From NCBI RefSeq assembly GCF_036248255.1, contig NZ_CP109178.1, positions 5,580,001-5,644,000 on the forward strand: a stretch of DNA of 64,000 nt. The letters are read 5' to 3'. The notes below the pieces were generated by a model, which was not told where the DNA came from, did not search any database, and saw only the letters and a list, made by a program, of their open reading frames with translations. A program made the translations under genes and the position numbers. The DNA is from Streptomyces sp. NBC_01717. Its GTDB lineage: Bacteria; Actinomycetota; Actinomycetes; Streptomycetales; Streptomycetaceae. Every line of letters starts with the position of its first letter. The stretch's first letter is position 1. Shown here in pieces: positions 1 to 64,000 of the stretch.

Positions 1-616
1 CATGAAGGACCTGGAGATCCGCGGCGCCGGAAACCTGCTGGGCGGCGAACAGTCCGGCCACATCGCGGGCGTCGGCTTCGACCTGTACGTACGCATGGTC
101 GGCGAGGCCGTCGCCGACTACCGGGCCTCGCTCGAAGGCGGCGTCGAGGAGGAGCCGCCGCTGGAGGTCAAGATCGAGCTCCCGGTCGACGCGCACGTCC
201 CGCACGACTACGCCCCGGGCGAGCGGCTGCGTCTGCAGGCGTACCGCGCGATCGCGTCCGCCACCACGGAGGACGACATCAAGGCGGTCCGCGAGGAGCT
301 CACCGACCGCTACGGCAAGCTCCCGGAGCCGGTCGAGAACCTCCTGCTGGTCGCGGGCCTGCGGATGCTGGCCCGTGCCTGCGGCGTCGGTGACATCGTG
401 CTCCAGGGCCCGAACATCCGGTTCGCCCCGGTGGAGCTGCGCGAGTCGCAGGAACTGCGCCTGAAGCGCCTCTACCCGAAGACGGTGATCAAGCCGGCCC
501 TCCACCAGATCCTGGTCCCGCGCCCGACCACCGGAAGGGTCGGCGGCAAGCCGGTCGTCGGCCGCGAACTGCTGGCCTGGACCGGCGAGTTCCTCACGAC
601 GATTCTGGGGTCGTGA
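1..616 (+). CDS. mfd: Transcription-repair coupling factor Mfd, C-terminal part (5' end outside window)
   Basis: This is the last ~204 residues of Mfd, the DNA translocase that removes RNA polymerase stalled at lesions and recruits UvrA. The reading frame is open to the window edge, so the N-terminal UvrB-like, RNAP-binding and most helicase domains lie outside. Visible are the end of the RecG-like translocase region (DLEIRGAGNLLGGEQSGH, residues ~3-20, the TRG-type motif) and the C-terminal TRCF domain (~85-185) with RYGKLPEPVENLL. The stop is TGA at 614-616. The last 23 bp overlap the 3' end of the convergent TetR gene. Family assignment is secure; only the start is missing. Confidence 0.95.
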   Translation, partial: MKDLEIRGAGNLLGGEQSGHIAGVGFDLYVRMVGEAVADYRASLEGGVEEEPPLEVKIELPVDAHVPHDYAPGERLRLQAYRAIASATTEDDIKAVREELTDRYGKLPEPVENLLLVAGLRMLARACGVGDIVLQGPNIRFAPVELRESQELRLKRLYPKTVIKPALHQILVPRPTTGRVGGKPVVGRELLAWTGEFLTTILGS

Positions 617-1169
617 ACAACAGCCCGGTGAGCGACCGGAACACCTCCTCGGCGTTCCGGTCGCCCAGCGGGTCGTTCAGGTTGCCGCTCAGGAGCAGGG
701 TGGCGTAGCCGTGGGCGAGGGACCAGGCGGCGATGCCGGCGAGTCGCGGGTCGTCACCGCGTCCCCCGGCGGGGAGGCCGGTGACCCCTGCGCGCAGCGC
801 CTGTGCCGCGCGGGCCTTCGCCGCGAGGAGTTCCGGGTCGTCCGGGCGGTAGAGCTCCGGCTGGAACATCACCTGGAAGTGCGCGGGGTGGCCGGTCGCG
901 AACCGTACGTACCGCACGCCCCTCTCCCGTAGGTCCGGCGCGTCGGCGAGGGCGTCGGCGAAGAGCGCGTACCCCTCGGCGGCGATGGCGGTGAGCAGGC
1001 CCGTGCGGTCCTTGAAGTGGTGGGCGGGGGCGGCGTGGGAGACGCCGGCCCGGCGGGCCAGGTCGCGCAGGCTCAGGGCGCCGGGGCCCTCGGTGCGGAT
1101 GACGTCGAGTGCGGCGGTGAGGACGGCCCGCCGCAGGTCGCCGTGGTGGTAGGTGCGATCGCTGCTCAT
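594..1169 (-). CDS. TetR/AcrR family transcriptional regulator
   Basis: A 191-residue one-component repressor. An N-terminal TetR HTH (about residues 7-55, core LSLRDLARRAGVSHAAPAHHF) is followed by an alpha-helical ligand domain of the WHG type. The preferred start is ATG at 1169. A GTG at 1178 would add three residues but lies inside the apparent -10 box, which argues against it. The gene is divergent from the helix-turn-helix protein gene at 1275, and the shared 105-bp gap holds two copies of a palindromic motif, CTAGTC-N3-GACAAG. Autoregulation and control of the neighbour are inferred. The ligand is unknown. Confidence 0.88.
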   Translation of the reverse strand: MSSDRTYHHGDLRRAVLTAALDVIRTEGPGALSLRDLARRAGVSHAAPAHHFKDRTGLLTAIAAEGYALFADALADAPDLRERGVRYVRFATGHPAHFQVMFQPELYRPDDPELLAAKARAAQALRAGVTGLPAGGRGDDPRLAGIAAWSLAHGYATLLLSGNLNDPLGDRNAEEVFRSLTGLLFTTPESS

Positions 1170-1176
1170 GGTCAGC

Positions 1177-1204
1177 ACATTACGCGGAATCTAGTCATTG
1201 ACAA
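1177..1204 (-). promoter_or_regulatory. Probable promoter of the TetR gene (leaderless)
   Basis: Reading the minus strand, TTGTCA (1204-1199), a 16-nt spacer and TAATGT (1182-1177) are followed after 7 nt by the ATG at 1169. The transcript would therefore start on or next to the start codon. The -35 box lies inside the first operator copy, so repressor binding would block it. Confidence 0.6.
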
Positions 1205-1247
1205 GTTCGGGTGGAGCGAGGATTCTCTAGAACTAGTCAGCGACAAG
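1191..1247. promoter_or_regulatory. Twin TetR-type operators overlapping divergent promoters
   Basis: Two 15-bp copies occur in the same orientation: CTAGTCATTGACAAG (1191-1205) and CTAGTCAGCGACAAG (1233-1247), 13 of 15 identical and 42 bp apart (four helical turns). Each is an imperfect palindrome CTwGTC-N3-GACAAG, the symmetry expected for a TetR dimer. The first copy contains the -35 boxes of both divergent promoters. On the plus strand these are TTGACA 1198-1203, a 17-nt spacer and GATTCT 1221-1226. Assignment to the adjacent TetR protein is inferred from position. Confidence 0.65.
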
Positions 1248-1274
1248 ATGATGGATCGGCCGGAGGGTGGAGAC

Positions 1275-2141
1275 ATGTCCGAGGAGTTGGGTCGCGTACG
1301 TCAGATGTGGCACCTCCTGGAGCCTCTGCACGCGGTGCTCTATTACGCGCCGGAGGCGTTCGAGGAGGCTGCCGTGCTCGGCTACCGCACCGATGAGCGC
1401 TGGCCCAGCTACTTCGCCTGGCGCGCGGCGCCGCTGGGGGCGGTCGACGCGGAGCGGGTTGCCGAAACCTTCTACAGCTTCAGTCCGCAGATGGTGCGGG
1501 AGCACATTCCGGCCGCCTGGTCCGTCGCCTCTCCCGATGTGGTGGTCGCGGCCCGCACGAAGGCGGTCGACCGTGCGTACCGGGCGCTGTTCGGGGAACA
1601 GGCCGCCGGCCCGGAGATCACCGAGGCCGCCGTGCTGGCCCGGCGCGTCGCGGAGGCAGTGGACGTGACCGGTCGTCCGTTGGCCGAGGCCAACGCCGCC
1701 CTGCCGTGGCCGGACGAACCGCATGCGGCGCTCTGGCACGCGGCGACGGTTCTGCGCGAGCACCGCGGGGACGGGCACATCGCCGCCCTCGCCGAGGCGG
1801 GGCTCGACCCCGTCGAGTCGCTGGTCTCGTTCGCCGGCATCGGTGCCGCACGCCCGGAGGTGTTCGAGAGCCGGGCCTGGAGCGGCGAGGAGTGGAGCGC
1901 GGCCCGTGGACGGCTGGTGAAGCGTGGGCTGTTGGAGGAGGACGGTACGGCGACGGGGGCGGGCCGGGCGCTGCGCACCGAAGTCGAGCGGCGCACCGAC
2001 GAGCAGGCGGCCGCACCCTGGCGGGTGCTCGGCGAGGGGGAGCGGGAGCGGCTCGTGGAGCTCCTGGGGCCGTTGTGGGTCGCGGCGATCGGGTCCGGGC
2101 TGCTGCCGTCCGAGACGACGCTCGGCATCGGGAAGGTGTGA
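1275..2141 (+). CDS. Winged-helix-like conserved actinobacterial protein (SCO6650-type helix-turn-helix protein)
   Basis: A 288-residue soluble protein resembling a conserved Streptomyces family usually annotated as helix-turn-helix protein. An all-helical N-terminal part (WHLLEPLHAVLYYAPEAF, residues ~9-26) is followed by a C-terminal winged-helix-like segment (~200-270, SGEEWSAARGRLVKRGLLEEDG). No catalytic motif or membrane segment is visible. The start chosen is the ATG at 1275, behind the purine-rich run GGAGGGTGGAGAC; two in-frame Met codons at 1248 and 1251 lack such a site. It is divergent from the TetR gene, from a promoter overlapping the operator, so it is the likely regulated target. 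Its molecular function is unknown. Confidence 0.8.
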   Translation: MSEELGRVRQMWHLLEPLHAVLYYAPEAFEEAAVLGYRTDERWPSYFAWRAAPLGAVDAERVAETFYSFSPQMVREHIPAAWSVASPDVVVAARTKAVDRAYRALFGEQAAGPEITEAAVLARRVAEAVDVTGRPLAEANAALPWPDEPHAALWHAATVLREHRGDGHIAALAEAGLDPVESLVSFAGIGAARPEVFESRAWSGEEWSAARGRLVKRGLLEEDGTATGAGRALRTEVERRTDEQAAAPWRVLGEGERERLVELLGPLWVAAIGSGLLPSETTLGIGKV

Positions 2142-2274
2142 GGAGGAAGGTGTCGGGCGAGCGGGAGTGTGATTCGGGCCGCATCACTCGGGTATCGCGG
2201 CCATGAACGTCCGTCAGCGGGGAAGACGTCCGTAGGATTCGCGGGTTCGACTTCCCCCGTCAGGACGGCTTCGA

Positions 2275-3045
2275 GTGATATCTCCCCACGCGTACCGAGT
2301 GATGCTGCCTGCGCTGGCCGCGGCGGCGGTTCTGGCCCTGGCGGGCTGCGACCCCGATGACGTGACCGCCGGTGGCAGCGGATCGGCGGGCGGCGGGCAG
2401 TCGGCGGGCGGCTTCGGCGCCGGCCCGCTGAGCAACCCCGACGGTACGAAGCCCGGCCTCGCCCCTCTCACCTCCGACGCGGACCGGGCCGCCGCCCGGA
2501 AGCTCATCGAGAAGGTGAGCACGAAGGGCCGCGGGCCGAAGACCGGTTACGAGCGGGACAAGTTCGGCTACGCCTGGAAGGATTCGGTCGACGGCATCCC
2601 GCTGTCCCGCAACGGCTGCGACACCCGCAACGACCTGTTGGCCAGGGACGGAAAGGATGTCGAACTCCGGTCGGGTTCGGACTGCGTCGTCGTCTCCATG
2701 ACCCTCAAGGACCCGTACACCGGATCGACCATCGAGTGGAGCAAGCAGCAGGCGACGAAGGTCCAGATCGACCACGTGATGCCGCTCTCGTACGACTGGC
2801 AGATGGGCGCCTCCCGCTGGCCCGAGGCCAAGCGCCAGCAGATCGCCAACGACCCGCTCAACCTCATCCCGGTCGACGGCCCGGCCAACAACGCCAAGCG
2901 TGACTCCGGCCCGGCCTCCTGGCTGCCGCCGTACAAGCGGATCCGCTGCTCGTACGCGGTGCGGTTCGCGCAGGTCTCGCTGAAGTACGCGCTGCCGGTG
3001 ACCACCGCCGACAAGCGGGCGATGCTGGCGCAGTGCGGCGGTTGA
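2275..3045 (+). CDS. Secreted HNH-type nuclease-like lipoprotein (DUF1524 / GmrSD C-terminal fold)
   Basis: A 256-residue exported lipoprotein. The signal peptide ends in the lipobox LAGC, with Cys at residue 25, followed by a Gly/Ser-rich linker. The rest resembles the HNH-like domain shared with DUF1524 and the GmrSD C-terminus. The IDHVMPLSYDWQMGA segment (~164-178) supplies the His, and NDPLNLIPVDGPANNAKRD (~195-213) supplies the Asn and Lys positions. Two Cys pairs could form disulfides outside the cell. GTG at 2275 gives the best signal peptide; GTG 2299 or ATG 2302 would remove its charged N-region. The likely role is extracellular nucleic-acid hydrolysis. It is monocistronic. Confidence 0.82.
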   Translation: MISPHAYRVMLPALAAAAVLALAGCDPDDVTAGGSGSAGGGQSAGGFGAGPLSNPDGTKPGLAPLTSDADRAAARKLIEKVSTKGRGPKTGYERDKFGYAWKDSVDGIPLSRNGCDTRNDLLARDGKDVELRSGSDCVVVSMTLKDPYTGSTIEWSKQQATKVQIDHVMPLSYDWQMGASRWPEAKRQQIANDPLNLIPVDGPANNAKRDSGPASWLPPYKRIRCSYAVRFAQVSLKYALPVTTADKRAMLAQCGG

Positions 3046-3194
3046 CGGCGTCGGGCCGCTGAGAAGGGGACACGCACGAGGCCCTGGAGGCAGCCGCCCC
3101 TCCGGGTGGGTCCGGGGGCCGACGGTGCCGGACGGTGCCGGGCGTACGCGCGGTCACGTGGCCGCGGCCGTGCGGCGGGCCATCGGTAAACGGG

Positions 3195-3223
3195 TTGGCT
3201 TCGAGGGGTCCGCTGCCTAGCGT
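3195..3223 (+). promoter_or_regulatory. Promoter of the acetyltransferase gene (leaderless)
   Basis: TTGGCT (3195-3200), a 17-nt spacer and TAGCGT (3218-3223) precede the ATG at 3231 by 7 nt. This is the spacing of a leaderless transcript, and no separate ribosome-binding site fits between -10 and start. Confidence 0.6.
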
Positions 3224-3230
3224 GTGGGGG

Positions 3231-3977
3231 ATGGAGCTGAAGATCACCACCCTCGCCGCGCGCCCCGAGCTCGCCGGGCCCATGCAGGAGATGCCCGAGA
3301 CCTGGCCGGAGTTCGTCCTGGAGGACCTCGTCGGGTGGGCCAACTTCCCCAGGCTCGCCGTCGATTTCCCGGAGTACGCGCTCGTCGCGACGGACCCGGA
3401 CGGTGCCGTCGCCGCGCGGGCGTACAGCGTGCCGTTCGCGCTGCATGCCCCGGGGCGCGGGGAGTTGCCCGAGGGCGGCTGGGACCAGTCGCTGCTGTGG
3501 GCCTTCTCCGACCTGCGGCGTGGGCGTACGCCGGACACGGTCGGCGCGGTCGAGATCGCCGTCGCCAAGGGGCGGCAGGGGGAGGGGATTTCGGGGCGGA
3601 TGGTCGCCGCGATGCGGGAGAACGCCGGGCGGCTCGGGTTCCGCGAGCTCGTCGCCCCGGTGCGGCCGAGCGCCAAGCACCTGGACGCCTCGGCCCCGAT
3701 GGAGGAGTACGCCCGCCGGACCCGGGCGGAGGACGGGCTTCCGTACGATCCGTGGCTGCGCGTCCATGTGCGGGCGGGCGGGGTGATCGAGGCGGTGGCG
3801 CCGGTGTCCATGACGGTGTCGGGTTCCCTCGAGCGGTGGCGGTCCTGGACCGGGCTGCCGTTCGACGAGGAGGGTCCGGTGGAGGTTCCGGGGGCGTTGG
3901 TGCCGGTGCACTGTTCGGTGGCGCACGGATACGCGGTGTATGTGGAGCCCAATGTGTGGGTGCGGCACCGGGTGTGA
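3231..3977 (+). CDS. GNAT-like acetyltransferase
   Basis: A 248-residue cytosolic protein with the outline of a GNAT N-acetyltransferase. A beta-rich N-terminal half is followed by VEIAVAKGRQGEGISGRMVAAM (written here as a 22-residue region near residues 108-129, key residues Arg-Gln-Gly-x-Gly-Ile-Ser), which matches the acetyl-CoA pyrophosphate loop and the helix after it. Then come ENAGRLGFRELVAPVRP and a C-terminal region found in 'GNAT family' proteins of Streptomyces. The substrate cannot be predicted. The start is ATG 3231, set by the leaderless promoter. It is monocistronic. Confidence 0.72.
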   Translation: MELKITTLAARPELAGPMQEMPETWPEFVLEDLVGWANFPRLAVDFPEYALVATDPDGAVAARAYSVPFALHAPGRGELPEGGWDQSLLWAFSDLRRGRTPDTVGAVEIAVAKGRQGEGISGRMVAAMRENAGRLGFRELVAPVRPSAKHLDASAPMEEYARRTRAEDGLPYDPWLRVHVRAGGVIEAVAPVSMTVSGSLERWRSWTGLPFDEEGPVEVPGALVPVHCSVAHGYAVYVEPNVWVRHRV

Positions 3978-4023
3978 CGACGAACGACCCGCCTGTACGT
4001 GTGTGTACAGGCGGGTCCGTGTG

Positions 4024-4755
4024 TCAGACGGCCGGTCCCTTCACCGTGAACGGTTTGTCGAACTCGGTGAACTCGACGGTGAGCGGGGTCCCGGTGCTGG
4101 AGCGCAGCTTCAGGAGGTGGGGCCTGCCCTCCGCGGCCACCGCCGCCTGCCATGTCCCCCTGCCCGCCCGGCCGGTGAGGGACAGGGCGGGCATGGAACC
4201 GACAGTGGTCGCCCTCCCCTTGTGCGCGGTATCGCTGTTCTCCGCCAGGCGGTCGAGGAATCCCTTCCGGTCGCAGTAGCCCAGGGCCTGCGCCGTGAAC
4301 CTGTCGGCGCGGTCCGCCTTCACCCAGCGGCCCGTGAGCTTCTTGACCTCGGCGTCCGTGCCGGTGTGCGGCCGGTCCGCGGAAGCCGCCCGCAGCATCG
4401 CCTCGTCGGACTGGGCGTAGACCGTGCTGCCGGTCCTGACCAGGTCCATCGTGCCTGCCGCGCCCATGGACAGGGTCACCGTGCACTCGCCCCTGATGTC
4501 GGTGGCCACGTACGCCTCGACCGGGGTGCCGTCGGGCGACTTCGTTCCCATGGTGATACGTACCGACTTGGCGGCCCGGGTCGCCGCCAGGGCCTTGTCG
4601 GCGACTTCGGGTCCCGTCAGCCGGGCGAACGGCGCGGTGTCGTGCTGCTGCGCGAACACCGGGCTGCAGGCCGTGAGAGCCAGGGCCGTGACGGCGCAGA
4701 GCGTCGCTGTCGCGGTGCGCACAGCGGTTGCCGTGATGCGGGCGAGGAGGCGCAT
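4024..4755 (-). CDS. Putative lipoprotein (LppX/LprG-like fold possible)
   Basis: A 243-residue exported lipoprotein. The signal peptide MRLLARITATAVRTATATLC runs into a hydrophobic core and lipobox LTAC (Cys ~residue 30). The mature part begins with AQQHDTAPFARLTGPEVADKAL and continues with KSVRITMG and a C-terminal beta-rich stretch. This arrangement is common in actinobacterial lipoproteins of the LppX/LprG/DUF2092 type that bind hydrophobic ligands, but I cannot assign one. ATG at 4755 is preferred, because further upstream residues are not signal-like. It starts 38 bp after the stop of the membrane gene at 4794-5639 and probably shares its transcript. Confidence 0.72.
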   Translation of the reverse strand: MRLLARITATAVRTATATLCAVTALALTACSPVFAQQHDTAPFARLTGPEVADKALAATRAAKSVRITMGTKSPDGTPVEAYVATDIRGECTVTLSMGAAGTMDLVRTGSTVYAQSDEAMLRAASADRPHTGTDAEVKKLTGRWVKADRADRFTAQALGYCDRKGFLDRLAENSDTAHKGRATTVGSMPALSLTGRAGRGTWQAAVAAEGRPHLLKLRSSTGTPLTVEFTEFDKPFTVKGPAV

Positions 4756-4793
4756 GGTCGGGTTCCCGTCGGGGTGGCGAAGGGCGGGGCGCT

Positions 4794-5639
4794 CTAGAGC
4801 TTCAGGTCCCACTGGGTGGCGTCGTACGTGAAGCCGGGGTTGACCTCGACGGTCAGGTCCTTGGCGTCCGCGGGGGCGTCGAAGGCGAACTGGACGGTGA
4901 CCTTCTTGCCCGGCAGGACCGTGCCGCTGAAGCCCTCGCCGACCTTGCCGTCGAAGATCTGCTCGGCGTCCACACCGTCCTTGCCGGCCCGCGCCTCGAC
5001 GTTGACGAGCGCCGAGTCGAACTTCTCCTTGCCCGCGTTCTCGATGACCACGGCGATCCGGTACGCCTTGTTGCCCTTCGTGTGACCGGCGGCGAACGAG
5101 TCGGGGGTGTACGAGGTCGCGTCGCCGACCGTGACCGTCAGATCGTCGTCGTAGACGGCCGAGTCACCGGCCTCCAGCGCCTTCCCGGCGTCCGGCTTGC
5201 CGCCGGAGTCCTTGTCCTTGTTCTTTCCGGAGCCCGTGTCGCCGGCCTTCGGCGCGGCGGTGGCCGTGGTGTCCGACACCGCCCTGTCGAGCTCGTCCAC
5301 CGCGTCGCCCACCGCCTTGAACGTGATCACCGCACCGACCAACGAGAGGATCAGCGCGATCAGGCCGAGGACGGCGCCGAACGTGGTCGCGCCCTTGTTG
5401 GTGGCTTCGCCGCGCTTGACCCGGCCGCGGCCGACCAGGCCGAGGATCAGGGCGATGACGCCGAGGATGCCTGCCAGCCAGAAGAGGAACGGGATCAGGC
5501 CGGAGACGGCGCCGATGATGCCGAGGATCAGCGCCGAGATGCCGAGGCCGTTGCGGGCCGGGCGCAGGCCCGGCGTCTGGGCCGGGGCGTACGGCTGCTG
5601 GGGCTGCGGGGACTGCGGCGGCTGCGTGAACTGGGACAT
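4794..5639 (-). CDS. DUF4190 / DUF4352 membrane-anchored protein
   Basis: A 281-residue protein. A Pro/Gln-rich cytoplasmic head (residues 1-28) is followed by a two-helix DUF4190 membrane domain (about 32-108), an acidic Gly/Ser/Lys linker (~125-155), and an extracellular beta-sandwich like DUF4352 (~160-281) carrying VIENAGKEKFDSA. The function of such proteins is unknown; they are presumed to be surface or stress proteins. The start is ATG 5639 with GGAGG eight bases upstream on the minus strand. A promoter with ideal spacing lies upstream. It is likely co-transcribed with the lipoprotein gene that follows. Confidence 0.78.
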   Translation of the reverse strand: MSQFTQPPQSPQPQQPYAPAQTPGLRPARNGLGISALILGIIGAVSGLIPFLFWLAGILGVIALILGLVGRGRVKRGEATNKGATTFGAVLGLIALILSLVGAVITFKAVGDAVDELDRAVSDTTATAAPKAGDTGSGKNKDKDSGGKPDAGKALEAGDSAVYDDDLTVTVGDATSYTPDSFAAGHTKGNKAYRIAVVIENAGKEKFDSALVNVEARAGKDGVDAEQIFDGKVGEGFSGTVLPGKKVTVQFAFDAPADAKDLTVEVNPGFTYDATQWDLKL

Positions 5640-5712
5640 GGCTGTGCCCTCCGGCAAGTGCAGGGATGAGTGGTGAGCGGAATGCTGCGCCGCCTGGTGT
5701 AGCGGCAGGTCA

Positions 5713-5741
5713 ATAACAGCAGAGCTTGTGAACCGAGTCAA
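5713..5741 (-). promoter_or_regulatory. Promoter of the DUF4190 gene
   Basis: On the minus strand, TTGACT (5741-5736), a 17-nt spacer and TGTTAT (5718-5713) form a close match to a vegetative (HrdB-type) promoter. The leader to the ATG at 5639 would be about 65 nt. Confidence 0.6.
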
Positions 5742-5759
5742 CACAGTTCGCGCGAAACG

Positions 5760-5780
5760 GATTCATGCACGGCGTGAATC
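5760..5780. promoter_or_regulatory. Inverted repeat between divergent genes, candidate operator
   Basis: GATTCA (5760-5765) and TGAATC (5775-5780) form an inverted repeat around a 9-nt centre that itself contains GC-N3-GC symmetry. It lies between the DUF4190 promoter and the methylase start. The cognate regulator is unknown. Confidence 0.35.
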
Positions 5781-5873
5781 GATGTCGTGTGAACGGCTCG
5801 GTATGCTCGCCTACACAGAGCAGGCAGCGCGGACGGATCAGGACCAGGACGCCCAGGACCAGGGAGACAGTCA

Positions 5874-8048
5874 GTGCCGGAGAACTCGACAGAGGTGACC
5901 GCGGCCGGGATCGCCCGGCTCGCGGGGGTGGGCCGCGCCGCCGTCAGCAACTGGCGACGCCGCCACGCCGACTTCCCCAAGCCGGTCGGCGGCACGGAGA
6001 CCAGCCCGTCCTTCGCCCTGCCCGAAGTCGAACAGTGGCTGCGCGACCAGGGGAAGCTCGCCGAGGTCCCGCTCCGTGAACGGGTCTGGCAGCAGCTGGC
6101 CGGGCACCCGGCCGGCGCCGTCCCCGCCCTCGTCCGCACGGGCTGCGCCCTGCTGCTCGTCCGGGACAGGCCCACCGCCTGGCTGGAGATCACCGCCGTG
6201 TCGGACGGGCGGATGGCCACGGTGCTGCACCTCGCCCTGAACGACCTGCTCACCGCACGCTTCGGTCCGGCCACCGAAGCAGGCGACGGAAGCGGAGGCG
6301 GAACGAGTGGGTGTGTACGCGCTGTTCACACCCCGACCGCCGACGAACTCCTGCCGTCCGTTCCCCTGCTGCGCGCCGCTGCCGAACTCGCCGCCGAGAC
6401 CGGCGCCCGCCAGGCCTTCGAGTTCCTCCTCGGCCGCCAGCTCGACGCCAACCCGCGCCAGTTCACCCTCACCCCTCCGGGCCTCGCCGAGCTGATGGCC
6501 GCCCTCGTGGAGACGGGCAGTCGGCCCGCCCGTACGGTTCTCGACCCGGCCACAGGAACCGGCGCCCTGCTGCGCGCCCTCAGCCGTCCGACCGCCCTGT
6601 ACGCGCAGGATGCCGACCCCGACCTTGCCGCGCTGACCGCGCTCCGCCTCGCCCTGAACGCCACCATCGAGAGCTGCACGGTCGCCGTGCGGGCCGGCGA
6701 CACCCTGCGCGCCGACGCCTTCCCGCAGCTCGCCGTCGACGCCGTGCTCTGCCACCCGCCGTTCAACGAGCGCAACTGGGGGCACGACGAGCTCGCCTAC
6801 GACCCCCGCTGGGAGTACGGCTTCCCCGCCCGTACGGAGTCCGAACTCGCCTGGGTCCAGCACGCCCTGGCGCACCTGCGCGAGGGCGGCACCGCGGTCC
6901 TGCTGATGCCCCCGGCTGCCGCGTCGCGTCGTTCCGGCCGTCGGATCCGTGCCGATCTGCTGCGCCGCGGCGCCCTTCGTGCCGTCGTCGCCCTCCCGGC
7001 CGGCGCCGCACCCCCGTACGGCATCCCGCTCCACCTCTGGGTGCTGCGCAAGCCCGGCGCCGGTGTCCGCCCCTCGCCCGAGCTGCTGCTCGTGGACACC
7101 GCCGAGCCGGCCGAACCGGCTGCGGCGACCGCTGCCACGCCCGCATCGGGCGGGCGCGACAGGCTCGACTGGCAGGCGGTGCGCAGCGCCGTGCTGGACG
7201 CCTGGGAGCCGTTCGACCGGGCGGAGCGGACCGGTCCCGAGCCGGACGCCCCCCTCGGCCGAACCGGCCAGGACCGGCCGGGTGTCAGCCGGGTCGTCCC
7301 CGTCATCGAACTCCTCGACGACGATGTGGACCTGGCCCCCGCCCGCCATCTGCCCCCGCCGACGGCCGGTGGCGGACCCGCCGAACTCGCCCGCGTACGG
7401 GACCGGCTGACCGAGACGCTGCGGCTGACCGCCACTCTCACCCCGCCGCTCGCGGACCTCTCCGACCCCGCCCGCTGGCCCCTCACCACCGTCGGTGAAC
7501 TCGCCCGTGCCGGCGCACTCCAGCTCCGCACCGGCGGCTCCGGCACCGGACCCGGGCCCGTCCTCACGGAATACGACGTCCTGGGCTCCACCGCCCCCTC
7601 CGGAACACTTCCCGCCACCCCCGCGAGCACCGACGGGCCGCCCGAGGAACCGGTCCTCGTCGAGCCCGGTGACGTCGTCGTCCCCGTACTGGGCGGCGGC
7701 ATCGTCGCCCGGGTGATCGACGAGGCCACCGCGGGCGCCGCACTCGGCCGCAACCTTCAGCTGCTGCGCCCCGATCCGGCCGCCCTCGACCCGTGGTTCC
7801 TCGCCGGTTTCCTGCGCGGCACCGCCAACAACCGGCAGGCCAGCAGTTACGCGTCGACCGCGACCCGGCTCGACGCCCGCCGTCTCCAGCTGCCGCGCCT
7901 GCCACTCGCCGAACAGCAGCGGTACGGGGCGCAGTTCCGCGCCCTCGCCGCGTTCGAGGACGCCCTCCGGCTGACCGGCCGGCTCGGCGGGCAGTTGGTC
8001 CAGGGGATGTACGACGGGCTGACGGACGGTACGGTCACGCCGAAGTGA
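5874..8048 (+). CDS. Orphan N6-type DNA methylase fused to a specificity-subunit-like domain
   Basis: A 724-residue protein combining three parts. First is an N-terminal HTH (residues ~9-55, IARLAGVGRAAVSNWRRRH). Next is a type I HsdM-like methylase core with motif I DPATGTG (~224-230). Last is a C-terminal region (~550-715) resembling one HsdS target-recognition half (SSYASTATRLDARRLQLPRL, then a helix with LAEQQRYGAQFRALAAFE). The catalytic motif IV, normally (N/D)PP(F/Y), reads CHPPFN near residues 293-298, so the key Asn/Asp is His. No restriction or translocase gene is adjacent. GTG 5874 follows AGGGAG. It may be an inactive or regulatory DNA-binding methylase. Confidence 0.82.
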   Translation: MPENSTEVTAAGIARLAGVGRAAVSNWRRRHADFPKPVGGTETSPSFALPEVEQWLRDQGKLAEVPLRERVWQQLAGHPAGAVPALVRTGCALLLVRDRPTAWLEITAVSDGRMATVLHLALNDLLTARFGPATEAGDGSGGGTSGCVRAVHTPTADELLPSVPLLRAAAELAAETGARQAFEFLLGRQLDANPRQFTLTPPGLAELMAALVETGSRPARTVLDPATGTGALLRALSRPTALYAQDADPDLAALTALRLALNATIESCTVAVRAGDTLRADAFPQLAVDAVLCHPPFNERNWGHDELAYDPRWEYGFPARTESELAWVQHALAHLREGGTAVLLMPPAAASRRSGRRIRADLLRRGALRAVVALPAGAAPPYGIPLHLWVLRKPGAGVRPSPELLLVDTAEPAEPAAATAATPASGGRDRLDWQAVRSAVLDAWEPFDRAERTGPEPDAPLGRTGQDRPGVSRVVPVIELLDDDVDLAPARHLPPPTAGGGPAELARVRDRLTETLRLTATLTPPLADLSDPARWPLTTVGELARAGALQLRTGGSGTGPGPVLTEYDVLGSTAPSGTLPATPASTDGPPEEPVLVEPGDVVVPVLGGGIVARVIDEATAGAALGRNLQLLRPDPAALDPWFLAGFLRGTANNRQASSYASTATRLDARRLQLPRLPLAEQQRYGAQFRALAAFEDALRLTGRLGGQLVQGMYDGLTDGTVTPK

Positions 8049-8056
8049 GCTGAACC

Positions 8057-8088
8057 ACAACGGTTCCGTACAACCCCGGGACCGTTGT
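8057..8088 (+). terminator. Terminator of the methylase gene
   Basis: ACAACGGTTCC (8057-8067) pairs with GGGACCGTTGT (8078-8088), an 11-bp stem with one G-U pair and a 10-nt loop, nine bases after the methylase stop. There is no U-tract, as is usual in Streptomyces. Confidence 0.65.
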
Positions 8089-8177
8089 CGGTGTCGCCCT
8101 TTACGCTCAGGTCTGCCAGATCTGCGCGCGCTGACAGGTGCGTTCAGCACTTCCCCGACCAGGTACCAGGAGCAGCC

Positions 8178-8837
8178 ATGTACGGCCCGGGTCATCCGCC
8201 GCAGCCGACGCCTATGCCGCCGCGTCGGCTGCCCAGCCGGGCCTGGATCGTCTCGATGCGCGTGCTGTTCGTGGTGCTCTCGGTCTGCTCGATCGGTCTG
8301 CTGCTGTGGGCCCCGCTGCTGCGCCTCGCGATCGTGCGCCGCAGGACGTCCGACTGGTGGCTGACCGGGGCCGGCTTCGTGTTCATCTGTGTCCTCCTGC
8401 CGATCATCGGCAGGGACGGCAGCAATGCCGATGCCAACGGCATCGACTTCGTCCTCATACCGATGCTGTTCCTGGCGATGCTGGGCGCCCCCGTGTACTA
8501 CCTGGTCGCGGACATCCGCCACTACGAGCAGCTCGAGAAGCAGCCCTTCGCCGGCGGGTACCTGCCGCCGGGGTACGGGTACACGACCGTGCCCGTACAG
8601 CAGCAGCGGCCCGCTCAGTCGCAGCAGTACCAGCAGCAGCCACAGCCACAGCCACAGCAGTACCAGCAACATCAGCCGCCTCGGTACCAGCCCCACTCCC
8701 AGGGTGCGCGCCCTGGGAGCTCCCAAGCCCAGCCTGCGCAGCGCGCGTCCGCGCCCACCCCACCCCACCGCATCGACCAGGTCCGCGCCGAGCTCGACGA
8801 GCTGAGCGACTACCTCCGTAAGGAGGAGGACCGTTGA
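8178..8837 (+). CDS. Four-helix membrane protein with Gln-rich tail, coupled to a Ser/Thr kinase
   Basis: A 219-residue membrane protein with a proline-rich cytoplasmic start, hydrophobic segments at about 23-45, 60-80 and 92-112, and a long Gln/Pro/Tyr-rich cytoplasmic tail (~130-180). It ends in a short charged helix (RIDQVRAELDELSDYLRKEEDR). I do not recognise a named family. The start ATG 8178 has AGGAG upstream. Its stop overlaps the TTG start of the kinase gene, so the two are translationally coupled. The tail is an obvious candidate for scaffolding or phosphorylation by that soluble kinase (inferred). Confidence 0.75.
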   Translation: MYGPGHPPQPTPMPPRRLPSRAWIVSMRVLFVVLSVCSIGLLLWAPLLRLAIVRRRTSDWWLTGAGFVFICVLLPIIGRDGSNADANGIDFVLIPMLFLAMLGAPVYYLVADIRHYEQLEKQPFAGGYLPPGYGYTTVPVQQQRPAQSQQYQQQPQPQPQQYQQHQPPRYQPHSQGARPGSSQAQPAQRASAPTPPHRIDQVRAELDELSDYLRKEEDR

Positions 8838-10366
8838 GCGGACGCGTCATCGCCGGGCGGTACGAGCTGGCGACCATCCTGGGCCAGGGCGGCATGGGCC
8901 AGGTCTGGACGGCGTACGACCAACGCCTGGACCGCAGGGTCGCGGTGAAGCTGCTCCGGCCCGACCGGGTTGCCGGTCCCGGCGGCAGCGGTGCCGCCGA
9001 GGAGCTGCGGCGCCGGTTCGTGCGCGAGTGCCGGGTCACCGCCCAGGTGGACCATCCGGGCCTGGTCACCGTCCATGACGCGGGCAATGACGGCGACGAC
9101 CTGTTCCTCGTCATGCAGTACGTCGAGGGCTCCGACCTCGCCGACCATCTCGCCGAGCACGACCCGTATCCCTGGCAGTGGTCCGTCGCCGTGGCCGCCC
9201 AGCTCTGCGCCGCGCTCTCCGCCGTGCACGCCGTGCCGATCGTCCACCGCGACCTCAAGCCCCGCAATCTGATGGTGCGCCCGGACGGCACGATCACCGT
9301 CCTCGACCTGGGCGTAGCCTCCGTCCTGGACAACGACACCACCCGGCTCACCCACACCGGTACGCCGATCGGTTCCCCGGCGTACATGGCGCCCGAGCAG
9401 GCGATGGGCGGCGCCGTCGGCCCGTACACCGACCTCTACGCGCTCGGGGTGCTGCTCCACGAACTGCTCAGCGGGGACGTGCCGTTCGCCGGGTCCACCG
9501 CCCTCGGTGTGCTGCACCGCCACCTCTACGAGCCGCCGCTCCCGGTCCGGCAGATCCGGCCCGAGATCCCCGAGCCCCTCGAAGCGCTCGTGCTGCGGCT
9601 GCTCGCCAAGGACCCGCAGCACCGTCCGGCGAGCGCCCAGGAGGTGTACGAACACCTCACCCCGCTCCTACCGTCCCGCTCCACGGGGCTGCCGTCCGGC
9701 CCGCTCGACCCGACCCGCCCCTTTCTGCGGCCGCACGCCCCGTGGCCCGATCTCGTCACCACCCCGCCCGCCGCGCAGCCGGCGCCGGTGGCCGCCAAAC
9801 CGGATGTCGCGGCCGCCGTCGACGAGGTGAAGCAGCTGCTCGGGCAGGGCAGGATCACCCAGGCCGTGGACATCCTCGGTGGCATCCTCCCGGCCGCGGC
9901 CGAACAGCACGGTGAAGGTTCGCCGGTGGTCCGCATCCTGCGCAAGCAGTACGCGGCGACGCTCATGGACGACGGGCAGTACCGTCGTGCCCTGCCCGAA
10001 CTGCGCCGCCTCGCCGACGACCGCGCGGCGGAGGCCGGCCCGGCCGACACCCAGACGCTGCAGTACCGCTACGACGCGGCGCAGTGCCTGGAGCAGCTGG
10101 GCGAACCGGCTGCCGCGCTCGCGGAGTACCGCGCGGTCCTGCCGTACTACGAGAACCAGTACGCGACGGGCACCGACCCGGCCCGTTCCTTCGAGATCCG
10201 TCAGCGCATCGGGTATCTGCTGCTCGCGGTCGGCGACCACGCGGCGGCACGCGGGCAGCTCCAGGCACTGCTGTACGACACCGAGCGGATGTACGGGCCG
10301 CACCACCCGCTGCCGGTGGAGCTGCGCCGCCAGCTCGACCGGCAGATGCAGGTCCGCGGCGGCTGA
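8834..10366 (+). CDS. Soluble serine/threonine protein kinase with C-terminal TPR-like region
   Basis: A 510-residue Hanks-type kinase. It shows the Gly-rich loop LGQGGMGQVW (residues ~17-26), the VAVK lysine (~39), the catalytic loop HRDLKPRN (~137-144), DLG in place of DFG (~158), and the APE motif in GSPAYMAPEQ. After a Pro-rich linker (~280-330) the C-terminal ~180 residues are helical with repeated Leu/Ala patterns resembling TPRs. No transmembrane segment or PASTA repeat is seen, so it is cytoplasmic, unlike PknB. The start is TTG 8834, overlapping the previous stop (TTGA) and preceded by AAGGAGGAGG. Its partner is probably the membrane protein encoded just upstream. Confidence 0.92.
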   Translation: MSGRVIAGRYELATILGQGGMGQVWTAYDQRLDRRVAVKLLRPDRVAGPGGSGAAEELRRRFVRECRVTAQVDHPGLVTVHDAGNDGDDLFLVMQYVEGSDLADHLAEHDPYPWQWSVAVAAQLCAALSAVHAVPIVHRDLKPRNLMVRPDGTITVLDLGVASVLDNDTTRLTHTGTPIGSPAYMAPEQAMGGAVGPYTDLYALGVLLHELLSGDVPFAGSTALGVLHRHLYEPPLPVRQIRPEIPEPLEALVLRLLAKDPQHRPASAQEVYEHLTPLLPSRSTGLPSGPLDPTRPFLRPHAPWPDLVTTPPAAQPAPVAAKPDVAAAVDEVKQLLGQGRITQAVDILGGILPAAAEQHGEGSPVVRILRKQYAATLMDDGQYRRALPELRRLADDRAAEAGPADTQTLQYRYDAAQCLEQLGEPAAALAEYRAVLPYYENQYATGTDPARSFEIRQRIGYLLLAVGDHAAARGQLQALLYDTERMYGPHHPLPVELRRQLDRQMQVRGG

Positions 10367-10690
10367 GCGGACCGGACGCGGCGGTCCGGTCCGGTCCGGT
10401 CCGTGAAAGCAATGACACCGGGCACCGCCGCGGTCACCGGTACGCCATCGACAAGAGGGTGACACACACCGGTGGCACGCTCACGATCGACCGGAACGCC
10501 CCGGCCGCGATCGTGGGGAGCTGAGGCCGCCGGGCATGGCTGACTGAGCGACCACCCCAAGGGCCTTTCGTTCGGACCCCGAGAGCCCAGCATGATCCGA
10601 ACGAGAGGCCCTCATTCCCCACCGTCGCTCGCGCCCGCAGGCCGGTCCGACGGGACGTGCCGTCGGACCGGCCTGCGGGCGGGGGCCGGG
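10367..10690. other. Convergent intergenic region with GGTCC repeats and two large hairpins
   Basis: No convincing gene is present. Four tandem GGTCC units begin near 10384. Then come an imperfect inverted repeat at 10561-10611 (GGGCCTTTCGTTCGGA against TCCGAACGAGAGGCCC, 15 of 16 paired) and the perfect terminator at 10633-10680. Confidence 0.6.
10633..10680 (-). terminator. Long perfect terminator hairpin of the YfhO gene
   Basis: A 21-bp perfect stem (10633-10653 with 10660-10680, both arms beginning or ending in GCCCGCAGG / CCTGCGGGC) encloses the 6-nt loop GACGTG, ten bases past the YfhO stop. It may also serve the convergent kinase transcript. Confidence 0.8.
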
Positions 10691-13225
10691 TCAGTCCGGT
10701 CCCGCCAGTACAAGGTCCTGCCGCCCGGCGCGTCGACGCACCAGCGCACCCCACACCGCCACTGCGGCCAGCACGAGCAGCGCGCCCGCTCCGACCGTCG
10801 AACCGGCCCGCAGCCCGGGCGGCCGGAACGTGCAGTCCACAGAGGACGCGTGGGCGGGGACCGGCACCGCGACCAGTCCCAGATACGAGTCGGCGGGGCG
10901 CCCCTCGCAGCTCCAGCCGGCGATCCGGGGCGCGGCGAGCACGACGGTTCCGCGGCTTCCGGGCGGCAGTTCGGCCCGGACGCCGTCGTCGGTGAGGCGG
11001 ACGGACGTCGCTCCTGTGCGCCGCAGCCCGGTCACGGCCGCGGCCAGCCGGTCCCGGTCCAGACAGCCGAGGGCCTCGCGCGGCACGGTCCCGGCGCGGA
11101 CGGACCGCAGCGTGACCACGACCTGCCCGTCGGCGCCCACGATCCGTCCAAGTGGTTCCATCGCGGCGCGGCGGGCCGGCAGCAGGCCCCGGAGCTCGGT
11201 CTCCTGGCCCGCGCCCGGCCGATCGCTCACCTGCGCCGAACCGAACACTCCGGGAGCCCACAGATACACCTCGCTGCCCGCCGGACAGCGGGCGGTCAGC
11301 TGGTATGTGCCGCGCCCCACCCGGTGGGTGCGGTCGTCCCGATCCTCGACCGGAGCACCGCTCACCGTCCGGAGGGTCGTCCGCGGCAGGGTATAGACCC
11401 GTGAACCGAGCAGTGCCTCCTGGTTCCGGAACGGCGACGGGCCGAAGGACGGCGCCGCGCCCGGTTGCCGCACCGTCACCAGCGGCGGCACCTGCTGCCG
11501 CGCCACCGTCACCGGCCGGTCGTCCGGTGCGTTCCACCGCTGGTGCGGGTCGCGCGGCCCGTGGACCCGAGCACCGACCGAGAAGATCGCGTCGGTGACG
11601 GGGTTGTCCAGGCTCTGCACGGCCCGGCCGTGGGACGTCCAGCCGCCGCCGAGGGCGGCGAGCGTGCGGGTCAGCACGGCCGGCGTATGGCTGCTGTAGT
11701 ACGCGGCGCCCTGACCGCCCACGAGCAGTGGATCGTTGGCGGTGGTCCGCTCCCCACCGGGGTCGGTGCGGTAGCGCGGCCAGCCGTCCACGCGGGCCAC
11801 CGCGTCGGCCTGTACACGCTGCCGCTCGCCCCAGGGCGCGTAGTGATCGAGCTGGGCCAGGCGCTGCCGGTCGGCGAACGCAGTGGTCGCCGCGGCCTGC
11901 CCCACCAGCGCACCGGTCAGCAGCAGCACGGCGGCGAGACCCGCCCGACGGCCCCGGGCGGGCAGGGCGAGCGCGGCGGCCGTCGCCACCAGACCGGCCG
12001 CGAACAGCAGATACGACCGGTGCGTGGCCAAGTCGCTGAAGGCCGCCCCCGCCGCGATCAGCACCAGCACCGCGCCTCCGCCGACCAGGGCCCGGGGCCC
12101 CGGCCGGCCGTACGAGACCGAGATCCAGGCAGCGATCACCACCAGACCGGCGAGCACGAACGTCTGCCGGTACGGACTGCCGTTGGGCGTCGCGAACGCG
12201 TGCCAGAGGAGATGGGTCGGCCCCCACTGCAGCGACAGCCCGACCCCCGCCACCAACCCCGCCCACGCCCACCGTTCGCGCCGCGGCACACCCCGCTGGA
12301 AGACGAGTGCGCAGGCCGGGAGCAGTGCGACGGCGCTCAGGAAGAGGGCGGGAGTGAAGAAGCCGTACGTGCCGGGGAACAGCCGGGCCAGCACATCGGG
12401 CCAGGCAGCTGGCTGGAACGTCCGGTCCCAGCCGGGGTAGGCGTGTTTCGTGCCCAGGTAGACGGGAATCAGGACGGGCGCCGCGAGCCCGATCCCCACC
12501 AGTACGCTCCCGGCCGCCCGCGCCAGCCCCCGTATCGCGGCCTTCGCCCTCCCGGCCCCCTCCTCACCCTCCGTCAGCAGACGTACCACCAGCACCAGGG
12601 CGGCCCCCAGGGTCGCCATGTACGCCGTATAGAAGTTGGCGACCCACACCACCGCGACGAGCAGCGGAGCCACCATGCGATGGCGCCCCGTCCGGGCCCA
12701 CTCACCGACCAGACAGAGCAGCGGCAGGGCGATCAGACCGTCCAGCCACATCGGGTTGTACGACGCCTCGGCGACCGACCAGCCGCACAACGCGTACGAG
12801 CCGCCGAGCACCCCGGCCGGCCACCAGCGCCCGCCCCGCAGTGTCAGCAGCAGGAATGCCATCGCGGCCGCAGCGGACGCCATCTTCACCACGGTCACCA
12901 CGTACACCGCGAGGTCGATGCGGTCCCGGGGGAAGACCCCGACGAGCAGTGCGAACGGGCTGGTCAGGTAGGTGCCGAGATCCGGCAGGAAGCTGGTGCC
13001 GTACGCGGACGACCAGTTCAGGAACAGGCCGCCGTCGCCGCGCCCGTGCAGCAGGTCCCAGAGCCGGGTGTGGAACGGCACGAACTGATTGCCTAGATCA
13101 TTGACGCTCCGGGTGCGCGGCCCGAACGGAAAGCTGCGGGCCCTGGCGTCGCCCGCGCACACGGTGGCCGTGGTGATCAATGCGGCGAGCGTGGCCGCGG
13201 CCGTGCGGGGACGGAAAGTCGGCAT
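10691..13225 (-). CDS. YfhO-family polytopic membrane glycosyltransferase
   Basis: An 844-residue protein with about a dozen hydrophobic helices in residues 1-480 and a large extracellular C-terminal domain ending in one more helix. It belongs to the YfhO (GT-C fold) family. The extracytoplasmic loop after helix 1 carries NDLGNQFVPFHTRLWDLL and later NWSSAYGTSFLPDLG. In Bacillus and Listeria, YfhO proteins act with CsbB-type GT2 and GtcA-type flippases to glycosylate teichoic acids. Both partners are encoded divergently here. I chose ATG 13225. An upstream TTG at 13279 overlaps a likely -35 element (TTGAAC, 18 nt, TACTGC on the minus strand). Confidence 0.85.
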   Translation of the reverse strand: MPTFRPRTAAATLAALITTATVCAGDARARSFPFGPRTRSVNDLGNQFVPFHTRLWDLLHGRGDGGLFLNWSSAYGTSFLPDLGTYLTSPFALLVGVFPRDRIDLAVYVVTVVKMASAAAAMAFLLLTLRGGRWWPAGVLGGSYALCGWSVAEASYNPMWLDGLIALPLLCLVGEWARTGRHRMVAPLLVAVVWVANFYTAYMATLGAALVLVVRLLTEGEEGAGRAKAAIRGLARAAGSVLVGIGLAAPVLIPVYLGTKHAYPGWDRTFQPAAWPDVLARLFPGTYGFFTPALFLSAVALLPACALVFQRGVPRRERWAWAGLVAGVGLSLQWGPTHLLWHAFATPNGSPYRQTFVLAGLVVIAAWISVSYGRPGPRALVGGGAVLVLIAAGAAFSDLATHRSYLLFAAGLVATAAALALPARGRRAGLAAVLLLTGALVGQAAATTAFADRQRLAQLDHYAPWGERQRVQADAVARVDGWPRYRTDPGGERTTANDPLLVGGQGAAYYSSHTPAVLTRTLAALGGGWTSHGRAVQSLDNPVTDAIFSVGARVHGPRDPHQRWNAPDDRPVTVARQQVPPLVTVRQPGAAPSFGPSPFRNQEALLGSRVYTLPRTTLRTVSGAPVEDRDDRTHRVGRGTYQLTARCPAGSEVYLWAPGVFGSAQVSDRPGAGQETELRGLLPARRAAMEPLGRIVGADGQVVVTLRSVRAGTVPREALGCLDRDRLAAAVTGLRRTGATSVRLTDDGVRAELPPGSRGTVVLAAPRIAGWSCEGRPADSYLGLVAVPVPAHASSVDCTFRPPGLRAGSTVGAGALLVLAAVAVWGALVRRRAGRQDLVLAGPD

Positions 13226-13358
13226 ACGGACGAATATCGCAGCCGTGAAAGTGATGAGCAGTACGGAACCGTCATTCAATAGTTCAATTCACCTGATGGT
13301 TGCTCACTGTCCATGTCCGGCCTGCATGTCTGACGTACCGACAGGGTGAGATGCTCCT

Positions 13359-14318
13359 GTGCTGATCTCGTTAGTAGTGCCTTGTTTCAACGAGGAGGAG
13401 ATCCTCGAACGCTTCCATGCGCGTGCCACGGACGAAATGAGCCGGCTGGCGCACGAATTCCAGATCGTCTACGTCGACGACGGCAGTGCTGACCGCACGC
13501 TGCCGATCCTGGAGGAGCTGGCGGTAGCCGACCCGCGGATCCGCTATCTCTCCTTCAGTCGCAACTTCGGCAAGGAAGCCGCCATGCTCGCCGGCCTCCA
13601 GCACGCCGACGGCGATGCGGTCGTCATCATGGACGCGGATCTCCAGCACCCGCCCGAGCTCGTCGGCCGCATGCTGGAGGAGCACGCCCACGGCTACGAC
13701 CAGGTGATCGCCCGCCGTAACCGCAAGGGCGACCGCGTCACCCGCACGCTCGGTGCCCGCGCCTACTACTCGCTGATCAACCGCCTGGTGGACGTGGAGC
13801 TGGTCGACGGGGTCGGCGACTTCCGGCTGCTGTCCCGGCGTACCGTCGACGCGGTCCTCGAACTCACCGAGTACAACCGCTTCTCCAAGGGCCTGTTCGC
13901 CTGGGTCGGATTCCGGACGACGACCTTCGAATACGAGAATGCGGTCCGTGAGAAGGGCAGCTCCGCCTGGACGATCGGGAAACTTCTCAACTACGGACTC
14001 GACGGGCTGCTCTCCTTCAACAACAAGCCGCTGCGCGCCGCCCTGTACCTGGGGATGGTGCTGATGTCCGTCGCCTTCGCCTACGCCGCCTGGATCGTCG
14101 GAGTCGCCCTGGTCAAGGGAGTGGACACGCCCGGTTACGTCACGCTGATCGTCGTGGTCACGGCCCTCGCCGGGGTCCAGATGGTGATAGTGGGCGTGGT
14201 CGGCGAGTATGTCGGCCGCATCTATTACGAGGTGAAGCGGCGCCCGCACTTCTTGGTGAAGGCATCCAATACCGGCGTACCGAATCAGCAGCGGCCGCGG
14301 GAGTTCGTACGCCGATGA
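13359..14318 (+). CDS. GtrB/CsbB-like polyprenyl-phosphate glycosyltransferase (GT2) with a TTA codon
   Basis: A 319-residue membrane-bound GT2 enzyme. The GT-A domain spans residues 1-~225, with VVPCFNEEE, VDDGSADRT (~39-47), MDADLQHPP (DxD, ~91-99) and QVIARRNRKGDR. Two C-terminal transmembrane helices follow (~230-255 and 265-290). Such enzymes load a sugar from a nucleotide donor onto undecaprenyl phosphate on the inner membrane face. The start is GTG 13359, after GGTGAG. Codon 5 is TTA (13371-13373), the only in-frame TTA I found in this window, so translation should depend on the bldA tRNA encoded at 40557. Its stop overlaps the next start (ATGA). Confidence 0.92.
   Translation: MLISLVVPCFNEEEILERFHARATDEMSRLAHEFQIVYVDDGSADRTLPILEELAVADPRIRYLSFSRNFGKEAAMLAGLQHADGDAVVIMDADLQHPPELVGRMLEEHAHGYDQVIARRNRKGDRVTRTLGARAYYSLINRLVDVELVDGVGDFRLLSRRTVDAVLELTEYNRFSKGLFAWVGFRTTTFEYENAVREKGSSAWTIGKLLNYGLDGLLSFNNKPLRAALYLGMVLMSVAFAYAAWIVGVALVKGVDTPGYVTLIVVVTALAGVQMVIVGVVGEYVGRIYYEVKRRPHFLVKASNTGVPNQQRPREFVRR
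13371..13373 (+). other. TTA codon near the start of the GT2 gene (bldA-dependent)
   Basis: The reading from GTG 13359 is Met-Leu-Ile-Ser-Leu, with the fifth codon TTA. In Streptomyces, TTA codons are read only by the bldA leucine tRNA, which limits expression to development or late growth. Confidence 0.85.
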
Positions 14319-14716
14319 CGGTCACGGCCCAGATGACCCGCTTCGCTCTCGTCGGCGTCGTGAACACCGGTACGTACTACGGCTGCTACCTGGCCCTGCT
14401 GACCGTACTGCCGTACCTGGCCGCGCATGTGATCGCGTTCGCGTTGAGCATGACCGGCTCGTTCCTGCTGAACTCGTACTTCACGTACCGGACCCGGCCC
14501 ACCTGGCGGAAGTTCCTGCTCTTCCCGCTCACCAACGCCGCCAACTTCGTCATCACGACCGGCGGTGTCTGGCTGCTGGTCGACCATGCCGGCTTCAGCA
14601 GCCGCTATGCACCGCTGGTCGCGGCGGTGGCGGCCATCCCGATCACCTTTGTGGTCTCCCGCGCGATCATGCTGCGACCGGACGCGAGGCTCAAAGCGGT
14701 CGAACGCGTGCGCTGA
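14315..14716 (+). CDS. GtrA-family membrane protein (lipid-linked sugar flippase)
   Basis: A 133-residue protein with four predicted membrane helices and the GtrA pattern (FALVGVVNTGTYYGCYLALL at 10-29, NSYFTYRT ~52-59). GtrA proteins are believed to flip undecaprenyl-phosphate-sugar made by the GT2 partner. It starts with ATG overlapping the GT2 stop by 4 nt, so its translation is probably coupled to a bldA-dependent gene. Together with the divergent YfhO gene it completes a three-component glycosylation set. Confidence 0.88.
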   Translation: MTVTAQMTRFALVGVVNTGTYYGCYLALLTVLPYLAAHVIAFALSMTGSFLLNSYFTYRTRPTWRKFLLFPLTNAANFVITTGGVWLLVDHAGFSSRYAPLVAAVAAIPITFVVSRAIMLRPDARLKAVERVR

Positions 14717-14854
14717 GCGGACCGAATTCGGCCCACATCCCCAACTCCTGCCGAATCGTTGGTCGAACCAGTGGCCCGGATCACGACCACTGCCTAACAT
14801 CGATCACCGCAAGGTCTTGTGCACCGCCGCACAATCTCTCCCCGGGAGGCTCCT

Positions 14855-15511
14855 TTGCACCGCCGCCGTCGCACCGCGCTCGTCGTCTCCGCCGCCATGC
14901 TCGTCGCGGCGCCGCTGCTCTCCGCCTGTGGGAACCAGGCCCACCCAGGTGCCGCAGCCGTGGTCGGAGGGGACCGGATCGAGGTGTCCACCGTGCAGGC
15001 CCAGGTGGCGGAGGTACGCACCGCGCAGCGCGAGTCCGACCAGTCCGTCCAGCTCATCAACAAGTCGGGGCAGCTCGGCCGGGCCAAGCTGCACGGGATG
15101 ATCTTCGACCGGATCCTGGACAAGGCCGCCGCGGACGCGGACGTGACGGTCAGCCGCAAGGAGATCCAGGAGATGCGGCAGTCGGCGGCCACCCAGTCCG
15201 GGGGAGAGGCACAGCTGCGGACGATGATGCTCCAGCAGAGCTGGGTCGCCCCGGACCAGATCGAGGCCGTCCTGCGCGAGCAGGTCCAGCTGACGAAGCT
15301 GGCCCAGGCGCTCGGCGCCGACCTGCAGCAGCCCGCCGGGCAGAAGGCCGTCGGCGACGCACTCACCGCGGCGTCGAAGTCGTTGCACATCGACGTCAAC
15401 CCGCGCTTCGGCACCTGGGACGACAAGCAGACCCAGCTCGCCAACTACAAGGCCCCGTGGATCACCCAGGTCACCAAGCCCGCCCAGCAGGAAGCCGCAG
15501 CAGGCGCGTAG
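14855..15511 (+). CDS. SurA N-terminal-domain lipoprotein (putative extracytoplasmic chaperone)
   Basis: A 218-residue lipoprotein. The signal peptide MHRRRRTALVVSAAMLVAAP ends in lipobox LLSAC (Cys 25). The mature part resembles the SurA/PrsA N-terminal helical domain (AAVVGGDRIEVSTVQAQVAE; then a long helical stretch) and has no parvulin PPIase domain. A role in folding or passage of exported proteins is inferred. The start is TTG 14855, with GGGAGG five bases upstream; GTG 14819 would add a non-signal-like extension. A possible -10 TAACAT lies at 14795-14800. mazG follows 13 bp after the stop, an arrangement I believe is conserved in streptomycetes. Confidence 0.85.
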   Translation: MHRRRRTALVVSAAMLVAAPLLSACGNQAHPGAAAVVGGDRIEVSTVQAQVAEVRTAQRESDQSVQLINKSGQLGRAKLHGMIFDRILDKAAADADVTVSRKEIQEMRQSAATQSGGEAQLRTMMLQQSWVAPDQIEAVLREQVQLTKLAQALGADLQQPAGQKAVGDALTAASKSLHIDVNPRFGTWDDKQTQLANYKAPWITQVTKPAQQEAAAGA

Positions 15512-15524
15512 GTAGGTTGGTGGG

Positions 15525-16487
15525 GTGAACGCTGAAGATCCCGGTCGTATCGTCCTGCTCACCGCCAGCCACCGGGTCGCGCCCGGGCTGCTGTCCTGGC
15601 CGGCCTGGCAGACGCTGCAGGCCGCCGACCGGGTGCTCTGCGCCGAGCAGGACCACCCCCAGCTGCCGTATCTGCGCGAGGCGGGCGTCACCGTCGAACA
15701 CGCCGCGCCCATCGCGCAGGAGCTCGTCGACGCCTGCGCGGGCGGCCGGACCGTCGTGGTCGTCACCGGCGGTGAGGGCAACCAGCCGCTGACGGACGGG
15801 CTGGCCCGGCTCGCCGGATCGGGCCGGGTGCAGATGCCGAACCTGGAGCTGCTGCCCGGCTCGTACGATCTGCCGGGCGCCCGCCTCCTCGATCTCGTCC
15901 AGGTCATGGACCGGATCAGGGCCGAGTGCCCCTGGACGTCGCAGAAGACCCACCAGGGGCTCGCCAAGTACGCCATCGAGGAGGCGTACGAACTGGTCGA
16001 GGCGATCGAGGACGGCGACCGCGACGAGCTGCGCGAGGAACTCGGGGACGTACTCCTTCAGGTCGTCTTCCACGCCAGGATCGCGGAGGAGGACGAGGAC
16101 CAGCCGTTCTCCGTCGACGACGTCGCGGCCGCCCTCGTCGAGAAACTGATCCACCGCCATCCGCATGTCTTCGGCGACGAGACCGCCGAGACCCCGGAGG
16201 ACGTGCACGCGCACTGGCTGCGCACCAAGGCCATCGAGAAGCAGCGCGACTCGGTCACCGACGGGGTGCCGCTCGGCCAACCCGGCCTGGCGCTGGCGGC
16301 GAAGCTGGCCGGCCGGGTCCGTACCGCCGGACTCGATGTGGCGCTCCCCGCGGGGGACGGCATCGGGTACGAGCTCCTCGCCCTCGCCGTACGCGCGGAA
16401 CAGGACGGCACCGACCCCGAGGCCGCACTGCGGGCCGCCGGCCGCGCATACCGGGACGCGATCCTCGCGGCGGAGGGCAACGGATAA
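15525..16487 (+). CDS. mazG: MazG nucleoside triphosphate pyrophosphohydrolase
   Basis: A 320-residue house-cleaning NTP pyrophosphatase. Residues 1-~115 are a degraded tetrapyrrole-methylase-like domain (IVLLTASHRVAPGLL, VVVVTGGEGNQP). The MazG domain follows, with the metal-binding EEAYELVEAIEDGDRDELREELGD pattern (about residues 149-171, key Glu and Asp of ExxE...ExxD) and a second half around HRHPHVFGD. It hydrolyses aberrant NTPs to NMP and pyrophosphate. The start is GTG 15525. TAGGTT at 15513-15518 sits 6 nt upstream, so a leaderless transcript is possible, although no good -35 is seen. The P450 gene follows after 9 bp. Confidence 0.93.
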   Translation: MNAEDPGRIVLLTASHRVAPGLLSWPAWQTLQAADRVLCAEQDHPQLPYLREAGVTVEHAAPIAQELVDACAGGRTVVVVTGGEGNQPLTDGLARLAGSGRVQMPNLELLPGSYDLPGARLLDLVQVMDRIRAECPWTSQKTHQGLAKYAIEEAYELVEAIEDGDRDELREELGDVLLQVVFHARIAEEDEDQPFSVDDVAAALVEKLIHRHPHVFGDETAETPEDVHAHWLRTKAIEKQRDSVTDGVPLGQPGLALAAKLAGRVRTAGLDVALPAGDGIGYELLALAVRAEQDGTDPEAALRAAGRAYRDAILAAEGNG

Positions 16488-16496
16488 CGTCAGGGG

Positions 16497-17810
16497 GTGA
16501 ACGACAGCCCCGCCGACACCCCTGCCGACAGCCCCGCCGACGCTCCTGCGGACGCCCCCGAACTCTTCACATGGGAGTTCGCCACCGACCCGTACCCGGC
16601 CTACGCCTGGCTGCGTGAGCACAGCCCCGTGCACCGCACCGCGCTGCCCAGCGGGGTCGAGGCATGGCTGGTGACGCGGTACGTGGACGCCCGGCAGGCC
16701 CTCGCCGACACCAGGCTCTCCAAGAACCCGGCGCACCACGACGAGCCGGCGCACGCCAAGGGGAAGACCGGCATCCCGGGCGAGCGCAAGGCGGAGCTGA
16801 TGACGCATCTGCTGAACATCGACCCGCCCGACCACACGCGGCTGCGCCGCCTCGTCTCGAAGGCGTTCACGCCGCGCCGGGTCGCGGAGTTCGCGCCGCG
16901 CGTGCAGGAGCTGACGGACCGCCTCATCGACAACTTCATCGAGGAGGGGAGCGCGGACCTCATCCACGACTTCGCGTTCCCGCTCCCCATCTACGCGATC
17001 TGCGATCTGCTCGGCGTTCCGCGCGAGGACCAGGACGACTTCCGGGACTGGGCGGGCATGATGATCCGCCACGGCGGCGGGCCGCGCGGCGGGGTGGCGC
17101 GGTCGGTGAAGAAGATGCGCGGCTATCTCGCCGAACTGATCCACCGGAAGCGGGAGAACCCCGGGGACGATCTGATCTCGGGGCTGATCCGGGCCAGCGA
17201 CCACGGCGAGCACCTCACCGAGAACGAGGCCGCCGCCATGGCCTTCATCCTCCTCTTCGCCGGCTTCGAGACGACGGTCAACCTGATCGGCAACGGGGTG
17301 TACGCCCTGCTGCGCAACCCCGAGCAGCGGGAGCGGCTGCAGCGTTCGCTCGACGCGGGGGAGACGGGGCTGCTGGAGACCGGCATCGAGGAACTGCTGC
17401 GGTACGACGGCCCGGTGGAGCTGGCGACCTGGCGGTTCGCCACCGAACCGCTGGTGCTCGGCGGGCAGCGGATCTCGGCGGGCGACCCCGTACTGGTGGT
17501 GCTCGCCGCCGCGGACCGGGATCCGGAACGGTTCGCCGACCCCGACACGCTCGACCTCTCCCGGCGTGACAATCAGCACCTCGGCTACGGTCACGGCATC
17601 CACTACTGTCTGGGGGCGCCGCTCGCCCGACTGGAGGGACAGGCCGCGCTGGCCACACTCCTGAGGCGCCTCCCGGACCTGCGTCTTGCGGTGGAACCTA
17701 CCGATTTGCGGTGGCGTGGGGGGCTCATCATGCGCGGACTGCGCACTCTTCCCGTGGAGTTCCATCCCGGACATCGCTCCGGTGAAGGTGACACTCTGTC
17801 AACTCCGTGA
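16497..17810 (+). CDS. Cytochrome P450, CYP107-like
   Basis: A 437-residue soluble P450. It has the I-helix FAGFETTVN (acid-alcohol AGxxT variant), the K-helix ExxR in IEELLRYDG, and the heme ligand loop GYGHGIHYCLGAPLAR with Cys at ~357. A repetitive Ala/Asp/Pro N-terminus (residues 1-22) is unlike the rest and is probably disordered. Its position between mazG and rpfB matches the conserved CYP107U locus of S. coelicolor, which I recall being linked to sporulation. The native substrate is unknown and no ferredoxin gene is adjacent. The start GTG 16497 lies 6 nt after TAACGT and could be leaderless. Confidence 0.93.
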   Translation: MNDSPADTPADSPADAPADAPELFTWEFATDPYPAYAWLREHSPVHRTALPSGVEAWLVTRYVDARQALADTRLSKNPAHHDEPAHAKGKTGIPGERKAELMTHLLNIDPPDHTRLRRLVSKAFTPRRVAEFAPRVQELTDRLIDNFIEEGSADLIHDFAFPLPIYAICDLLGVPREDQDDFRDWAGMMIRHGGGPRGGVARSVKKMRGYLAELIHRKRENPGDDLISGLIRASDHGEHLTENEAAAMAFILLFAGFETTVNLIGNGVYALLRNPEQRERLQRSLDAGETGLLETGIEELLRYDGPVELATWRFATEPLVLGGQRISAGDPVLVVLAAADRDPERFADPDTLDLSRRDNQHLGYGHGIHYCLGAPLARLEGQAALATLLRRLPDLRLAVEPTDLRWRGGLIMRGLRTLPVEFHPGHRSGEGDTLSTP

Positions 17811-17837
17811 CTTTCACGTGATCTGCGCTGCATCGAC

Positions 17838-17867
17838 TTGTGACAAGCGTTCGACTGCCGCTACGTT
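17838..17867 (+). promoter_or_regulatory. Promoter of rpfB
   Basis: TTGTGA (17838-17843), an 18-nt spacer and TACGTT (17862-17867) give a ~42-nt leader to ATG 17916, which has GGAAGG upstream. Confidence 0.55.
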
Positions 17868-17915
17868 CACCGTTCGACTCACCAGTCACTTGTCAGTCAC
17901 ACGGAAGGCAACCCC

Positions 17916-18851
17916 ATGGGCTCCGCGAACGGCAGACACCGTCGCCCTCGTCAGGCACCCGCCATCGTCGTCGCCGCAGGCGTCACCGGCTCGGCCATCG
18001 CCATCCCGCTGCTCGGCGCGGCCGGTGCGCACGCGGCCGACGCCACGACCTGGGACCGGGTCGCCGAGTGCGAGAGCGGCGGCATGTGGAGTGCCGATCT
18101 CGGCAACGGCTTCTACGGCGGTCTCCAGTTCTCGCAGGACACCTGGAAGTCGTACGGCGGCGAGGCGTACGCCTCGCGTGCCGACCTCGCCAGCCGCTCG
18201 CAGCAGATAGCGGTCGCCGAGAAGGTCCTCGACGACCAGGGGCCACGGGCGTGGCCCAGCTGCGCGGTGATCTCCGGGCTCACGGTGGACGGGACGCTGC
18301 CGGGTGTCGATCCGGGAAGCCTGCTGTCGCCCGACCCGACGGAGAGCGCGGACCCGTCCGACGAGGCCTCGGACGAGGCGAGCGCAGAGGGCGGATCGAA
18401 GTCGTCGTCCGCCAAGTCGTCGGAGAAGTCGTCCGGCAAGACGTCGGGCAAGGCGTCCGGTCAGGCATCGAGCGAGCCGTCAGCCGATGTGTCGGATACA
18501 TCCGGTTCGGCCGACTCGTCCCGCTCCTCCGGTTCTTCCGGCAGCGAGGCGGGCGGTAAGCACCGCGGCGCGCCGGCCCCCGAGGCGGGCCAGGGCATGG
18601 GAACGGGCGGTGACCGCGACTCGGGCCGCCATGCTTCCCGCGGTAACGGTGACGGACGCGACACGCGCGACTCGGCCGCGGACGGCACATACACCGTTCG
18701 GCCGGGCGACAACCTCTGGGCGATTGCTGATGCACAGAAGGTTCATGGCGGATGGCCGGCGCTCTATGAGGCCAACAAGACTGCTGTCGGCGACGACCCG
18801 GATCTCATTCTTCCTGGCCAGAGCCTCGATCTCGGTGTGAAGGCGGAGTGA
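17916..18851 (+). CDS. rpfB: Resuscitation-promoting factor RpfB (transglycosylase-like plus LysM)
   Basis: A 311-residue secreted cell-wall hydrolase. A cleavable signal peptide ends near AAGAHAAD (~40). The Rpf lysozyme-like domain spans ~42-118, with catalytic Glu in WDRVAECESGGMW and the GLQFSQDTWKSYGG substrate groove. A long Ser/Lys/Asp-rich low-complexity linker follows (~135-255), then a C-terminal LysM (~258-307, YTVRPGDNLWAIA ... LILPGQSL). Family members cleave peptidoglycan to promote spore germination. The second Rpf gene follows in tandem, 474 bp downstream. The linker is much longer than in rpfA. Confidence 0.93.
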   Translation: MGSANGRHRRPRQAPAIVVAAGVTGSAIAIPLLGAAGAHAADATTWDRVAECESGGMWSADLGNGFYGGLQFSQDTWKSYGGEAYASRADLASRSQQIAVAEKVLDDQGPRAWPSCAVISGLTVDGTLPGVDPGSLLSPDPTESADPSDEASDEASAEGGSKSSSAKSSEKSSGKTSGKASGQASSEPSADVSDTSGSADSSRSSGSSGSEAGGKHRGAPAPEAGQGMGTGGDRDSGRHASRGNGDGRDTRDSAADGTYTVRPGDNLWAIADAQKVHGGWPALYEANKTAVGDDPDLILPGQSLDLGVKAE

Positions 18852-19110
18852 GACCGGTCTGATCAACAGCTTAAATCACCCCAAAAATAGGGGTAGTTCA
18901 GAGGCCTATGTCCACTTATGTGTAAGTGAGACATGGGTCTCTTTGCGTTAATCGGCGTGTCTCGTCTGTCAGGCCTGTCCGCATCGCCCCCCACCTGCGA
19001 AAACGATGACCGGCCGGACGTGAGTAGGGGATGATTGTCAGTTATGTCCGTCTTTGAATGTGGGGGTTGCGTGCGTTTACGGTCGGAACCGCTCGCACCG
19101 CGGGCCCCAT
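18852..19110 (+). other. AT-rich rpfB-rpfA intergenic stretch with hairpins
   Basis: No gene is seen. ACCCC-AAAAAT-AGGGGT near 18880 and a stronger two-part stem at 18908-18934 (ATGTC c ACTTA tgtg TAAGT ga GACAT) probably terminate rpfB. A candidate rpfA promoter is TTGAAT (19054-19059), 17 nt, TTACGG (19077-19082), giving a ~237-nt leader. Confidence 0.5.
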
Positions 19111-19275
19111 CGACCGTCACGCCGAATCCTGCCGTCGGTCGAAGGGAACAGACGCGTAAAGCGCCGTAGGCAGGAGCGGGGGACCCAGGTAAGCGCCGGG
19201 CCCGATGGTCGAAAGACCGTCAGGACCGGCTTGGGGTGAAGTCGCGTGCTAGGACATGCGACCGGGCAACTCACT
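19110..19275 (+). ncRNA. ydaO-type c-di-AMP riboswitch in the rpfA leader
   Basis: The leader carries the conserved ydaO elements in order: GCCGAATCCTGCCG (19121-19134), GGGAACAGACGCGTAA, GGCAGGAGCGGGGGACCCA, GTAAGCGCC, GGCTTGGGGTGAAGTCGC and GACATGCGACCGGGCAACTC. In known examples c-di-AMP binding switches the downstream gene off, and rpfA-class wall hydrolases are classic targets. Boundaries are approximate. The element ends ~50 nt before the ribosome-binding site GAGGAG (19314-19319), leaving room for the expression platform. Confidence 0.92.
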
Positions 19276-19304
19276 TGGCCCGAACCCGACAGCTCACCTC
19301 GTAG

Positions 19305-20024
<720 letters not shown>

Positions 20025-20066
20025 TACGAGCCTCAGCAGAAAAGCGCTCTCTCTCCTCCCTGAGCA

Positions 20067-20113
20067 CCCCGACCCGGCGCGGATTCCCCCGTACGCGCCG
20101 GGTCGGGGTTTCT
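20067..20113 (+). terminator. Terminator of rpfA
   Basis: A perfect 16-bp stem, ACCCCGACCCGGCGCG (20067-20082) with its complement at 20095-20110, has a 12-nt loop and is followed by TTT: a classical intrinsic terminator. Confidence 0.85.
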
Positions 20114-20159
20114 GCGCTCACCGTTCAACCGTTGTGGTTACTGCTCAGTAGATTTCTGA

Positions 20160-21590
<1,431 letters not shown>

Positions 21591-21692
21591 TCGCAGGCCC
21601 GTCACGGGTCAAAGGCACCGGCCTCCGTCCGTCCCCGCACTCGGTCCCGTACCGTGTGCGGGGACGGACGTGCGTAGTGGGGAGGCGGAGAC

Positions 21693-22163
21693 ATGGCCGC
21701 GAAGGACCGGGACCGGTTCTCCACCGCGACCCGGCTGCGGCTGCTCGGAGAGCAGACCGCCGCTCGTGTCTACCGTTCCCAGAACCGCCGTCAGGCCCGC
21801 CGTTCCCGGCTCACGGGCCGGGCCGCTTTCCTCGCCCTGGTCGTCTGCTCCCTGGTGGTGGCGCTCGCGTACCCGATGCGACAGTACGTGTCGCAGCGCG
21901 ACGAGATCGCCGACCAGGAACGGCTGGCGCAGGAGGCGGAGGCACGCACCGAGGAGCTCCGCGACGAGAAGGCGCGCCTCCAGGACGACGCGTACATCCG
22001 GCGGCTGGCCCGGGAGCATCTGCACTACGTCCTTCCCGGGGAGACCGGTTACACCGTGGTCGACCCGGACGCGGCCAAGGAGCGCAGCGGAGGGTCGGAG
22101 GAGACCGACCGGCCGTGGCACTCGAACCTGTGGGACGGCGTGGACTCCGCCGACCGCGACTGA
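21693..22163 (+). CDS. divIC: Septum formation initiator DivIC/FtsB-like protein
   Basis: A 156-residue bitopic division protein. A basic cytoplasmic N-terminus (SQNRRQARRSRLTG) and a single transmembrane helix (~45-65) lead to an extracellular coiled coil (~66-105, DEIADQERLAQEAEARTEEL) and the conserved IRRLAREHLHYVLPGE segment. In actinobacteria DivIC works with DivL/FtsQ-type partners at the septum. It sits in the conserved eno-divIC-DUF501-ppx order. Confidence 0.9.
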   Translation: MAAKDRDRFSTATRLRLLGEQTAARVYRSQNRRQARRSRLTGRAAFLALVVCSLVVALAYPMRQYVSQRDEIADQERLAQEAEARTEELRDEKARLQDDAYIRRLAREHLHYVLPGETGYTVVDPDAAKERSGGSEETDRPWHSNLWDGVDSADRD

Positions 22164-22233
22164 CCTCTTCTCCCTTTCTCCTGATCCGCTGCGGAACCGC
22201 AGTTCAAGCATCCCGAGTAGAACCAAGGCAGGC

Positions 22234-22842
22234 ATGGAAACGCCCCCTCCCCAGACCGAATCCACCACGCCCACCGAGGCGGACATCGCCGCGTTCCAGC
22301 AGCAGCTCGGCCGCCCGCCGCGCGGGCTGCGCGCGATCGCGCACCGCTGCCCGTGCGGCAACCCGGACGTGGTCGAGACGCAGCCCCGGCTGGAGGACGG
22401 TACGCCGTTCCCGACGACGTACTACCTGACGTGCCCGCGCGCGGCGTCCGCGATCGGAACGCTGGAGGCGAACGGCGTCATGAAGGAGATGACGGAGCGT
22501 CTGGCCACGGATCCGGAGCTGGCGGCGGCGTACCGCAATGCCCACGAGGACTACATCGCCCGGCGGGACGCGATCGAGGTGCTGGAGGGCTTCCCCAGTG
22601 CGGGGGGCATGCCGGACCGGGTGAAGTGCCTGCATGTGCTGGTCGGGCACTCGCTGGCGGCGGGTCCGGGGGTGAATCCGCTGGGGGACGAGGCGATTGC
22701 GATGCTGCCGGAGTGGTGGCGCAAGGGGCCGTGCGTGACGTCGTGCGAACCCGCGGCCGAGGCCGGCACCGCAACACCGTCCGGCGACCCCGGAGCGGGG
22801 TCCGGGACGGATTCCCAGGCATCACGACAGGAGCGTCCATGA
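22234..22842 (+). CDS. DUF501 domain protein
   Basis: A 202-residue cytosolic protein of unknown function. It has the DUF501 hallmarks: FQQQLGRPPRGLRAIAHRCPCGNP with paired Cys, FPTTYYLTCPRAASAIGTLE (~68-87), and VKCLHVLVGHSLAAGPGVNP (~133-152). Conserved Cys and His residues suggest metal binding. A Gly/Ser/Pro-rich C-terminal tail (~180-202) is strain-specific in look. Its stop overlaps the ppx start (ATGA), so the two genes are coupled. Confidence 0.9.
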   Translation: METPPPQTESTTPTEADIAAFQQQLGRPPRGLRAIAHRCPCGNPDVVETQPRLEDGTPFPTTYYLTCPRAASAIGTLEANGVMKEMTERLATDPELAAAYRNAHEDYIARRDAIEVLEGFPSAGGMPDRVKCLHVLVGHSLAAGPGVNPLGDEAIAMLPEWWRKGPCVTSCEPAAEAGTATPSGDPGAGSGTDSQASRQERP

Positions 22843-23780
22843 CCCGCGTTGCCGCCATCGACTGCGGAACCAACTCCATCCGGCTGCTCGTCGCCGACGC
22901 CGACCCCGCCACCGGTGAGCTCACCGAGCTCGACCGGCGGATGGAGATCGTCCGGCTCGGGCAGGGAGTGGACCGCACCGGCAGGCTCGCCCCCGACGCG
23001 CTGGAGCGGACCTTCGCCGCCTGCCGCCGGTACGCGGCCGTCATCAAGGACCACGGCGCGGAGAAGCTCCGCTTCGTCGCCACCTCCGCCTCCCGCGACG
23101 CGGAGAACAGGGACGAGTTCGTCCGTGGCGTGCTGGAGATCCTCGGCGTCGAGCCCGAGGTGATCAGCGGCGACCAGGAGGCGGAGTTCTCCTTCGAGGG
23201 CGCCACCAAGGAGCTCGCGGGCCGGGACCATCTCGCCAAGCCGTATCTGGTGGTCGATATCGGCGGCGGTTCCACCGAGTTCGTCGTCGGCGACGACCGG
23301 GTACTGGCCGCGCGGTCCGTGGACATCGGCTGCGTACGGATGACGGAGCGCCACCTCGTACGCGACGGTGTCGTCACCGACCCGCCCACGCTGGGTCAGA
23401 TCACCGCGATCCGCGCGGACATCGACGCCGCCCTGGATCTCGCCGAGGAGAGCGTCCCGCTCACCGAGGCCGCCACGCTCGTCGGCCTCGCCGGCACCGT
23501 CACCACCGTGGCCGCGATCGCGCTGGGACTGCAGGAGTACGACTCCGAGGCGATCCACCACTCCCGGATCTCCTTCGAGCAGGTCCAGGAGATCACCGGG
23601 CGGCTCGTCACCTCGACCCACGCCGAGCGCGCCGCGATCCCCGCGATGCACCCGGGGCGCGTCGATGTCATCACCTCCGGGGCGCTCGTCCTGCTGGCCG
23701 TGATGAAGCGGACCGGGGCCCGCGAGGTCGTCGTCAGCGAGCACGACATCCTGGACGGAATCGGCTGGTCGATCGCCTAG
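22839..23780 (+). CDS. ppx: Ppx/GppA family exopolyphosphatase / pppGpp phosphatase
   Basis: A 313-residue ASKHA-fold phosphatase, the short single-module form usual in actinobacteria. N-terminal AAIDCGTNSIRLLVAD (phosphate-1), Glu in SGDQEAEFSFEG, DIGGGSTEFVVG (phosphate-2, ~145-156) and LAGTVTTVAAI (adenosine/phosphate loop) are all present. It degrades polyphosphate and/or pppGpp, linking it to the stringent response. The start ATG 22839 overlaps the DUF501 stop, and GACAGGAG precedes it. Confidence 0.95.
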   Translation: MTRVAAIDCGTNSIRLLVADADPATGELTELDRRMEIVRLGQGVDRTGRLAPDALERTFAACRRYAAVIKDHGAEKLRFVATSASRDAENRDEFVRGVLEILGVEPEVISGDQEAEFSFEGATKELAGRDHLAKPYLVVDIGGGSTEFVVGDDRVLAARSVDIGCVRMTERHLVRDGVVTDPPTLGQITAIRADIDAALDLAEESVPLTEAATLVGLAGTVTTVAAIALGLQEYDSEAIHHSRISFEQVQEITGRLVTSTHAERAAIPAMHPGRVDVITSGALVLLAVMKRTGAREVVVSEHDILDGIGWSIA

Positions 23781-24243
23781 TCGAGGCGGCCGGGCAGGGG
23801 TGCGTGCGAGCGTGGCCGACAAGGCGCTCATGCGCACTCCCGCCTGCACCTTTGAGCCTCCGTCGGCTCCTCGTGGACCCTTCGCGGACCCCCTCCGGGG
23901 ACACGCCACGACGAAGTTCGTGAACTTCTTCACAAGGAATTCGGCGCTCCGGACCACACTTCTGCTCCGTACGGGCTTCCACGGCCGCCGAAGGGTCCGC
24001 CCGCCGCGCATGCAGGATGGTTTCGGGTGTGTTTCGAGGAGGTGGGCGAAGGGGGTGGTCCACTGTGCTCGCAAGGCTCAACGGCCTGCTCACAAGCGGT
24101 GAACAACGTTCGCCGCGGCGCGGGGGTTCCCCCGCGCTGCCATGACCTCGGTCACGTGGGCGGCGGAGTGTAGCAGAGGGTGGGGGATACCTTGTGAAGG
24201 GGCTCACGAGCGTGCCCCCCAGGTGGGGTGGATACTCGATGGC
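23781..24243 (+). promoter_or_regulatory. Long ndh upstream region with two Rex-like operators
   Basis: 463 bp without a convincing gene. Site 1, TCGTGAA-CTTC-TTCACAA (23918-23935), matches the Rex half-sites TTGTGAA-N4-TTCACAA at 13 of 14 positions. Site 2, TTGTGAA-GGGG-CTCACGA (24192-24209), matches at 12 of 14. GATACT (24231-24236) lies 7 nt before ATG 24244 and could be a leaderless -10. Site 2 would sit at the -35 region; site 1 is ~310 bp away. Confidence 0.65.
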
Positions 24244-25629
24244 ATGAGCACCACGGAGCGTCCCAGGATCCTCGTAGTAGGCGGTGGGTACGTAGGCCTG
24301 TACGCAGCTCGGCGCATTCTGAAGAAGATGCGCTACGGCGAGGCGACCGTCACGGTCGTCGACCCCCGGTCGTACATGACCTACCAGCCCTTCCTCCCCG
24401 AAGCCGCCGCCGGCAGCATCTCGCCTCGGCATGTCGTCGTCCCGCTGCGACGCGTACTGCCGAAGGCCGAGGTTCTCACCGGCCGCGTCACGACCATCGA
24501 TCAGGACCGCAAGGTCGCCACGGTCGCGCCGCTCGTCGGCGAGGCCTACGAGCTGCCCTTCGACTACCTGGTCATCGCGATGGGCGCGGTCTCCCGCACC
24601 TTCCCGATCCCCGGCCTGGCCGAACAGGGCATCGGTATGAAGGGCATCGAGGAGGCCATCGGCCTGCGCAACCACGTTCTCGAGCAGCTGGACAAGGCCG
24701 ACTCGACGACCGATGAGGACGTCCGCCGCAGGGCGTTGACGTTCGTCTTCGTGGGCGGCGGCTTCGCCGGTGCGGAAACCATCGGCGAGGTCGAGGACAT
24801 GGCCCGCGACGCGGCGAAGTACTACACGAGCGTGAAGCGCGAGGACATGCGCTTCATCCTCGTCGACGCCGCCGACAAGATCCTTCCCGAGGTCGGCCCG
24901 AAGCTGGGCACCTGGGGCCGGGAGCACCTGGAGTCACGTGGTGTCGAGGTCTTCCTCTCGACCTCCATGGACTCCTGCGTCGACGGTCACGTCGTCCTGA
25001 AGAACGGCCTCGAGGTCGACTCCAACACCATCGTGTGGACGGCCGGCGTGAAGCCGAACCCGGCGCTGGCACGCTTCGGCCTGCCGCTCGGTCCGCGCGG
25101 TCACGTGGACACCTCCGAGAAGCTTCAGGTGCAGGGCACCGACTACATCTGGGCCGCGGGCGACAACGCCCAGGTTCCGGACATGGTCGGCCGCAAGGCC
25201 GGCAACCCGAACGCCTGGTGCCCGCCGAACGCCCAGCACGCACTGCGTCAGGCCAAGGTCCTCGGCGACAACGTCATCTCCGGGATGCGCGGCTTCCCGC
25301 AGAAGGACTACAGCCACGCCAACAAGGGTGCGGTCGCCGGTCTCGGCCTGCACAAGGGCGTCGCGATGATCGTCATGGGCAAGATGAAGATCAAGCTCAA
25401 GGGCCGTCTCGCCTGGTACATGCACCGTGGCTACCACGGCATGGCGATGCCGACCTGGAACCGCAAGATCCGGATCTTCGCCGACTGGACCCTTGGGATG
25501 TTCCTCAAGCGCGAGGTCGTCTCGCTCGGCGCCATGGAGACGCCGCGCGAGGAGTTCTACGAGGCCGCCAAGCCGGCTCCGGCTCCGGCCGCCGCCAAGG
25601 CCGAGGGCGAGAAGGCCAACGCCTCCTAG
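24244..25629 (+). CDS. ndh: Type II NADH dehydrogenase (NDH-2)
   Basis: A 461-residue single-subunit, non-proton-pumping NADH:menaquinone oxidoreductase bound to the inner membrane face. It has an FAD site ILVVGGGYVGLYAARR (~9-24), an NADH site FVFVGGGFAGAETIGE (~162-177), the quinone/FAD-contact AWCPPNAQHALRQAK (~322-336), and a C-terminal amphipathic membrane anchor (WYMHRGYHGMAMPTW). An Ala/Pro/Lys tail ends the protein. The start is ATG 24244; the upstream open frame lacks family similarity. Two Rex-like sites suggest repression at low NADH/NAD+. Confidence 0.96.
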   Translation: MSTTERPRILVVGGGYVGLYAARRILKKMRYGEATVTVVDPRSYMTYQPFLPEAAAGSISPRHVVVPLRRVLPKAEVLTGRVTTIDQDRKVATVAPLVGEAYELPFDYLVIAMGAVSRTFPIPGLAEQGIGMKGIEEAIGLRNHVLEQLDKADSTTDEDVRRRALTFVFVGGGFAGAETIGEVEDMARDAAKYYTSVKREDMRFILVDAADKILPEVGPKLGTWGREHLESRGVEVFLSTSMDSCVDGHVVLKNGLEVDSNTIVWTAGVKPNPALARFGLPLGPRGHVDTSEKLQVQGTDYIWAAGDNAQVPDMVGRKAGNPNAWCPPNAQHALRQAKVLGDNVISGMRGFPQKDYSHANKGAVAGLGLHKGVAMIVMGKMKIKLKGRLAWYMHRGYHGMAMPTWNRKIRIFADWTLGMFLKREVVSLGAMETPREEFYEAAKPAPAPAAAKAEGEKANAS

Positions 25630-25635
25630 TCCACC

Positions 25636-25715
25636 CGCGGATGCTCGCATCCGCGCAGCTTGTGCATGACCCCGAAGGGGCCGTCCGCCATCCGTGGTGC
25701 GGGCGGCCCCTTCGG
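25636..25715 (+). terminator. Tandem terminators of ndh
   Basis: A short perfect hairpin, CGCGGATGC-TC-GCATCCGCG (25636-25655), is followed by a 17-bp stem with one mismatch (25672-25688 with 25699-25715; arms CCGAAGGGGCCGTCCGC and GCGGGCGGCCCCTTCGG). Confidence 0.75.
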
Positions 25716-25872
25716 CGTGCCCGGGAAGGGGCCGGCCTGGCGACCCGGTAAGTGTGTGTGAACTACAGGTATTTTGCCGATCCGTTGCGCCGCTGCGGGA
25801 TGGCGTTGGCGCCGGAGAGTGTTGAGGGGGGTGTACCTCGTCGTGGCACCACGGGTGCGGGGCGTGGTTCAC

Positions 25873-25902
25873 GGCATGTTTGGGCATGTTCGGGCACGTT
25901 GG
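25873..25902 (+). repeat. Three helically phased 10-bp repeats upstream of the cfa-like gene
   Basis: GGCATGTTTG, GGCATGTTCG and GGCACGTTGG lie head to tail at exactly 10-bp steps, ending 27 bp before ATG 25929. The phasing places each unit on the same face of the helix, as in multi-protomer operators or activator sites. No matching regulator is known to me. Confidence 0.5.
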
Positions 25903-25928
25903 GAAACACCATCACGGAGGTGTACGCC

Positions 25929-27233
25929 ATGGCAGACGCCGCGTTGCGGCTGACCGCTCTCGCCGAGGAGTTGCTGGGAGAACCCGTCCCGGTCCGGATC
26001 CGGGCCTGGGACGGCAGTGAATCCGGACCGCCAGGTGCCCCCGTACTCGTCGTCCGGAACCGCCGCGCGCTGCGCCGGCTGCTCTGGAAGCCGGGCGAAC
26101 TGGGCCTGGCCCGCGCCTGGGTGGCCGGCGAGCTCGACATCGAAGGCGATCTGTACGAGACCCTGGACCGGATGGCGGGGCTGCTCTGGGAGCGCGGGGC
26201 GGACGCGAAGGACACCGTCCACCCGATCCGGGACCCCAAGGTGCGGTCCGCCGCCCGCGGCCTGCTGCAGCTGGCCGGGCCCTGGCCGCCCCCGCCCCCG
26301 CCCGCCGAGGAGGTCCGCCGCCGCACCGGCCCCCTCCACACCAAGCGCCGCGACAAGGAGGCCATCAGCCACCACTACGACGTGGGCAATGACTTCTACG
26401 AACTGGTCCTCGGCCCGTCCATGGTCTACTCCTGCGCCTACTGGGAGGACGGCGGCAGCCTGGAGGACGCCCAGCGCGACAAGCTCGACCTGGTCTGCCG
26501 CAAGCTCGCCCTGAAGGAGGGCGACCGCCTCCTCGACGTCGGCTGCGGCTGGGGTTCCATGGCCATGCACGCGGCCCGCGAGTACGGCGCCCAGGTCACC
26601 GGAGTGACCCTCTCCACCGAGCAGGCCGCGTTCGCCCGCAAGCGCATCGCCGAAGAGGGCCTGACGGACCGGATCGAGATCCGGGTCCAGGACTACCGGG
26701 ACGTCAGGGACGGCCCGTACGACGCCATCTCGTCGATCGGCATGGCCGAACACGTCGGTTCGGTCCGCTACCGCGAATACGCCGACAGCCTCTACGCACT
26801 GCTCAGGCCCGGCGGCCGGCTGCTCAACCACCAGATCGCCCGCCGTCCCGAGAAGGACGAGTCCGCGTACCACGTGGACGAGTTCATCGACGCGTACGTC
26901 TTCCCGGACGGCGAACTCGCGCCGGTGGGCCGGACCGTCGCAACGCTCGAGGAAGCGGGCTTCGAAGCCCGCGACGTCGAGTCGATCCGCGAACACTACG
27001 CACTGACCCTGCGCCGCTGGGTCGCCAACCTGGAGAAGCACTGGGACCGCGCCGTCACCATGACCTCGCCCGGCCGGGCCAGGGTCTGGCGGCTCTACAT
27101 GGCGGCCTCCGCGCTCTCCTTCGAGCACAACAAGATCGGCGTCAACCAGATCCTCGTGGTGCGTCCCATGGACGGCGGGGCTTCCCGGATGCCGTTGCGC
27201 GCCCGCGAATGGAAGGCCTCCGCGGCCGACTGA
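25929..27233 (+). CDS. Cyclopropane-fatty-acyl-phospholipid synthase-like SAM methyltransferase
   Basis: A 434-residue enzyme of the CFA synthase/mycolic acid methyltransferase class. An N-terminal lipid-binding region (~1-120) precedes the marker HHYDVGNDFYELVLGPSMVYSCAYW (about residues 140-164, key His-His-Tyr-Asp-x-Gly-Asn). The SAM site is LLDVGCGWGSMAMHAARE (~200-217), with a catalytic GMAEHVG segment. It adds a methylene from SAM to unsaturated phospholipid chains in the membrane. Start ATG 25929 follows CACGGAGGT. A proline-rich insert (PWPPPPPPAEE) is unusual. Confidence 0.92.
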   Translation: MADAALRLTALAEELLGEPVPVRIRAWDGSESGPPGAPVLVVRNRRALRRLLWKPGELGLARAWVAGELDIEGDLYETLDRMAGLLWERGADAKDTVHPIRDPKVRSAARGLLQLAGPWPPPPPPAEEVRRRTGPLHTKRRDKEAISHHYDVGNDFYELVLGPSMVYSCAYWEDGGSLEDAQRDKLDLVCRKLALKEGDRLLDVGCGWGSMAMHAAREYGAQVTGVTLSTEQAAFARKRIAEEGLTDRIEIRVQDYRDVRDGPYDAISSIGMAEHVGSVRYREYADSLYALLRPGGRLLNHQIARRPEKDESAYHVDEFIDAYVFPDGELAPVGRTVATLEEAGFEARDVESIREHYALTLRRWVANLEKHWDRAVTMTSPGRARVWRLYMAASALSFEHNKIGVNQILVVRPMDGGASRMPLRAREWKASAAD

Positions 27234-27250
27234 ACGCGTACGGATGCAGA

Positions 27251-27293
27251 GAGGGCCGGTACCCGCAGCTCCAGCTTGCGGGTACCGGCCCTC
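27251..27293. terminator. Bidirectional terminator between convergent genes
   Basis: A perfect 17-bp stem (27251-27267 with 27277-27293, arms GAGGGCCGGTACCCGCA and its complement) with a 9-nt loop sits between the cfa-like gene and the convergent ABC permease gene. Confidence 0.88.
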
Positions 27294-27326
27294 CGTATCA
27301 GGGGCCGGCCATCAGCGGCTCACTCG

Positions 27327-29852
27327 CTACTCCGTCTTGATCGCCGTCAGCATGTTCAGCTTCGCCGCGCTACGGGCCGGCCAGAGCGAGGCCAGCACGC
27401 CCACCAGCGCTGCCAATACCAGGAAGACCGCGATCCGGTCCCACGGGATCACCAGGGCGTAGCCCGGGATGGCGGAGGCCAGCGTCCGGCCGATCGCCCA
27501 GCCGAGGAACGTACCGAGCGCGACCCCGATCACCGCACCGAAGACCGAGATGACCACGGCCTCCAGCCGGATCATGCGCTTGACCTTGCGCCGGTCCAGC
27601 CCGATCGCCCGCAGCATGCCGATCTCCTGCTGGCGCTCGAAGACCGACATCGCCAGGGTGTTGATGACTCCGAGAACCGCGATGATCAGGGCCATCGCCA
27701 ACAGCCCGTACATGATGTTCAGCGCCGTGCTGATGAAGCCGCCGAACATGTCCCGGATGTCCTGACGGTCCATCACGGACATCGCCGGGTTGTCACCCAG
27801 GGCGTCGACCACGGCCTGCTCGTTGGCCTTCGACGCGCCGCCGTCCGTCTTCAGCCAGATCTCGCGGATGTCCGGGCGGCTCTGGTGCGCGTCCAGGATG
27901 TTCTTCGGCATCAGGACGGGCGAGAGGAACTCGTTCTCCTCGTAGACCGCGCCGACCTTCAGGGTGCCCTTCTTGTCGTCGTCGTACGTCACCGGGAGCG
28001 AGGTGCCGGGCTTCCAGCCGTTGGACTTCGCGGTCTTGTCGCCGACGGCGATCTCGCCGTCGGCGAGCGAATCCAGCGAACCGGAGACCGTCTTCACGGA
28101 GAAGACCTTCTGCACATCGCCCGGCGTCACCCCGGACGCCGCGTGGTAGGTGCCCTCGACCCTGATGGAGGCTGCCTGCTGGGGCGAGACCGCGGAGACG
28201 GCGTCGGACTTCTCCAGGGCGGTGAGTGCCGACTCGTCGAGCGAGTCGCCGCTCGCCATCGAGATCATGTAGTCGGCCTTGATGTTGTCCGTCGTCATCC
28301 GGTCGACGGCCTGGCCGAGCGTGACGCCGAGCACCGAGATGCCGGTGACCAGGGTGAGGCCGATCGCGAGCGCGGAGGCCGTCGCTCCGGTACGCCGGGG
28401 GTTACGGACCGCGTTCTGCGCGGCCAGCTTGCCGGAGACGCCGAACAGCTTCTGCAGCAGCGGCCGCACCAGCGCGATGACCGGCCGCGACAGCAGCGGG
28501 ATCAGCACGATGACACCGATCAGTGCCACGAAGGCGCCGGCCCCGATGATCGTCCGGCCGTCCGAACCGGCTGCTGCACCCGCGACGATCCCGGCCGCAC
28601 CGAGCAGGGTGAGCACCCCGCCGATCGAGTTCCGTACGACCAGCGACTTGGTGGTGGCCACCGCGTGGACGCTGCTCATCGCGGCCACCGGCGCGATCTT
28701 CGCGGCGCGGCGGGCGGGCAGCCAGGCGGCCAGCACGGTGATCAGGACGCCGACGCCGAGTGCGGCACCGACCGCGACGGGGGAGATCACCAGCGGACCG
28801 GCCGGGATCTTCCCGCCGATCAGGCTCATCGCCGAGCGCAGTCCGGTGGCGAGACCGATACCGAGGAGGAAGCCGATCACCGAGGCGAGCGCGCCGACCA
28901 CGGCCGCTTCGAGCAGTACGGATCGCTTGACCTGGCGGCGGGAGGCGCCGACGGCGCGCAGCAGCGCCAGTTCCTTGGTGCGCTGGGCGACCAGCATGGT
29001 GAACGTGTTGGCGATCAGGAAGATGCCGACGAACAGGGCGATGGCAGCGAACGCGAGCAGCATCGTGTTGAGGTTGCCCAGACCGTCCTCGATCTGCTTC
29101 GCCTGCTCATCGGCGAGGGCCTTGCCGGTCCTTGCGGTGGCGTCCTTGGGCAGCAGCGGCTCCACCGCGTCCAGCAGTTTCCGGTCGGAGGAGCCGGCCG
29201 CGGCGGTGACGGTGACGTCCTGGAACCAGCCGGGCTTCAGATAGAGCTGCTGGGCGACCTGGGTGTCGAAGAGGACCAGGCTGCCGCCCGCGTTGACCGC
29301 GCCGTCCTCGGTGGTGAAGATCCCGGAGAGGGTGTACTCCTTCACCGGCCCGTTCGTGGCGACCCTTACCCGGTCGCCCACCTCGTAGGAGCCCTTCTTC
29401 GCGGTCTCCTTGTCGAGCGCGATCCGGCCGTCGCCGACCGGGCCCGTGCCGTCGACGAAGGTGTACGAGGCGTCCTTGCCGTTCGTGCCGGGGGAGAAGT
29501 TGCCGCCGGTGTTGGACCAGCCGTTGCCGATCAGCTTGCCGCCCGGGTCGGCGACCCCGGCGAAACCGGAGACCCGGCCGGTGACGGTGGCCACCCCGTC
29601 CAGGGACCGGATCTTCTTCAGTGTGGCCGCGTCGATGCCGGACGTCTTTGCGTCACGTCGGTCGGCGTGGGTGGTGACGGCGACGGCGACGTCGTCGTAA
29701 CTCTTCGCCGACTGGTTGCGGAAGGCGTTGCCGAGGGTGTCGGTGAAGACCAGGGTGCCGGAGACGAAGGCCACGCCGAGCATCACGGCGAGCACGGTCA
29801 TCAGCAGCCTGGCCTTGTGCGCGAGCACATTGCGCAGGGCGGTACGGAACAT
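27327..29852 (-). CDS. ABC transporter permease, FtsX/MacB type
   Basis: An 841-residue permease with two FtsX modules. A first helix near residue 20 (LLMTVLAVMLGVAFVSGTLVF) precedes an extracytoplasmic MacB-like domain (~45-250), three helices (~265-385), and a central pair of helices (~425-475). A second extracytoplasmic domain (~510-715) precedes the last three helices (~725-835) with the FERQQEIGMLRAIG coupling motif; RTKELALLRAVGASRRQV is its equivalent in the first half. Such proteins move lipids, peptides or antibiotics by mechanotransmission. It is translated after the ATPase gene located 70 bp upstream on the same strand. Confidence 0.93.
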   Translation of the reverse strand: MFRTALRNVLAHKARLLMTVLAVMLGVAFVSGTLVFTDTLGNAFRNQSAKSYDDVAVAVTTHADRRDAKTSGIDAATLKKIRSLDGVATVTGRVSGFAGVADPGGKLIGNGWSNTGGNFSPGTNGKDASYTFVDGTGPVGDGRIALDKETAKKGSYEVGDRVRVATNGPVKEYTLSGIFTTEDGAVNAGGSLVLFDTQVAQQLYLKPGWFQDVTVTAAAGSSDRKLLDAVEPLLPKDATARTGKALADEQAKQIEDGLGNLNTMLLAFAAIALFVGIFLIANTFTMLVAQRTKELALLRAVGASRRQVKRSVLLEAAVVGALASVIGFLLGIGLATGLRSAMSLIGGKIPAGPLVISPVAVGAALGVGVLITVLAAWLPARRAAKIAPVAAMSSVHAVATTKSLVVRNSIGGVLTLLGAAGIVAGAAAGSDGRTIIGAGAFVALIGVIVLIPLLSRPVIALVRPLLQKLFGVSGKLAAQNAVRNPRRTGATASALAIGLTLVTGISVLGVTLGQAVDRMTTDNIKADYMISMASGDSLDESALTALEKSDAVSAVSPQQAASIRVEGTYHAASGVTPGDVQKVFSVKTVSGSLDSLADGEIAVGDKTAKSNGWKPGTSLPVTYDDDKKGTLKVGAVYEENEFLSPVLMPKNILDAHQSRPDIREIWLKTDGGASKANEQAVVDALGDNPAMSVMDRQDIRDMFGGFISTALNIMYGLLAMALIIAVLGVINTLAMSVFERQQEIGMLRAIGLDRRKVKRMIRLEAVVISVFGAVIGVALGTFLGWAIGRTLASAIPGYALVIPWDRIAVFLVLAALVGVLASLWPARSAAKLNMLTAIKTE

Positions 29853-29922
29853 GTCTGTCAGTCCTGGGATGGGGTCCGAAGCGGGAACGGGGAAGGCGGT
29901 GGGTGCGCAGCTGGAAGGGTGC

Positions 29923-30693
29923 TCAGCTGGTGCGGCCCTTGGAGTCGAACGCCTTCATCCGGTCCAGCACCCCGTCCGCGGTGGGACGCACCATCTGGTC
30001 GACGATCGCCCCGTCCGCGAGGAAGATCACCCGGTCCGCGTAGGAGGCGGCGACCGGGTCGTGCGTCACCATCACCACGGTCTGGCCCAGCTCGCGCACC
30101 GAGTTGCGCAGGAAGCCCAGGACTTCCGCGCCGGAGCGGGAGTCCAGGTTCCCGGTCGGCTCGTCACCGAAGATGATCTCCGGCCGGGAGGCCAGGGCGC
30201 GGGCCACTGCGACGCGCTGCTGCTGGCCGCCGGAGAGTTCGGTCGGCCGGTGCTTCAGCCGGTCGGACAGGCCCACCATGTCGATCACGCCACGCAGCCA
30301 GTCGGCGTCCGGCTTACGGCCCGCGATGTCCATCGGCAGGGTGATGTTCTCCAGTGCGGTCAGCGTCGGCAGCAGGTTGAACGCCTGGAAGATGAAACCG
30401 ATCTTGTCCCGGCGCAGCTGGGTGAGCTGCTTGTCCTTGAGGGAACCGAGCTCCGTCTCGCCCAGCCGTACCGAACCGCTGCTGAAGCTGTCGAGGCCGG
30501 CCACGCAGTGCATCAGCGTGGACTTGCCGGAGCCCGACGGGCCCATGATCGCGGTGAACTCACCCTGCGGGAAGTCCACGGTGACCCGGTCCAGGGCGGT
30601 CACCTTGGTCTCGCCCTCTCCGTAGATCTTCGACAGTTCCGTGGCGCGGGCGGCCACCGCGGTGGCGCGGTGAGCGGTGGACATGGTGGTCAC
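29923..30693 (-). CDS. ABC transporter ATP-binding protein, MacB/LolD type
   Basis: A 256-residue ATPase partner of the FtsX-like permease. Walker A GPSGSGKST (~51-59), Q-loop FQAFNLLPTLTALEN, signature LSGGQQQR (~153-160), Walker B IIFGDEPTGNLD (~172-183) and the H-switch MVTHD are all present. GTG at 30693 is chosen because it has AGGAG six bases upstream on the minus strand; ATG 30684 three codons later is an alternative. The pair forms a two-gene operon with no periplasmic adaptor, as usual for Gram-positive antimicrobial-resistance or envelope-stress exporters. Confidence 0.94.
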   Translation of the reverse strand: MTTMSTAHRATAVAARATELSKIYGEGETKVTALDRVTVDFPQGEFTAIMGPSGSGKSTLMHCVAGLDSFSSGSVRLGETELGSLKDKQLTQLRRDKIGFIFQAFNLLPTLTALENITLPMDIAGRKPDADWLRGVIDMVGLSDRLKHRPTELSGGQQQRVAVARALASRPEIIFGDEPTGNLDSRSGAEVLGFLRNSVRELGQTVVMVTHDPVAASYADRVIFLADGAIVDQMVRPTADGVLDRMKAFDSKGRTS

Positions 30694-30936
30694 GGGAGAC
30701 TCCTGGGTCGGGGCTCGGTTCAGGTACGGGGCCTTCTGCAAGGCACCGCTTCATCCTCTCCGCCGATTCGCCGCCGGTCGTCAGCCCCCGTGCCCGTTCC
30801 GGAGGCCCTCTTGAGTCGCATCGGCGGGGTACGCGCGTCCTCCTGCGGTATGACGGCGACCCCGAGGCAGTAGCACGCACGTCACGTGCGGGACGTCACC
30901 TCCGGCACGTCGCGCCGGCCGCCCCGCACCCGGCGG
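30694..30936. other. Gap between the ABC operon and the LacI gene
   Basis: No gene is seen. It should contain the promoter of the minus-strand ABC operon, but I find no convincing -35/-10 pair. The palindrome CGCACG-TCA-CGTGCG near 30875 is a possible protein site or part of the LacI gene terminator. Confidence 0.4.
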
Positions 30937-31956
30937 TCAGCGCGGCGGCGCCGTGGAGCCGCGCGGGACGAGGCGGGCGGCGGAATCCTCGAATCCGGGT
31001 GCGCTGCCCTCCGTGACCAGCGCCATCAGCGTGCGCGCCGCATGACTTCCGTACGCCGGGATGTCCCGGCTCAGCGCGGTCAGTGGTGGCCGGACCACCC
31101 GGGAGAGCTGGGAGTCGTCCCAGGCGACCAGGGAGAGGTCGCCGGGGACGTCGAGCCCCATCTCCTGGGCGACCGAGAGACCGGCCACGGCCATGATGTC
31201 GTTGTCGTAGATGACGGCGGTGGGCCGCGCGGCGGAGCTGATCAGCCGCCGCGTGGCATGTGCCCCGTCGTCGCCGGAGTAGTCGGTGTGGACGATCAGC
31301 GGTTCGCCCAGACCCAGTTCGGTGCAGATCTCGCGCTGGGCCCGGTCGCGCAGCTGCGTGTGGATCAGATCGGGGAGCCCCGCCACCCGGGCGACGGACC
31401 GGTGGCCCAGCGCGGTCAGATACGTGAGGGTGTCGCGCACCGCCGCTGCGTCGTCCGACCATACGGAGGTGAGCGGGCCGGCCGCCGAGGGGTGGCCGAT
31501 CACCACGGCAGGCATCCCGAGTTCGGCGACGCCCTCGATCCTCGGGTCGGGGCTGCGCAGGTCGGCGAGGAACACCCCGTCCACCCGGCCCTCGCCCCAC
31601 CAGCGGCGGTACACCTCCAGCTCCTGCACCGGATCGTTGACGACCTGGAGCAGCAGGGCGCAGCCCCGCGCGGAGAGCTCGCTCTCGATGCCGCTGATCA
31701 GCTCCATGAAGAACGGCTCCATGCCGAGCAGCCGGGCGGGCCGGCACAGCGCGAGGCCGACGGCGTCGGCGCGGGCCCGGGTGAGGGCGCGGGCGGCGCT
31801 GTTGGGCCGCCAACCGATCTCCTGCGCGATGGCTTTGATCGAGGCGCGGGTCGCCGGGGAGACCCCCGGCCGGTCGTTCAGCGCGTACGACACCGCGACC
31901 TTGGAGACCCCGGCGCGGCGCGCGATGTCCGCGATCGTAGGACGGTGTTTGGGCAT
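30937..31956 (-). CDS. LacI family transcriptional repressor
   Basis: A 339-residue sugar-responsive repressor. The LacI HTH with hinge (residues 5-58, TIADIARRAGVSKVAVSYAL and NSAARAL) precedes a periplasmic-binding-protein-like effector domain (~62-330) with YDNDIMAVAGLSVAQEMGLD and SLVAWDDSQLSRVVRPPLTAL. The start is ATG 31956, with GAGG upstream on the minus strand; ATG 31992 would add 12 residues. It is divergent from an Opp-type transporter/beta-mannosidase operon whose promoter region holds a CebR-like operator, so it is the likely repressor of that operon, induced by a manno- or gluco-oligosaccharide. Confidence 0.93.
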   Translation of the reverse strand: MPKHRPTIADIARRAGVSKVAVSYALNDRPGVSPATRASIKAIAQEIGWRPNSAARALTRARADAVGLALCRPARLLGMEPFFMELISGIESELSARGCALLLQVVNDPVQELEVYRRWWGEGRVDGVFLADLRSPDPRIEGVAELGMPAVVIGHPSAAGPLTSVWSDDAAAVRDTLTYLTALGHRSVARVAGLPDLIHTQLRDRAQREICTELGLGEPLIVHTDYSGDDGAHATRRLISSAARPTAVIYDNDIMAVAGLSVAQEMGLDVPGDLSLVAWDDSQLSRVVRPPLTALSRDIPAYGSHAARTLMALVTEGSAPGFEDSAARLVPRGSTAPPR

Positions 31957-31965
31957 GCGACCTCG

Positions 31966-32137
31966 CTTAACCGGTTCCTGTTCCTCAGCCATCCTAACGA
32001 CCGATTCTGCCGCCCTGCGATCTCCTGGAGAAGGTCGATGATCGCTCAACTTGCCTGAAAACAAAAGGGATGGGAGCGCTCCCGCTCTCTTGACACGGCC
32101 TCTCGGCGGTCTTAACTTCACGGCACTTACCCGGTTC
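31966..32137. promoter_or_regulatory. Divergent LacI/transporter control region with operator and promoter
   Basis: Three elements are visible. First is the perfect palindrome GGGAGCGCTCCC (32072-32083, within TGGGAGCGCTCCCG), nearly identical to the CebR-class operator. Second is a strong plus-strand promoter, TTGACA (32090-32095), 17 nt, TAACTT (32113-32118). Third are two same-strand copies of CTTAmCCGGTTC (31966-31977, holding the palindrome AACCGGTT, and 32126-32137) that flank the region. The operator ends 6 bp before the -35, where bound repressor would hinder polymerase. Confidence 0.75.
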
Positions 32138-32179
32138 AGTAACTCCGCTCGGCAGGGATGGCGGGGAAAGGGAGAGATG

Positions 32180-33916
32180 ATGGGTACGGGATTCCGGGGA
32201 CGGATCGCGACCACGCTCGCCGTGATCGGACTCGCCGCCACCGCGTGCACGGGAGGCGGCTCCTCGTCGGGTGGATCGGGCGGCTCCGGCGGCGGTTCGG
32301 GCGGCGCGCTTCCGCGTAACGAGACGCTCTACACGACCGGTACGCAGTGGGGGCCGCCGGCCAACTACAACCCGCTGCACGACTGGGACCACGCGACCGG
32401 CACCAAGGGGCTGGTCTACGAGACGCTGTTCCACTTCGACCCCGAGGCGGGCAAGCTGACGCCCTGGCTGGCCCGGTCGGGCAGCTGGACCGACGACAGG
32501 ACCTATGAGCTGAAGCTGCGACCGGGCATCACCTGGTCCGACGGCAAGCCGCTCACCGCTGAGGACGTCGCCTACTCCTACGGGATCGGCAAGATCGAGG
32601 CGTCGTCCTTCCACAACCTGTGGACCTGGCTCGACAAGGCGGAGGCGGTGGACGCCACCACCGTCCGCTTCACCTTCAAGCAGGCCCGGTACCAGGAATG
32701 GGACTTCACCCTCTACGGCCGCCCGATCGTCCCTGAGCACATCTGGAGCAAGCGCTCCGACAAGGAAGTCCTCGACGGTGTCAACGACAAGCCGGTCGGG
32801 ACCGGGGCGTACACCCTCAAGAGCCACACCCAGGACCGTGTCGTGTGGCAGCGGCGCGACGACTGGTGGGGTGCCAAGGCGCTCGGCATGAAGCCGGCCC
32901 CCCGCTACATCGTCGACGTCTCCAACCCCAGCAACGAAGTGGTCATCGGCCAGCTGGGCCAGGGCCAGCTGGACCTGAGCAACAACTTCCTGCCGGGCGC
33001 CTCCTCGCTGATCAAGAGCAAGAAGGTCGTCTCGTACTACGACAAGCCGCCCTACATGCTCTCCGCCAACACCGCCTGGCTGGTGCCCAACACCAAGAAG
33101 AAGCCGATGAACGACGCGGCCTTCCGCAAGGCGCTCGCCGCGTCCGTCGACGTCGGGAAGATCGTCAAGGGGGTGTACGGAGAGCTGGTCAAGCCCGCCG
33201 ACCCGACCGGACTGCTCCCGCAGTGGAACCAGTTCGTCGACCAGGGCCTGGTGGCGAAGGAGGGCTTCTCCTACGACACGGGCAAGGCCAAGCAGATTCT
33301 CGCCGACGCCGGGTACAAGGACACCGACGGCGACGGGTTCGTGGAGAACACGGACGGCTCGAAGATCAGCCTCAAGCTGGCCGTGCCGACCGGCTGGACC
33401 GACTGGATGGAGGCCGCGAAGGTCATCGCCGCCTCGGGCAAGGCCGCGGGCATCCGGATCACCACCGAGTTCCCCGACCAGAACGCCCTCAACGAGCAGC
33501 GCGGCAAGGGCGATTTCGACCTCGTCATCAACAACGAGCGCCAGCTCTCCAACACCCCGTGGACGTACTACGAGTACATGTTCCAGCTGCCGGTCCAGAA
33601 GCAGCAGAACACGGTCAACTTCGGCCGGTACGAGAACAAGGAAGCCTGGAAGCTGGTGCAGCAGCTCGGCGGGGTGAAGACCGACGACACCGAGGGCATG
33701 AAGCAGGTCATCTCCAAGATCCAGGACATCCAGCTCAAGGAGATGCCGGTCATCCCGCTCTGGTACAACGGCCTCTGGTCGCAGTCCACCACCGGGACCT
33801 GGACCAACTGGCCGTCGGACGCCTCGGGAGCGCCCAAGTACGCCCCCGCCCTGTGGCGCAACTGGCTGGAGATGGGCGGCTTTGAAGCGCTCACGCAGCT
33901 CAAGCCTGCCAAGTGA
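32180..33916 (+). CDS. Opp-family solute-binding lipoprotein (SBP_bac_5), probably for oligosaccharides
   Basis: A 578-residue lipoprotein receptor. A short signal peptide ends in AATAC (Cys 23), a slightly atypical lipobox, followed by a Gly/Ser tether (~24-45). The SBP_bac_5 body has TWSDGKPLTAEDVAYSYGIG and RKALAASVDVGKIVKGVYGE. The family mostly binds peptides, but a subgroup binds cello- and manno-oligosaccharides (Thermotoga CbtA/ManE type). The linked LacI repressor and beta-mannosidase favour a manno-oligosaccharide here (inferred). ATG 32180 is chosen over 32177 because AAAGGGAG is 5 nt away rather than 2. Confidence 0.9.
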   Translation: MGTGFRGRIATTLAVIGLAATACTGGGSSSGGSGGSGGGSGGALPRNETLYTTGTQWGPPANYNPLHDWDHATGTKGLVYETLFHFDPEAGKLTPWLARSGSWTDDRTYELKLRPGITWSDGKPLTAEDVAYSYGIGKIEASSFHNLWTWLDKAEAVDATTVRFTFKQARYQEWDFTLYGRPIVPEHIWSKRSDKEVLDGVNDKPVGTGAYTLKSHTQDRVVWQRRDDWWGAKALGMKPAPRYIVDVSNPSNEVVIGQLGQGQLDLSNNFLPGASSLIKSKKVVSYYDKPPYMLSANTAWLVPNTKKKPMNDAAFRKALAASVDVGKIVKGVYGELVKPADPTGLLPQWNQFVDQGLVAKEGFSYDTGKAKQILADAGYKDTDGDGFVENTDGSKISLKLAVPTGWTDWMEAAKVIAASGKAAGIRITTEFPDQNALNEQRGKGDFDLVINNERQLSNTPWTYYEYMFQLPVQKQQNTVNFGRYENKEAWKLVQQLGGVKTDDTEGMKQVISKIQDIQLKEMPVIPLWYNGLWSQSTTGTWTNWPSDASGAPKYAPALWRNWLEMGGFEALTQLKPAK

Positions 33917-33940
33917 CACGGCCGTTCTGATTCCATGACC

Positions 33941-33984
33941 GCCCCGCCGTGCGCGCGCCCTGGCCGCTGTCCGCACGGCGGGGC
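33941..33984 (+). other. Stable stem-loop between solute-binding protein and permease genes
   Basis: GCCCCGCCGTGCG (33941-33953) and CGCACGGCGGGGC (33972-33984) form a perfect 13-bp stem with an 18-nt loop. It ends just before the permease ribosome-binding site. Such hairpins often protect the upstream binding-protein mRNA and/or attenuate permease expression. Confidence 0.7.
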
Positions 33985-34002
33985 TCTCCCCGGGGAGCCC
34001 CC

Positions 34003-34998
34003 TTGCGCCGCTACTTCGCCAGAAAACTCCTGATCTATGCGCTGACCTTCGTCGTCGCCGTCACCGTCAACTGGATGATCCCGCGCTTCATGCCGGGTGA
34101 CCCGGTGTCGGCCATGGTGGCCCGCGCCCGGGTCTCCCAGCCCGAGGCCGTGGAGGCGATGCGCTCCTACTACAACGATCTGTTCGGCTTCGACGAGCCG
34201 GTCTGGCAGCAGTATCTGCACTTCTGGAGCGCCCTCCTGCGGGGCGACTTCGGGCTTTCCATCTGGGTCTTCCCCAAACCCGTCGCCGACGTCCTGCTCG
34301 ACGCGCTCCCGTACACCCTGGGTCTGATGATCCCGGCCATCCTGCTCAGCTGGTTCGTCGGCAACTGGGCCGGCGCCCTCGCGGCCCGCCGCAAGGTCCT
34401 GGACAACACACTGCTCCCGGCCGGATATCTGCTGACCGCGATGCCGTACATGTGGATCGCCGTCATCCTCGCCTGGGCGCTGGGCTCCAAGGCCGGCTGG
34501 TTCCCCCTCTCGGGCGGCTACAGCCTGAACATCCAGCCGAGCTACAGCATCGACTTCGCCGTGGACCTGCTGCAGCACTGGGTGCTGCCCTTCCTCTCCC
34601 TCTTCCTGGTCGCGCTCGGCGGCTGGGCGATCGGCATGCGCAACATGATCATTTACGAGCTGGAGTCCGACTACTCGTCCTATCTGTCGGCCCTCGGCGC
34701 ACCGCAGCGCCTCATCCGCCGCTACGCCTTCCGCAACGCCGTACTGCCCCAGATCACCGGCCTCGCACTCCAGTTGGGCGTCCTGGTGGCCGGAGCGCTC
34801 GTGACCGAGATCGTCTTCGCCTATCCCGGCCTCGGTTCGCTCATCCTGGCGGCGATCCAGAACCAGGACTTCTTCCTGCTCCAGGGAGCCTTCCTGTTCA
34901 TCGTCATCGGAGTGCTGATCGCCAACTTCCTCATCGACATCGTGTACGTCGTCGTCGACCCCCGTACCCGTACCGGCATGGCAGGAGGCCAGTCGTGA
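34003..34998 (+). CDS. Opp/Dpp-type ABC permease, first subunit
   Basis: A 331-residue DppB-like inner-membrane permease. The N-terminal RRYFARKLLIYALTFVVAVT gives helix 1, then a large outer loop with MPGDPVSAMVAR and LFGFDEPVWQQYLHFW, and five more helices. The EAA coupling loop is SALGAPQRLIRRYAFRNAVLP (about residues 228-248). I chose TTG 34003, with GGGGAG five bases upstream, over an ATG at 33949 that lies inside the hairpin. Its stop overlaps the next gene's start (GTGA). Confidence 0.92.
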   Translation: MRRYFARKLLIYALTFVVAVTVNWMIPRFMPGDPVSAMVARARVSQPEAVEAMRSYYNDLFGFDEPVWQQYLHFWSALLRGDFGLSIWVFPKPVADVLLDALPYTLGLMIPAILLSWFVGNWAGALAARRKVLDNTLLPAGYLLTAMPYMWIAVILAWALGSKAGWFPLSGGYSLNIQPSYSIDFAVDLLQHWVLPFLSLFLVALGGWAIGMRNMIIYELESDYSSYLSALGAPQRLIRRYAFRNAVLPQITGLALQLGVLVAGALVTEIVFAYPGLGSLILAAIQNQDFFLLQGAFLFIVIGVLIANFLIDIVYVVVDPRTRTGMAGGQS

Positions 34999-35894
34999 GC
35001 ACCGTGCCCGAACCGGCCACCGACACCGTCGCCGCACCCGCGCCCCAGCCCACCCGCGAGACGCTCCACTACGCCCTGCGCAACCCCAAACTGCTCGTCG
35101 GCTTCACGGTCGTCGCGCTGCTCCTGGTCGTCGGCATCATCGGCCCGCCGCTGCTCGACAACGCCGACCCCAACGAGTACGTGGGACCGCAGGCCGCACC
35201 GCCGGACGGGACGTACTGGATGGGCACCACCACCTTCGGTCAGGACGTGTACGCGCAGTTCGTGCACGGACTGCGCGCCACCTTCCTGGTGGGCGTCGTC
35301 GGCGGAGCCATCGCCGCCGTCATCGCCATGCTCGTCGGATTCCTCGCCGGCTACCGCGGCGGAGTCGTCGACGAGATCCTCAACATGGTCACCAACGTGG
35401 TGCTGGTCCTGCCCGCTCTCGCCGTCCTGCTGATCATCAACGCCTATCTCGGGGTGCGGTCCGTCGCCGTGCAGGGATTGTTCATCGGACTCACCTCATG
35501 GCCGTGGGCGGCGCGCGCGATCCGTGCGCAGACCTTCTCGCTGCGCACCCGGGAGTTCGTCGACCTGGCCCGGCTCAGCGGATGCTCCACCTGGCGGATC
35601 GTCTTCCGCGAGATCGCGCCCAACATGAGCTCGTACCTCTTCATGATGTTCATCCTGCTCTTCGGCGGCTCCATCCTGATCGCCTCCTCACTGGACTTCA
35701 TCGGGCTCGGCCCCACCGAGGGCGTCTCGCTCGGACTGATGCTGCAGAGCGCGCAGCAGTGGAGCGCACTCCAACTCGGCATGTGGTGGTGGTTCGTTCC
35801 GCCCGGTGCCGGGATCACCGCGATCGTGGGCGCGCTCTACGTCGCCAATGTCGGCCTCGACGAGGTCTTCAACCCGAAGCTGAGGGAGGCCTGA
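34995..35894 (+). CDS. Opp/Dpp-type ABC permease, second subunit
   Basis: A 299-residue DppC-like permease. A cytoplasmic Pro/Ala-rich start (1-22) precedes the first helix (~36-58) and the outer loop WMGTTTFGQDVYAQFVHGLR typical of OppC. Four or five more helices follow, with the EAA motif ARLSGCSTWRIVFREIAPNM (~194-213). It pairs with the upstream subunit to form the translocation pore. The start is GTG 34995, behind GCAGGAGG and overlapping the preceding stop by 4 nt. Confidence 0.92.
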   Translation: MSTVPEPATDTVAAPAPQPTRETLHYALRNPKLLVGFTVVALLLVVGIIGPPLLDNADPNEYVGPQAAPPDGTYWMGTTTFGQDVYAQFVHGLRATFLVGVVGGAIAAVIAMLVGFLAGYRGGVVDEILNMVTNVVLVLPALAVLLIINAYLGVRSVAVQGLFIGLTSWPWAARAIRAQTFSLRTREFVDLARLSGCSTWRIVFREIAPNMSSYLFMMFILLFGGSILIASSLDFIGLGPTEGVSLGLMLQSAQQWSALQLGMWWWFVPPGAGITAIVGALYVANVGLDEVFNPKLREA

Positions 35895-35898
35895 ACAC

Positions 35899-36843
35899 AT
35901 GACCCTGACCGTCACCGATCTGCGGGTCCACTACCGCACCCTGCGGGGCGAGGTCCGGGCGCTGGACGGCGTCAGTTTCGACCTGGCCGACGGGGAGATC
36001 CTGGGACTGGCGGGCGAGTCCGGCTGCGGCAAGACGACACTGGGTAAATCGCTCATCCGCCTCGACGGCCGGATGCGGCACGCCGGCGGCACCGTGACCC
36101 TCGACGGCGACGACGTCCCGATCGCCGACGACCGCGCCATGAACGCCTTCCGCTTCCACCGGATATCGCTCGTGCCGCAGTACTCGATGAGCGCCCTCAA
36201 CCCGACCCGGCGCATCGGCCGCATGATCCGCGAACTCCTCGCCTCACGTGGCGTCGGAGTCGACACCGACGAACTGCACCGCCGCCTGGATCTGGTGGGC
36301 CTGGACCACGACGTCCTGGACCGCTACCCCATCGAGCTGTCCGGCGGGATGAAGCAGCGCACCGTCATGGTGATCTCCACCCTGCTCGACCCGGCCGTCC
36401 TCATCGCCGACGAGGTCACCTCCGCCCTCGACGTCTCCACCCAGCGGGCCGTCGTCGGCGCACTCACCGGGCTGCGCGACAAGGGCCTGGTCACGAGCAT
36501 GATCTTCGTGACCCACGATCTCGGACTGACCTCGCACATCGCCGACTCCATCATGGTGATGTACGCGGGAAAGATGGCGGAGAAGGCACCCGCGAAGGTC
36601 CTGACGACCGAGCCCCGCCACCCGTACACCAAACTCCTGCTCGGCTCGCTCCCGGAGGTCGGGGCCCGGTACGCGGACAAGCCGCTGAAGGGCATCGCGG
36701 GCTCTCCGCCCTCCCTGCTCGACCCACCGGCCGGCTGCCGCTTCCGCGACCGCTGCCCCCTCGCCGACGCCCGGTGCGCCGAAGAGCCCCCCGTCGTCGA
36801 GGTGGCACCCCGTCACTCCGTCGCATGCTGGAAGGCGGCCTGA
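35899..36843 (+). CDS. Opp/Dpp-type ABC ATPase, first subunit
   Basis: A 314-residue OppD/DppD-like ATPase. Walker A is GESGCGKTT (~39-47), the signature is LSGGMKQRT, Walker B is AVLIADEVTSALD, followed by FVTHDLGLTSHIAD. The C-terminal oligopeptide-transporter extension contains PAGCRFRDRCPLADARC, whose Cys pattern can bind an iron-sulfur cluster in relatives. It energises the importer with the next gene's product. It starts 4 bp after the permease stop. Confidence 0.94.
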   Translation: MTLTVTDLRVHYRTLRGEVRALDGVSFDLADGEILGLAGESGCGKTTLGKSLIRLDGRMRHAGGTVTLDGDDVPIADDRAMNAFRFHRISLVPQYSMSALNPTRRIGRMIRELLASRGVGVDTDELHRRLDLVGLDHDVLDRYPIELSGGMKQRTVMVISTLLDPAVLIADEVTSALDVSTQRAVVGALTGLRDKGLVTSMIFVTHDLGLTSHIADSIMVMYAGKMAEKAPAKVLTTEPRHPYTKLLLGSLPEVGARYADKPLKGIAGSPPSLLDPPAGCRFRDRCPLADARCAEEPPVVEVAPRHSVACWKAA

Positions 36844-37736
36844 TGCTGACCCTCGACCGTGTCACCAAGACCTACCGGGCCGGTGCCTTCGGCGGCGGCT
36901 CCGTCACCGCCGTCGACCGGGTCTCCTTCGATGCCGCCCCGGGCGAGGTCGTCTCGCTCATCGGCGAGAGCGGCAGCGGCAAATCCACCATCGGCCGGAT
37001 GATCCTCGGCCTCACCGAGGTCAGCGACGGCCGCCTGACCCTCGACGGGAAGTCGGTCCGCCCCGGCAAGGACTTCTACCGCCGGGTCCAGGGCGTCTTC
37101 CAGGACCCCTTCTCCTGCTACAACCCCGTCTTCAAGGCCGACCGAGTCTTCGCGCTCGTCCGTCGCGCCTACCACCCCGGAGTACCGGACAAGGAGTGGG
37201 CCGACCGCATCGAGCAGGCGGTACGGGATGTGCGCCTGGACCCCGGACAGGTGCTCGGCCGCTACCCGCACCAGCTCAGCGGCGGCCAGCTGCAACGCCT
37301 CCTGATCGCCCGAGCCCTCCTGCTCGATCTGAGCTTCCTGGTCGCCGACGAGATCACCAGCATGCTCGACGCCTCCACCCGCATCGACGTCCTCAACCTC
37401 CTGGCCGGGCTCAAGGAGCGCGGCCTCGGCGTCCTCTACATCACCCACGACCTCTCGCTCGGCACCTATCTCGCCGAGCGGACCGTGGTGCTGCGCCGCG
37501 GCAGGATCGTCGAGCGCGGCGACACCCAGAAGGTGTTCGGCAACCCGCTCCACCCCTACACCCGCACCCTCCTGGCCGCCGTGCCCCGGCTCAACACCCC
37601 GTGGACCCTGCCCGCGCCCGTGGAGACCTGCGCCTTCCACGAGGCGGGAGAGCAGGGCAGCGATCTGCACGAGACCGAACCGGACCACTTCGTCGCCTGC
37701 GCCCAGCTCCCCGACTGCGGAAGGACCCCGGCGTGA
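36843..37736 (+). CDS. Opp/Dpp-type ABC ATPase, second subunit
   Basis: A 297-residue OppF/DppF-like ATPase. Walker A is GESGSGKST (~44-52), the Q-loop is GVFQDPFSCYNP, the signature LSGGQLQRL, Walker B FLVADEITSMLD, then YITHDLSLGTYLAE. The C-terminal region keeps LLAAVPRLN and a shortened Cys-containing tail. The start ATG 36843 shares one base with the preceding stop (TGATG); GGAAGG lies upstream. The beta-mannosidase start overlaps its stop, completing a tightly coupled six-gene operon. Confidence 0.93.
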   Translation: MLTLDRVTKTYRAGAFGGGSVTAVDRVSFDAAPGEVVSLIGESGSGKSTIGRMILGLTEVSDGRLTLDGKSVRPGKDFYRRVQGVFQDPFSCYNPVFKADRVFALVRRAYHPGVPDKEWADRIEQAVRDVRLDPGQVLGRYPHQLSGGQLQRLLIARALLLDLSFLVADEITSMLDASTRIDVLNLLAGLKERGLGVLYITHDLSLGTYLAERTVVLRRGRIVERGDTQKVFGNPLHPYTRTLLAAVPRLNTPWTLPAPVETCAFHEAGEQGSDLHETEPDHFVACAQLPDCGRTPA

Positions 37737-40141
37737 CCCTTCGCAACCTGCTCCTGCACGACGGCTGGACGCTGGGCGCCGACGGCCCCGTGCCCCTCGG
37801 GCTCCCCACAGGAGGCGTGCCCGCCACCGTGCCCGGCTGCGTCCACACCGATCTGCTCGCCGCCGGACTCATCGACGACCCGTACCTGGACGACAACGAG
37901 ACCCGGCTCGACTGGATCGGCCGGACCGACTGGACGTACCGCACCGCCTTCGACTGGACGGACGACGGCCACGACCACGCGGACCTGTGCTTCGACGGGC
38001 TCGACACCGTCGCCACCGTCCTGCTCAACGGTACCGAGGTGGGCCGCACCGCCAACCAGCACCGCAGCTACCGCTTCGCCGTCCGCCCGCTGCTCGTCGA
38101 GGGCGCCAACACGATCGACGTACGGTTCACCGCTCCGTACACCTACGCCGAGGAGCTGCGGGAACGGCTCGGCGACCGGCCGGGCGCGTACACCGAGCCG
38201 TACCCCTTCATCCGCAAGATGGCGTGCAACTTCGGCTGGGACTGGGGGCCGACCCTGGTCACCTCCGGCATCTGGCGGCCGGTCGCGCTTCAGTCGTGGA
38301 CCGGGCCGCGGATCGCCTCGGTGAAGCTGCTGGCCGACCTCGCGGACGACGGGGTGCCCCGGCTGAGCGTGACCCTGGACGTGGACCGGAGCGGCGACCG
38401 GGGCGCGCTGCAGGCCGTCGCGGAGGTGGCCGGGGAACGGGCCGAGCTCACCGTCCCGGCCGGGCAGGACAATGCCACCACCACTCTCCTCGTGCCGCAC
38501 GCCGAGCCCTGGTGGCCGCACAGCCACGGCGAGCAGCCCCTGTACGAGGTGACCGTCCGCCTCGGCGGCCACACCTGGCACGGCAGGACGGGCTTCCGCT
38601 CCGTGTCCCTGGAGCGCGAGGCGTTCCGGATCGCCGTCAACGGCGAACCTGTCTTCGTGCGCGGCGTCAACTGGATCCCCGACGACTGCTTCCCGGCCCG
38701 CCTCACCCGGCAGCGGATCTCCGACCGCCTCGATCAGGCGCTGGCCGCAGGCGTCAACCTGATCCGGGTCTGGGGCGGCGGCCTCTACGAGAGCGACGAC
38801 TTCTACGAGCTGGCAGACGAGAAGGGACTCCTCGTCTGGCAGGACTTCCCGTTCGCCTGCGCCGCCTACCCGGAGGAGCAGCCGCTGTACGACGAGGTGG
38901 CGGCCGAGGCCCGCGAGAACGTGGTCCGCCTCGCCCCGCACCCCTCCCTCGTCCTGTGGTGCGGCAACAACGAGAACCTGGAGGGCCACGCGGACTGGGG
39001 CTGGCGCAAGGAGCTCGGTGACCGGACCTGGGGCCACGGCTACTACCACGAGCTGCTGCCCGCGATCTGCGCCGAGACCGATCCCACCCGCCCGTACTGG
39101 CCCGGCTCGCCCTACTCCGGCTCGCCGGACCTGCACCCCCAGGACCCGGCCCGCGGCACGATCCACATCTGGGACGTCTGGAACCGGGCCGACTACCGCG
39201 CCTACGCAGACCGCGTCCCCCGCTTCGTCGCCGAATTCGGCTTCCAGGGCCCGCCCGCCCACGCCACCCTGCGGCGTGCCGTCAGCGGCCCTCTCGCCCC
39301 CGACGCCCCGCTGCTCACCCACCACCAGAAGGCCGAGGACGGCAACGCCAAACTGCTCCGCGGCCTCGGCGACCACCTGCCGCAGCCGGGCGGGTCCTTC
39401 GACGACTGGCACTGGCTCACCCAGCTCAACCAGGCCCGCGCGGTCGCCTTCGGCGTCCGGCACTTCCGCTCGCACACCCCGTACTGCATGGGAACCGTGG
39501 TCTGGCAGCTCAACGACTGCTGGCCGGTCGTCTCCTGGTCCGCAGTCGACGGCGACGGCCGCCGCAAGCCCCTCTGGTACGCGCTGCGTGCCGTGTACGC
39601 GGACCGGCTGCTGGTCGTGCGTGACGGCGCGCTGCACCTGGTCAACGACGCGGACCGGCCGTGGGCGGGCACGCTGCGCCTGACCCGGCACGATCTGGAC
39701 GGCAGCGTGCTGGCCGGGGAGGAGCTGAGGGTGAGCACGGCCCCGCGCCAGGTCACCCGGCTCACTCTGCCGCCGTCCGTCGCGGAGCCGGCGGACCGGA
39801 CGCGGGAGCTGCTGGTGGCACGGCTGGGCGAGGTGCGGACAGTCGAGTTCTACGAGGAGGACACCCGGCTGGCCCTGCCGCCCGCCCGTTACGACGTGAG
39901 GATCACCCGGAGTGAGGGCGATGCGTCCGCATACCGTGTCGAGGTGACCGCCCGGACACTGCTGCGGGATCTCGCGCTCTTCCCCGACCGGCTCGATCCG
40001 GCGGCCGAGGTGGACGAGATGCTCGTCACCCTGCTGCCGGGGGAGAGCACCGTCTTCCGGGTGACCGGCGCGGTGATCGAGGACCCGGGGGCACTGGGGA
40101 CCCGCCCGGTTCTGAGGTGTGTCAACGACACACCGGCCTGA
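37733..40141 (+). CDS. GH2 beta-mannosidase
   Basis: An 802-residue cytoplasmic family 2 glycoside hydrolase. The N-terminal sugar-binding domain has the beta-mannosidase marker NLLLHDGWTLGADG and FIRKMACNFGWDWGPTL (~158-174). Two beta-sandwich domains and the TIM barrel follow. The acid/base Glu is in LWCGNNENLEGH (~404-415) and the nucleophile Glu in FVAEFGFQGPP (~498-508). It lacks a signal peptide, so it should cleave beta-mannosides after import by the linked transporter. The start is GTG 37733, overlapping the ATPase stop. The mannosidase motifs are clearer than those for beta-galactosidase. Confidence 0.92.
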   Translation: MTLRNLLLHDGWTLGADGPVPLGLPTGGVPATVPGCVHTDLLAAGLIDDPYLDDNETRLDWIGRTDWTYRTAFDWTDDGHDHADLCFDGLDTVATVLLNGTEVGRTANQHRSYRFAVRPLLVEGANTIDVRFTAPYTYAEELRERLGDRPGAYTEPYPFIRKMACNFGWDWGPTLVTSGIWRPVALQSWTGPRIASVKLLADLADDGVPRLSVTLDVDRSGDRGALQAVAEVAGERAELTVPAGQDNATTTLLVPHAEPWWPHSHGEQPLYEVTVRLGGHTWHGRTGFRSVSLEREAFRIAVNGEPVFVRGVNWIPDDCFPARLTRQRISDRLDQALAAGVNLIRVWGGGLYESDDFYELADEKGLLVWQDFPFACAAYPEEQPLYDEVAAEARENVVRLAPHPSLVLWCGNNENLEGHADWGWRKELGDRTWGHGYYHELLPAICAETDPTRPYWPGSPYSGSPDLHPQDPARGTIHIWDVWNRADYRAYADRVPRFVAEFGFQGPPAHATLRRAVSGPLAPDAPLLTHHQKAEDGNAKLLRGLGDHLPQPGGSFDDWHWLTQLNQARAVAFGVRHFRSHTPYCMGTVVWQLNDCWPVVSWSAVDGDGRRKPLWYALRAVYADRLLVVRDGALHLVNDADRPWAGTLRLTRHDLDGSVLAGEELRVSTAPRQVTRLTLPPSVAEPADRTRELLVARLGEVRTVEFYEEDTRLALPPARYDVRITRSEGDASAYRVEVTARTLLRDLALFPDRLDPAAEVDEMLVTLLPGESTVFRVTGAVIEDPGALGTRPVLRCVNDTPA

Positions 40142-40556
40142 GGGCTGCCCCGTATCCCCGGTGGATCAGCGCGCGGCGTCGGATGCGGTGCATCGCAAGG
40201 CGGAGGGACGTCCTCATACCGGTCGTATTCGGGCACCCCGGCAACGCGGCGAGGTGCCGTAGCTGTCGTCGTGCGCCCACCGGGGATGACGGGACAGCCC
40301 TTGGCCGGGTGGCGGACCCATGGCGAACCGTGGCGCACCCATGGCGCACTGGGCTGTCCGGGTGCGGCGAGTTTCCGTCAATCCCGATTGTGGGTCTTGG
40401 TACCCACTACCCCGGCCAGGCATGTGCCGATGCCCTCTCAGCTATGCTGACGGTCCCTCAAACGGTCAATAAAATAAGACAACATCGAGCCACAGTTCCG
40501 CTGATCGGGGGACGTCCACGGATAGGGTCATGTGCCAACGCGGAGCCGCGCGCCAG
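40142..40556 (+). other. Region upstream of bldA with inverted and tandem repeats
   Basis: No gene is seen. GGACAGCCC (40292-40300) and GGGCTGTCC (40351-40359) form a 9-bp inverted repeat enclosing four tandem ~10.5-bp units of TGGCGnACC (40310, 40321, 40331, 40342). The bldA promoter should lie nearby; TAGGGT at 40523-40528 is a candidate -10, but I see no clear -35. Confidence 0.5.
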
Positions 40557-40642
40557 GCCCGGATGGTGGAATGCAGACACGGCGAGCTTAAACCTCGCTG
40601 CCCCTCGGGGGCGTGCCGGTTCGAGTCCGGCTCCGGGCACCA
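40557..40642 (+). tRNA. bldA: tRNA-Leu (anticodon UAA), bldA, CCA encoded
   Basis: A class II tRNA. Acceptor GCCCGGA (40557-40563) pairs with TCCGGGC (40632-40638), then A and encoded CCA. The anticodon stem GCGAG/CTCGC (40582-40586, 40594-40598) encloses the loop CTTAAAC with anticodon TAA (40589-40591). A long variable arm (CCCC...GGGG) and the T-arm GCCGG-TTCGAGT-CCGGC follow. It is the only tRNA that reads UUA in streptomycetes, where it controls aerial growth and antibiotic regulators. Confidence 0.97.
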
Positions 40643-40790
40643 CTGCGACATTCAGTGAGGGCACCGGTCCGGACAGGCGTTACTTCAGCGATCAACCTTC
40701 ATAAAGATCCTCCCCTGGCACTAGGGTGATTCTTTTGCCTACCCATTACTCTTGTGGGAAGGCCACGCAGGGTGGCCATGGAGGAGAGCA

Positions 40791-41678
40791 ATGAGGAGCA
40801 GCAACCCGGTCTTCTCGCGACGGGGGTTCAGCCGCGACAACGGCTACGCGGGCTTCAACGCGGCGCCGCAGGCCGGGGCCCCTGTGACGGGCGCCGACCC
40901 GTACGCGCAGGGCACCGCCGCGAACCCGTACGCCACCAACCCCTACGCCCAGCAGGACACCCGGTACGGCGTCCCGCAGGCGCCCGCGCGCACCGGCGCG
41001 ATGACGATCGACGACGTCGTCACGCGTACCGCGATCACGCTGGGCACCGTGGTGCTCGGCGCGGCCCTCGCCTGGGCCCTGCTGCCGGTCGACGAGGCCA
41101 ACCTCGGCAAGTCCTACGGCATCGCGATCGGCGCTGCCCTGGTGGCGTTCGTCCTGTCGCTCATCCAGTCGTTCAAGCGCAAGCCGGTCCCGGCGCTGAT
41201 CGTCTCCTACGCGGCCTTCGAGGGTGTCTTCCTCGGAGTGATCTCCAGCGCGGTCTCCACGTACATCGGTCCCGGCGTGGTGATGCAGGCGGTGCTGGGC
41301 ACCATGTGTGTCTTCGCCGGTGTGCTTCTCGCGTACAAGATGCGCTGGATCCGCGTCACCCGCCGCTTCTACGGCTTCGTGATGGCCGCCGCCATGGGCT
41401 TCATGCTCCTGATGGTGGTCAACCTGCTGTTCGCCGTCTTCGGCGGGGGCGACGGCCTGGGCTTCCGCAGCGGCGGTCTCGGCATCCTCTTCGGCGTCAT
41501 CGGGATCATCCTCGGTGCGTGCTTCCTGGCCCTGGACTTCAAGCAGGTCGAGGATGGCATCGCGTACGGCGCTCCGCGCGAGGAGTCCTGGCTGGCGGCC
41601 TTCGGCCTCACCATGACCCTGGTGTGGATCTACCTGGAGATGCTGCGTCTGTTCTCCATTCTCAGCGGCGACGACTGA
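40791..41678 (+). CDS. Bax inhibitor-1/YccA family membrane protein
   Basis: A 295-residue integral membrane protein. A disordered N-terminus rich in Pro/Tyr/Ala (residues ~10-75, NPYATNPYAQQ) precedes seven hydrophobic helices. BI-1 features include IVSYAAFEGVFLGVISSAVS (~141-160), the FALDFKQ-like ALDFKQVEDGI near the end (~250-260) and an acidic C-terminus. Bacterial relatives (BsYetJ) act as pH-sensitive calcium leak channels; that activity is inferred. The start is ATG 40791 directly behind GGAGGAG. It is monocistronic, ending in a strong terminator. Confidence 0.92.
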   Translation: MRSSNPVFSRRGFSRDNGYAGFNAAPQAGAPVTGADPYAQGTAANPYATNPYAQQDTRYGVPQAPARTGAMTIDDVVTRTAITLGTVVLGAALAWALLPVDEANLGKSYGIAIGAALVAFVLSLIQSFKRKPVPALIVSYAAFEGVFLGVISSAVSTYIGPGVVMQAVLGTMCVFAGVLLAYKMRWIRVTRRFYGFVMAAAMGFMLLMVVNLLFAVFGGGDGLGFRSGGLGILFGVIGIILGACFLALDFKQVEDGIAYGAPREESWLAAFGLTMTLVWIYLEMLRLFSILSGDD

Positions 41679-41698
41679 CAGTCACAGCCCCGCACGAC

Positions 41699-41735
41699 GG
41701 AACGGCCCGCAGGCAAACCGCCTGCGGGCCGTTCC
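41699..41735. terminator. Strong bidirectional terminator
   Basis: GGAACGGCCCGCAGGC (41699-41714) and its exact complement (41720-41735) form a 16-bp stem with a 5-nt loop between the BI-1 gene and the convergent small gene. Confidence 0.9.
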
Positions 41736-41756
41736 GCTTGTCCGGATCTCGTACGC

Positions 41757-41984
41757 CTAGAGCAGCTTCCGTGCCGCCCGCCTCAGGTCGTACTCGTGGA
41801 TGAGTGCCTTCGCGTGTCCATAGGCGAGGTCGTGTTCGCTCCGCAGCCAGCTGACCTTCTCGTCGAACCGGAGGGCAGGGCCTTCGTCGACGGTGCGGAG
41901 CCAGTCGGAGACTTCACGACCGGTGCAGCGGGGGATTCGGGAGAGCAGATTGCGATGGGTCTCTTCGGAGAAGACATGGTTCAT
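41757..41984 (-). CDS. Small DUF4287-like protein
   Basis: A 75-residue cytosolic protein, basic at its C-terminus (YDLRRAARKLL). The central region TGREVSDWLRTVDEGPALRF followed by VSWLRSEHDLAYGHAKALIHEY has the DUF4287 outline (short helical protein with a conserved HxxxKALxHE ending). Function is unknown. The start ATG 41984 is followed by MNHVFSEETHRNLL. It is convergent with the BI-1 gene and divergent from the small gene at 42085. Confidence 0.75.
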   Translation of the reverse strand: MNHVFSEETHRNLLSRIPRCTGREVSDWLRTVDEGPALRFDEKVSWLRSEHDLAYGHAKALIHEYDLRRAARKLL

Positions 41985-42084
41985 CGGCGCCTCCGACGCA
42001 TTGCGCGTTGCTGGTCCTTCCCGACACCGTGCCTGAGCGTTGGCCCGTTGGCAACCATCACGGACCGGCGCGTAGGGTCACTGG

Positions 42085-42402
42085 GTGCTCGATACGACCC
42101 CGCTGATCACCGCCGTGGACCGATTTGCCGACCGGCTGCGTGCCGCTCCGCAGAGCAGGCTGCAGCGCGGAGCCGCCGCCGAAGGGCTGGCCACGGCCAG
42201 GGAATTGGCCGTACGGGCCCAGCGCATCGAGGCGCCGGACCGTGAGCCGCGCATCCTGCCGGACGTCGGGATGTTCGCCATCGGTGACCAACTCGCAGTC
42301 GCGGGGCGGGACTTGGCGGTGGCACTGGAAACGGCCCCGTCCGTGGAGCTGGACGAGGCCGTGCGATTCGTCGAGGAAGCGACCGCCCGGGCATTCGCGT
42401 AG
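42085..42402 (+). CDS. Small hypothetical helical protein
   Basis: A 105-residue protein with no family I recognise. Sequence character is soluble, Ala/Leu/Arg-rich and helical, with no Cys. It has a regular pattern of acidic and basic residues (ITAVDRFADRLRAAPQSRLQ; VELDEAVRFVEEATARAF). GTG 42085 lies 6 nt after TAGGGT (42073-42078), so the mRNA is probably leaderless; TTGGCA at 42048-42053 is a weakly spaced -35 (19 nt). Codon bias is normal for the neighbourhood. Confidence 0.65.
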   Translation: MLDTTPLITAVDRFADRLRAAPQSRLQRGAAAEGLATARELAVRAQRIEAPDREPRILPDVGMFAIGDQLAVAGRDLAVALETAPSVELDEAVRFVEEATARAFA

Positions 42403-42503
42403 CGGCCTTCGGGCAGCGGCCGGCGGGAGTCGCTGCGGGGAACCCGGGCTTCCCGGGGGGGGGTCCCGGGGGCGCCAACGGTTCCGGGAGTGCTTCCGGT
42501 GGG
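42403..42503. other. Convergent gap with a nine-G run
   Basis: Between two convergent genes; no gene. It contains CCCGGG repeats around a homopolymer of nine G (42455-42463) that could form a terminator, and which is also a natural site for replication slippage or base-calling error. Confidence 0.5.
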
Positions 42504-43364
42504 TCAGAACGAGGCGATGACGCGGTCGGCGAGAATGTAGACGTTCTCCTTGCCGCAGGAGAACGTCAGTGCGTATGCACCGGAGACGCCGGAGCCGCCC
42601 AGCAGCACCGGGTGCTCGCCGGCCAGCAGCGCTCGGCCGAGCTGTTCGGCCGTCTCGCGGTGGCCGGGGGTCATGCAGAGCGTGGTGCCGTCGGCGAAGA
42701 CATAGACATCGAGGGTGCCGAGCGGGCCGGGGCGGACGTCGGCGAGCTCGGTGCGGCGGTCGGCGAGCTCCTCCAGCCGGTTCACGGTGCGCTCGTGGTC
42801 GGTGACGACCGGGGTCTGCACCGGCACGAAGTCGGGGTGCGAGGGGTGGCGGCGACGGGCCGCGGCCAGCTCGGGGGAGTCCTCGGGGAACTCCGCCGTC
42901 TCGGGCAGCTCGGTTATCTCCGCCAGCTCGGCCAGTTCCGTCAGCTCTTCGAGTGCCTCGGTGGCGTCGAGGTCCATGGCCTCCAGGCCCGCGAAGTCGG
43001 CCTGGCGGGGCAGGAAGAACGGCGCGTCCTCGCCGATCCCGGAGAGACCGCCCAGCAGGGACGGGGCGTCGGCGGCGTCGCGTGCCTCCTGGGAGGCCCA
43101 GAAGGCACGGGCCTCGGCGAGCTCGCGCTCACGCTCCTCGGCGAGTGCTTCGGCCACAGCGGCGCGTATTTCGGCGGCGGGGGTAGCCGTGGCGCGGCTC
43201 TGCGGCGGCACCGAGGCGGTACGGGCGTGGCCCGCGGCCAGTTCGATGCGCAGGGCCGTGACCTGCTTGCGCAGCCCGTGAGCAGCGTGCAGCGCAGCAG
43301 CGCCCACAGCCGTCGCGGCGGCGGTGGTCAGCAACAGGGCAAGAGGCATGATGCTCACTGACAT
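42504..43364 (-). CDS. Membrane-anchored protein with acidic linker and C-terminal beta domain
   Basis: A 286-residue protein (294 if translation starts at GTG 43388). One N-terminal transmembrane helix (SIMPLALLLTTAAATAVGAA) precedes a coiled region rich in Glu/Arg (~65-95) and an acidic repetitive stretch of TELAELAEITELPETAEFPE type (~135-160). The folded C-terminal part (~195-286) has TLDVYVFADGTTLCMTPGHR and ENVYILADRVIASF. I do not recognise a characterised family. Start choice is uncertain: GTG 43388 has AGGAAG close by, while ATG 43364 fits the signal-anchor better. Confidence 0.65.
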   Translation of the reverse strand: MSVSIMPLALLLTTAAATAVGAAALHAAHGLRKQVTALRIELAAGHARTASVPPQSRATATPAAEIRAAVAEALAEERERELAEARAFWASQEARDAADAPSLLGGLSGIGEDAPFFLPRQADFAGLEAMDLDATEALEELTELAELAEITELPETAEFPEDSPELAAARRRHPSHPDFVPVQTPVVTDHERTVNRLEELADRRTELADVRPGPLGTLDVYVFADGTTLCMTPGHRETAEQLGRALLAGEHPVLLGGSGVSGAYALTFSCGKENVYILADRVIASF

Positions 43365-43640
43365 ACTCCCGGTTTCAATTGATCCCACGACTTCCTACAT
43401 CAGCTTGGCCCGCACCTGTGCCCGTTGTCAGTGCATTACGTCACGAATTGGACAGTTCTTTGGGGCTCGTGTTTACCCCTGATGTGGGTGTGACCTGCAA
43501 AAACACCTCTCCCCCAGGAGATAGGTCACATCCTGGGGGAGATTCGGTCACGGTCGGGGCTCGGAACCAGCCATGTCGTGGGTGGGCAAGCGACCGGGAG
43601 AGGTGGACCCGGCAGCTCCGGAAGTGATCAGCTCACTTCG
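43365..43640. other. Upstream region with a perfect 11-bp hairpin
   Basis: No gene is seen. CTCCCCCAGGA (43509-43519) and TCCTGGGGGAG (43531-43541) form a hairpin with an 11-nt loop. The stretch 43390-43470 is less GC-rich than its surroundings and probably holds the promoter of the minus-strand membrane-protein gene. Confidence 0.5.
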
Positions 43641-43856
43641 GCTCAGCTCAGCCGCTCGGGCCTGTGCTCGCGTTCGCTTCGCTTCCGCTGCGGGCAGGTG
43701 CCGCCTTCGTACCTCAGGCGACCCCTACCCTCCGCTGCAGCTCAGCTCAGCCGCTCGGACCTGTGCTCGCGTTCGCTTCGCTTCCGCTGCGGGCAGGTGC
43801 CGCCTTCGTACCTCAGGCGACCCCTACCCTCCGCTGCAGCTCAGCTCAGCCGCTCG
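43641..43856. repeat. 99-bp tandem duplication at the thiolase 3' end
   Basis: Two full copies, 43641-43739 and 43740-43838, differ at one base (G at 43660, A at 43759). An 18-bp third partial copy (43839-43856) lies inside the last codons and stop of the thiolase gene. The unit therefore consists of the thiolase terminal codons plus ~80 bp of 3' flank, and the copies arose by tandem duplication of the gene end. Each unit contains TTCGC-rich short repeats and inverted CCTG/CAGG and AGGT/ACCT pairs. Confidence 0.92.
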
Positions 43857-45061
43857 ATAACCATCGCCATGCCCTGGCCGCCGCCCACGCACATGGTCTC
43901 CAGACCGAACTGCTTGTCGTGGAACTGCAGGCTGTTGATCAGCGTGCCGGTGATCCGGGCGCCGGTCATGCCGAAGGGGTGGCCGACGGCGATCGCGCCA
44001 CCGTTGACGTTGACCTTCTCCAGCGGCAGGCCGAGGTCGCGGTAGGAGGGGATCACCTGGGCGGCGAACGCCTCGTTGATCTCGGCCAGGTCGATGTCGT
44101 CGATGGTGAGTCCGGCGCGCTTCAGGGCCTGCTTGCTGGCCTCCACCGGTCCGTACCCCATGATCTCGGGGGACAGGCCGGAGACGCCGGTGGAGACGAT
44201 CCGGGCCAGCGGGGTCAGACCCAGCTCGCGCGCCTTCGTGTCGGACATGATCACGAGCGCGGCGGCGCCGTCGTTGAGCGGGCAGCAGTTGGCGGCGGTG
44301 ACCAGGCCATCGGGGCGGAAGACCGGCTTCAGGCCCTGCACGCCCTCCAGCGTGACGCCTGCGCGCGGACCGTCGTCCTGGGAGACGACCGTGCCGTCGG
44401 GGGTCGTGACCGGGGTGATCTCGCGCGCCCAGAAGCCGTTCTTGATGGCTTCCTCGGCGAGGTTCTGCGACCGTACGCCGAACTCGTCCATGTCCTGACG
44501 GGTGACGCCCTTGAGCCGGGCCAGGTTCTCGGCGGTCTGCCCCATCGCGATGTACGCGTCCGGGACGAGGCCGTCCTCGCGCGGGTCGTGCCAGCTCGCA
44601 CCGGTCTCCTCGGCGCGCGCGGCGGTGCGGGCCTCGGCCTCGGCGAAGAGCGGGTTGTGCGTGTCCGGCAGGCTGTCGGAGTTGCCCTTCACGAAGCGGG
44701 ACACCATCTCGACACCGGCCGAGATGAAGACGTCGCCCTCGCCGGCCTTGATGGCGTGCAGCGCCATGCGGCTCGTCTGCAGGGAGGACGAGCAGTAGCG
44801 GGTGACCGTACAACCGGGAAGGTGGTCCATCCCCATCTGTACGGCGATGATGCGGCCCAGGTTGTTGCCCTGCTCGCCGCCGGGGAGGCCGCAGCCGAGC
44901 ATCAGGTCGTCGATGTCCTTCGGGTCCAGCTCGGGGACCTTGGCCAGCGCGGTCTGGATGATCGTGGCGGTCAGGTCGTCCGCCCGCAGGTCCTTCAGCG
45001 AACCCTTGAAGGCCCGGCCGATGGGGGAACGGGCAGCAGAGACGATCACGGCTTCAGGCAT
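43841..45061 (-). CDS. Thiolase (acetyl-CoA C-acyltransferase)
   Basis: A 406-residue condensing/degradative thiolase. The nucleophile Cys90 is in RYCSSSLQ, the His is in [16 protein letters not shown] (~359-374), and the second Cys in [10 protein letters not shown] near the C-terminus; N-terminal [18 protein letters not shown] is typical. It cleaves 3-ketoacyl-CoA in beta-oxidation, or runs in reverse. ATG 45061 is chosen, with GGAG seven bases upstream; an in-frame GTG precedes it directly. A palindrome at 45199-45214, ~140 bp upstream, resembles operators of TetR-type lipid regulators. No partner hydratase/dehydrogenase gene is adjacent. Confidence 0.95.
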
Positions 45062-45198
45062 CACGCGGCTCCATGAGGGCTGGAAGGCTGGCTGTCCGGC
45101 AGGACTGACCGGCAGACCTGACGGGCAGGACTGCCTTGGAAGTTACCCGGCCGTATCGCTGAGGTCACCCGGCAGGCCATGTGATGCGGACCTCTTTT

Positions 45199-45214
45199 CT
45201 AAGCGACCGCTCAG
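45199..45214. promoter_or_regulatory. TetR-like palindrome upstream of the thiolase gene
   Basis: CTAAGCGACCGCTCAG has dyad symmetry at 12 of 16 positions (CTnAGCGnnCGCTnAG). This resembles the operators of TetR regulators of fatty-acid and CoA-ester metabolism. The cognate regulator is not in the immediate vicinity. Confidence 0.45.
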
Positions 45215-45259
45215 TCGAATGGATGAGGTCGGTGGACGGGGTCGAGTGCATGCGGATGT

Positions 45260-46444
45260 TCAGGCGTGCCGGGGCGCGGGATCCGTGCCCGCGTCCCCGC
45301 CTGTGCGTGGGTCCCCGTCCTGGCGCACGTCGGGGTGTTTGCCGTCGGGGTGCTGCCCGTCCGGACGCTGCCCGTCCGGACGCTGCCCGTCCGGACGCTG
45401 CCCGTCCGGACGCTGCCCGTCCGGATGGGGACGGGACCGCGCCAGGGGCTGCGACTGCGGCTCAGACTGCGGCTCCGTGGCCGCAGGCAGACGGCGCCGC
45501 CTGCGGTGCTTGAGCAGGGCCCAGGGCGCCCGCGCGCCCGTGACCTCCGTACCGGCCTCCCTGGCCGCCTGGGACGCCGCCTTGGCCACCGGCAGCATGT
45601 CCTCGCGGCGCGAGCCGTCGAGGCGGTCGGACTCCGGCCACAGCCCCAGCACGGCGCACAGGGTCGGCAGCAGCGCCATCGCCGCCGTCGCGTACCCCTC
45701 GGCCGACGGGTGGTAGTTGTCCGGGCCGAACAGCTCGCGCGGGTTCGCCTCGAACTCCGGCCCCAGCAGGTCGCCCAGCGACACCGTGCGCCCGCCCTGT
45801 TCCACCGAACCGATCGTCTGGGCCGCGGCCAACTGGCGGCTCGCCCGCCGGGCCAGCCAGCGCAACGGTTGGTAGACCGGCTCGATCGTGCCCAGATCAG
45901 GGCACGTGCCGACAACCACCTCCGCGCCCGTCGTACGCAGCCTGCGCACGGCGGTGGTCAGGCACCGCACCGAATGGGTGGCGGGCATCCGGTGTGTCAC
46001 ATCGTTCGCCCCGATCATGATCACGCAGACGTCGGGCGTACGGGAGGCGTCGGCCAGCAGCACCGACACCTGCCGCTCCAGATCGTCCGACCGGGCCCCC
46101 GGCTGCGCGACATTCCGCAGATCCACCGGACGCTCGGAGACCGCCGCGAGCCCCGAGGCGAGCAGCGCCCCGGGAGTCTGCCCGGCCCTGCGCACGCCCT
46201 GGCCGGCCGCGGTGGAGTCGCCGAGCAGGCCGAGCAGCAAAGGCTCCGCCGGACCGGTGAAGGCCACCCCGTACCGCCCGTCGGCACTCGGCGGGACGGG
46301 TGCGATACCGCCACCCACCTGCCGCTTCGCCAGCTGGACCTCCGCCAGCACCACGCCCACCGCCGCCGCACCGAGCAGTCCGATACTGCCGCCGCCGTAG
46401 GCGGCCCCTGCCGCGATCCGCCGTGCCACCCTTGCTCTTGACAC
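45260..46444 (-). CDS. SGNH/GDSL hydrolase with N-terminal membrane segment and repetitive C-tail
   Basis: A 394-residue SGNH-fold esterase/lipase-like protein. An N-terminal signal-anchor (~12-40) precedes block I GDSTAAGQG (nucleophile Ser), block II NVAQPGARSDDL (Gly), block III IGANDVTH (Asn) and block V DNYHPSAEGY (Asp...His). After the fold (~280) the tail is basic, then low-complexity, with four to five RPDGQ pentapeptides encoded by five 15-bp tandem repeats (45351-45425). GTG 46444 is chosen: the ideal AGGAGGTG sits ~9 bases upstream, while GTG 46456 abuts it. The substrate is probably envelope acyl esters (inferred). Confidence 0.85.
   Translation of the reverse strand: MSRARVARRIAAGAAYGGGSIGLLGAAAVGVVLAEVQLAKRQVGGGIAPVPPSADGRYGVAFTGPAEPLLLGLLGDSTAAGQGVRRAGQTPGALLASGLAAVSERPVDLRNVAQPGARSDDLERQVSVLLADASRTPDVCVIMIGANDVTHRMPATHSVRCLTTAVRRLRTTGAEVVVGTCPDLGTIEPVYQPLRWLARRASRQLAAAQTIGSVEQGGRTVSLGDLLGPEFEANPRELFGPDNYHPSAEGYATAAMALLPTLCAVLGLWPESDRLDGSRREDMLPVAKAASQAAREAGTEVTGARAPWALLKHRRRRRLPAATEPQSEPQSQPLARSRPHPDGQRPDGQRPDGQRPDGQRPDGQHPDGKHPDVRQDGDPRTGGDAGTDPAPRHA
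45351..45425. repeat. Five 15-bp tandem repeats within the hydrolase gene
   Basis: The unit CGCTGCCCGTCCGGA is repeated head to tail at 45366, 45381, 45396 and 45411, with a variant first copy (TGCTG...) at 45351. Being a multiple of three, it adds or removes whole RPDGQ pentapeptides. Confidence 0.92.
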
Positions 46445-46585
46445 AGTCCGGTCCACCTCCTCGTCGCCGTACCGCCGTACATAGAGCTAACTGCCCCGTA
46501 ACGACCGTCGCCCAATCGCTTCGCCCAATCTCATCCCCGTACGCATACGCTTGCCGCACCATCTCGGAGACCCCGGAGTAACACG

Positions 46586-47989
46586 GTGCAATTTCACGAT
46601 TCGATGATCAGTCTCGTTGGCAATACCCCGCTGGTGAGGCTGCGCAGTGTGACGGCCGGCATCGAGGCGACGGTGCTGGCCAAGGTCGAGTACTTCAATC
46701 CCGGCGGTTCGGTCAAGGACCGCATCGCCCTGCGCATGATCGAGGCGGCCGAGGAGAGCGGCGCGCTGCAGCCCGGCGGCACGATCGTCGAGCCGACGAG
46801 CGGCAACACGGGCGTCGGTCTGGCGATCGTCGCGCAGCAGAAGGGCTACAAGTGCATCTTCGTCTGCCCGGACAAGGTGTCCACGGACAAGATCAATGTG
46901 CTGCGCGCGTACGGTGCCGAGGTCGTCGTCTGCCCGACGGCCGTCGATCCCGAGCACCCGGACTCGTACTACAACGTGTCCGACCGGCTGGTCCGTGAGA
47001 CGCCGGGCGCCTGGAAGCCCGACCAGTACTCGAACCCGAACAACCCGCGCTCGCACTACGAGACCACCGGTCCCGAACTGTGGGAGCAGACGGACGGGAA
47101 GATCACCCACTTCGTGGCGGGCGTGGGCACCGGTGGCACGATCACCGGCACCGGCCGCTATCTGAAGGAGGTCAGCGGCGACTCGGTCAAGATCGTCGGT
47201 GCGGACCCGGAGGGCTCGGTCTACTCCGGCGGCTCCGGACGCCCGTATCTGGTCGAGGGCGTCGGTGAGGACTTCTGGCCGAGCGCGTACGACAGCACGG
47301 TCACGGACGAGATCGTCGCGGTGTCCGACAAGGACTCCTTCCAGATGACGCGCCGGCTCGCCAAGGAGGAGGGCCTGCTCGTCGGCGGCTCCTGCGGTAT
47401 GGCGGTCGTGGCGGCCCTGGAGGTCGCGCAGCGGCTCGGCCCGGACGACGTGGTCGTCGTACTCCTGCCGGACAGCGGCCGCGGCTACCTGAGCAAGATC
47501 TTCAACGACGAGTGGATGGCCGACTACGGCTTCCTGGAGGACACCGGCCCGTCGGCGCGTGTGGGGGACGTACTCGCCCACAAGGAAGGCCCGATCCCGA
47601 CGCTCGTCCACATGCACCCGGAGGAGACCGTCGGCGAGGCGATCGACGTCCTGCGCGAGTACGGCGTCTCGCAGATGCCGATCGTGAAGCCGGGCGCCGG
47701 GCACCCGGACGTGATGGCCGCGGAGGTCATCGGCTCGGTGGTGGAGCGCGAACTGCTGAACGCGCTGTTCGCACAGCGCGCCTCGCTCACCGACCCGCTG
47801 GAGAAGCACATGTCGCCGCCGCTGCCGCAGGTCGGCTCGGGCGAACCGGTCGAGGACCTGATGTCGGTGCTCAGCGGTGCGGACGCCGCGGACGCGGCGA
47901 TCGTCCTCGTGGAGGGCAAGCCGAAGGGCGTCGTGAGCAGGCAGGACCTGCTGTCGTTCCTGGCGAAGGACGCCGGTCCCAAGCAGTAG
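46586..47989 (+). CDS. Cystathionine beta-synthase
   Basis: A 467-residue PLP enzyme condensing serine with homocysteine in transsulfuration. The fold-type II core has the Schiff-base Lys44 in NPGGSVKDR, the substrate loop TSGNTG (~71-76), and the phosphate cup GVGTGGTITG (~179-188). A C-terminal pair of CBS domains (~340-395 and 410-462) is linked to it, which distinguishes it from cysteine synthase. No heme-binding N-terminus is present, as in other bacterial forms. The start GTG 46586 has GGAG seven bases upstream. It is divergent from the SGNH hydrolase gene. Confidence 0.94.
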   Translation: MQFHDSMISLVGNTPLVRLRSVTAGIEATVLAKVEYFNPGGSVKDRIALRMIEAAEESGALQPGGTIVEPTSGNTGVGLAIVAQQKGYKCIFVCPDKVSTDKINVLRAYGAEVVVCPTAVDPEHPDSYYNVSDRLVRETPGAWKPDQYSNPNNPRSHYETTGPELWEQTDGKITHFVAGVGTGGTITGTGRYLKEVSGDSVKIVGADPEGSVYSGGSGRPYLVEGVGEDFWPSAYDSTVTDEIVAVSDKDSFQMTRRLAKEEGLLVGGSCGMAVVAALEVAQRLGPDDVVVVLLPDSGRGYLSKIFNDEWMADYGFLEDTGPSARVGDVLAHKEGPIPTLVHMHPEETVGEAIDVLREYGVSQMPIVKPGAGHPDVMAAEVIGSVVERELLNALFAQRASLTDPLEKHMSPPLPQVGSGEPVEDLMSVLSGADAADAAIVLVEGKPKGVVSRQDLLSFLAKDAGPKQ

Positions 47990-48287
47990 AGCGGGAATCG
48001 GGGCTTCGTGAAAACGGTACGAGCACGACACGTACCTGCAGCACCGGCTTAACACGGCTCCGGCAGATTGGTGGGTGTCGGCAGGGAAACCCGCCGGCAC
48101 CCGAGACGGCGACACGGACTACGGAGCGGCTCCCGGACCTCCATTGTCGCCAGGACGCGATCAGCCGGCCCTGACCCGGACCCGCGTCCCTCGCGGGGAC
48201 CGCCGTCGTCCCGCCCCCTGGGAAACCGGGGGTGCGGCGGTCCCTGCGACATACCTCCACGCGCGTCCACCAGCGGCCAAGGGCCCG
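47990..48287. other. Convergent gap after the cystathionine beta-synthase gene
   Basis: 298 bp with no supported gene. GGTACG (48016-48021) and CGTACC (48031-48036) form a weak hairpin that may terminate the upstream gene. Open frames here lack ribosome sites and family features. Confidence 0.5.
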
Positions 48288-49124
48288 TCATCCGGCGGGC
48301 GCGGCCGCCCAGCTCGCCAGGAGCGCGATCCGCTCGGCAGTCTCGGTGTCCGGCTCCGGCGTATAGACGACCAGCGACTGGTCGGGGTCGCCGGGCAGCG
48401 CCAGCGTCTCGTACGGAAGCGTCAGTTCACCCGCCACGGGATGCCGGATGCGCTTGACCCCGTACGTCTTCGCCTTGACCTGGTGGTCCGCCCACAGCCG
48501 CCGGAAGTCCTCGCTTCGCAACGACAGCTCGCCGACCAGCGTGGCGAGCTGTCTGTCCGTCGGGTGCAGCCCGGCATCCAGCCGTAGATGCGAGACCGTC
48601 TCCGCTGCCACTGCCGCCCACTCCGGGTACAGCTTGCGCGCCGCCGGTTCCAGGAACACCTGGCGCGGCATGTTGCGCACGGCGGCGGGCATCCGGGAGA
48701 AACCGACGACGGCGTCGCCCAGGGCGTTCCAGGCCAGCACGTCCATGCGGCGGCCCAGGATGAACGCGGGGGCCCGGTCGATGGTGTCCAGCAGCAGCCG
48801 CAGCCCGGGCCGTACCCGCTGCGCGGCAGCCGGCCGCTCGCCGCGTGCCTTCGTGCTCGGCCGGGCCACGGTGTGCAGATACGCCAGCTCCGTCTCGTCC
48901 AGCCGCAGCACCCGGGCGATCGCGTCGAGCACCGCGTCCGAGACGCTCGGTCCGCGCCCCTGTTCCAGCCGGATGTAGTAGTCGACGCTCACTCCCGCGA
49001 GCTGTGCGACCTCCTCGCGGCGCAGCCCCGGCACCCGGCGTCGGCCGTACGCCTGCAGGCCTACGTCCTCGGGCTGGATCCGTGCTCGTCGCGAGCGGAG
49101 AAAGTCTCCGAGGTCCCCATCCAT
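48288..49124 (-). CDS. XRE-type regulator with MmyB-like ligand domain
   Basis: A 278-residue transcription factor of the large actinobacterial MmyB family. The HTH (~6-75: GDFLRSRRARIQPED, VPGLRREEVAQLAGVSVDYY, RLEQGRGPSVSDAVLDAIAR) precedes a PAS-like MmyB domain (~105-275: DVLAWNALGDAVVGF, LVGELSLRSEDFRRLWADH). In relatives the domain binds a fatty acid and the target is often an adjacent oxidoreductase. Here the SDR gene is divergent, 152 bp away. ATG 49124 lies 7 nt after TAGGAT (minus strand), suggesting a leaderless mRNA. Confidence 0.93.
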   Translation of the reverse strand: MDGDLGDFLRSRRARIQPEDVGLQAYGRRRVPGLRREEVAQLAGVSVDYYIRLEQGRGPSVSDAVLDAIARVLRLDETELAYLHTVARPSTKARGERPAAAQRVRPGLRLLLDTIDRAPAFILGRRMDVLAWNALGDAVVGFSRMPAAVRNMPRQVFLEPAARKLYPEWAAVAAETVSHLRLDAGLHPTDRQLATLVGELSLRSEDFRRLWADHQVKAKTYGVKRIRHPVAGELTLPYETLALPGDPDQSLVVYTPEPDTETAERIALLASWAAAPAG

Positions 49125-49276
49125 GCGTTCGATCCTAGGAGACGGGCCGGAGCGGAGCCTGGTACTGCCGGACCCAGGAAAGACGCATCCCTGGGTAACG
49201 GGTGCCGGGCGGCGAAGAGTGGAACCCGCCACCGGGCAGACGCCCGGCGGACACCACGGAACACAAGGAGCACGCC

Positions 49277-50038
49277 ATGTCGTACGAGACCCTCGCAGGC
49301 CGCACCGCTGTCATCACCGGAGCCGCCAGCGGCATGGGCGCCGCCACCGCCCTCCTGCTCGCCGCCCGGGGAGCCAGGGTGGCGCTGCTGGCCCGGCGGG
49401 CGGACCGGTTGGAGGAAGTGGCCGCCAAGGTCACGGCGGAGGGCGGCGAAGCCCTCGTCGTGGCGGCGGACGTCACCGACCAGGCATCCGTCGACGCGGC
49501 TGCCGAGCGTGTCCACACCGCCTACGGCGAGGTCGACCTGGTGGTCAACGCGGCCGGGGTGATGCTGCCGAACCCGGTGGCAGAGGGCCGTACCGACGAG
49601 TGGCAGCGGATGCTCGACACCAATGTGTCCGGCGCGCTGCGGATCATCCGTGCCTTCACCCCCGACCTGGTGGCGGCCGCCTCCGAAGGCCGCACCGCGG
49701 ACCTGGTGAACATCTCGTCGATCGGCGCGCACATCGCGTTCCCCAACTACGCCGTGTACGGGGCGACGAAGGCGGCGCTCAGCTACCTGTCGGCATCCCT
49801 GCGCACGGAGTTCGGCCCGCGAGACGTCCGCGTCACGAACATCGAGCCGGGCCTCACCGACACGGAGCTGGGCAGCCACATCGACAACGCGGAGCTGTCG
49901 GGCGAACTGGACGGCATGTTCGACGCGATGGGCTCCCTGTCCGGCGACGACATCGCCGATCTGGTCGCCTACGCCACCAGCCGCCCGCGCCACGTCAACC
50001 TGCGCCAGCTGATCGTGCTCCCCACACGCCAGGCGTGA
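49277..50038 (+). CDS. SDR family oxidoreductase
   Basis: A 253-residue classical short-chain dehydrogenase. The cofactor loop is TGAASGMGAATAL (~14-26), followed by NAAGV (~90-94), Ser in NISSIGAH (~140) and the YGATK catalytic pair (Tyr ~156, Lys ~160). Arg residues after beta-2 (LLARRADRLEE) favour NADP(H). The substrate is unknown. The start is ATG 49277 behind AAGGAG. It is divergent from the MmyB-type regulator, which is its likely controller. Confidence 0.93.
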   Translation: MSYETLAGRTAVITGAASGMGAATALLLAARGARVALLARRADRLEEVAAKVTAEGGEALVVAADVTDQASVDAAAERVHTAYGEVDLVVNAAGVMLPNPVAEGRTDEWQRMLDTNVSGALRIIRAFTPDLVAAASEGRTADLVNISSIGAHIAFPNYAVYGATKAALSYLSASLRTEFGPRDVRVTNIEPGLTDTELGSHIDNAELSGELDGMFDAMGSLSGDDIADLVAYATSRPRHVNLRQLIVLPTRQA

Positions 50039-50049
50039 CCGGCGGCCGC

Positions 50050-50472
50050 TCAGTCCTCCCAGTCGGACTTCGTGCGTCCCTCCGGGCGCCGGGACGACGG
50101 CCGACCGCGGACCACCTGGGCGACATTCACCCCGACGATCCCCAGCCAGGCCACGACGAGCCCCTCCATCCCGGCGTTCGCGACCCCGATCGCGGACAGC
50201 GGGATGGCCAGCACCAGCGAGATGATCCCGAACCCGAACCGTTCACCGAAGTTCGCCATCGGCTCCTGGGGCGCCCGGGCCCCTCGGGCGACCGTGATCT
50301 GCTGCTCGGCGAGATGACGCCGGACGCGACGGTCGAGTGTCTCGTCGAGACGCCGGTCGACCTTCTCCAGGAACGAGTCGATGAGCGCCGACTCGTACTC
50401 GGGCCCCAGCTCACTGCGGGCCTGCAAGGTGGCATTGAGCTCTTTCTCGAGCTCGGAGTCACGGGCTTCCAT
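50050..50472 (-). CDS. Small two-helix membrane protein with charged N-terminal domain
   Basis: A 140-residue protein. The N-terminal half (~1-70) is highly charged and helical (ARDSELEKELNATLQARSEL; EKVDRRLDETLDRRVRRHLAE). Two hydrophobic segments follow (~78-98, FGFGIISLVLAIPLSAIGV; ~103-120), then a basic tail. I know of similar 'integral membrane protein' genes in streptomycetes but no function. ATG 50472 is chosen; TACCGT upstream on the minus strand suggests a leaderless start. Confidence 0.7.
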   Translation of the reverse strand: MEARDSELEKELNATLQARSELGPEYESALIDSFLEKVDRRLDETLDRRVRRHLAEQQITVARGARAPQEPMANFGERFGFGIISLVLAIPLSAIGVANAGMEGLVVAWLGIVGVNVAQVVRGRPSSRRPEGRTKSDWED

Positions 50473-50662
50473 GGCCCAACGGTACGGAGCGAACAAGCCC
50501 GGCACAGTGGGGCTAGCCCCCCTGTTGGAGGTCGGGGGCGCCCCGGGCCGGCCCTCGGTGGAGATGGCCCACCCGTCGATGGTGACGACCTCGCTCTTGA
50601 CGCCTCGGGCCGTTGCGCCATGGCCCACCGGGTCGTGGTCGGCGACCCGGTGGGGACCGGGC
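50473..50662 (-). other. Gap downstream of the NCS1 permease gene
   Basis: 190 bp; no gene supported. It should contain the end of the transporter operon transcript and the promoter for the small membrane protein. I see no strong hairpin. Confidence 0.4.
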
Positions 50663-52069
50663 TCAGCCGGCCGGGACCCGGTCCGGCGAGGTGATCGTGG
50701 CCGTCGGGATGTGCGTCGTGTCGCGGCGGGCGAGCAGCCAGTACAGCAAGGCGGGTACGAGCAGGCCGATCACCCAGGAGATGTCCGCGCCGCCCAGCGG
50801 CTCCACCAACGGGCCGGTGTAGAAGGTCGTCGCCAGGAAGGGGAGCTGGGCGACGATGCCCACCGCGTACACCGACAGTGCGTCCCAGCGCCAGGCGCCG
50901 TAGCGGCCGTCGGGGTCGGACAGGGCCGGGATGTCGTACCGCTCACGCGAAATCAGGTAGTAGTCGACGAGGTTGATCGCCGACCACGGGGTGAAGAAGG
51001 TCAGCAGGAACAGCAGGAAGTCCTTGAACGAGGTGAGGAAGGTGTCCTTGCCGAGCAGGGCGACCGCCGTGCCCGCGATCATGATCACGGCGATGTACGC
51101 GGAGCGGCCGCGCTGCGAGAGCGCCCGCTGCCCGCGGAAGCCGCTGATGCCGGTGACCATCGACATGAACCCGCCGTAGGTGTTCAGCACGTTGATGGTC
51201 AGCTTGCCGAGCGCGATCACGAAGTAGAGCAGCGAGGCGATCAGGCCGGTGCCGCCCAGCGAGACGACGTAGCCGACCTGGTCGTCGAGGAACGCCTCGC
51301 CCGCGGATGCCGCGACCAGCACGCCGAAGGCCATGGACCACTGGGAGCCGAGCGTCGTGCCGGCCAGTGTCCACCAGAAGGTGGCGCGGGTGCTCGTGTG
51401 GCGCGGCAGGTAGCGCGAGTAGTCCGCGACGTAGGGCCCGAACGCCAGCTGCCAGGACGCCGCGATCGACACCGCGAGCAGGAACATCGGCAGGTCGAAG
51501 GCACGGTCGGCGAGGGCGGCGCCGAGATCGATCCGGTCCAGCAGCCGGATGCCGAGATAGACGAAGGCCAGTGCGCAGACCACGCTGGCGACCCGGCCGA
51601 GGACGTGGACGATCCGGTAGCCGATCGCCGCCATCAGCGCGGTGATCACGGCGAAGACGAGGATGCCGGGGGTCTGCCCGAGGTGGGTGAGCTCGCCGAC
51701 CGCCTGACCGGCCAGCACGCTGCCGCTGGCGAAGAAGCCGACGTACATCACGACGACGAGGAGCAGCGGCACGACCGCGCCCCGCACCCCGAACTGTGCC
51801 CGGCTGGAGATCATCTGGGGCAGACCCAGCCGGGGGCCCTGCGCCGAGTGCAGCGACATCACCGCTCCGCCGAGCAGATTGCCCACCAGCAGGCCGATCA
51901 GGGACCAGAAGGCGCCGCCGCCGAAGATGACCGCGAGCGCGCCGCTGACCACTGCGGTGATCTGGAGGTTCGCGCCGAGCCAGAGGGTGAACTGGGAGAA
52001 CGCGTTTCCGTGCCGTTCGTCGTCCGGTACGACGTCGATCGAGCGGCGCTCGACGAGAGAGTCGGCCAT
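50663..52069 (-). CDS. NCS1 family nucleobase/cation symporter
   Basis: A 468-residue permease with 12 predicted helices. It shows the NCS1/cytosine-permease pattern: FTLWLGANLQITAVVSGALA near helix 1 and FWWTLAGTTLGSQWSMAFGV (~238-257), with PWSAINLVDYYLISRERYDI (~377-396) after helix 10. The family imports cytosine, purines, hydantoins, allantoin or thiamine-like compounds; the substrate here is uncertain. ATG 52069 has AAGGAG upstream and starts only 17 bp after the betaine-type binding-protein gene. It is therefore the last gene of the importer operon and may share its regulation and substrate class. Confidence 0.9.
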   Translation of the reverse strand: MADSLVERRSIDVVPDDERHGNAFSQFTLWLGANLQITAVVSGALAVIFGGGAFWSLIGLLVGNLLGGAVMSLHSAQGPRLGLPQMISSRAQFGVRGAVVPLLLVVVMYVGFFASGSVLAGQAVGELTHLGQTPGILVFAVITALMAAIGYRIVHVLGRVASVVCALAFVYLGIRLLDRIDLGAALADRAFDLPMFLLAVSIAASWQLAFGPYVADYSRYLPRHTSTRATFWWTLAGTTLGSQWSMAFGVLVAASAGEAFLDDQVGYVVSLGGTGLIASLLYFVIALGKLTINVLNTYGGFMSMVTGISGFRGQRALSQRGRSAYIAVIMIAGTAVALLGKDTFLTSFKDFLLFLLTFFTPWSAINLVDYYLISRERYDIPALSDPDGRYGAWRWDALSVYAVGIVAQLPFLATTFYTGPLVEPLGGADISWVIGLLVPALLYWLLARRDTTHIPTATITSPDRVPAG

Positions 52070-52086
52070 GAGGTGCTCCTTTTCGC

Positions 52087-53046
52087 TTACTTCTGTGTCA
52101 GGCCGTGCGCCGCGGCCCACTCGTGCGCCACGTCCTCCGGGTCCTTCTTGTCCTTGTCCACCAGGCGGTTCAGCTCCGTGAGGTCCTTCGTCGTGAGAGT
52201 GGCGCCCAGGCGGGCCAGTGCCTTGCGGACCGTGGAGTCCGCCGCGCGGTCCGCGATCAGGGGGACCACGTGCTGGCCGGGGATCAGGTTCTTGGGGTCG
52301 GTGAGGACCACCCAGCCCTCGGCGGCGATGTCCGTGTCGGTGGTGAAGAGGTTGGCGACGTCGACGTCGCCCTTCTTCAGGGCCCCCTTGACCAGCGGGC
52401 CGGAGGAGTCCAGCGACTTGAACTCCTTGAACTCGACTCCGTACACGTCCTTCAGGCCCACCGCCCCGACCGTCCGCTTCTTCACCTCGGGGGCCGCGCC
52501 GATGACGAGCTTCCCGTTCTGCTTCGCCAGGTCGGCGAGGGAGGACAGACCGTATTTCCTGGCCGTCCTCGTGGTGACCACGAAGGCGTCCGAGTCCTCG
52601 GCCATGCCGTACGGGAGGATCTGGAGGCCCTTGGGGAGGGCGATGGCCAGGGCGTTCTGCATCTCGCCCTCCTCGGTGGCTTTCGCCTTCGGGTCGAGGT
52701 AGTGCAGGAGGGCGCCCTGGTACTCGGGGAGGAGGTCGATGTCGCCGCCCTCGAGGGCGGGGATGAGGATCTCGCGGGTGCCCAGGTTGGCGCGGACCTC
52801 TGTCTTCACTCCGGCGGCCTGCAGGGCTTCGGCGTACAGGTAGCCGAGCACCTGGTTCTCGGTGAAGTTGGCCGTGCCGATCGTGATGCCGCCGGCGCTG
52901 GAGCCGGCGCCGCTGCTGCTGCCTCCGCCCTGGCCGTCGAGCGAGGTGATGCCGCTGCTGCAGGCCGCGAGTGCGGGGACGGCGGCCGCGGCGAGGAGGC
53001 CGCCCAGCAGGGAGCGACGGGTGGTGCTGTGGGGCTGGTGGGTCAT
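52087..53046 (-). CDS. OpuC/EgtU-like substrate-binding lipoprotein
   Basis: A 319-residue receptor of the quaternary-ammonium (glycine betaine/choline) class. The twin-arginine-like start TTRRSLLGGLLAAAAVPALAA ends in lipobox LAAC (Cys ~29). The ligand domain shows ITIGTANFTENQVLGYLYAE (~54-73), DIDLLPEYQGALLHYL (~101-116) and LFTTDTDIAAEGWVVLTDPK (~237-256), all typical of OpuCC-family proteins. Ergothioneine receptors (EgtU) also belong to this fold. The gene is in an operon with two permeases and an ATPase, and divergent from a HAL-like lyase, which hints at a histidine-derived betaine as ligand (inferred). Confidence 0.92.
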   Translation of the reverse strand: MTHQPHSTTRRSLLGGLLAAAAVPALAACSSGITSLDGQGGGSSSGAGSSAGGITIGTANFTENQVLGYLYAEALQAAGVKTEVRANLGTREILIPALEGGDIDLLPEYQGALLHYLDPKAKATEEGEMQNALAIALPKGLQILPYGMAEDSDAFVVTTRTARKYGLSSLADLAKQNGKLVIGAAPEVKKRTVGAVGLKDVYGVEFKEFKSLDSSGPLVKGALKKGDVDVANLFTTDTDIAAEGWVVLTDPKNLIPGQHVVPLIADRAADSTVRKALARLGATLTTKDLTELNRLVDKDKKDPEDVAHEWAAAHGLTQK

Positions 53047-53057
53047 GGGTGGTCTCC

Positions 53058-53720
53058 TCAGGCGGTGCGGTGACGGAAGAGGATGCGCTGCAGTCCGGAC
53101 AGGACCAGGTCCAGGGCGACGGCCACGACCGCCACGAGGACCGCGCCGCCCAGTACCTGGACGAGGTCACGCTGGGCCAGGCCGTCGAAGACGTACCGGC
53201 CGAGGCCGCCGAAGCTGACGTACGCGGCGACCGTGGCGGTGGCGACGACCTGGATCAGGGCGAGGCGCAGGCCGGTCATGATCAGGGGGAGGGCGAGGGG
53301 GAGTTCCACCTGCCACAGGATCTGGTGGCCACGCATGCCCTGGCCGCGGGCGGCGTCCTTCACCTCCGGGTCGACGGCGGTCATCCCGGCGTAGGTGTTG
53401 GTGACGATCGACGGGACGGCGAGGGCGACCAGCGCCACGTACACCGGGGTCATCGACAGGCCGCTGGCCAGGAAGACCAGCACCACCAGGCCGACCGTGG
53501 GGAGCGCCCGGCCGAACGACGAGAGGTTGATGGCGAGGAACGCGCCGCGCCCCGTGTGGCCGATGAGCAGGCCGATCGGGAGCGCGATCGCCGTGGCGAT
53601 CAAGGTGGCGAGGAGCGAGTACTGGAGGTGCTCGGCAAGGCGGTGTGCGATGCCGTCCGGGCCCTGCCACTGTTCGGCGCTGGTCAGCCAGGTGCCGAGG
53701 TTCGCGAAGAGTTCGTACAT
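53058..53720 (-). CDS. Betaine-type ABC permease, subunit 1
   Basis: A 220-residue OpuCB/OpuCD-like permease with five to six helices. EHLQYSLLATLIATAIALPI lies near the N-terminus, and the coupling loop is DPEVKDAARGQGMRGHQILWQVELPLALP (around residues 117-145; key Glu-Ala-Ala-Arg-x-x-Gly pattern). It lies 11 bp before the binding-protein gene and 3 bp after the second permease, so it is tightly co-transcribed. Two distinct permease genes for a heterodimeric pore are usual for OpuC-type importers. Confidence 0.93.
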   Translation of the reverse strand: MYELFANLGTWLTSAEQWQGPDGIAHRLAEHLQYSLLATLIATAIALPIGLLIGHTGRGAFLAINLSSFGRALPTVGLVVLVFLASGLSMTPVYVALVALAVPSIVTNTYAGMTAVDPEVKDAARGQGMRGHQILWQVELPLALPLIMTGLRLALIQVVATATVAAYVSFGGLGRYVFDGLAQRDLVQVLGGAVLVAVVAVALDLVLSGLQRILFRHRTA

Positions 53721-53723
53721 CGG

Positions 53724-54368
53724 TCAGGCCCTCTGCTTCCGCTTCCAGGGGGTGAGCACGTACTGCACGGCCACCAGCGCCGCGTCCGCGACCAGCGCGA
53801 GCAGCAGGGTCAGGGCGATGCCGACGACCACCGGGGTCGGGAAGTTGCGCTGGAACCCGTCCGTGAAGAGCTGGCCGAGGCCGCCGTCGCCGATGTACGT
53901 GGCCACGCTGACCAGCGAGATCGACATGACCGTGGCGATCCGTACGCCCGCCATGATCACGGGGAGGGCGAGGGGGAGCTCGACGGTGAGCAGGATGCGC
54001 AGTGGGCGGGTGCCCATCGCCTTGGCGGCCTCCCTGGTGCGCGCCGGGACGGAGTCCAGGCCCTCGACCGTGTTGCGGAGGAGCACGACCAGTGTGTAGA
54101 CGGTCAGGCCGATCACCGTGGTGGTGCGGGTGAGGCCGGACACCGGCAGGAGAAGGACGAAGACCGCGATGGACGGGATCGTGAAGAGGATGTTCGACAG
54201 GCCCAGGAGGAAGCCGCGCAGGGGGCGTACCCGGTGGGCCAGGACGGCCAGCGGGAGCGAGATCAGCAGGCCGAGGAGCACGGCGGTCAGGGCGGCCTGG
54301 AGGTGGGAGACGGTGAGGGTGGCGAGGTCGCTCGCGTGGTCGGAGATCCACGACCAGTCGATGGTCAT
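53724..54368 (-). CDS. Betaine-type ABC permease, subunit 2
   Basis: A 214-residue OpuC-type permease: TVSHLQAALTAVLLGLLISL, ILFTIPSIAVFVLLLPVSGL and coupling loop SVPARTREAAKAMGTRPLRI (~107-126), then FPTPVVVGIALTLLLALVAD. It begins with ATG 54368 overlapping the ATPase stop by 4 nt, so translation is coupled. It is about 30 % identical-looking to the other permease over the coupling region, consistent with an ancient duplication (by eye). Confidence 0.93.
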   Translation of the reverse strand: MTIDWSWISDHASDLATLTVSHLQAALTAVLLGLLISLPLAVLAHRVRPLRGFLLGLSNILFTIPSIAVFVLLLPVSGLTRTTTVIGLTVYTLVVLLRNTVEGLDSVPARTREAAKAMGTRPLRILLTVELPLALPVIMAGVRIATVMSISLVSVATYIGDGGLGQLFTDGFQRNFPTPVVVGIALTLLLALVADAALVAVQYVLTPWKRKQRA

Positions 54369-55495
54369 GCGCTGCCCTTTCCGGCCGGAGCCGTCGCGGG
54401 CAGGGGGGCCGCGACCGCTGCGGTGTGGGCGTCCCCCGCCCGCGCGTGGACGGCCTCGCGCGCGGTGACCCCGGTCAGTACGCCCGTGTCGTCGACCCGG
54501 GCTATCAGGCCGGCCGGGGAGGCGACCGACTCGTTCAGCGCGGAGAGCAGCGAGTCGGTGTCGCGCAGCGGACGTACGGGGAGGAGCGGGGCGTCGCCCG
54601 CCGGGCCCGACGGAGCGGCTGCCGGGTCCAGCCAGCCGAGGGGTTCGCCCTTGGCGGAGACGACCAGCTGCCAGTCGGCGCGCCCGGCGGGGGCGGGTTC
54701 GTCGGCCCGTACCGTCCTCGCCGGCTGCCGGGGGAGATCTGCGAGCGTGCTCAACGAGAGCAGCTTCAGGCCGCGTTCGGCGCCGAGGAAGTCGGCGACG
54801 AAGTCGTCGGCCGGGCGCGCGAGCAGTTCGGCGGGCGGTGCGCACTGCACCAGATGACCGCCGGTACGGAACACGGCGATCCGGTCGCCGAGCCGGACCG
54901 CCTCGTCGATGTCATGGGTGACGAAGACGATGGTCTTGTTCAGCTCCTGCTGGAGGCGGAGCAGCTCGTCCTGGAGCTGGGTCCGGACGACGGGGTCGAC
55001 CGCGCCGAACGGCTCGTCCATCAGCAGCACCGGCGGATCCGCGGCGAGCGCACGCGCGACACCGACGCGCTGCTGCTGGCCGCCGGAGAGCTGGTGCGGG
55101 TAGCGCTTGGCGGCGTCCGCCGGAAGCCCGACCGTCTCCAGCAGTTCGGCCGCGCGGGCCCGGGCGCGCTTGCGCCCGTGGCCCAGCAGCAGCGGGACCG
55201 TGGCGATGTTGTCGAGGATCGTGCGGTGCGGAAAGAGCCCGGCCTGCTGGATGACGTATCCGATGCCCCGGCGGAGCTCGGCGGCGTCCGCTTCGAGGAT
55301 GTTCCGGCCGCCGAGCGTGATCGTGCCGGAGCTCGGATCGATCATCCGGTTGATCATCCGGAGGGTGGTGGTCTTGCCGCAGCCGGACGAACCGACCAGG
55401 ACGGTGATGCCGCCCTCCGGCATGGTGAGGCTGAGCTCATGAACTGCTGTTGTGCCGTTCGGGAAACGCTTGTTCACTGCGTCGAATTTGATCAT
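54365..55495 (-). CDS. Betaine-type ABC ATPase with regulatory C-terminus
   Basis: A 376-residue ATPase of the OpuCA class. Walker A is GSSGCGKTT (~35-43), the signature LSGGQQQRV (~134-142), Walker B VLLMDEPFGAVDP and the switch VTHDIDEAVRLGD. The C-terminal ~110 residues replace the usual tandem CBS domains with one recognisable CBS-like half (~315-355, LPVRPLRDTDSLLSALNESV) and a degenerate first half, so ionic-strength sensing may be altered. ATG 55495 has AAGGGA upstream. It is the first gene of the five-gene importer operon. Confidence 0.93.
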   Translation of the reverse strand: MIKFDAVNKRFPNGTTAVHELSLTMPEGGITVLVGSSGCGKTTTLRMINRMIDPSSGTITLGGRNILEADAAELRRGIGYVIQQAGLFPHRTILDNIATVPLLLGHGRKRARARAAELLETVGLPADAAKRYPHQLSGGQQQRVGVARALAADPPVLLMDEPFGAVDPVVRTQLQDELLRLQQELNKTIVFVTHDIDEAVRLGDRIAVFRTGGHLVQCAPPAELLARPADDFVADFLGAERGLKLLSLSTLADLPRQPARTVRADEPAPAGRADWQLVVSAKGEPLGWLDPAAAPSGPAGDAPLLPVRPLRDTDSLLSALNESVASPAGLIARVDDTGVLTGVTAREAVHARAGDAHTAAVAAPLPATAPAGKGSA

Positions 55496-55514
55496 CGGTC
55501 GTCCCTTGCCCCGG

Positions 55515-55560
55515 CTGCATATAGTCATGCAGAGTTCTCGTTGACTGAATAGGTTGTCAA
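55515..55560. promoter_or_regulatory. Two inverted repeats in the lyase/importer divergent region
   Basis: CTGCAT-ATAGTC-ATGCAG (55515-55532) and TTGAC-N10-GTCAA (55541-55560) lie between the ATPase start (55495) and the lyase start (55634). Either could be the operator through which the RpiR regulator controls both transcripts. Clear -35/-10 pairs are not evident. Confidence 0.45.
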
Positions 55561-55633
55561 TGCCTCGGGGTAAAACACTGGTTACAGAAGCCCGAGCGGC
55601 GAGATGTTGTGTCTGAATGAGGAGGGTTCGCGC

Positions 55634-57229
55634 ATGATGTCGTCCCACATGATGGACTCCTCGCCCTTCGGTGGCTGGGCCGCGGACCATGCCGTCGCCG
55701 TCGTCGAGCTCGATGGCCGGACCCTGCCCGTCGCCGACGTCGTCCGGATCGCCCGTGGTACCGCCCGGCCCGTGCCCGGTGCCGAGGCGATGAAGCGTGT
55801 CGACCGGTCCTGGTCCGCCGCCCGGGAGCTCGCCGCGACCGGGCGAGTCTACGGGCGCTCCACCGGGGTCGGCGCCAATCGCAACGAGGGCGTTCCCACC
55901 GAGGCCGCCGCCGATCACGGGCTGCGCCTGCTGCGCAGCCACGCCGGGGCCATCGGTGACCCGCTGCCCGCCCGCGAGGTCCGCGCCATGCTCGCCGTGC
56001 GCGCCAATCAGCTGCTTGCGGGCGGTGCCGGACTGCGGCCCGGCGTCGTCGTGGGTCTCTGCGAGGCGCTGGAGGCCGGCGCGCACCCGGTGGTCAACGA
56101 GTTCGGTTCGGTCGGTACCGGGGACATCGCCGCCCTGGCCCAGGTCGGCCTCGCACTCGCCGGGGAGCATCCCTGGCAGGGGCCCGGCGCCGCGCCCGAG
56201 CCCCAGTCGCTCGACAACAACGACGCCCTTGCCCTGATCAGCAGCAACGCCCTCACCCTCGGTCAGGCCGCCCTCGCGCTCGACGAGCTGCGCCGGCTCG
56301 TCACCGCCACCGAAGCGGTCGCCGCGCTCTCGCTGCTCGCGGTCGACGGTTCGTACGAGGCGTACGCCGAACCGGTCCACGCCGCCCGTCCGCACCCCGG
56401 CTCGTACCAGGTCGCGGCGCGGATGCGGCAGTTGCTCGGCGCTCCCGACCGCCCGGGGCCGCCGCTCGGCCGGATCCAGGACCCGTACGGTTTCCGCTGC
56501 CTGCCGCAGATCCACGGCCCCGCGCAGGACGCCGCCGACGCGCTCGAACGCGTCCTCGCCGTCGAGATCAACGCCGCCGCCGAGAACCCGCTGATCTGCC
56601 CGGACGCCGGTCTCAACGGCAGCCCTGCCGCCTACCACCACGGCGGCTTCTACATGGCCCAACTCGCCCTGGCTCTCGATCACTTCAGGCTCGCGGTCAC
56701 CCAGGTCGCCCGGCTCTCCACCTCTCGGCTCTCGGCTCTCAACGAGCCGTCCTTCACCCGGCTGCGGCCGTTCCTCGCGGACGGCGAGCCCGCCGCCTCG
56801 GGCGTGATGATCCTGGAGTACGCGGCCGGGGCCGCCCTCGGCGATCTGCGGGCGTTCTCCGCGCCCGCCTCGCTCGGTCATGCCGTGCTCTCCCGCGGCG
56901 TCGAGGAGCAGGCCAGCTTCGCCTCGCTGGCCGCCCGTCAGACACTGCGCGTCTGCAGCGCCTACCGGCAGGTCGTCGCCTGCGAACTCGTCTCCGCCGT
57001 AAGGGCGTTGCGCCTGCGCGACCTGCGGCCCGATCCTGAGCTGCCGGTCGGGCGGGCGTTCGCGCTGGCCGATTCGTTGCTCGACGCCGAGCTCGCGGAC
57101 CGGCCGCTCACCGATGATGTGAAGGCGGCGGCCGGGGAACTGCTCGACCGCTGCACGGATCTGTGGAACACCGGACTCACCGGAACGAGCCGGGACACCG
57201 GACTCACCAGTACAAGGGGGACAGCATGA
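55634..57229 (+). CDS. HAL/PAL-family lyase homologue lacking the MIO triad
   Basis: A 531-residue member of the histidine/phenylalanine ammonia-lyase superfamily. Conserved elements are VYGRSTGVGAN (Tyr73), RIQDPYGFRCLPQIHG (281-295) and AENPLI (316-321). The MIO-forming triad is missing: where HAL has GSVGASGDLA, this protein has GSVGTGDIA (158-166), one residue shorter and without the Ser. The Asn of HAL LLNGT is also changed (LISSN, 201-205). Conventional ammonia elimination is therefore unlikely. Known MIO-free relatives (ergothionase) eliminate trimethylamine instead. The start is ATG 55634 behind GAGGAGGG. It is coupled to the RpiR gene (ATGA) and divergent from a betaine importer. Confidence 0.85.
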   Translation: MMSSHMMDSSPFGGWAADHAVAVVELDGRTLPVADVVRIARGTARPVPGAEAMKRVDRSWSAARELAATGRVYGRSTGVGANRNEGVPTEAAADHGLRLLRSHAGAIGDPLPAREVRAMLAVRANQLLAGGAGLRPGVVVGLCEALEAGAHPVVNEFGSVGTGDIAALAQVGLALAGEHPWQGPGAAPEPQSLDNNDALALISSNALTLGQAALALDELRRLVTATEAVAALSLLAVDGSYEAYAEPVHAARPHPGSYQVAARMRQLLGAPDRPGPPLGRIQDPYGFRCLPQIHGPAQDAADALERVLAVEINAAAENPLICPDAGLNGSPAAYHHGGFYMAQLALALDHFRLAVTQVARLSTSRLSALNEPSFTRLRPFLADGEPAASGVMILEYAAGAALGDLRAFSAPASLGHAVLSRGVEEQASFASLAARQTLRVCSAYRQVVACELVSAVRALRLRDLRPDPELPVGRAFALADSLLDAELADRPLTDDVKAAAGELLDRCTDLWNTGLTGTSRDTGLTSTRGTA

Positions 57230-58068
57230 GCAGCCCGGCCGCGCGGTTGCAGCAGCTCTTCGAGGGGCACCGGCTCACGCCCACCCAGCGGCGCATCGCG
57301 CACTCCATGGTCCGGCGGGCCGCCGATGTGCCGTTCCTGTCCAGCGTGGAACTGGCCGATCTGGCCGGGGTCAGCCAGCCGTCCGTCACCCGCTTCGCCG
57401 TCGCGCTCGGGTTCGACGGGTATCCGGCACTGCGCAAGCACCTGCGGGAGGTCGCCCCCGGACCCGGTGAGGCGGCGGGCGCCGTCGACGACACCTACAA
57501 CGAATACCAGCAGGCCGTCCACGCCGAGATCGAGAACCTGCGGCACCTCGCCGACCTGCTCGCCGACCCCACTCCCGTCGAGCGGGCGGGGCGGCTGCTC
57601 GCCGCGTCGCGGCCGCTGCTCGTGCTCGGGCTGCGCGCCGCCTCCTCGCAGGCGCGTGGCTTCGGCTACTTCGCAGCCAAGGTCCACCCGGATGTGCGGG
57701 TGCTCGACGAGGGCGGCAGCATGCTGCGCGACCGCATCGACGCCGCGCGGCGGGCGGGGGCGAGCGCGCTGGTCTGCTTTGCGCTGCCACGCCACCCGAA
57801 GGAGGTCGTGGACGCGCTCGCGTACGCCCAGGAACAGGGTCTGACCGTGGTGTCGGTGGCCGACTCGGCGTTCACCCCGGTGGCCGCACACAGCGATCTG
57901 CTGATTCCGGCGGCCGTCGGCACCGGGCTCGCCTTCGACACCGCGTGTGCGCCGATGCTGCTGGGGCGGGTGCTGCTGGAGGCGATGTGCGACGACCTGC
58001 CCGATGCGCAGGCGCGGCTGGAGGAGTTCGACGCGCGGGCGGCGGCGCGCGGTCTGTTCGCCGAGTGA
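57226..58068 (+). CDS. MurR/RpiR family transcriptional regulator
   Basis: A 280-residue regulator. The N-terminal RpiR HTH (~5-80: LTPTQRRIAHSMVRRAADV, LADLAGVSQPSVTRFAVALG) precedes a SIS-like domain (~125-255: LVLGLRAASSQARGFGYFAAK and LVCFALPRHPKEVVDALAYA, then LTVVSVADS) that usually binds phosphosugars or other small ligands. It starts within the lyase stop (ATGA), so it is co-expressed with the lyase and is the natural candidate to sense the pathway ligand and control the divergent importer operon. Confidence 0.93.
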   Translation: MSSPAARLQQLFEGHRLTPTQRRIAHSMVRRAADVPFLSSVELADLAGVSQPSVTRFAVALGFDGYPALRKHLREVAPGPGEAAGAVDDTYNEYQQAVHAEIENLRHLADLLADPTPVERAGRLLAASRPLLVLGLRAASSQARGFGYFAAKVHPDVRVLDEGGSMLRDRIDAARRAGASALVCFALPRHPKEVVDALAYAQEQGLTVVSVADSAFTPVAAHSDLLIPAAVGTGLAFDTACAPMLLGRVLLEAMCDDLPDAQARLEEFDARAAARGLFAE

Positions 58069-58277
58069 GCGTGGGGCCGGGGTTGGGACTGCTGCCGGGG
58101 AGGGGAGCGGTCCTGCCGGGCGGGGACGGCATGGCGGACGCCCGGTGGTGCCGAATGCTCGGCCGGGAGTCCAGGAATCACTGCGGATTTTCAGAAACTG
58201 CTCAGACGTTGCTCAGGCACGGCCATTAATCTGCGCCCACAGAAACAGCACCGATGGCTGTCGAGAGGGGTACGGAC

Positions 58278-58841
58278 GTGGGGCGCGGAGCGCAGTCGCT
58301 GGCAAGGGTGGCCGTGATCGTACGGGCCGGAGCTGTACCGCTGTGGTGGCCGGGGCTGCTCGCCGCCGCCGTCGGCGCGCTCGTCCCGGGGCTCACCGGC
58401 CGGCGGATCGGACTGCTGGCCGGAGCCGCGCTCTTCCTGGTCACCGCAGTGGTGGTGGCGCTCGCCCGCGGGGGCAGGTACGCGGAATTGGCCCGGGCCG
58501 CCACCCGCGCCGGGCGGACCGACTTCCTCCAGGACCGGGCCGTGACCGTACGCAACTGGCGTCGCGGGCACCGGTGGTGGCTGCTGGGCGGGTTCCTCGT
58601 GGCGATCACCGGCGGGTTCCTGCTGCCCGGCGCCGGTGGGCTGGTGCTCGCGGGTGCCGGGGCGGGGCTCTGGCTCAAGGCGGTCCGGATCGGACGGCGG
58701 GAGCGCAAGGACGACGTCCTGTACTGGGTGCGGAGCGACTGGGTGGAGAAGGGGCGGCCCGCGGGCAAGCAGGTCGCGGCGTACCGGACGACCGGGCCGG
58801 TGGCGGGCGACGCCGCGCCCGGTGGGGCGCGGCGTCGCTGA
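58278..58841 (+). CDS. Small membrane protein of unknown function
   Basis: A 187-residue protein with four hydrophobic segments (about 12-32, 38-62, 98-118 and 120-136). A basic loop (RNWRRGHRWWLLGG) and a basic cytoplasmic tail (IGRRERKDDVLYWVRSDWVE) accompany them. I do not recognise a family. GTG 58278 is preferred because GAGAGGGG precedes it by 7 nt; ATG 58254 lacks a ribosome site. It is convergent with the Roadblock cluster, 16 bp between stops. Confidence 0.65.
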   Translation: MGRGAQSLARVAVIVRAGAVPLWWPGLLAAAVGALVPGLTGRRIGLLAGAALFLVTAVVVALARGGRYAELARAATRAGRTDFLQDRAVTVRNWRRGHRWWLLGGFLVAITGGFLLPGAGGLVLAGAGAGLWLKAVRIGRRERKDDVLYWVRSDWVEKGRPAGKQVAAYRTTGPVAGDAAPGGARRR

Positions 58842-58857
58842 GGGTGTGCTGCGGAGG

Positions 58858-59232
58858 TCAGACCTCCAGTTCGGCCTCGATCCGCTTCAGCTGGTGGCGG
58901 GCCATCGCCAGGTTGGCGCGGGCGGCGTCCAGCACCAGGTAGAGGAAGAGACCGTTGGTGCCGCGCGCCTTGAGCAGCCGGATCAGGTGGTACTGGGCGC
59001 CGAGGGTGATCAGGATGTCCTCGATCTCGTCCTTGATGCCGAGGTGTTCCATCGTGCGGAGTTTGGCACGTACGACATCGGTGTTGCCCGCGGCCGCGAC
59101 ATCCAGGTTGAAGTCCTTGCCGCCGCCGAGGGTGCCCAGCGCCATGCCGCTGGTGTAGTCGACGAGTGCGACACCGAGGGTGCCCTCGATGGAGGTCATC
59201 GCTTCCTTGAGTGACGCTTCGGTGTTGGCCAT
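58858..59232 (-). CDS. Roadblock/LC7-like protein, fourth gene of the cluster
   Basis: A 124-residue Roadblock/LC7-type protein: LGVALVDYTSGMALGTLGGG (~19-38), a central helix and IEDILITLGAQYHLIRLLKA (~70-89), then GLFLYLVLDAARANLAMARH. It closely parallels the first gene of the cluster (60656-61084), so the two are paralogues. Roadblock proteins form homo- or heterodimers that regulate small GTPases (MglB for MglA, CvnB for CvnD). No GTPase gene is present here. The start is ATG 59232. Confidence 0.85.
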   Translation of the reverse strand: MANTEASLKEAMTSIEGTLGVALVDYTSGMALGTLGGGKDFNLDVAAAGNTDVVRAKLRTMEHLGIKDEIEDILITLGAQYHLIRLLKARGTNGLFLYLVLDAARANLAMARHQLKRIEAELEV

Positions 59233-59310
59233 GAGTGCTTGTTTCCTTTCCTTGCCGGTCGAGGCGACCGGCTCCGATATCTGGCGTTCCTGGTGCGGAT
59301 GAGGCTGGTA

Positions 59311-59778
59311 TTACGTGCGGTGCGGGAGCGGGCCGCCGGCGGGCGGGGTGCGGGGGCGCGGGGCGTGCGACACGGGCGCGGGTTGTGCGGTGCGTCGCAG
59401 GGCGGTGTCGACCAGTTCGCCGATCCGGGTGCTCGCCCGGCGGCCTTCCAGGTGGAGCCGGCCGACGTTGATCCGGTCCTCGGCCAGGAGCGTGAGCACT
59501 GCGGAGGAGCCCGCCGCGTACGTGGCGATGTAGCCGGTCTCGCCTCGTACGAGCAGTTCGCGGAAGCCGCCCCGGCCCGTCGCCTCCGTCATCCGGAGCG
59601 CGACGCCGAGCGAGGCCGCGGTCAGTGCGGCGACGCCCTCCGCCTCCACTCCCGGGGTGTCCTGGGCCAGGACGAGTCCGTCGGTGCTGGCCGCCAGCGC
59701 GCCCGCGAGGAGCGGAACCCGGGCGCGTAGCCGCTGGAGTTCGGCCAGGACGTCCTGGACTTCGGCCTCGGGAACCAT
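59311..59778 (-). CDS. Roadblock/LC7 domain protein (MglB/CvnB type)
   Basis: A 155-residue protein with a canonical Roadblock fold: VPLLAGALAASTDGLVLAQD (~21-40), LTAASLGVALRMTEATGRGG (~53-72), GYIATYAAGSSAVLTLLAED (~82-101) and LHLEGRRASTRIGELV. A Pro/Arg-rich tail (~125-155) is added. In conservon systems this type is paired with a sensor-kinase-like CvnA and the GTPase CvnD; here only Roadblock and DUF4388 neighbours are present. ATG 59778 has GGAGGAG upstream on the minus strand. Confidence 0.87.
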   Translation of the reverse strand: MVPEAEVQDVLAELQRLRARVPLLAGALAASTDGLVLAQDTPGVEAEGVAALTAASLGVALRMTEATGRGGFRELLVRGETGYIATYAAGSSAVLTLLAEDRINVGRLHLEGRRASTRIGELVDTALRRTAQPAPVSHAPRPRTPPAGGPLPHRT

Positions 59779-59816
59779 CAGTTGTCTCCTCCCGGCACGC
59801 TGTCTGAGCGCGCGTA

Positions 59817-60659
59817 TCACAGGGCCTCCAATGCGTCTCTGAGCCGGCGCAGCAGGGCGACGTCGGGGTCGGCCGTGACCTCGGGAAGCGTGATCCGGCC
59901 GGGCGCGGAGGCGGACGGGGCTGCCGTCTGCCGGACCGCTTCGACCAGTCCGGCGGCCGTGAGCCGCCGCAGGTCGACGAGGATGTGGAACGCCGAGCGG
60001 CCCAGGTGCTGTGCGATGTCGGATGCCGTACGCACTCCGTCCACCAGGTCGAGTACGCGGCGCCGACGTGCGGGGACGGGGGCGTCGACGGGACGGGCCG
60101 CCCGGACGAGCGGGGCGGTGTCGGTCATCGCGTCGGGCCAGATCCGGTCCAGCAGCTCCCGGCGCCGGAGCGTCTCGCGCTGCACGGCATCGACGGGGAC
60201 GGGGTGCACGGGACCGATCCAGTGCGAGACCCCGTAACGGAACCGGGCCGGGGTCCGGGTGGGGGCGAGGGCGAAGAAGGCGGCGTCGTACAGCGCTCCC
60301 AAGTGGCAGAGCTCCAGGGCGCCGCCGGGTATCCGTCCGCTGTCCACCAGGTAGCGGCCGACCCGCTGCCCGGCGCCCGCCTGGGCGACCGCGTCCCACC
60401 AGCCGTCGCGGTGCAGGGTGCCGCCGGTGGTGAGCAGGATGTCGATGCCTGGTGTCGCGGGACTCTCGGCGTGCACGACCTGGCCGTCGGCGAGGTAGAG
60501 CGTGCCGCGGTCGCGCATCAGGGCGCCGGTGGCGCGCTCGGCGGCGAGGCGCTGGAGCATGGGGGAGAGGGCGGAGGCTGCTCTCACGGGGGAGGTTCTC
60601 TCGGGTGAGGTTCTGTGGGTTCTGTCGGGGGGTGTTCTCTCGGGCACGACGGTTCTCAT
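59817..60659 (-). CDS. DUF4388-like/winged-helix protein linked to Roadblock genes
   Basis: A 280-residue soluble protein. After a disordered basic start (~1-28) a DUF4388-like region follows (~34-150: LQRLAAERATGALMRDRGTLYLADGQVVHAES, key GALxxxxGTLYLxDGxVxxA; then GRYLVDSGRI and ALYDAAFFAL). The C-terminal part (~185-255) is winged-helix-like (RRVLDLVDGVRTASDIAQHL, LRRLTAAGLVE). DUF4388 proteins occur in two-component and gliding systems. Its start overlaps the stop of the first Roadblock gene by 4 nt. It could bring the Roadblock complex to DNA (inferred). Confidence 0.78.
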   Translation of the reverse strand: MRTVVPERTPPDRTHRTSPERTSPVRAASALSPMLQRLAAERATGALMRDRGTLYLADGQVVHAESPATPGIDILLTTGGTLHRDGWWDAVAQAGAGQRVGRYLVDSGRIPGGALELCHLGALYDAAFFALAPTRTPARFRYGVSHWIGPVHPVPVDAVQRETLRRRELLDRIWPDAMTDTAPLVRAARPVDAPVPARRRRVLDLVDGVRTASDIAQHLGRSAFHILVDLRRLTAAGLVEAVRQTAAPSASAPGRITLPEVTADPDVALLRRLRDALEAL

Positions 60660-61084
60660 GCCAGGACCAGCCGCTTTGCCATCTCACCCAGCCGTATCCG
60701 GGCGAGCGCCAGGTTGCCGTCGGAACGGTCGAGCCACAGATGCAGGAAGACGCTGCTGTCGAAGGCCGTCTCCACGAATCGGAGGATGTGGTAACCGGCG
60801 CGGGTGGTGACGATGACGTCCTCCACCGGAGGCGCCGCGCCCTTGGCCTTGACGTCGTTCTCCTCCGGGCCTGTTGAGGGTTCCGGGTCGGAGAGGGCGA
60901 ACGCGGGCTGCTCCACCGCCATGCGCGCCACCTCGGCCGTCTCGGCGGCGGTCGCCTCGTGATCGCCGTTGGGCGATTCACCGATGGTGCCCAGGGCGAG
61001 ACCACTCGTCCAGTCGACCACCGCGGCGCCGCGGGCACCGGGCAGCCTCATGACTTCGAGCAGGCACTCGTCGATTCCGGACAC
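60656..61084 (-). CDS. Roadblock/LC7-like protein, first gene of the cluster
   Basis: A 142-residue Roadblock-like protein: ARGAAVVDWTSGLALGTIGE (~17-36), then a cluster-specific acidic insert (~60-85, DPEPSTGPEEND) and VEDVIVTTRAGYHILRFVET (~86-105), VFLHLWLDRSDGNLALARIR. It is paralogous to the fourth gene of this four-gene operon but is longer by the insert. It is translationally coupled to the DUF4388-like gene. The operon is divergent from hutU across 268 bp. Confidence 0.82.
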   Translation of the reverse strand: MSGIDECLLEVMRLPGARGAAVVDWTSGLALGTIGESPNGDHEATAAETAEVARMAVEQPAFALSDPEPSTGPEENDVKAKGAAPPVEDVIVTTRAGYHILRFVETAFDSSVFLHLWLDRSDGNLALARIRLGEMAKRLVLA

Positions 61085-61352
61085 GCGGACTCCCTCCCCC
61101 GACCGGACGCACGGCTGTGACCCTGAGGCTACGCAACGTGCTCGCCCGGGGTGGGAGTTCTGGCATTTTCCATTGGTACATGCGGAAGACGGTCGGAAAC
61201 GGTCGGACTCGTTGAGGCCCTTGTCATGTTCTGTCCGTCTTGGGTGCCGCTCCCTGTCTTCCGGGCAGGTCTTTCGGGCGCGCCTGTTGACTACAAGTAT
61301 TCAGAGAGACAGGATGTGAATAGAAGCATCACAGAAGCGAGGAGGCATTGCC
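61085..61352. promoter_or_regulatory. Divergent region between the Roadblock operon and hutU
   Basis: For hutU, TTGACT (61287-61292), 17 nt and CAGGAT (61310-61315) form a plausible promoter. An inverted repeat TATTCA-N13-TGAATA (61298-61303 and 61317-61322) overlaps its -10 and could be an operator. A direct repeat of ACGGTCGGA lies near 61195. I see no clear promoter for the minus-strand operon. Confidence 0.55.
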
Positions 61353-63014
61353 ATGTCAGGACCCCGCCCCGTACGGGCACCGCGCGGTACGGAACTGAGC
61401 GCCCTGGGATGGCAGCAGGAAGCCGCCCTCCGCATGCTGCAGAACAACCTCGACCCCGAGGTCGCCGAGCACCCCGACAAGCTCGTCGTCTACGGCGGCA
61501 CGGGCAAGGCGGCCCGCGACTGGCGCTCGTTCGACGCCATGGTGCGCACGCTGCAGACGCTCAAGCAGGACGAGACGATGCTCGTCCAGTCCGGGCGGCC
61601 GGTCGGCGTCATGCAGACCCACGAATGGGCGCCGCGCGTCCTGATCGCCAACTCCAACCTGGTCGGCGACTGGGCGAACTGGGAGGAGTTCCGCCGCCTG
61701 GAGGCGCTCGGACTCACCATGTACGGCCAGATGACCGCCGGGTCGTGGATCTACATCGGCACACAGGGCATCCTGCAGGGCACGTACGAGACGTTCGCCG
61801 CCGTCGCCGCGAAGAAGTTCAACGGGACGCTGGCCGGGACGATCACCCTGACCGCCGGACTCGGCGGCATGGGCGGCGCCCAGCCGCTCGCGGTCACCAT
61901 GAACGACGGCGTCGCGATCTGCATCGACTGCGACCCGCGTGCCATCGAGCGCCGCATCGAGCACCGCTACCTGGATGTGCGCGCCGACTCCCTGGAGCAC
62001 GCGCTCCAGCTCGCCGTCGAGGCGCGCGACGCACGTAAGTCGCTCTCCATCGGGCTGCTCGGCAACGCGGCGGAGCTGCTGCCCCGGATGCTCGCCGAGG
62101 GCGCCCCGATCGACATCGTCACCGACCAGACGAGCGCGCACGACCCGCTCGCGTACCTCCCGATCGGCGTCGACTTCGACGACATGGCCGCGTACGCCGC
62201 CGAGAAGCCCGCCGACTTCACGCAGCGGGCCCGCGAGGCGATGGCCAAGCACGTCGAGGCGATGGTCGGCTTCATGGACGCCGGGGCCGAGGTCTTCGAC
62301 TACGGCAACTCGATCCGCGGCGAGGCCAGGCTGGCGGGCTACGACCGGGCGTTCGACTTCCCCGGGTTCGTCCCCGCGTACATCCGGCCGCTGTTCTGCG
62401 AGGGCAAGGGCCCGTTCCGCTGGGCCGCGCTGTCCGGCGAGGCGTCGGACATCCACAAGACCGACAAGGCGATGCTCGAACTCTTCCCCGAGAACGAGTC
62501 GCTGCACCGATGGATCAAGATGGCCGGCGAACGCGTCCACTTCCAGGGGCTGCCCGCCCGGATCTGCTGGCTCGGCTACGGCGAGCGCGACCGTGCCGGT
62601 GAGCGGTTCAACGACATGGTGGCCAGCGGTGAGCTGGCCGCGCCGCTGGCGATCGGCCGCGACCACCTGGACTGCGGGTCGGTGGCGTCCCCGTACCGCG
62701 AGACCGAGGCGATGCTCGACGGGTCCGACGCGATTGCGGACTGGCCGCTGCTGAACGCCATGGTCAACGTGGCGTCCGGCGCCTCTTGGGTCTCCATCCA
62801 CCACGGTGGCGGCGTCGGGATGGGGCGCTCCATCCACGCGGGGCAGGTGACCGTGGCCGACGGCACGAAGCTGGCGGGCGAGAAGATCCGCCGGGTGCTG
62901 ACGAACGACCCGGGCATGGGCGTCATCCGGCATGTCGATGCCGGGTACGACATCGCGGAGTCCGTCGCCGCGGACAAGGGCGTGCGGGTGCCGATGACCG
63001 AGGGCGGGCAGTGA
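61353..63014 (+). CDS. hutU: Urocanate hydratase
   Basis: A 553-residue cytosolic enzyme converting urocanate to imidazolonepropionate with a tightly bound NAD+. Typical features are seen: [12 protein letters not shown] near the N-terminus, [15 protein letters not shown], the NAD loop [19 protein letters not shown] (~170-188), and [17 protein letters not shown]. Near the C-terminus [19 protein letters not shown] follows. Length equals the family norm. Start ATG 61353 has GAGGAGG upstream. The M20 hydrolase frame opens 2 bp after the stop. No ordinary hutH is linked; the lyase 5 kb away lacks MIO. Confidence 0.97.
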
Positions 63015-63016
63015 CG

Positions 63017-64000
63017 GTGCCTGGCGCGGCCGGCTCGGTGGGGGGTTCGCTGTCGGGCGCGGGTTCGCCCGCGCCCACCCTCCGCCATGGCCCTGAAGGC
63101 GGGGGAGACACCTCCCCCGCCCCGCGGAACGAAGGCCCGCAAGTCTCCTTCCAGGGCATGTGGAAGGAGCTTGCCCCCATCGGGCGGCATCCCGGGAGCG
63201 GCGGCTACCGCCGCTACGCCTGGACCGCCGCCGACGGTGACTGCCGTGGCTGGTTCCGGGCGCAGGCCGAAGCCCGCGGGCTCGGGTACGAGGTCGACCG
63301 GAACGGGAACCAGTGGGCCTGGCTCGGGGACCCGCTCGGTGACGACGCCGTCGTCACCGGGTCGCACCTCGACTCCGTGCCCGACGGCGGTGCCTTCGAC
63401 GGGCCGCTCGGTGTGGTCTCCTCCTTCGCCGCGTTCGATGAACTCCGCCGCAGGGGAGCGGAGTTCACCCGTCCGTTCGCCATCACCAACTTCGGTGACG
63501 AGGAAGGGGCCCGGTTCGGGCTCGCGTGTGTCGGGTCCCGGCTCGCCGCCGGGCAGCTGACCGTCGAGAAGGCGCACCAGCTCCGCGACGGCGACGGCAT
63601 CACACTGCCGCAGGCCATGGAGGCCGCCGGCTACGACCCCGAGGCCATCGGGCCGGACCCTGAACGGCTGGCCCGTATCGGTGCGTTCGTCGAGCTCCAC
63701 GTCGAACAGGGGCGCTCCCTCGACCTCACCGGCGACCCGGTCGGTATCGCCTCCGCCATCTGGCCGCACGGCCGCTGGCGGTTCGACTTCCGGGGTGAGG
63801 CCAACCACGCGGGCACCACCCGGCTCGTGGACCGGCGCGACCCGATGCTCACATACGCCGAGACCGTGCTGGCCGCCCGTCGCGAGGCGCAGCTCACCGG
63901 CGCCCTGGCCACCTTCGGCAAGATCGCCGTCGAGCCGAACGGGGTCAACGCCATCCCCTCCCTCGTCCGGGGCTGGCTCGACTCGCGCGCCGCCGACCAG
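63017..64000 (+). CDS. M20 family amidohydrolase, allantoate amidohydrolase-like (3' end outside window)
   Basis: The first ~328 codons of a zinc-dependent M20/AllC-class hydrolase, open to the window edge. Metal ligands are visible in TGSHLDSVPDGGAFDGPLGV, in FGDEEGARFG and in ELHVEQG; the dimer/substrate region is FRGEANHAGTT. The family hydrolyses N-carbamoyl, N-formimino or ureido amides. In a hut context a role on N-formyl- or formimino-glutamate is plausible (inferred). The frame extends up to GTG 63017, but two strong hairpins lie before the first family-like residues, so ATG 63158 (MWKELAPIGRHPG) may be the true start. Confidence 0.88.
   Translation, partial: MPGAAGSVGGSLSGAGSPAPTLRHGPEGGGDTSPAPRNEGPQVSFQGMWKELAPIGRHPGSGGYRRYAWTAADGDCRGWFRAQAEARGLGYEVDRNGNQWAWLGDPLGDDAVVTGSHLDSVPDGGAFDGPLGVVSSFAAFDELRRRGAEFTRPFAITNFGDEEGARFGLACVGSRLAAGQLTVEKAHQLRDGDGITLPQAMEAAGYDPEAIGPDPERLARIGAFVELHVEQGRSLDLTGDPVGIASAIWPHGRWRFDFRGEANHAGTTRLVDRRDPMLTYAETVLAARREAQLTGALATFGKIAVEPNGVNAIPSLVRGWLDSRAADQ
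63055..63120 (+). other. Two tandem perfect hairpins between hutU and the M20 gene
   Basis: GGGCGCGGG-TTCG-CCCGCGCCC (63055-63076) is a 9-bp stem with a stable TTCG tetraloop. GCGGGGGAG-ACAC-CTCCCCCGC (63099-63120) is a second 9-bp stem. They could attenuate transcription after hutU or protect the hutU message. Confidence 0.75.

Follow-up and report, generated by a model that had tools for sequence, protein, structure and literature searches.

The MIO-free lyase encoded in this locus of Streptomyces sp. NBC_01717 is, on balance, probably a hercynine (N-alpha-trimethylhistidine) trimethylamine-lyase, which would feed urocanate, and not thiourocanate, into the hut pathway. A first-pass annotation of the same DNA had named hercynine or ergothioneine as the substrate, and urocanate or thiourocanate as the product passed on to the hut enzymes. 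Hercynine and urocanate make the better fit, and ergothioneine and thiourocanate are less likely, because the hydratase of the locus is a true HutU that falls below the thiourocanate hydratase cut-offs, no second urocanase was found in the genome, and pocket residues specific to ergothionases (Lys384, Glu143, Glu330) are missing from the lyase.

The window analysed is a stretch of 64,000 nucleotides (positions 5,580,001-5,644,000 of NZ_CP109178.1, assembly GCF_036248255.1), in which the locus occupies positions 50663..63014. Its features, and those at its borders, are as follows.

50663..52069, minus strand: NCS1-family permease (PF02133, 190 bits), an optional member of the locus
52087..53046, minus strand: OpuAC-type substrate-binding lipoprotein, the receptor (PF04069, 179 bits)
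53058..53720, minus strand: ABC importer permease (PF00528)
53724..54368, minus strand: ABC importer permease (PF00528), with a 4-base overlap with the ATPase gene
54365..55495, minus strand: ABC importer ATPase of ProV/OpuCA type (PF00005; TIGR01186 306 bits, cut-off 326.6)
55496..55603, no strand: divergent promoter region between the lyase and ATPase genes, with the core TCATGCAGAGTTCT, then CTGAATAG.TTGTCAA
55604..57229, plus strand: MIO-free HAL-fold lyase, the proposed hercynine trimethylamine-lyase (PF00221, 387 bits; start codon uncertain)
57226..58068, plus strand: RpiR-type regulator (PF01418), hutU-linked in Streptomyces
61299..61321, no strand: palindrome ATTCA-N13-TGAAT in the hutU promoter, a candidate hut operator (61/61 hutU upstream regions)
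61353..63014, plus strand: hutU, urocanate hydratase (TIGR01228 903 bits, cut-off 375)
63011..64000, plus strand: hut-operon M20 amidohydrolase gene, 5' part; the gene runs beyond the window (NF006770, 659 bits)

Every gene named in the first-pass annotation was found in its place by Pfam and TIGRFAM matches, and the gene coupling described there takes the form of two 4-base overlaps, one between the lyase and RpiR genes on the plus strand and the other between the ATPase and permease genes. The RpiR protein gives a SIS match of 19.4 bits, below the cut-off of 25, and hutU lies 4.1 kb beyond the lyase gene. Downstream of the M20 gene, past the end of the window, a profile search found hutF and hutI, both above their model cut-offs.

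The motif loss reported for the lyase is real. The triad region reads GSVG-T-GDI in the window, with Thr-Gly for Ala-Ser-Gly and one residue missing, and the same T-G and deletion occur in 80 of 80 Streptomyces orthologues (the best 80 of 265 relatives). The motif S-S-N stands where HAL has N-G-T, so that N195, G196 and T197, like the triad, are altered as in ergothionase; with the latter the lyase has in common the MIO-free HAL fold family, the one-residue deletion and the S-x-N motif. Membership among the MIO-type histidine ammonia-lyases was rejected, the triad being gone and the score against the HutH model TIGR01225 (291 bits) lying below the cut-off of 539; a second PF00221 protein of the same genome bears a Cys-Ser-Gly triad. 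Streptomyces members of the clade, where named among the matches listed, are annotated as histidine or aromatic amino acid ammonia-lyases. The imidazole pocket is HAL-like: residues Y53, H83, Q277, R283 and E414 of HAL are kept in 80 of 80 Streptomyces proteins (best 80 of 265) and in 27 of 27 further rows, five of them from Streptomyces (the window, L084, L087, L153 and L157). They are invariant across 106 distinct rows, L084 among the 27 being the same sequence as L013 among the 80.

The lyase is a relative of ergothionase, as had been claimed. With the MIO columns removed from the alignment and supports read by split, the actinobacterial lyases (30 rows) and the ergothionases (13 sequences) form separate clades, each with a bootstrap of 100. 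The two clades are joined with a support of 55 when the long-branch paralogue L155_13605 is in the set, and with 100 against HAL when it is taken out, or when BpyrL112 is taken out as well. The tree omits L095, L102, L103, L105 and seven near-identical Streptomyces loci, and some others (L146 and L152, for example) were dropped by open-frame length; L149, L151 and L166, duplicated in the first tree, were reduced to single copies in the later residue count and tree. Assignment to the ergothionase clade itself was rejected, as the lyase lies outside the clade of the T. denticola enzyme and carries none of the Lys384/Glu143/Glu330 signature.

The proposed linkage of the lyase to an OpuC-type importer is conserved. 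In 66 of 80 Streptomyces loci (best 80 of 265) the immediate divergent neighbour of the lyase gene encodes the ATPase (60) or the NCS1 permease (6), and the 14-base core TCATGCAGAGTTCT is present in all 66 of these intergenic regions, which together argue for an arrangement beyond chance; the second element is conserved in >80% of the aligned intergenic regions from the same set. The 60 directly divergent ATPases are the cleaner figure for importer linkage, the locus count of ATPase and receptor matches consisting partly of remnants or remote paralogues (L009, L017, L028, L047, L080). The ABC genes also stay with the lyase in the nine of these Streptomyces loci that lack an adjacent RpiR gene. 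Of 25 loci outside Streptomyces, 15 have importer genes adjacent to the lyase, in several arrangements, a count that omits the same-genus loci L098, L102, L103, L106, L153 and L157. The NCS1 permease, for which the hydantoin permease Mhp1 (26 bits) is the closest relative of solved structure, is present in 27 of the 80 Streptomyces loci, and the ABC genes are absent from the six in which it is directly divergent from the lyase.

All parts of an OpuC/ProX-type importer are present (OpuAC receptor, two permeases and a ProV-type ATPase), and to this extent the importer class first assigned stands; its placement in the EgtU class does not. The PDB relatives of the receptor are AfProX (85 bits) and EgtU (83 bits). 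In the available excerpts of the EgtU study (PMC9732360), EgtU has an invariant G244 and K242 and an aromatic cage of F293, Y341, Y419 and Y443. Going by those excerpts, the window receptor has A, F, D, D, F and Q at EgtU positions K242, G244, N339, Y341, Y419 and Y443, and Y at F293, with E375 and R379 kept. Two of the four cage positions are aromatic, and Asp and Gln replace cage tyrosines of EgtU and ProX, leaving incomplete the aromatic cage for trimethylammonium that marks OpuC/ProX importers. Identification of the receptor as EgtU was therefore rejected, G244 and K242 being replaced and half of the cage lost. Among the lyase-linked receptors aligned there, all four cage positions are aromatic only in L101; the rows L145, L148 and L151 are badly aligned at several pocket positions. 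Relatives without a lyase have the same pocket residues, and the acidic pocket was for this reason set aside as a clue to the substrate of the lyase. A quaternary ammonium compound would be a putative ligand only, its binding being unsupported by the pocket.

It is conceivable, though unlikely, that the importer serves for ordinary osmoprotectant uptake and is a chance neighbour, which would be compatible with any reading of the lyase. The receptor family is common: of 394 genomes in the class, 245 have a relative of the receptor and 29 the lyase, and lyase-less relatives share its pocket. Against chance stand the 15 of 25 non-Streptomyces loci in which ABC genes adjoin the lyase, in several arrangements, and their persistence beside it in the nine Streptomyces loci without an adjacent RpiR gene.

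Rather improbable is a lyase that acts on an imidazole amino acid (N,N-dimethylhistidine, or a ring-methylated or N-oxidised histidine betaine, for example) but expels some other amine or leaving group, with urocanate or a methylurocanate as the product. The retained imidazole pocket and the lost MIO would agree with such a reaction, and a receptor pocket with Asp at EgtU 339 and 341 would accommodate a protonated amine better than trimethylammonium. However, the receptor of L101, the most basal locus, is encoded in the same gene run as the lyase and has the cage residues Y293, Y341 and Y443, and egtD adjoins the lyase in L143 and L144.

The better evidence for the linkage to hutU comes from other families. 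Outside Streptomyces, hutU is found near the lyase (within ~10 kb) in eight of the 25 loci, and the chance of its lying this near is <1% per locus if one hutU per 3-11 Mb genome is assumed, as holds in the window's genome. All eight neighbouring HutU proteins, and that of the window, score as true urocanate hydratases. Five of these loci (L101, L143, L144, L151, L152) contain a HAL with the triad inside the cluster, and L155, a sixth, has a HAL homologue truncated by the locus end. L097 has an operon-like run of ATPase, permeases, receptor, hutU and lyase, and L101 one of RpiR, SSS, HAL, ABC, lyase, M20 and hutU; in L143 and L144, two genomes of one genus, egtA-B-C-D adjoin the lyase. No importer and no hutU were seen in nine of the 25 loci, three of them on contigs <10 kb.

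Within Streptomyces, RpiR and hutU form a common block, and the 4-kb distance between lyase and hutU is background synteny that says little, because the block also occurs without the lyase. Of 61 Streptomyces genomes, 58 have RpiR, whereas a lyase match occurs in 15 of 40, and in nine of 12 RpiR loci read (hand-picked from the 58 genomes, and including G107, whose lyase is on another contig) hutU is present and the lyase absent from the locus. The proposal that RpiR is the dedicated regulator of the lyase was accordingly dropped.

The promoters are no more than suggestive of one operator that would co-regulate the lyase and the hut genes. The palindrome ATTCA-N13-TGAAT lies upstream of hutU in 61 of 61 regions, the window included, and has four sites in the 10.2-Mb genome, one of them directly before hutH. 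The lyase promoter carries the variant ATGCA-N14-TGAAT, and a minus-strand site in it (55546-55560) has TTGAC-N-TATTCA in common with the hutU promoter, a pattern with four sites in the genome against one in a reversed control; both patterns were picked after the lyase promoter had been viewed. A weight matrix of the hutU sites did not place the lyase promoter above shuffled sequences (median -32.7; shuffles at or below -19.8 in 99% of cases). Of the other two exact ATTCA-N13-TGAAT sites, one falls at the beginning of a hydrolase gene and the other precedes a LysR gene.

That the lyase is an ergothionase, converting ergothioneine to thiourocanate, is improbable, even though ergothionases are by clade its closest characterised relatives, homologues of egtA, egtB and egtD are encoded in the same genome, and EgtU belongs to the importer family. 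Lys384 of the T. denticola enzyme, which we take to bind the thione, is kept in 12 of 13 members of the ergothionase clade, but all 80 Streptomyces lyases (best 80 of 265) have Y at this position, which is Y (24) or W (3) in the 27 further rows and Y (7) or V (2) in nine HAL sequences. At the positions of Glu143, Lys384 and Glu330 the window lyase has T, Y and Y, and the Glu330 position is Tyr in Streptomyces lyases and mostly His in other members of the actinobacterial clade. The receptor, moreover, lacks the G244 that the EgtU excerpts give as invariant. The only urocanase found in a search of the genome is the window HutU, which scores 649 and 689 bits against the thiourocanate hydratase models (cut-offs 930 and 880).

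A control for this pairing of lyase and hydratase gave a mixed result. Of 32 plasmid records that hold an ergothionase-type lyase, five proteobacterial loci were examined; two pair it with the thiourocanate-hydratase type and one with HutU. The hydratase of Burkholderia arboris L111 scores 1044 bits, over the thiourocanate-hydratase cut-off of 930, and the lyase of Paracoccus denitrificans has a 71% homologue of that hydratase 1.6 kb away. In L110 a true HutU stands beside the ergothionase-type lyase, which shows that the two can adjoin, and at the L108 and L109 loci no hydratase was found. A close thiourocanate-hydratase homologue (>60%) occurs in nine plasmid records, seven of which are not among the lyase-bearing ones.

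A MIO-independent ammonia-lyase for histidine or an aromatic amino acid, or a dead paralogue, would agree with membership of the HAL fold family and with the retention of most active-site residues of HAL but is highly improbable, given the ergothionase-like changes at N195, G196, T197 and the triad, the triad-bearing HAL in the cluster (5/25 loci) and elsewhere in the window's genome, which would make a second histidine lyase redundant, and the invariance of the five pocket residues, which argues against decay.

With hercynine as the substrate, one may propose the following scheme, in which transport, leaving group and flux are likewise what we infer. The importer (the ABC system, with the NCS1 permease in some strains) would bring hercynine in, and Tyr83 of the lyase, equivalent to HAL Tyr53, would take its beta-proton. 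Trimethylamine would be expelled and urocanate formed, without need of the MIO electrophile because trimethylamine may be a good enough leaving group. Urocanate would then be converted to glutamate via HutU, the M20 hydrolase, HutF and HutI. The genome itself encodes egtD, the hercynine-forming methyltransferase.

A search of the literature (titles and abstract openings, and few subscription papers) found no enzymatic cleavage of hercynine to urocanate. We give about even chances to the broader idea that a widespread actinobacterial family of MIO-free HAL-fold proteins consists of hercynine trimethylamine-lyases forming a second entrance to histidine utilisation, which beside egt genes could drain hercynine to glutamate. 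If so, the clade is misannotated as ammonia-lyases, a breakdown route leads from hercynine to glutamate and trimethylamine, and ergothioneine producers may control their precursor hercynine through its breakdown. The clade would also be a clean test case for the passage from a MIO enzyme to a MIO-free betaine lyase.

Among known systems, the ergothionase of T. denticola (PDB 6s7j/6s7q) shares with the lyase the HAL fold family, the absence of MIO, the triad deletion, the S-x-N motif and the active-site Tyr, Arg and Glu. It differs in belonging to a separate clade and in having Glu143, Lys384 and Glu330 where the lyase has Thr, Tyr, and Tyr or mostly His; and the hydratase beside actinobacterial lyases, Streptomyces included, is HutU where one was seen. 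The ergothionase of Burkholderia sp. HME13 is another such enzyme, cited here from part of its description, the sequence comparison resting on the T. denticola protein. HutH has in common with the lyase the fold family, the imidazole pocket (H83, M382, E414) and, in part of the loci, the position within or next to a hut cluster, but the lyase lacks its Ala/Cys-Ser-Gly triad and scores far below its model cut-off. EgtU, the ergothioneine ABC importer of Firmicutes, belongs like the window receptor to the OpuAC superfamily and, in the excerpts available, has E375 and R379 in common with it, whereas the window receptor is unfused to a permease and has six pocket residues replaced. The ergothioneine sulfonate pathway of Agrobacterium radiobacter, placed here by its title, is another reported histidine-betaine catabolism, with a different substrate. 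The actinobacterial hut operon (hutU, M20 amidohydrolase, hutF, hutI) lies intact beside the locus and is ordinary in itself; through the lyase it would acquire a second entry point.

The order of genes described in the first-pass annotation was borne out, with the importer genes and an NCS1 permease divergent from the lyase and an RpiR gene, and hutU 4.1 kb further on. The locus reads as follows:

Minus strand, divergent from the lyase: NCS1 permease, OpuAC receptor, two permeases and a ProV-type ATPase
55604-57229, plus strand: PF00221 lyase
57226-58068, plus strand: RpiR gene
58858-59232, between the RpiR gene and hutU: small roadblock-like gene (named by eye)
61353-63014, plus strand: hutU
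Plus strand, after hutU: the hut genes M20 hydrolase, hutF and hutI

The window covers C1:5580001-5644000 of a 10.2 Mb genome, which we place in Streptomyces because the closest lyase relatives with a name all belong there. The single other PF00221 protein of this genome lies 1.8 Mb away and has a Cys-Ser-Gly triad, so that the canonical HutH is encoded elsewhere, and the only urocanase found in the genome is the window hutU. An egtA/egtB/egtD cluster occurs at ~1.32-1.33 Mb. Its EgtD exceeds the model cut-off; the names EgtA and EgtB were given by eye, and the egtC between them was assigned by position only.

The noted loss of the MIO triad also held, Ala-Ser-Gly being replaced in the window lyase by a deletion and Thr-Gly. 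The protein falls below the cut-off of every curated ammonia-lyase model (HutH model, 291 bits vs 539), and carries Ser-Ser-Asn at HAL positions 195-197, where HAL has Asn-Gly-Thr. In an alignment of 80 Streptomyces, 27 actinobacterial, 13 ergothionase and 9 HAL rows (one row being counted in two sets), the triad deletion and the first Ser are common to the first three sets, and HAL Y53, H83, Q277, R283 and E414 are identical in all four. From these positions and those compared with ergothionase below, the actinobacterial group has lost the cofactor and kept a HAL-like imidazole site. One HutH-annotated protein, encoded beside an amine-type ABC importer and hutC in Burkholderia pyrrocinia (L112:7917-9410), lacks three residues at the triad (GSVG---YLTHM) and retains Asn-Gly-Thr; it may represent an independent loss of MIO.

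In a tree built without the MIO columns, the actinobacterial clade (30 rows) and the ergothionase-type clade (13 rows) each had a bootstrap of 100. The two were joined with a bootstrap of 100 when the long-branch paralogue L155_13605 was left out and of 55 when it was included. This PF00221-like paralogue (L155:13473-14942), which destabilises the tree, lies near hut genes and showed no recognisable triad by pattern search. Because of the joint grouping (100 or 55), the shared deletion and the shared motif, MIO was likely, if not provenly, lost once.

A search of the genome collection gave 265 relatives, and we read the loci of the best 80, all of them from Streptomyces and some on short contigs. 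Directly divergent from the lyase is the ATPase in 60 of these 80 loci and the NCS1 permease in 6; RpiR is present in 71 and hutU in 60. Importer genes still adjoin the lyase in the nine loci without RpiR, and one such genome, G107, has an RpiR-hutU pair on another contig. RpiR itself is present in 58/61 Streptomyces genomes, and 12 RpiR loci picked and read contained hutU in 11 cases and the lyase in 2, so RpiR-hutU is a common block, and the lyase-importer pair is its frequent but accessory neighbour. The roadblock-like gene, found in 53 of the 80 lyase loci and 10 of the 12 RpiR loci, is thus part of the Streptomyces synteny. In two Streptomyces loci, L102 and L106, sensor kinase-, roadblock- and GTPase-like genes separate the importer permeases from the receptor-lyase pair, and L103 has a gap equal to this block, judged from spacing alone.

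All 66 divergent lyase promoters examined share the core TCATGCAGAGTTCT. A palindrome, ATTCA-N13-TGAAT, precedes hutU in 61/61 cases and also the hutH of the window's genome, where it has 4 sites and the reversed-pattern control gave zero matches. The lyase promoter holds a variant of it only, and a strict matrix test there for the hutU-type site was negative. Two further exact sites in this genome mark possible additional members of the hut regulon:

L211:5154 (C1:5176653): start of a lipoprotein hydrolase gene
L212:5020 (C1:9195019): between an aldo-keto reductase and a LysR gene

The window lyase matched 13/396 genomes of a phylum sample (E up to 1e-70) and 29/394 of a class sample (E up to 1e-65), and the lyase of locus L100 matched 8/66 genomes of another class. 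In 25 non-Streptomyces loci, the lyase adjoins importer genes in 15 and has hutU within ~10 kb in 8, all eight hutU scoring as true urocanate hydratases; nine loci show neither, including three on contigs <10 kb. An Arthrobacter plasmid (L097) carries ATPase, two permeases, receptor, hutU and lyase on one strand, as L101 does RpiR, a sodium symporter, HAL, importer, lyase, M20 and hutU. Five loci (L101, L143, L144, L151, L152) include a triad-bearing HAL in the lyase's cluster, and at L155 a HAL homologue is cut off by the locus end. A canonical HAL adjoining a MIO-free lyase argues for two enzymes that would take different substrates to one product. Hercynine is the product of EgtD, and at L143 and L144, whose two genomes belong to a single genus, the genes egtA, egtB, egtC and egtD are found ~3 kb away from the lyase and adjoin importer, HAL and hutU; the EgtD of L144 exceeds its model cut-off. 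In three loci with no importer or hutU nearby (L096, L147, L154), the surroundings of the lyase include a LacI-type regulator and an amidohydrolase-like gene, and L096 and L144 have a cysteine-dioxygenase-like gene (all named by eye), that of L144 without an NCBIfam match at 1e-20.

The window receptor belongs to a family that includes ProX and EgtU. Relative to the EgtU pocket residues given in PMC9732360 (K242, G244, N339, Y341, E375, R379, Y419, Y443), it retains E375 and R379 and has A/F/D/D/F/Q at the other six, while the L101 receptor retains K242, N339, Y341 and Y443. The altered pocket occurs also in relatives whose genomes gave no lyase match. The receptor pocket thus differs from that of EgtU, and the first-pass interpretation is supported in part. 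Our best reading, which we hold to be somewhat better than evenly probable, is a hercynine trimethylamine-lyase: the enzyme would remove trimethylamine from hercynine, and the product would pass to HutU. Both the substrate and its import are our inference.

Five proteobacterial loci with an ergothionase-type lyase served as a control for the hydratase partner. The partner exceeds the thiourocanate-hydratase cut-off in Burkholderia arboris (L111); in Paracoccus denitrificans a 71% homologue, assigned to this type by homology to L111, lies 1.6 kb from the lyase; the hydratase beside the lyase in Paracoccus saliphilus (L110) is a true HutU and belongs to a complete hut operon; and no hydratase lies near the lyase in Polaromonas (L108) or S. 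meliloti (L109). This mixed tally (thiourocanate-hydratase type 2, HutU 1, none 2), together with only two lyase-bearing records among nine plasmid records whose hydratase is >60% identical to that of L111, hints weakly that the hydratase may follow the lyase substrate.

At 363 bits the T. denticola ergothionase, like the window lyase, is under the HutH model cut-off, and a search with it against NCBIfam yielded no ergothionase model. Ergothionase rows have, in T. denticola numbering, Glu143 (11/13), Leu280 (13/13), Glu330 (12/13) and Lys384 (12/13), this Lys reportedly binding the thione. In the ergothionase-clade lyase of S. meliloti pSymA (L109:10001-11575), Ala takes the place of Lys384, which may mean a different substrate. 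At the same four positions the 27 actinobacterial rows have Thr (23) or Ile (4), Tyr or Phe (20), His (20), and Tyr (24) or Trp (3), with HAL Met382 retained in 21; the 80 Streptomyces rows have Thr, Tyr, Tyr and Tyr, with Met at HAL 382. By these residues and the tree, the actinobacterial MIO-free lyases are a family distinct from ergothionase and most likely its sister, which we regard as the firm part of our interpretation.
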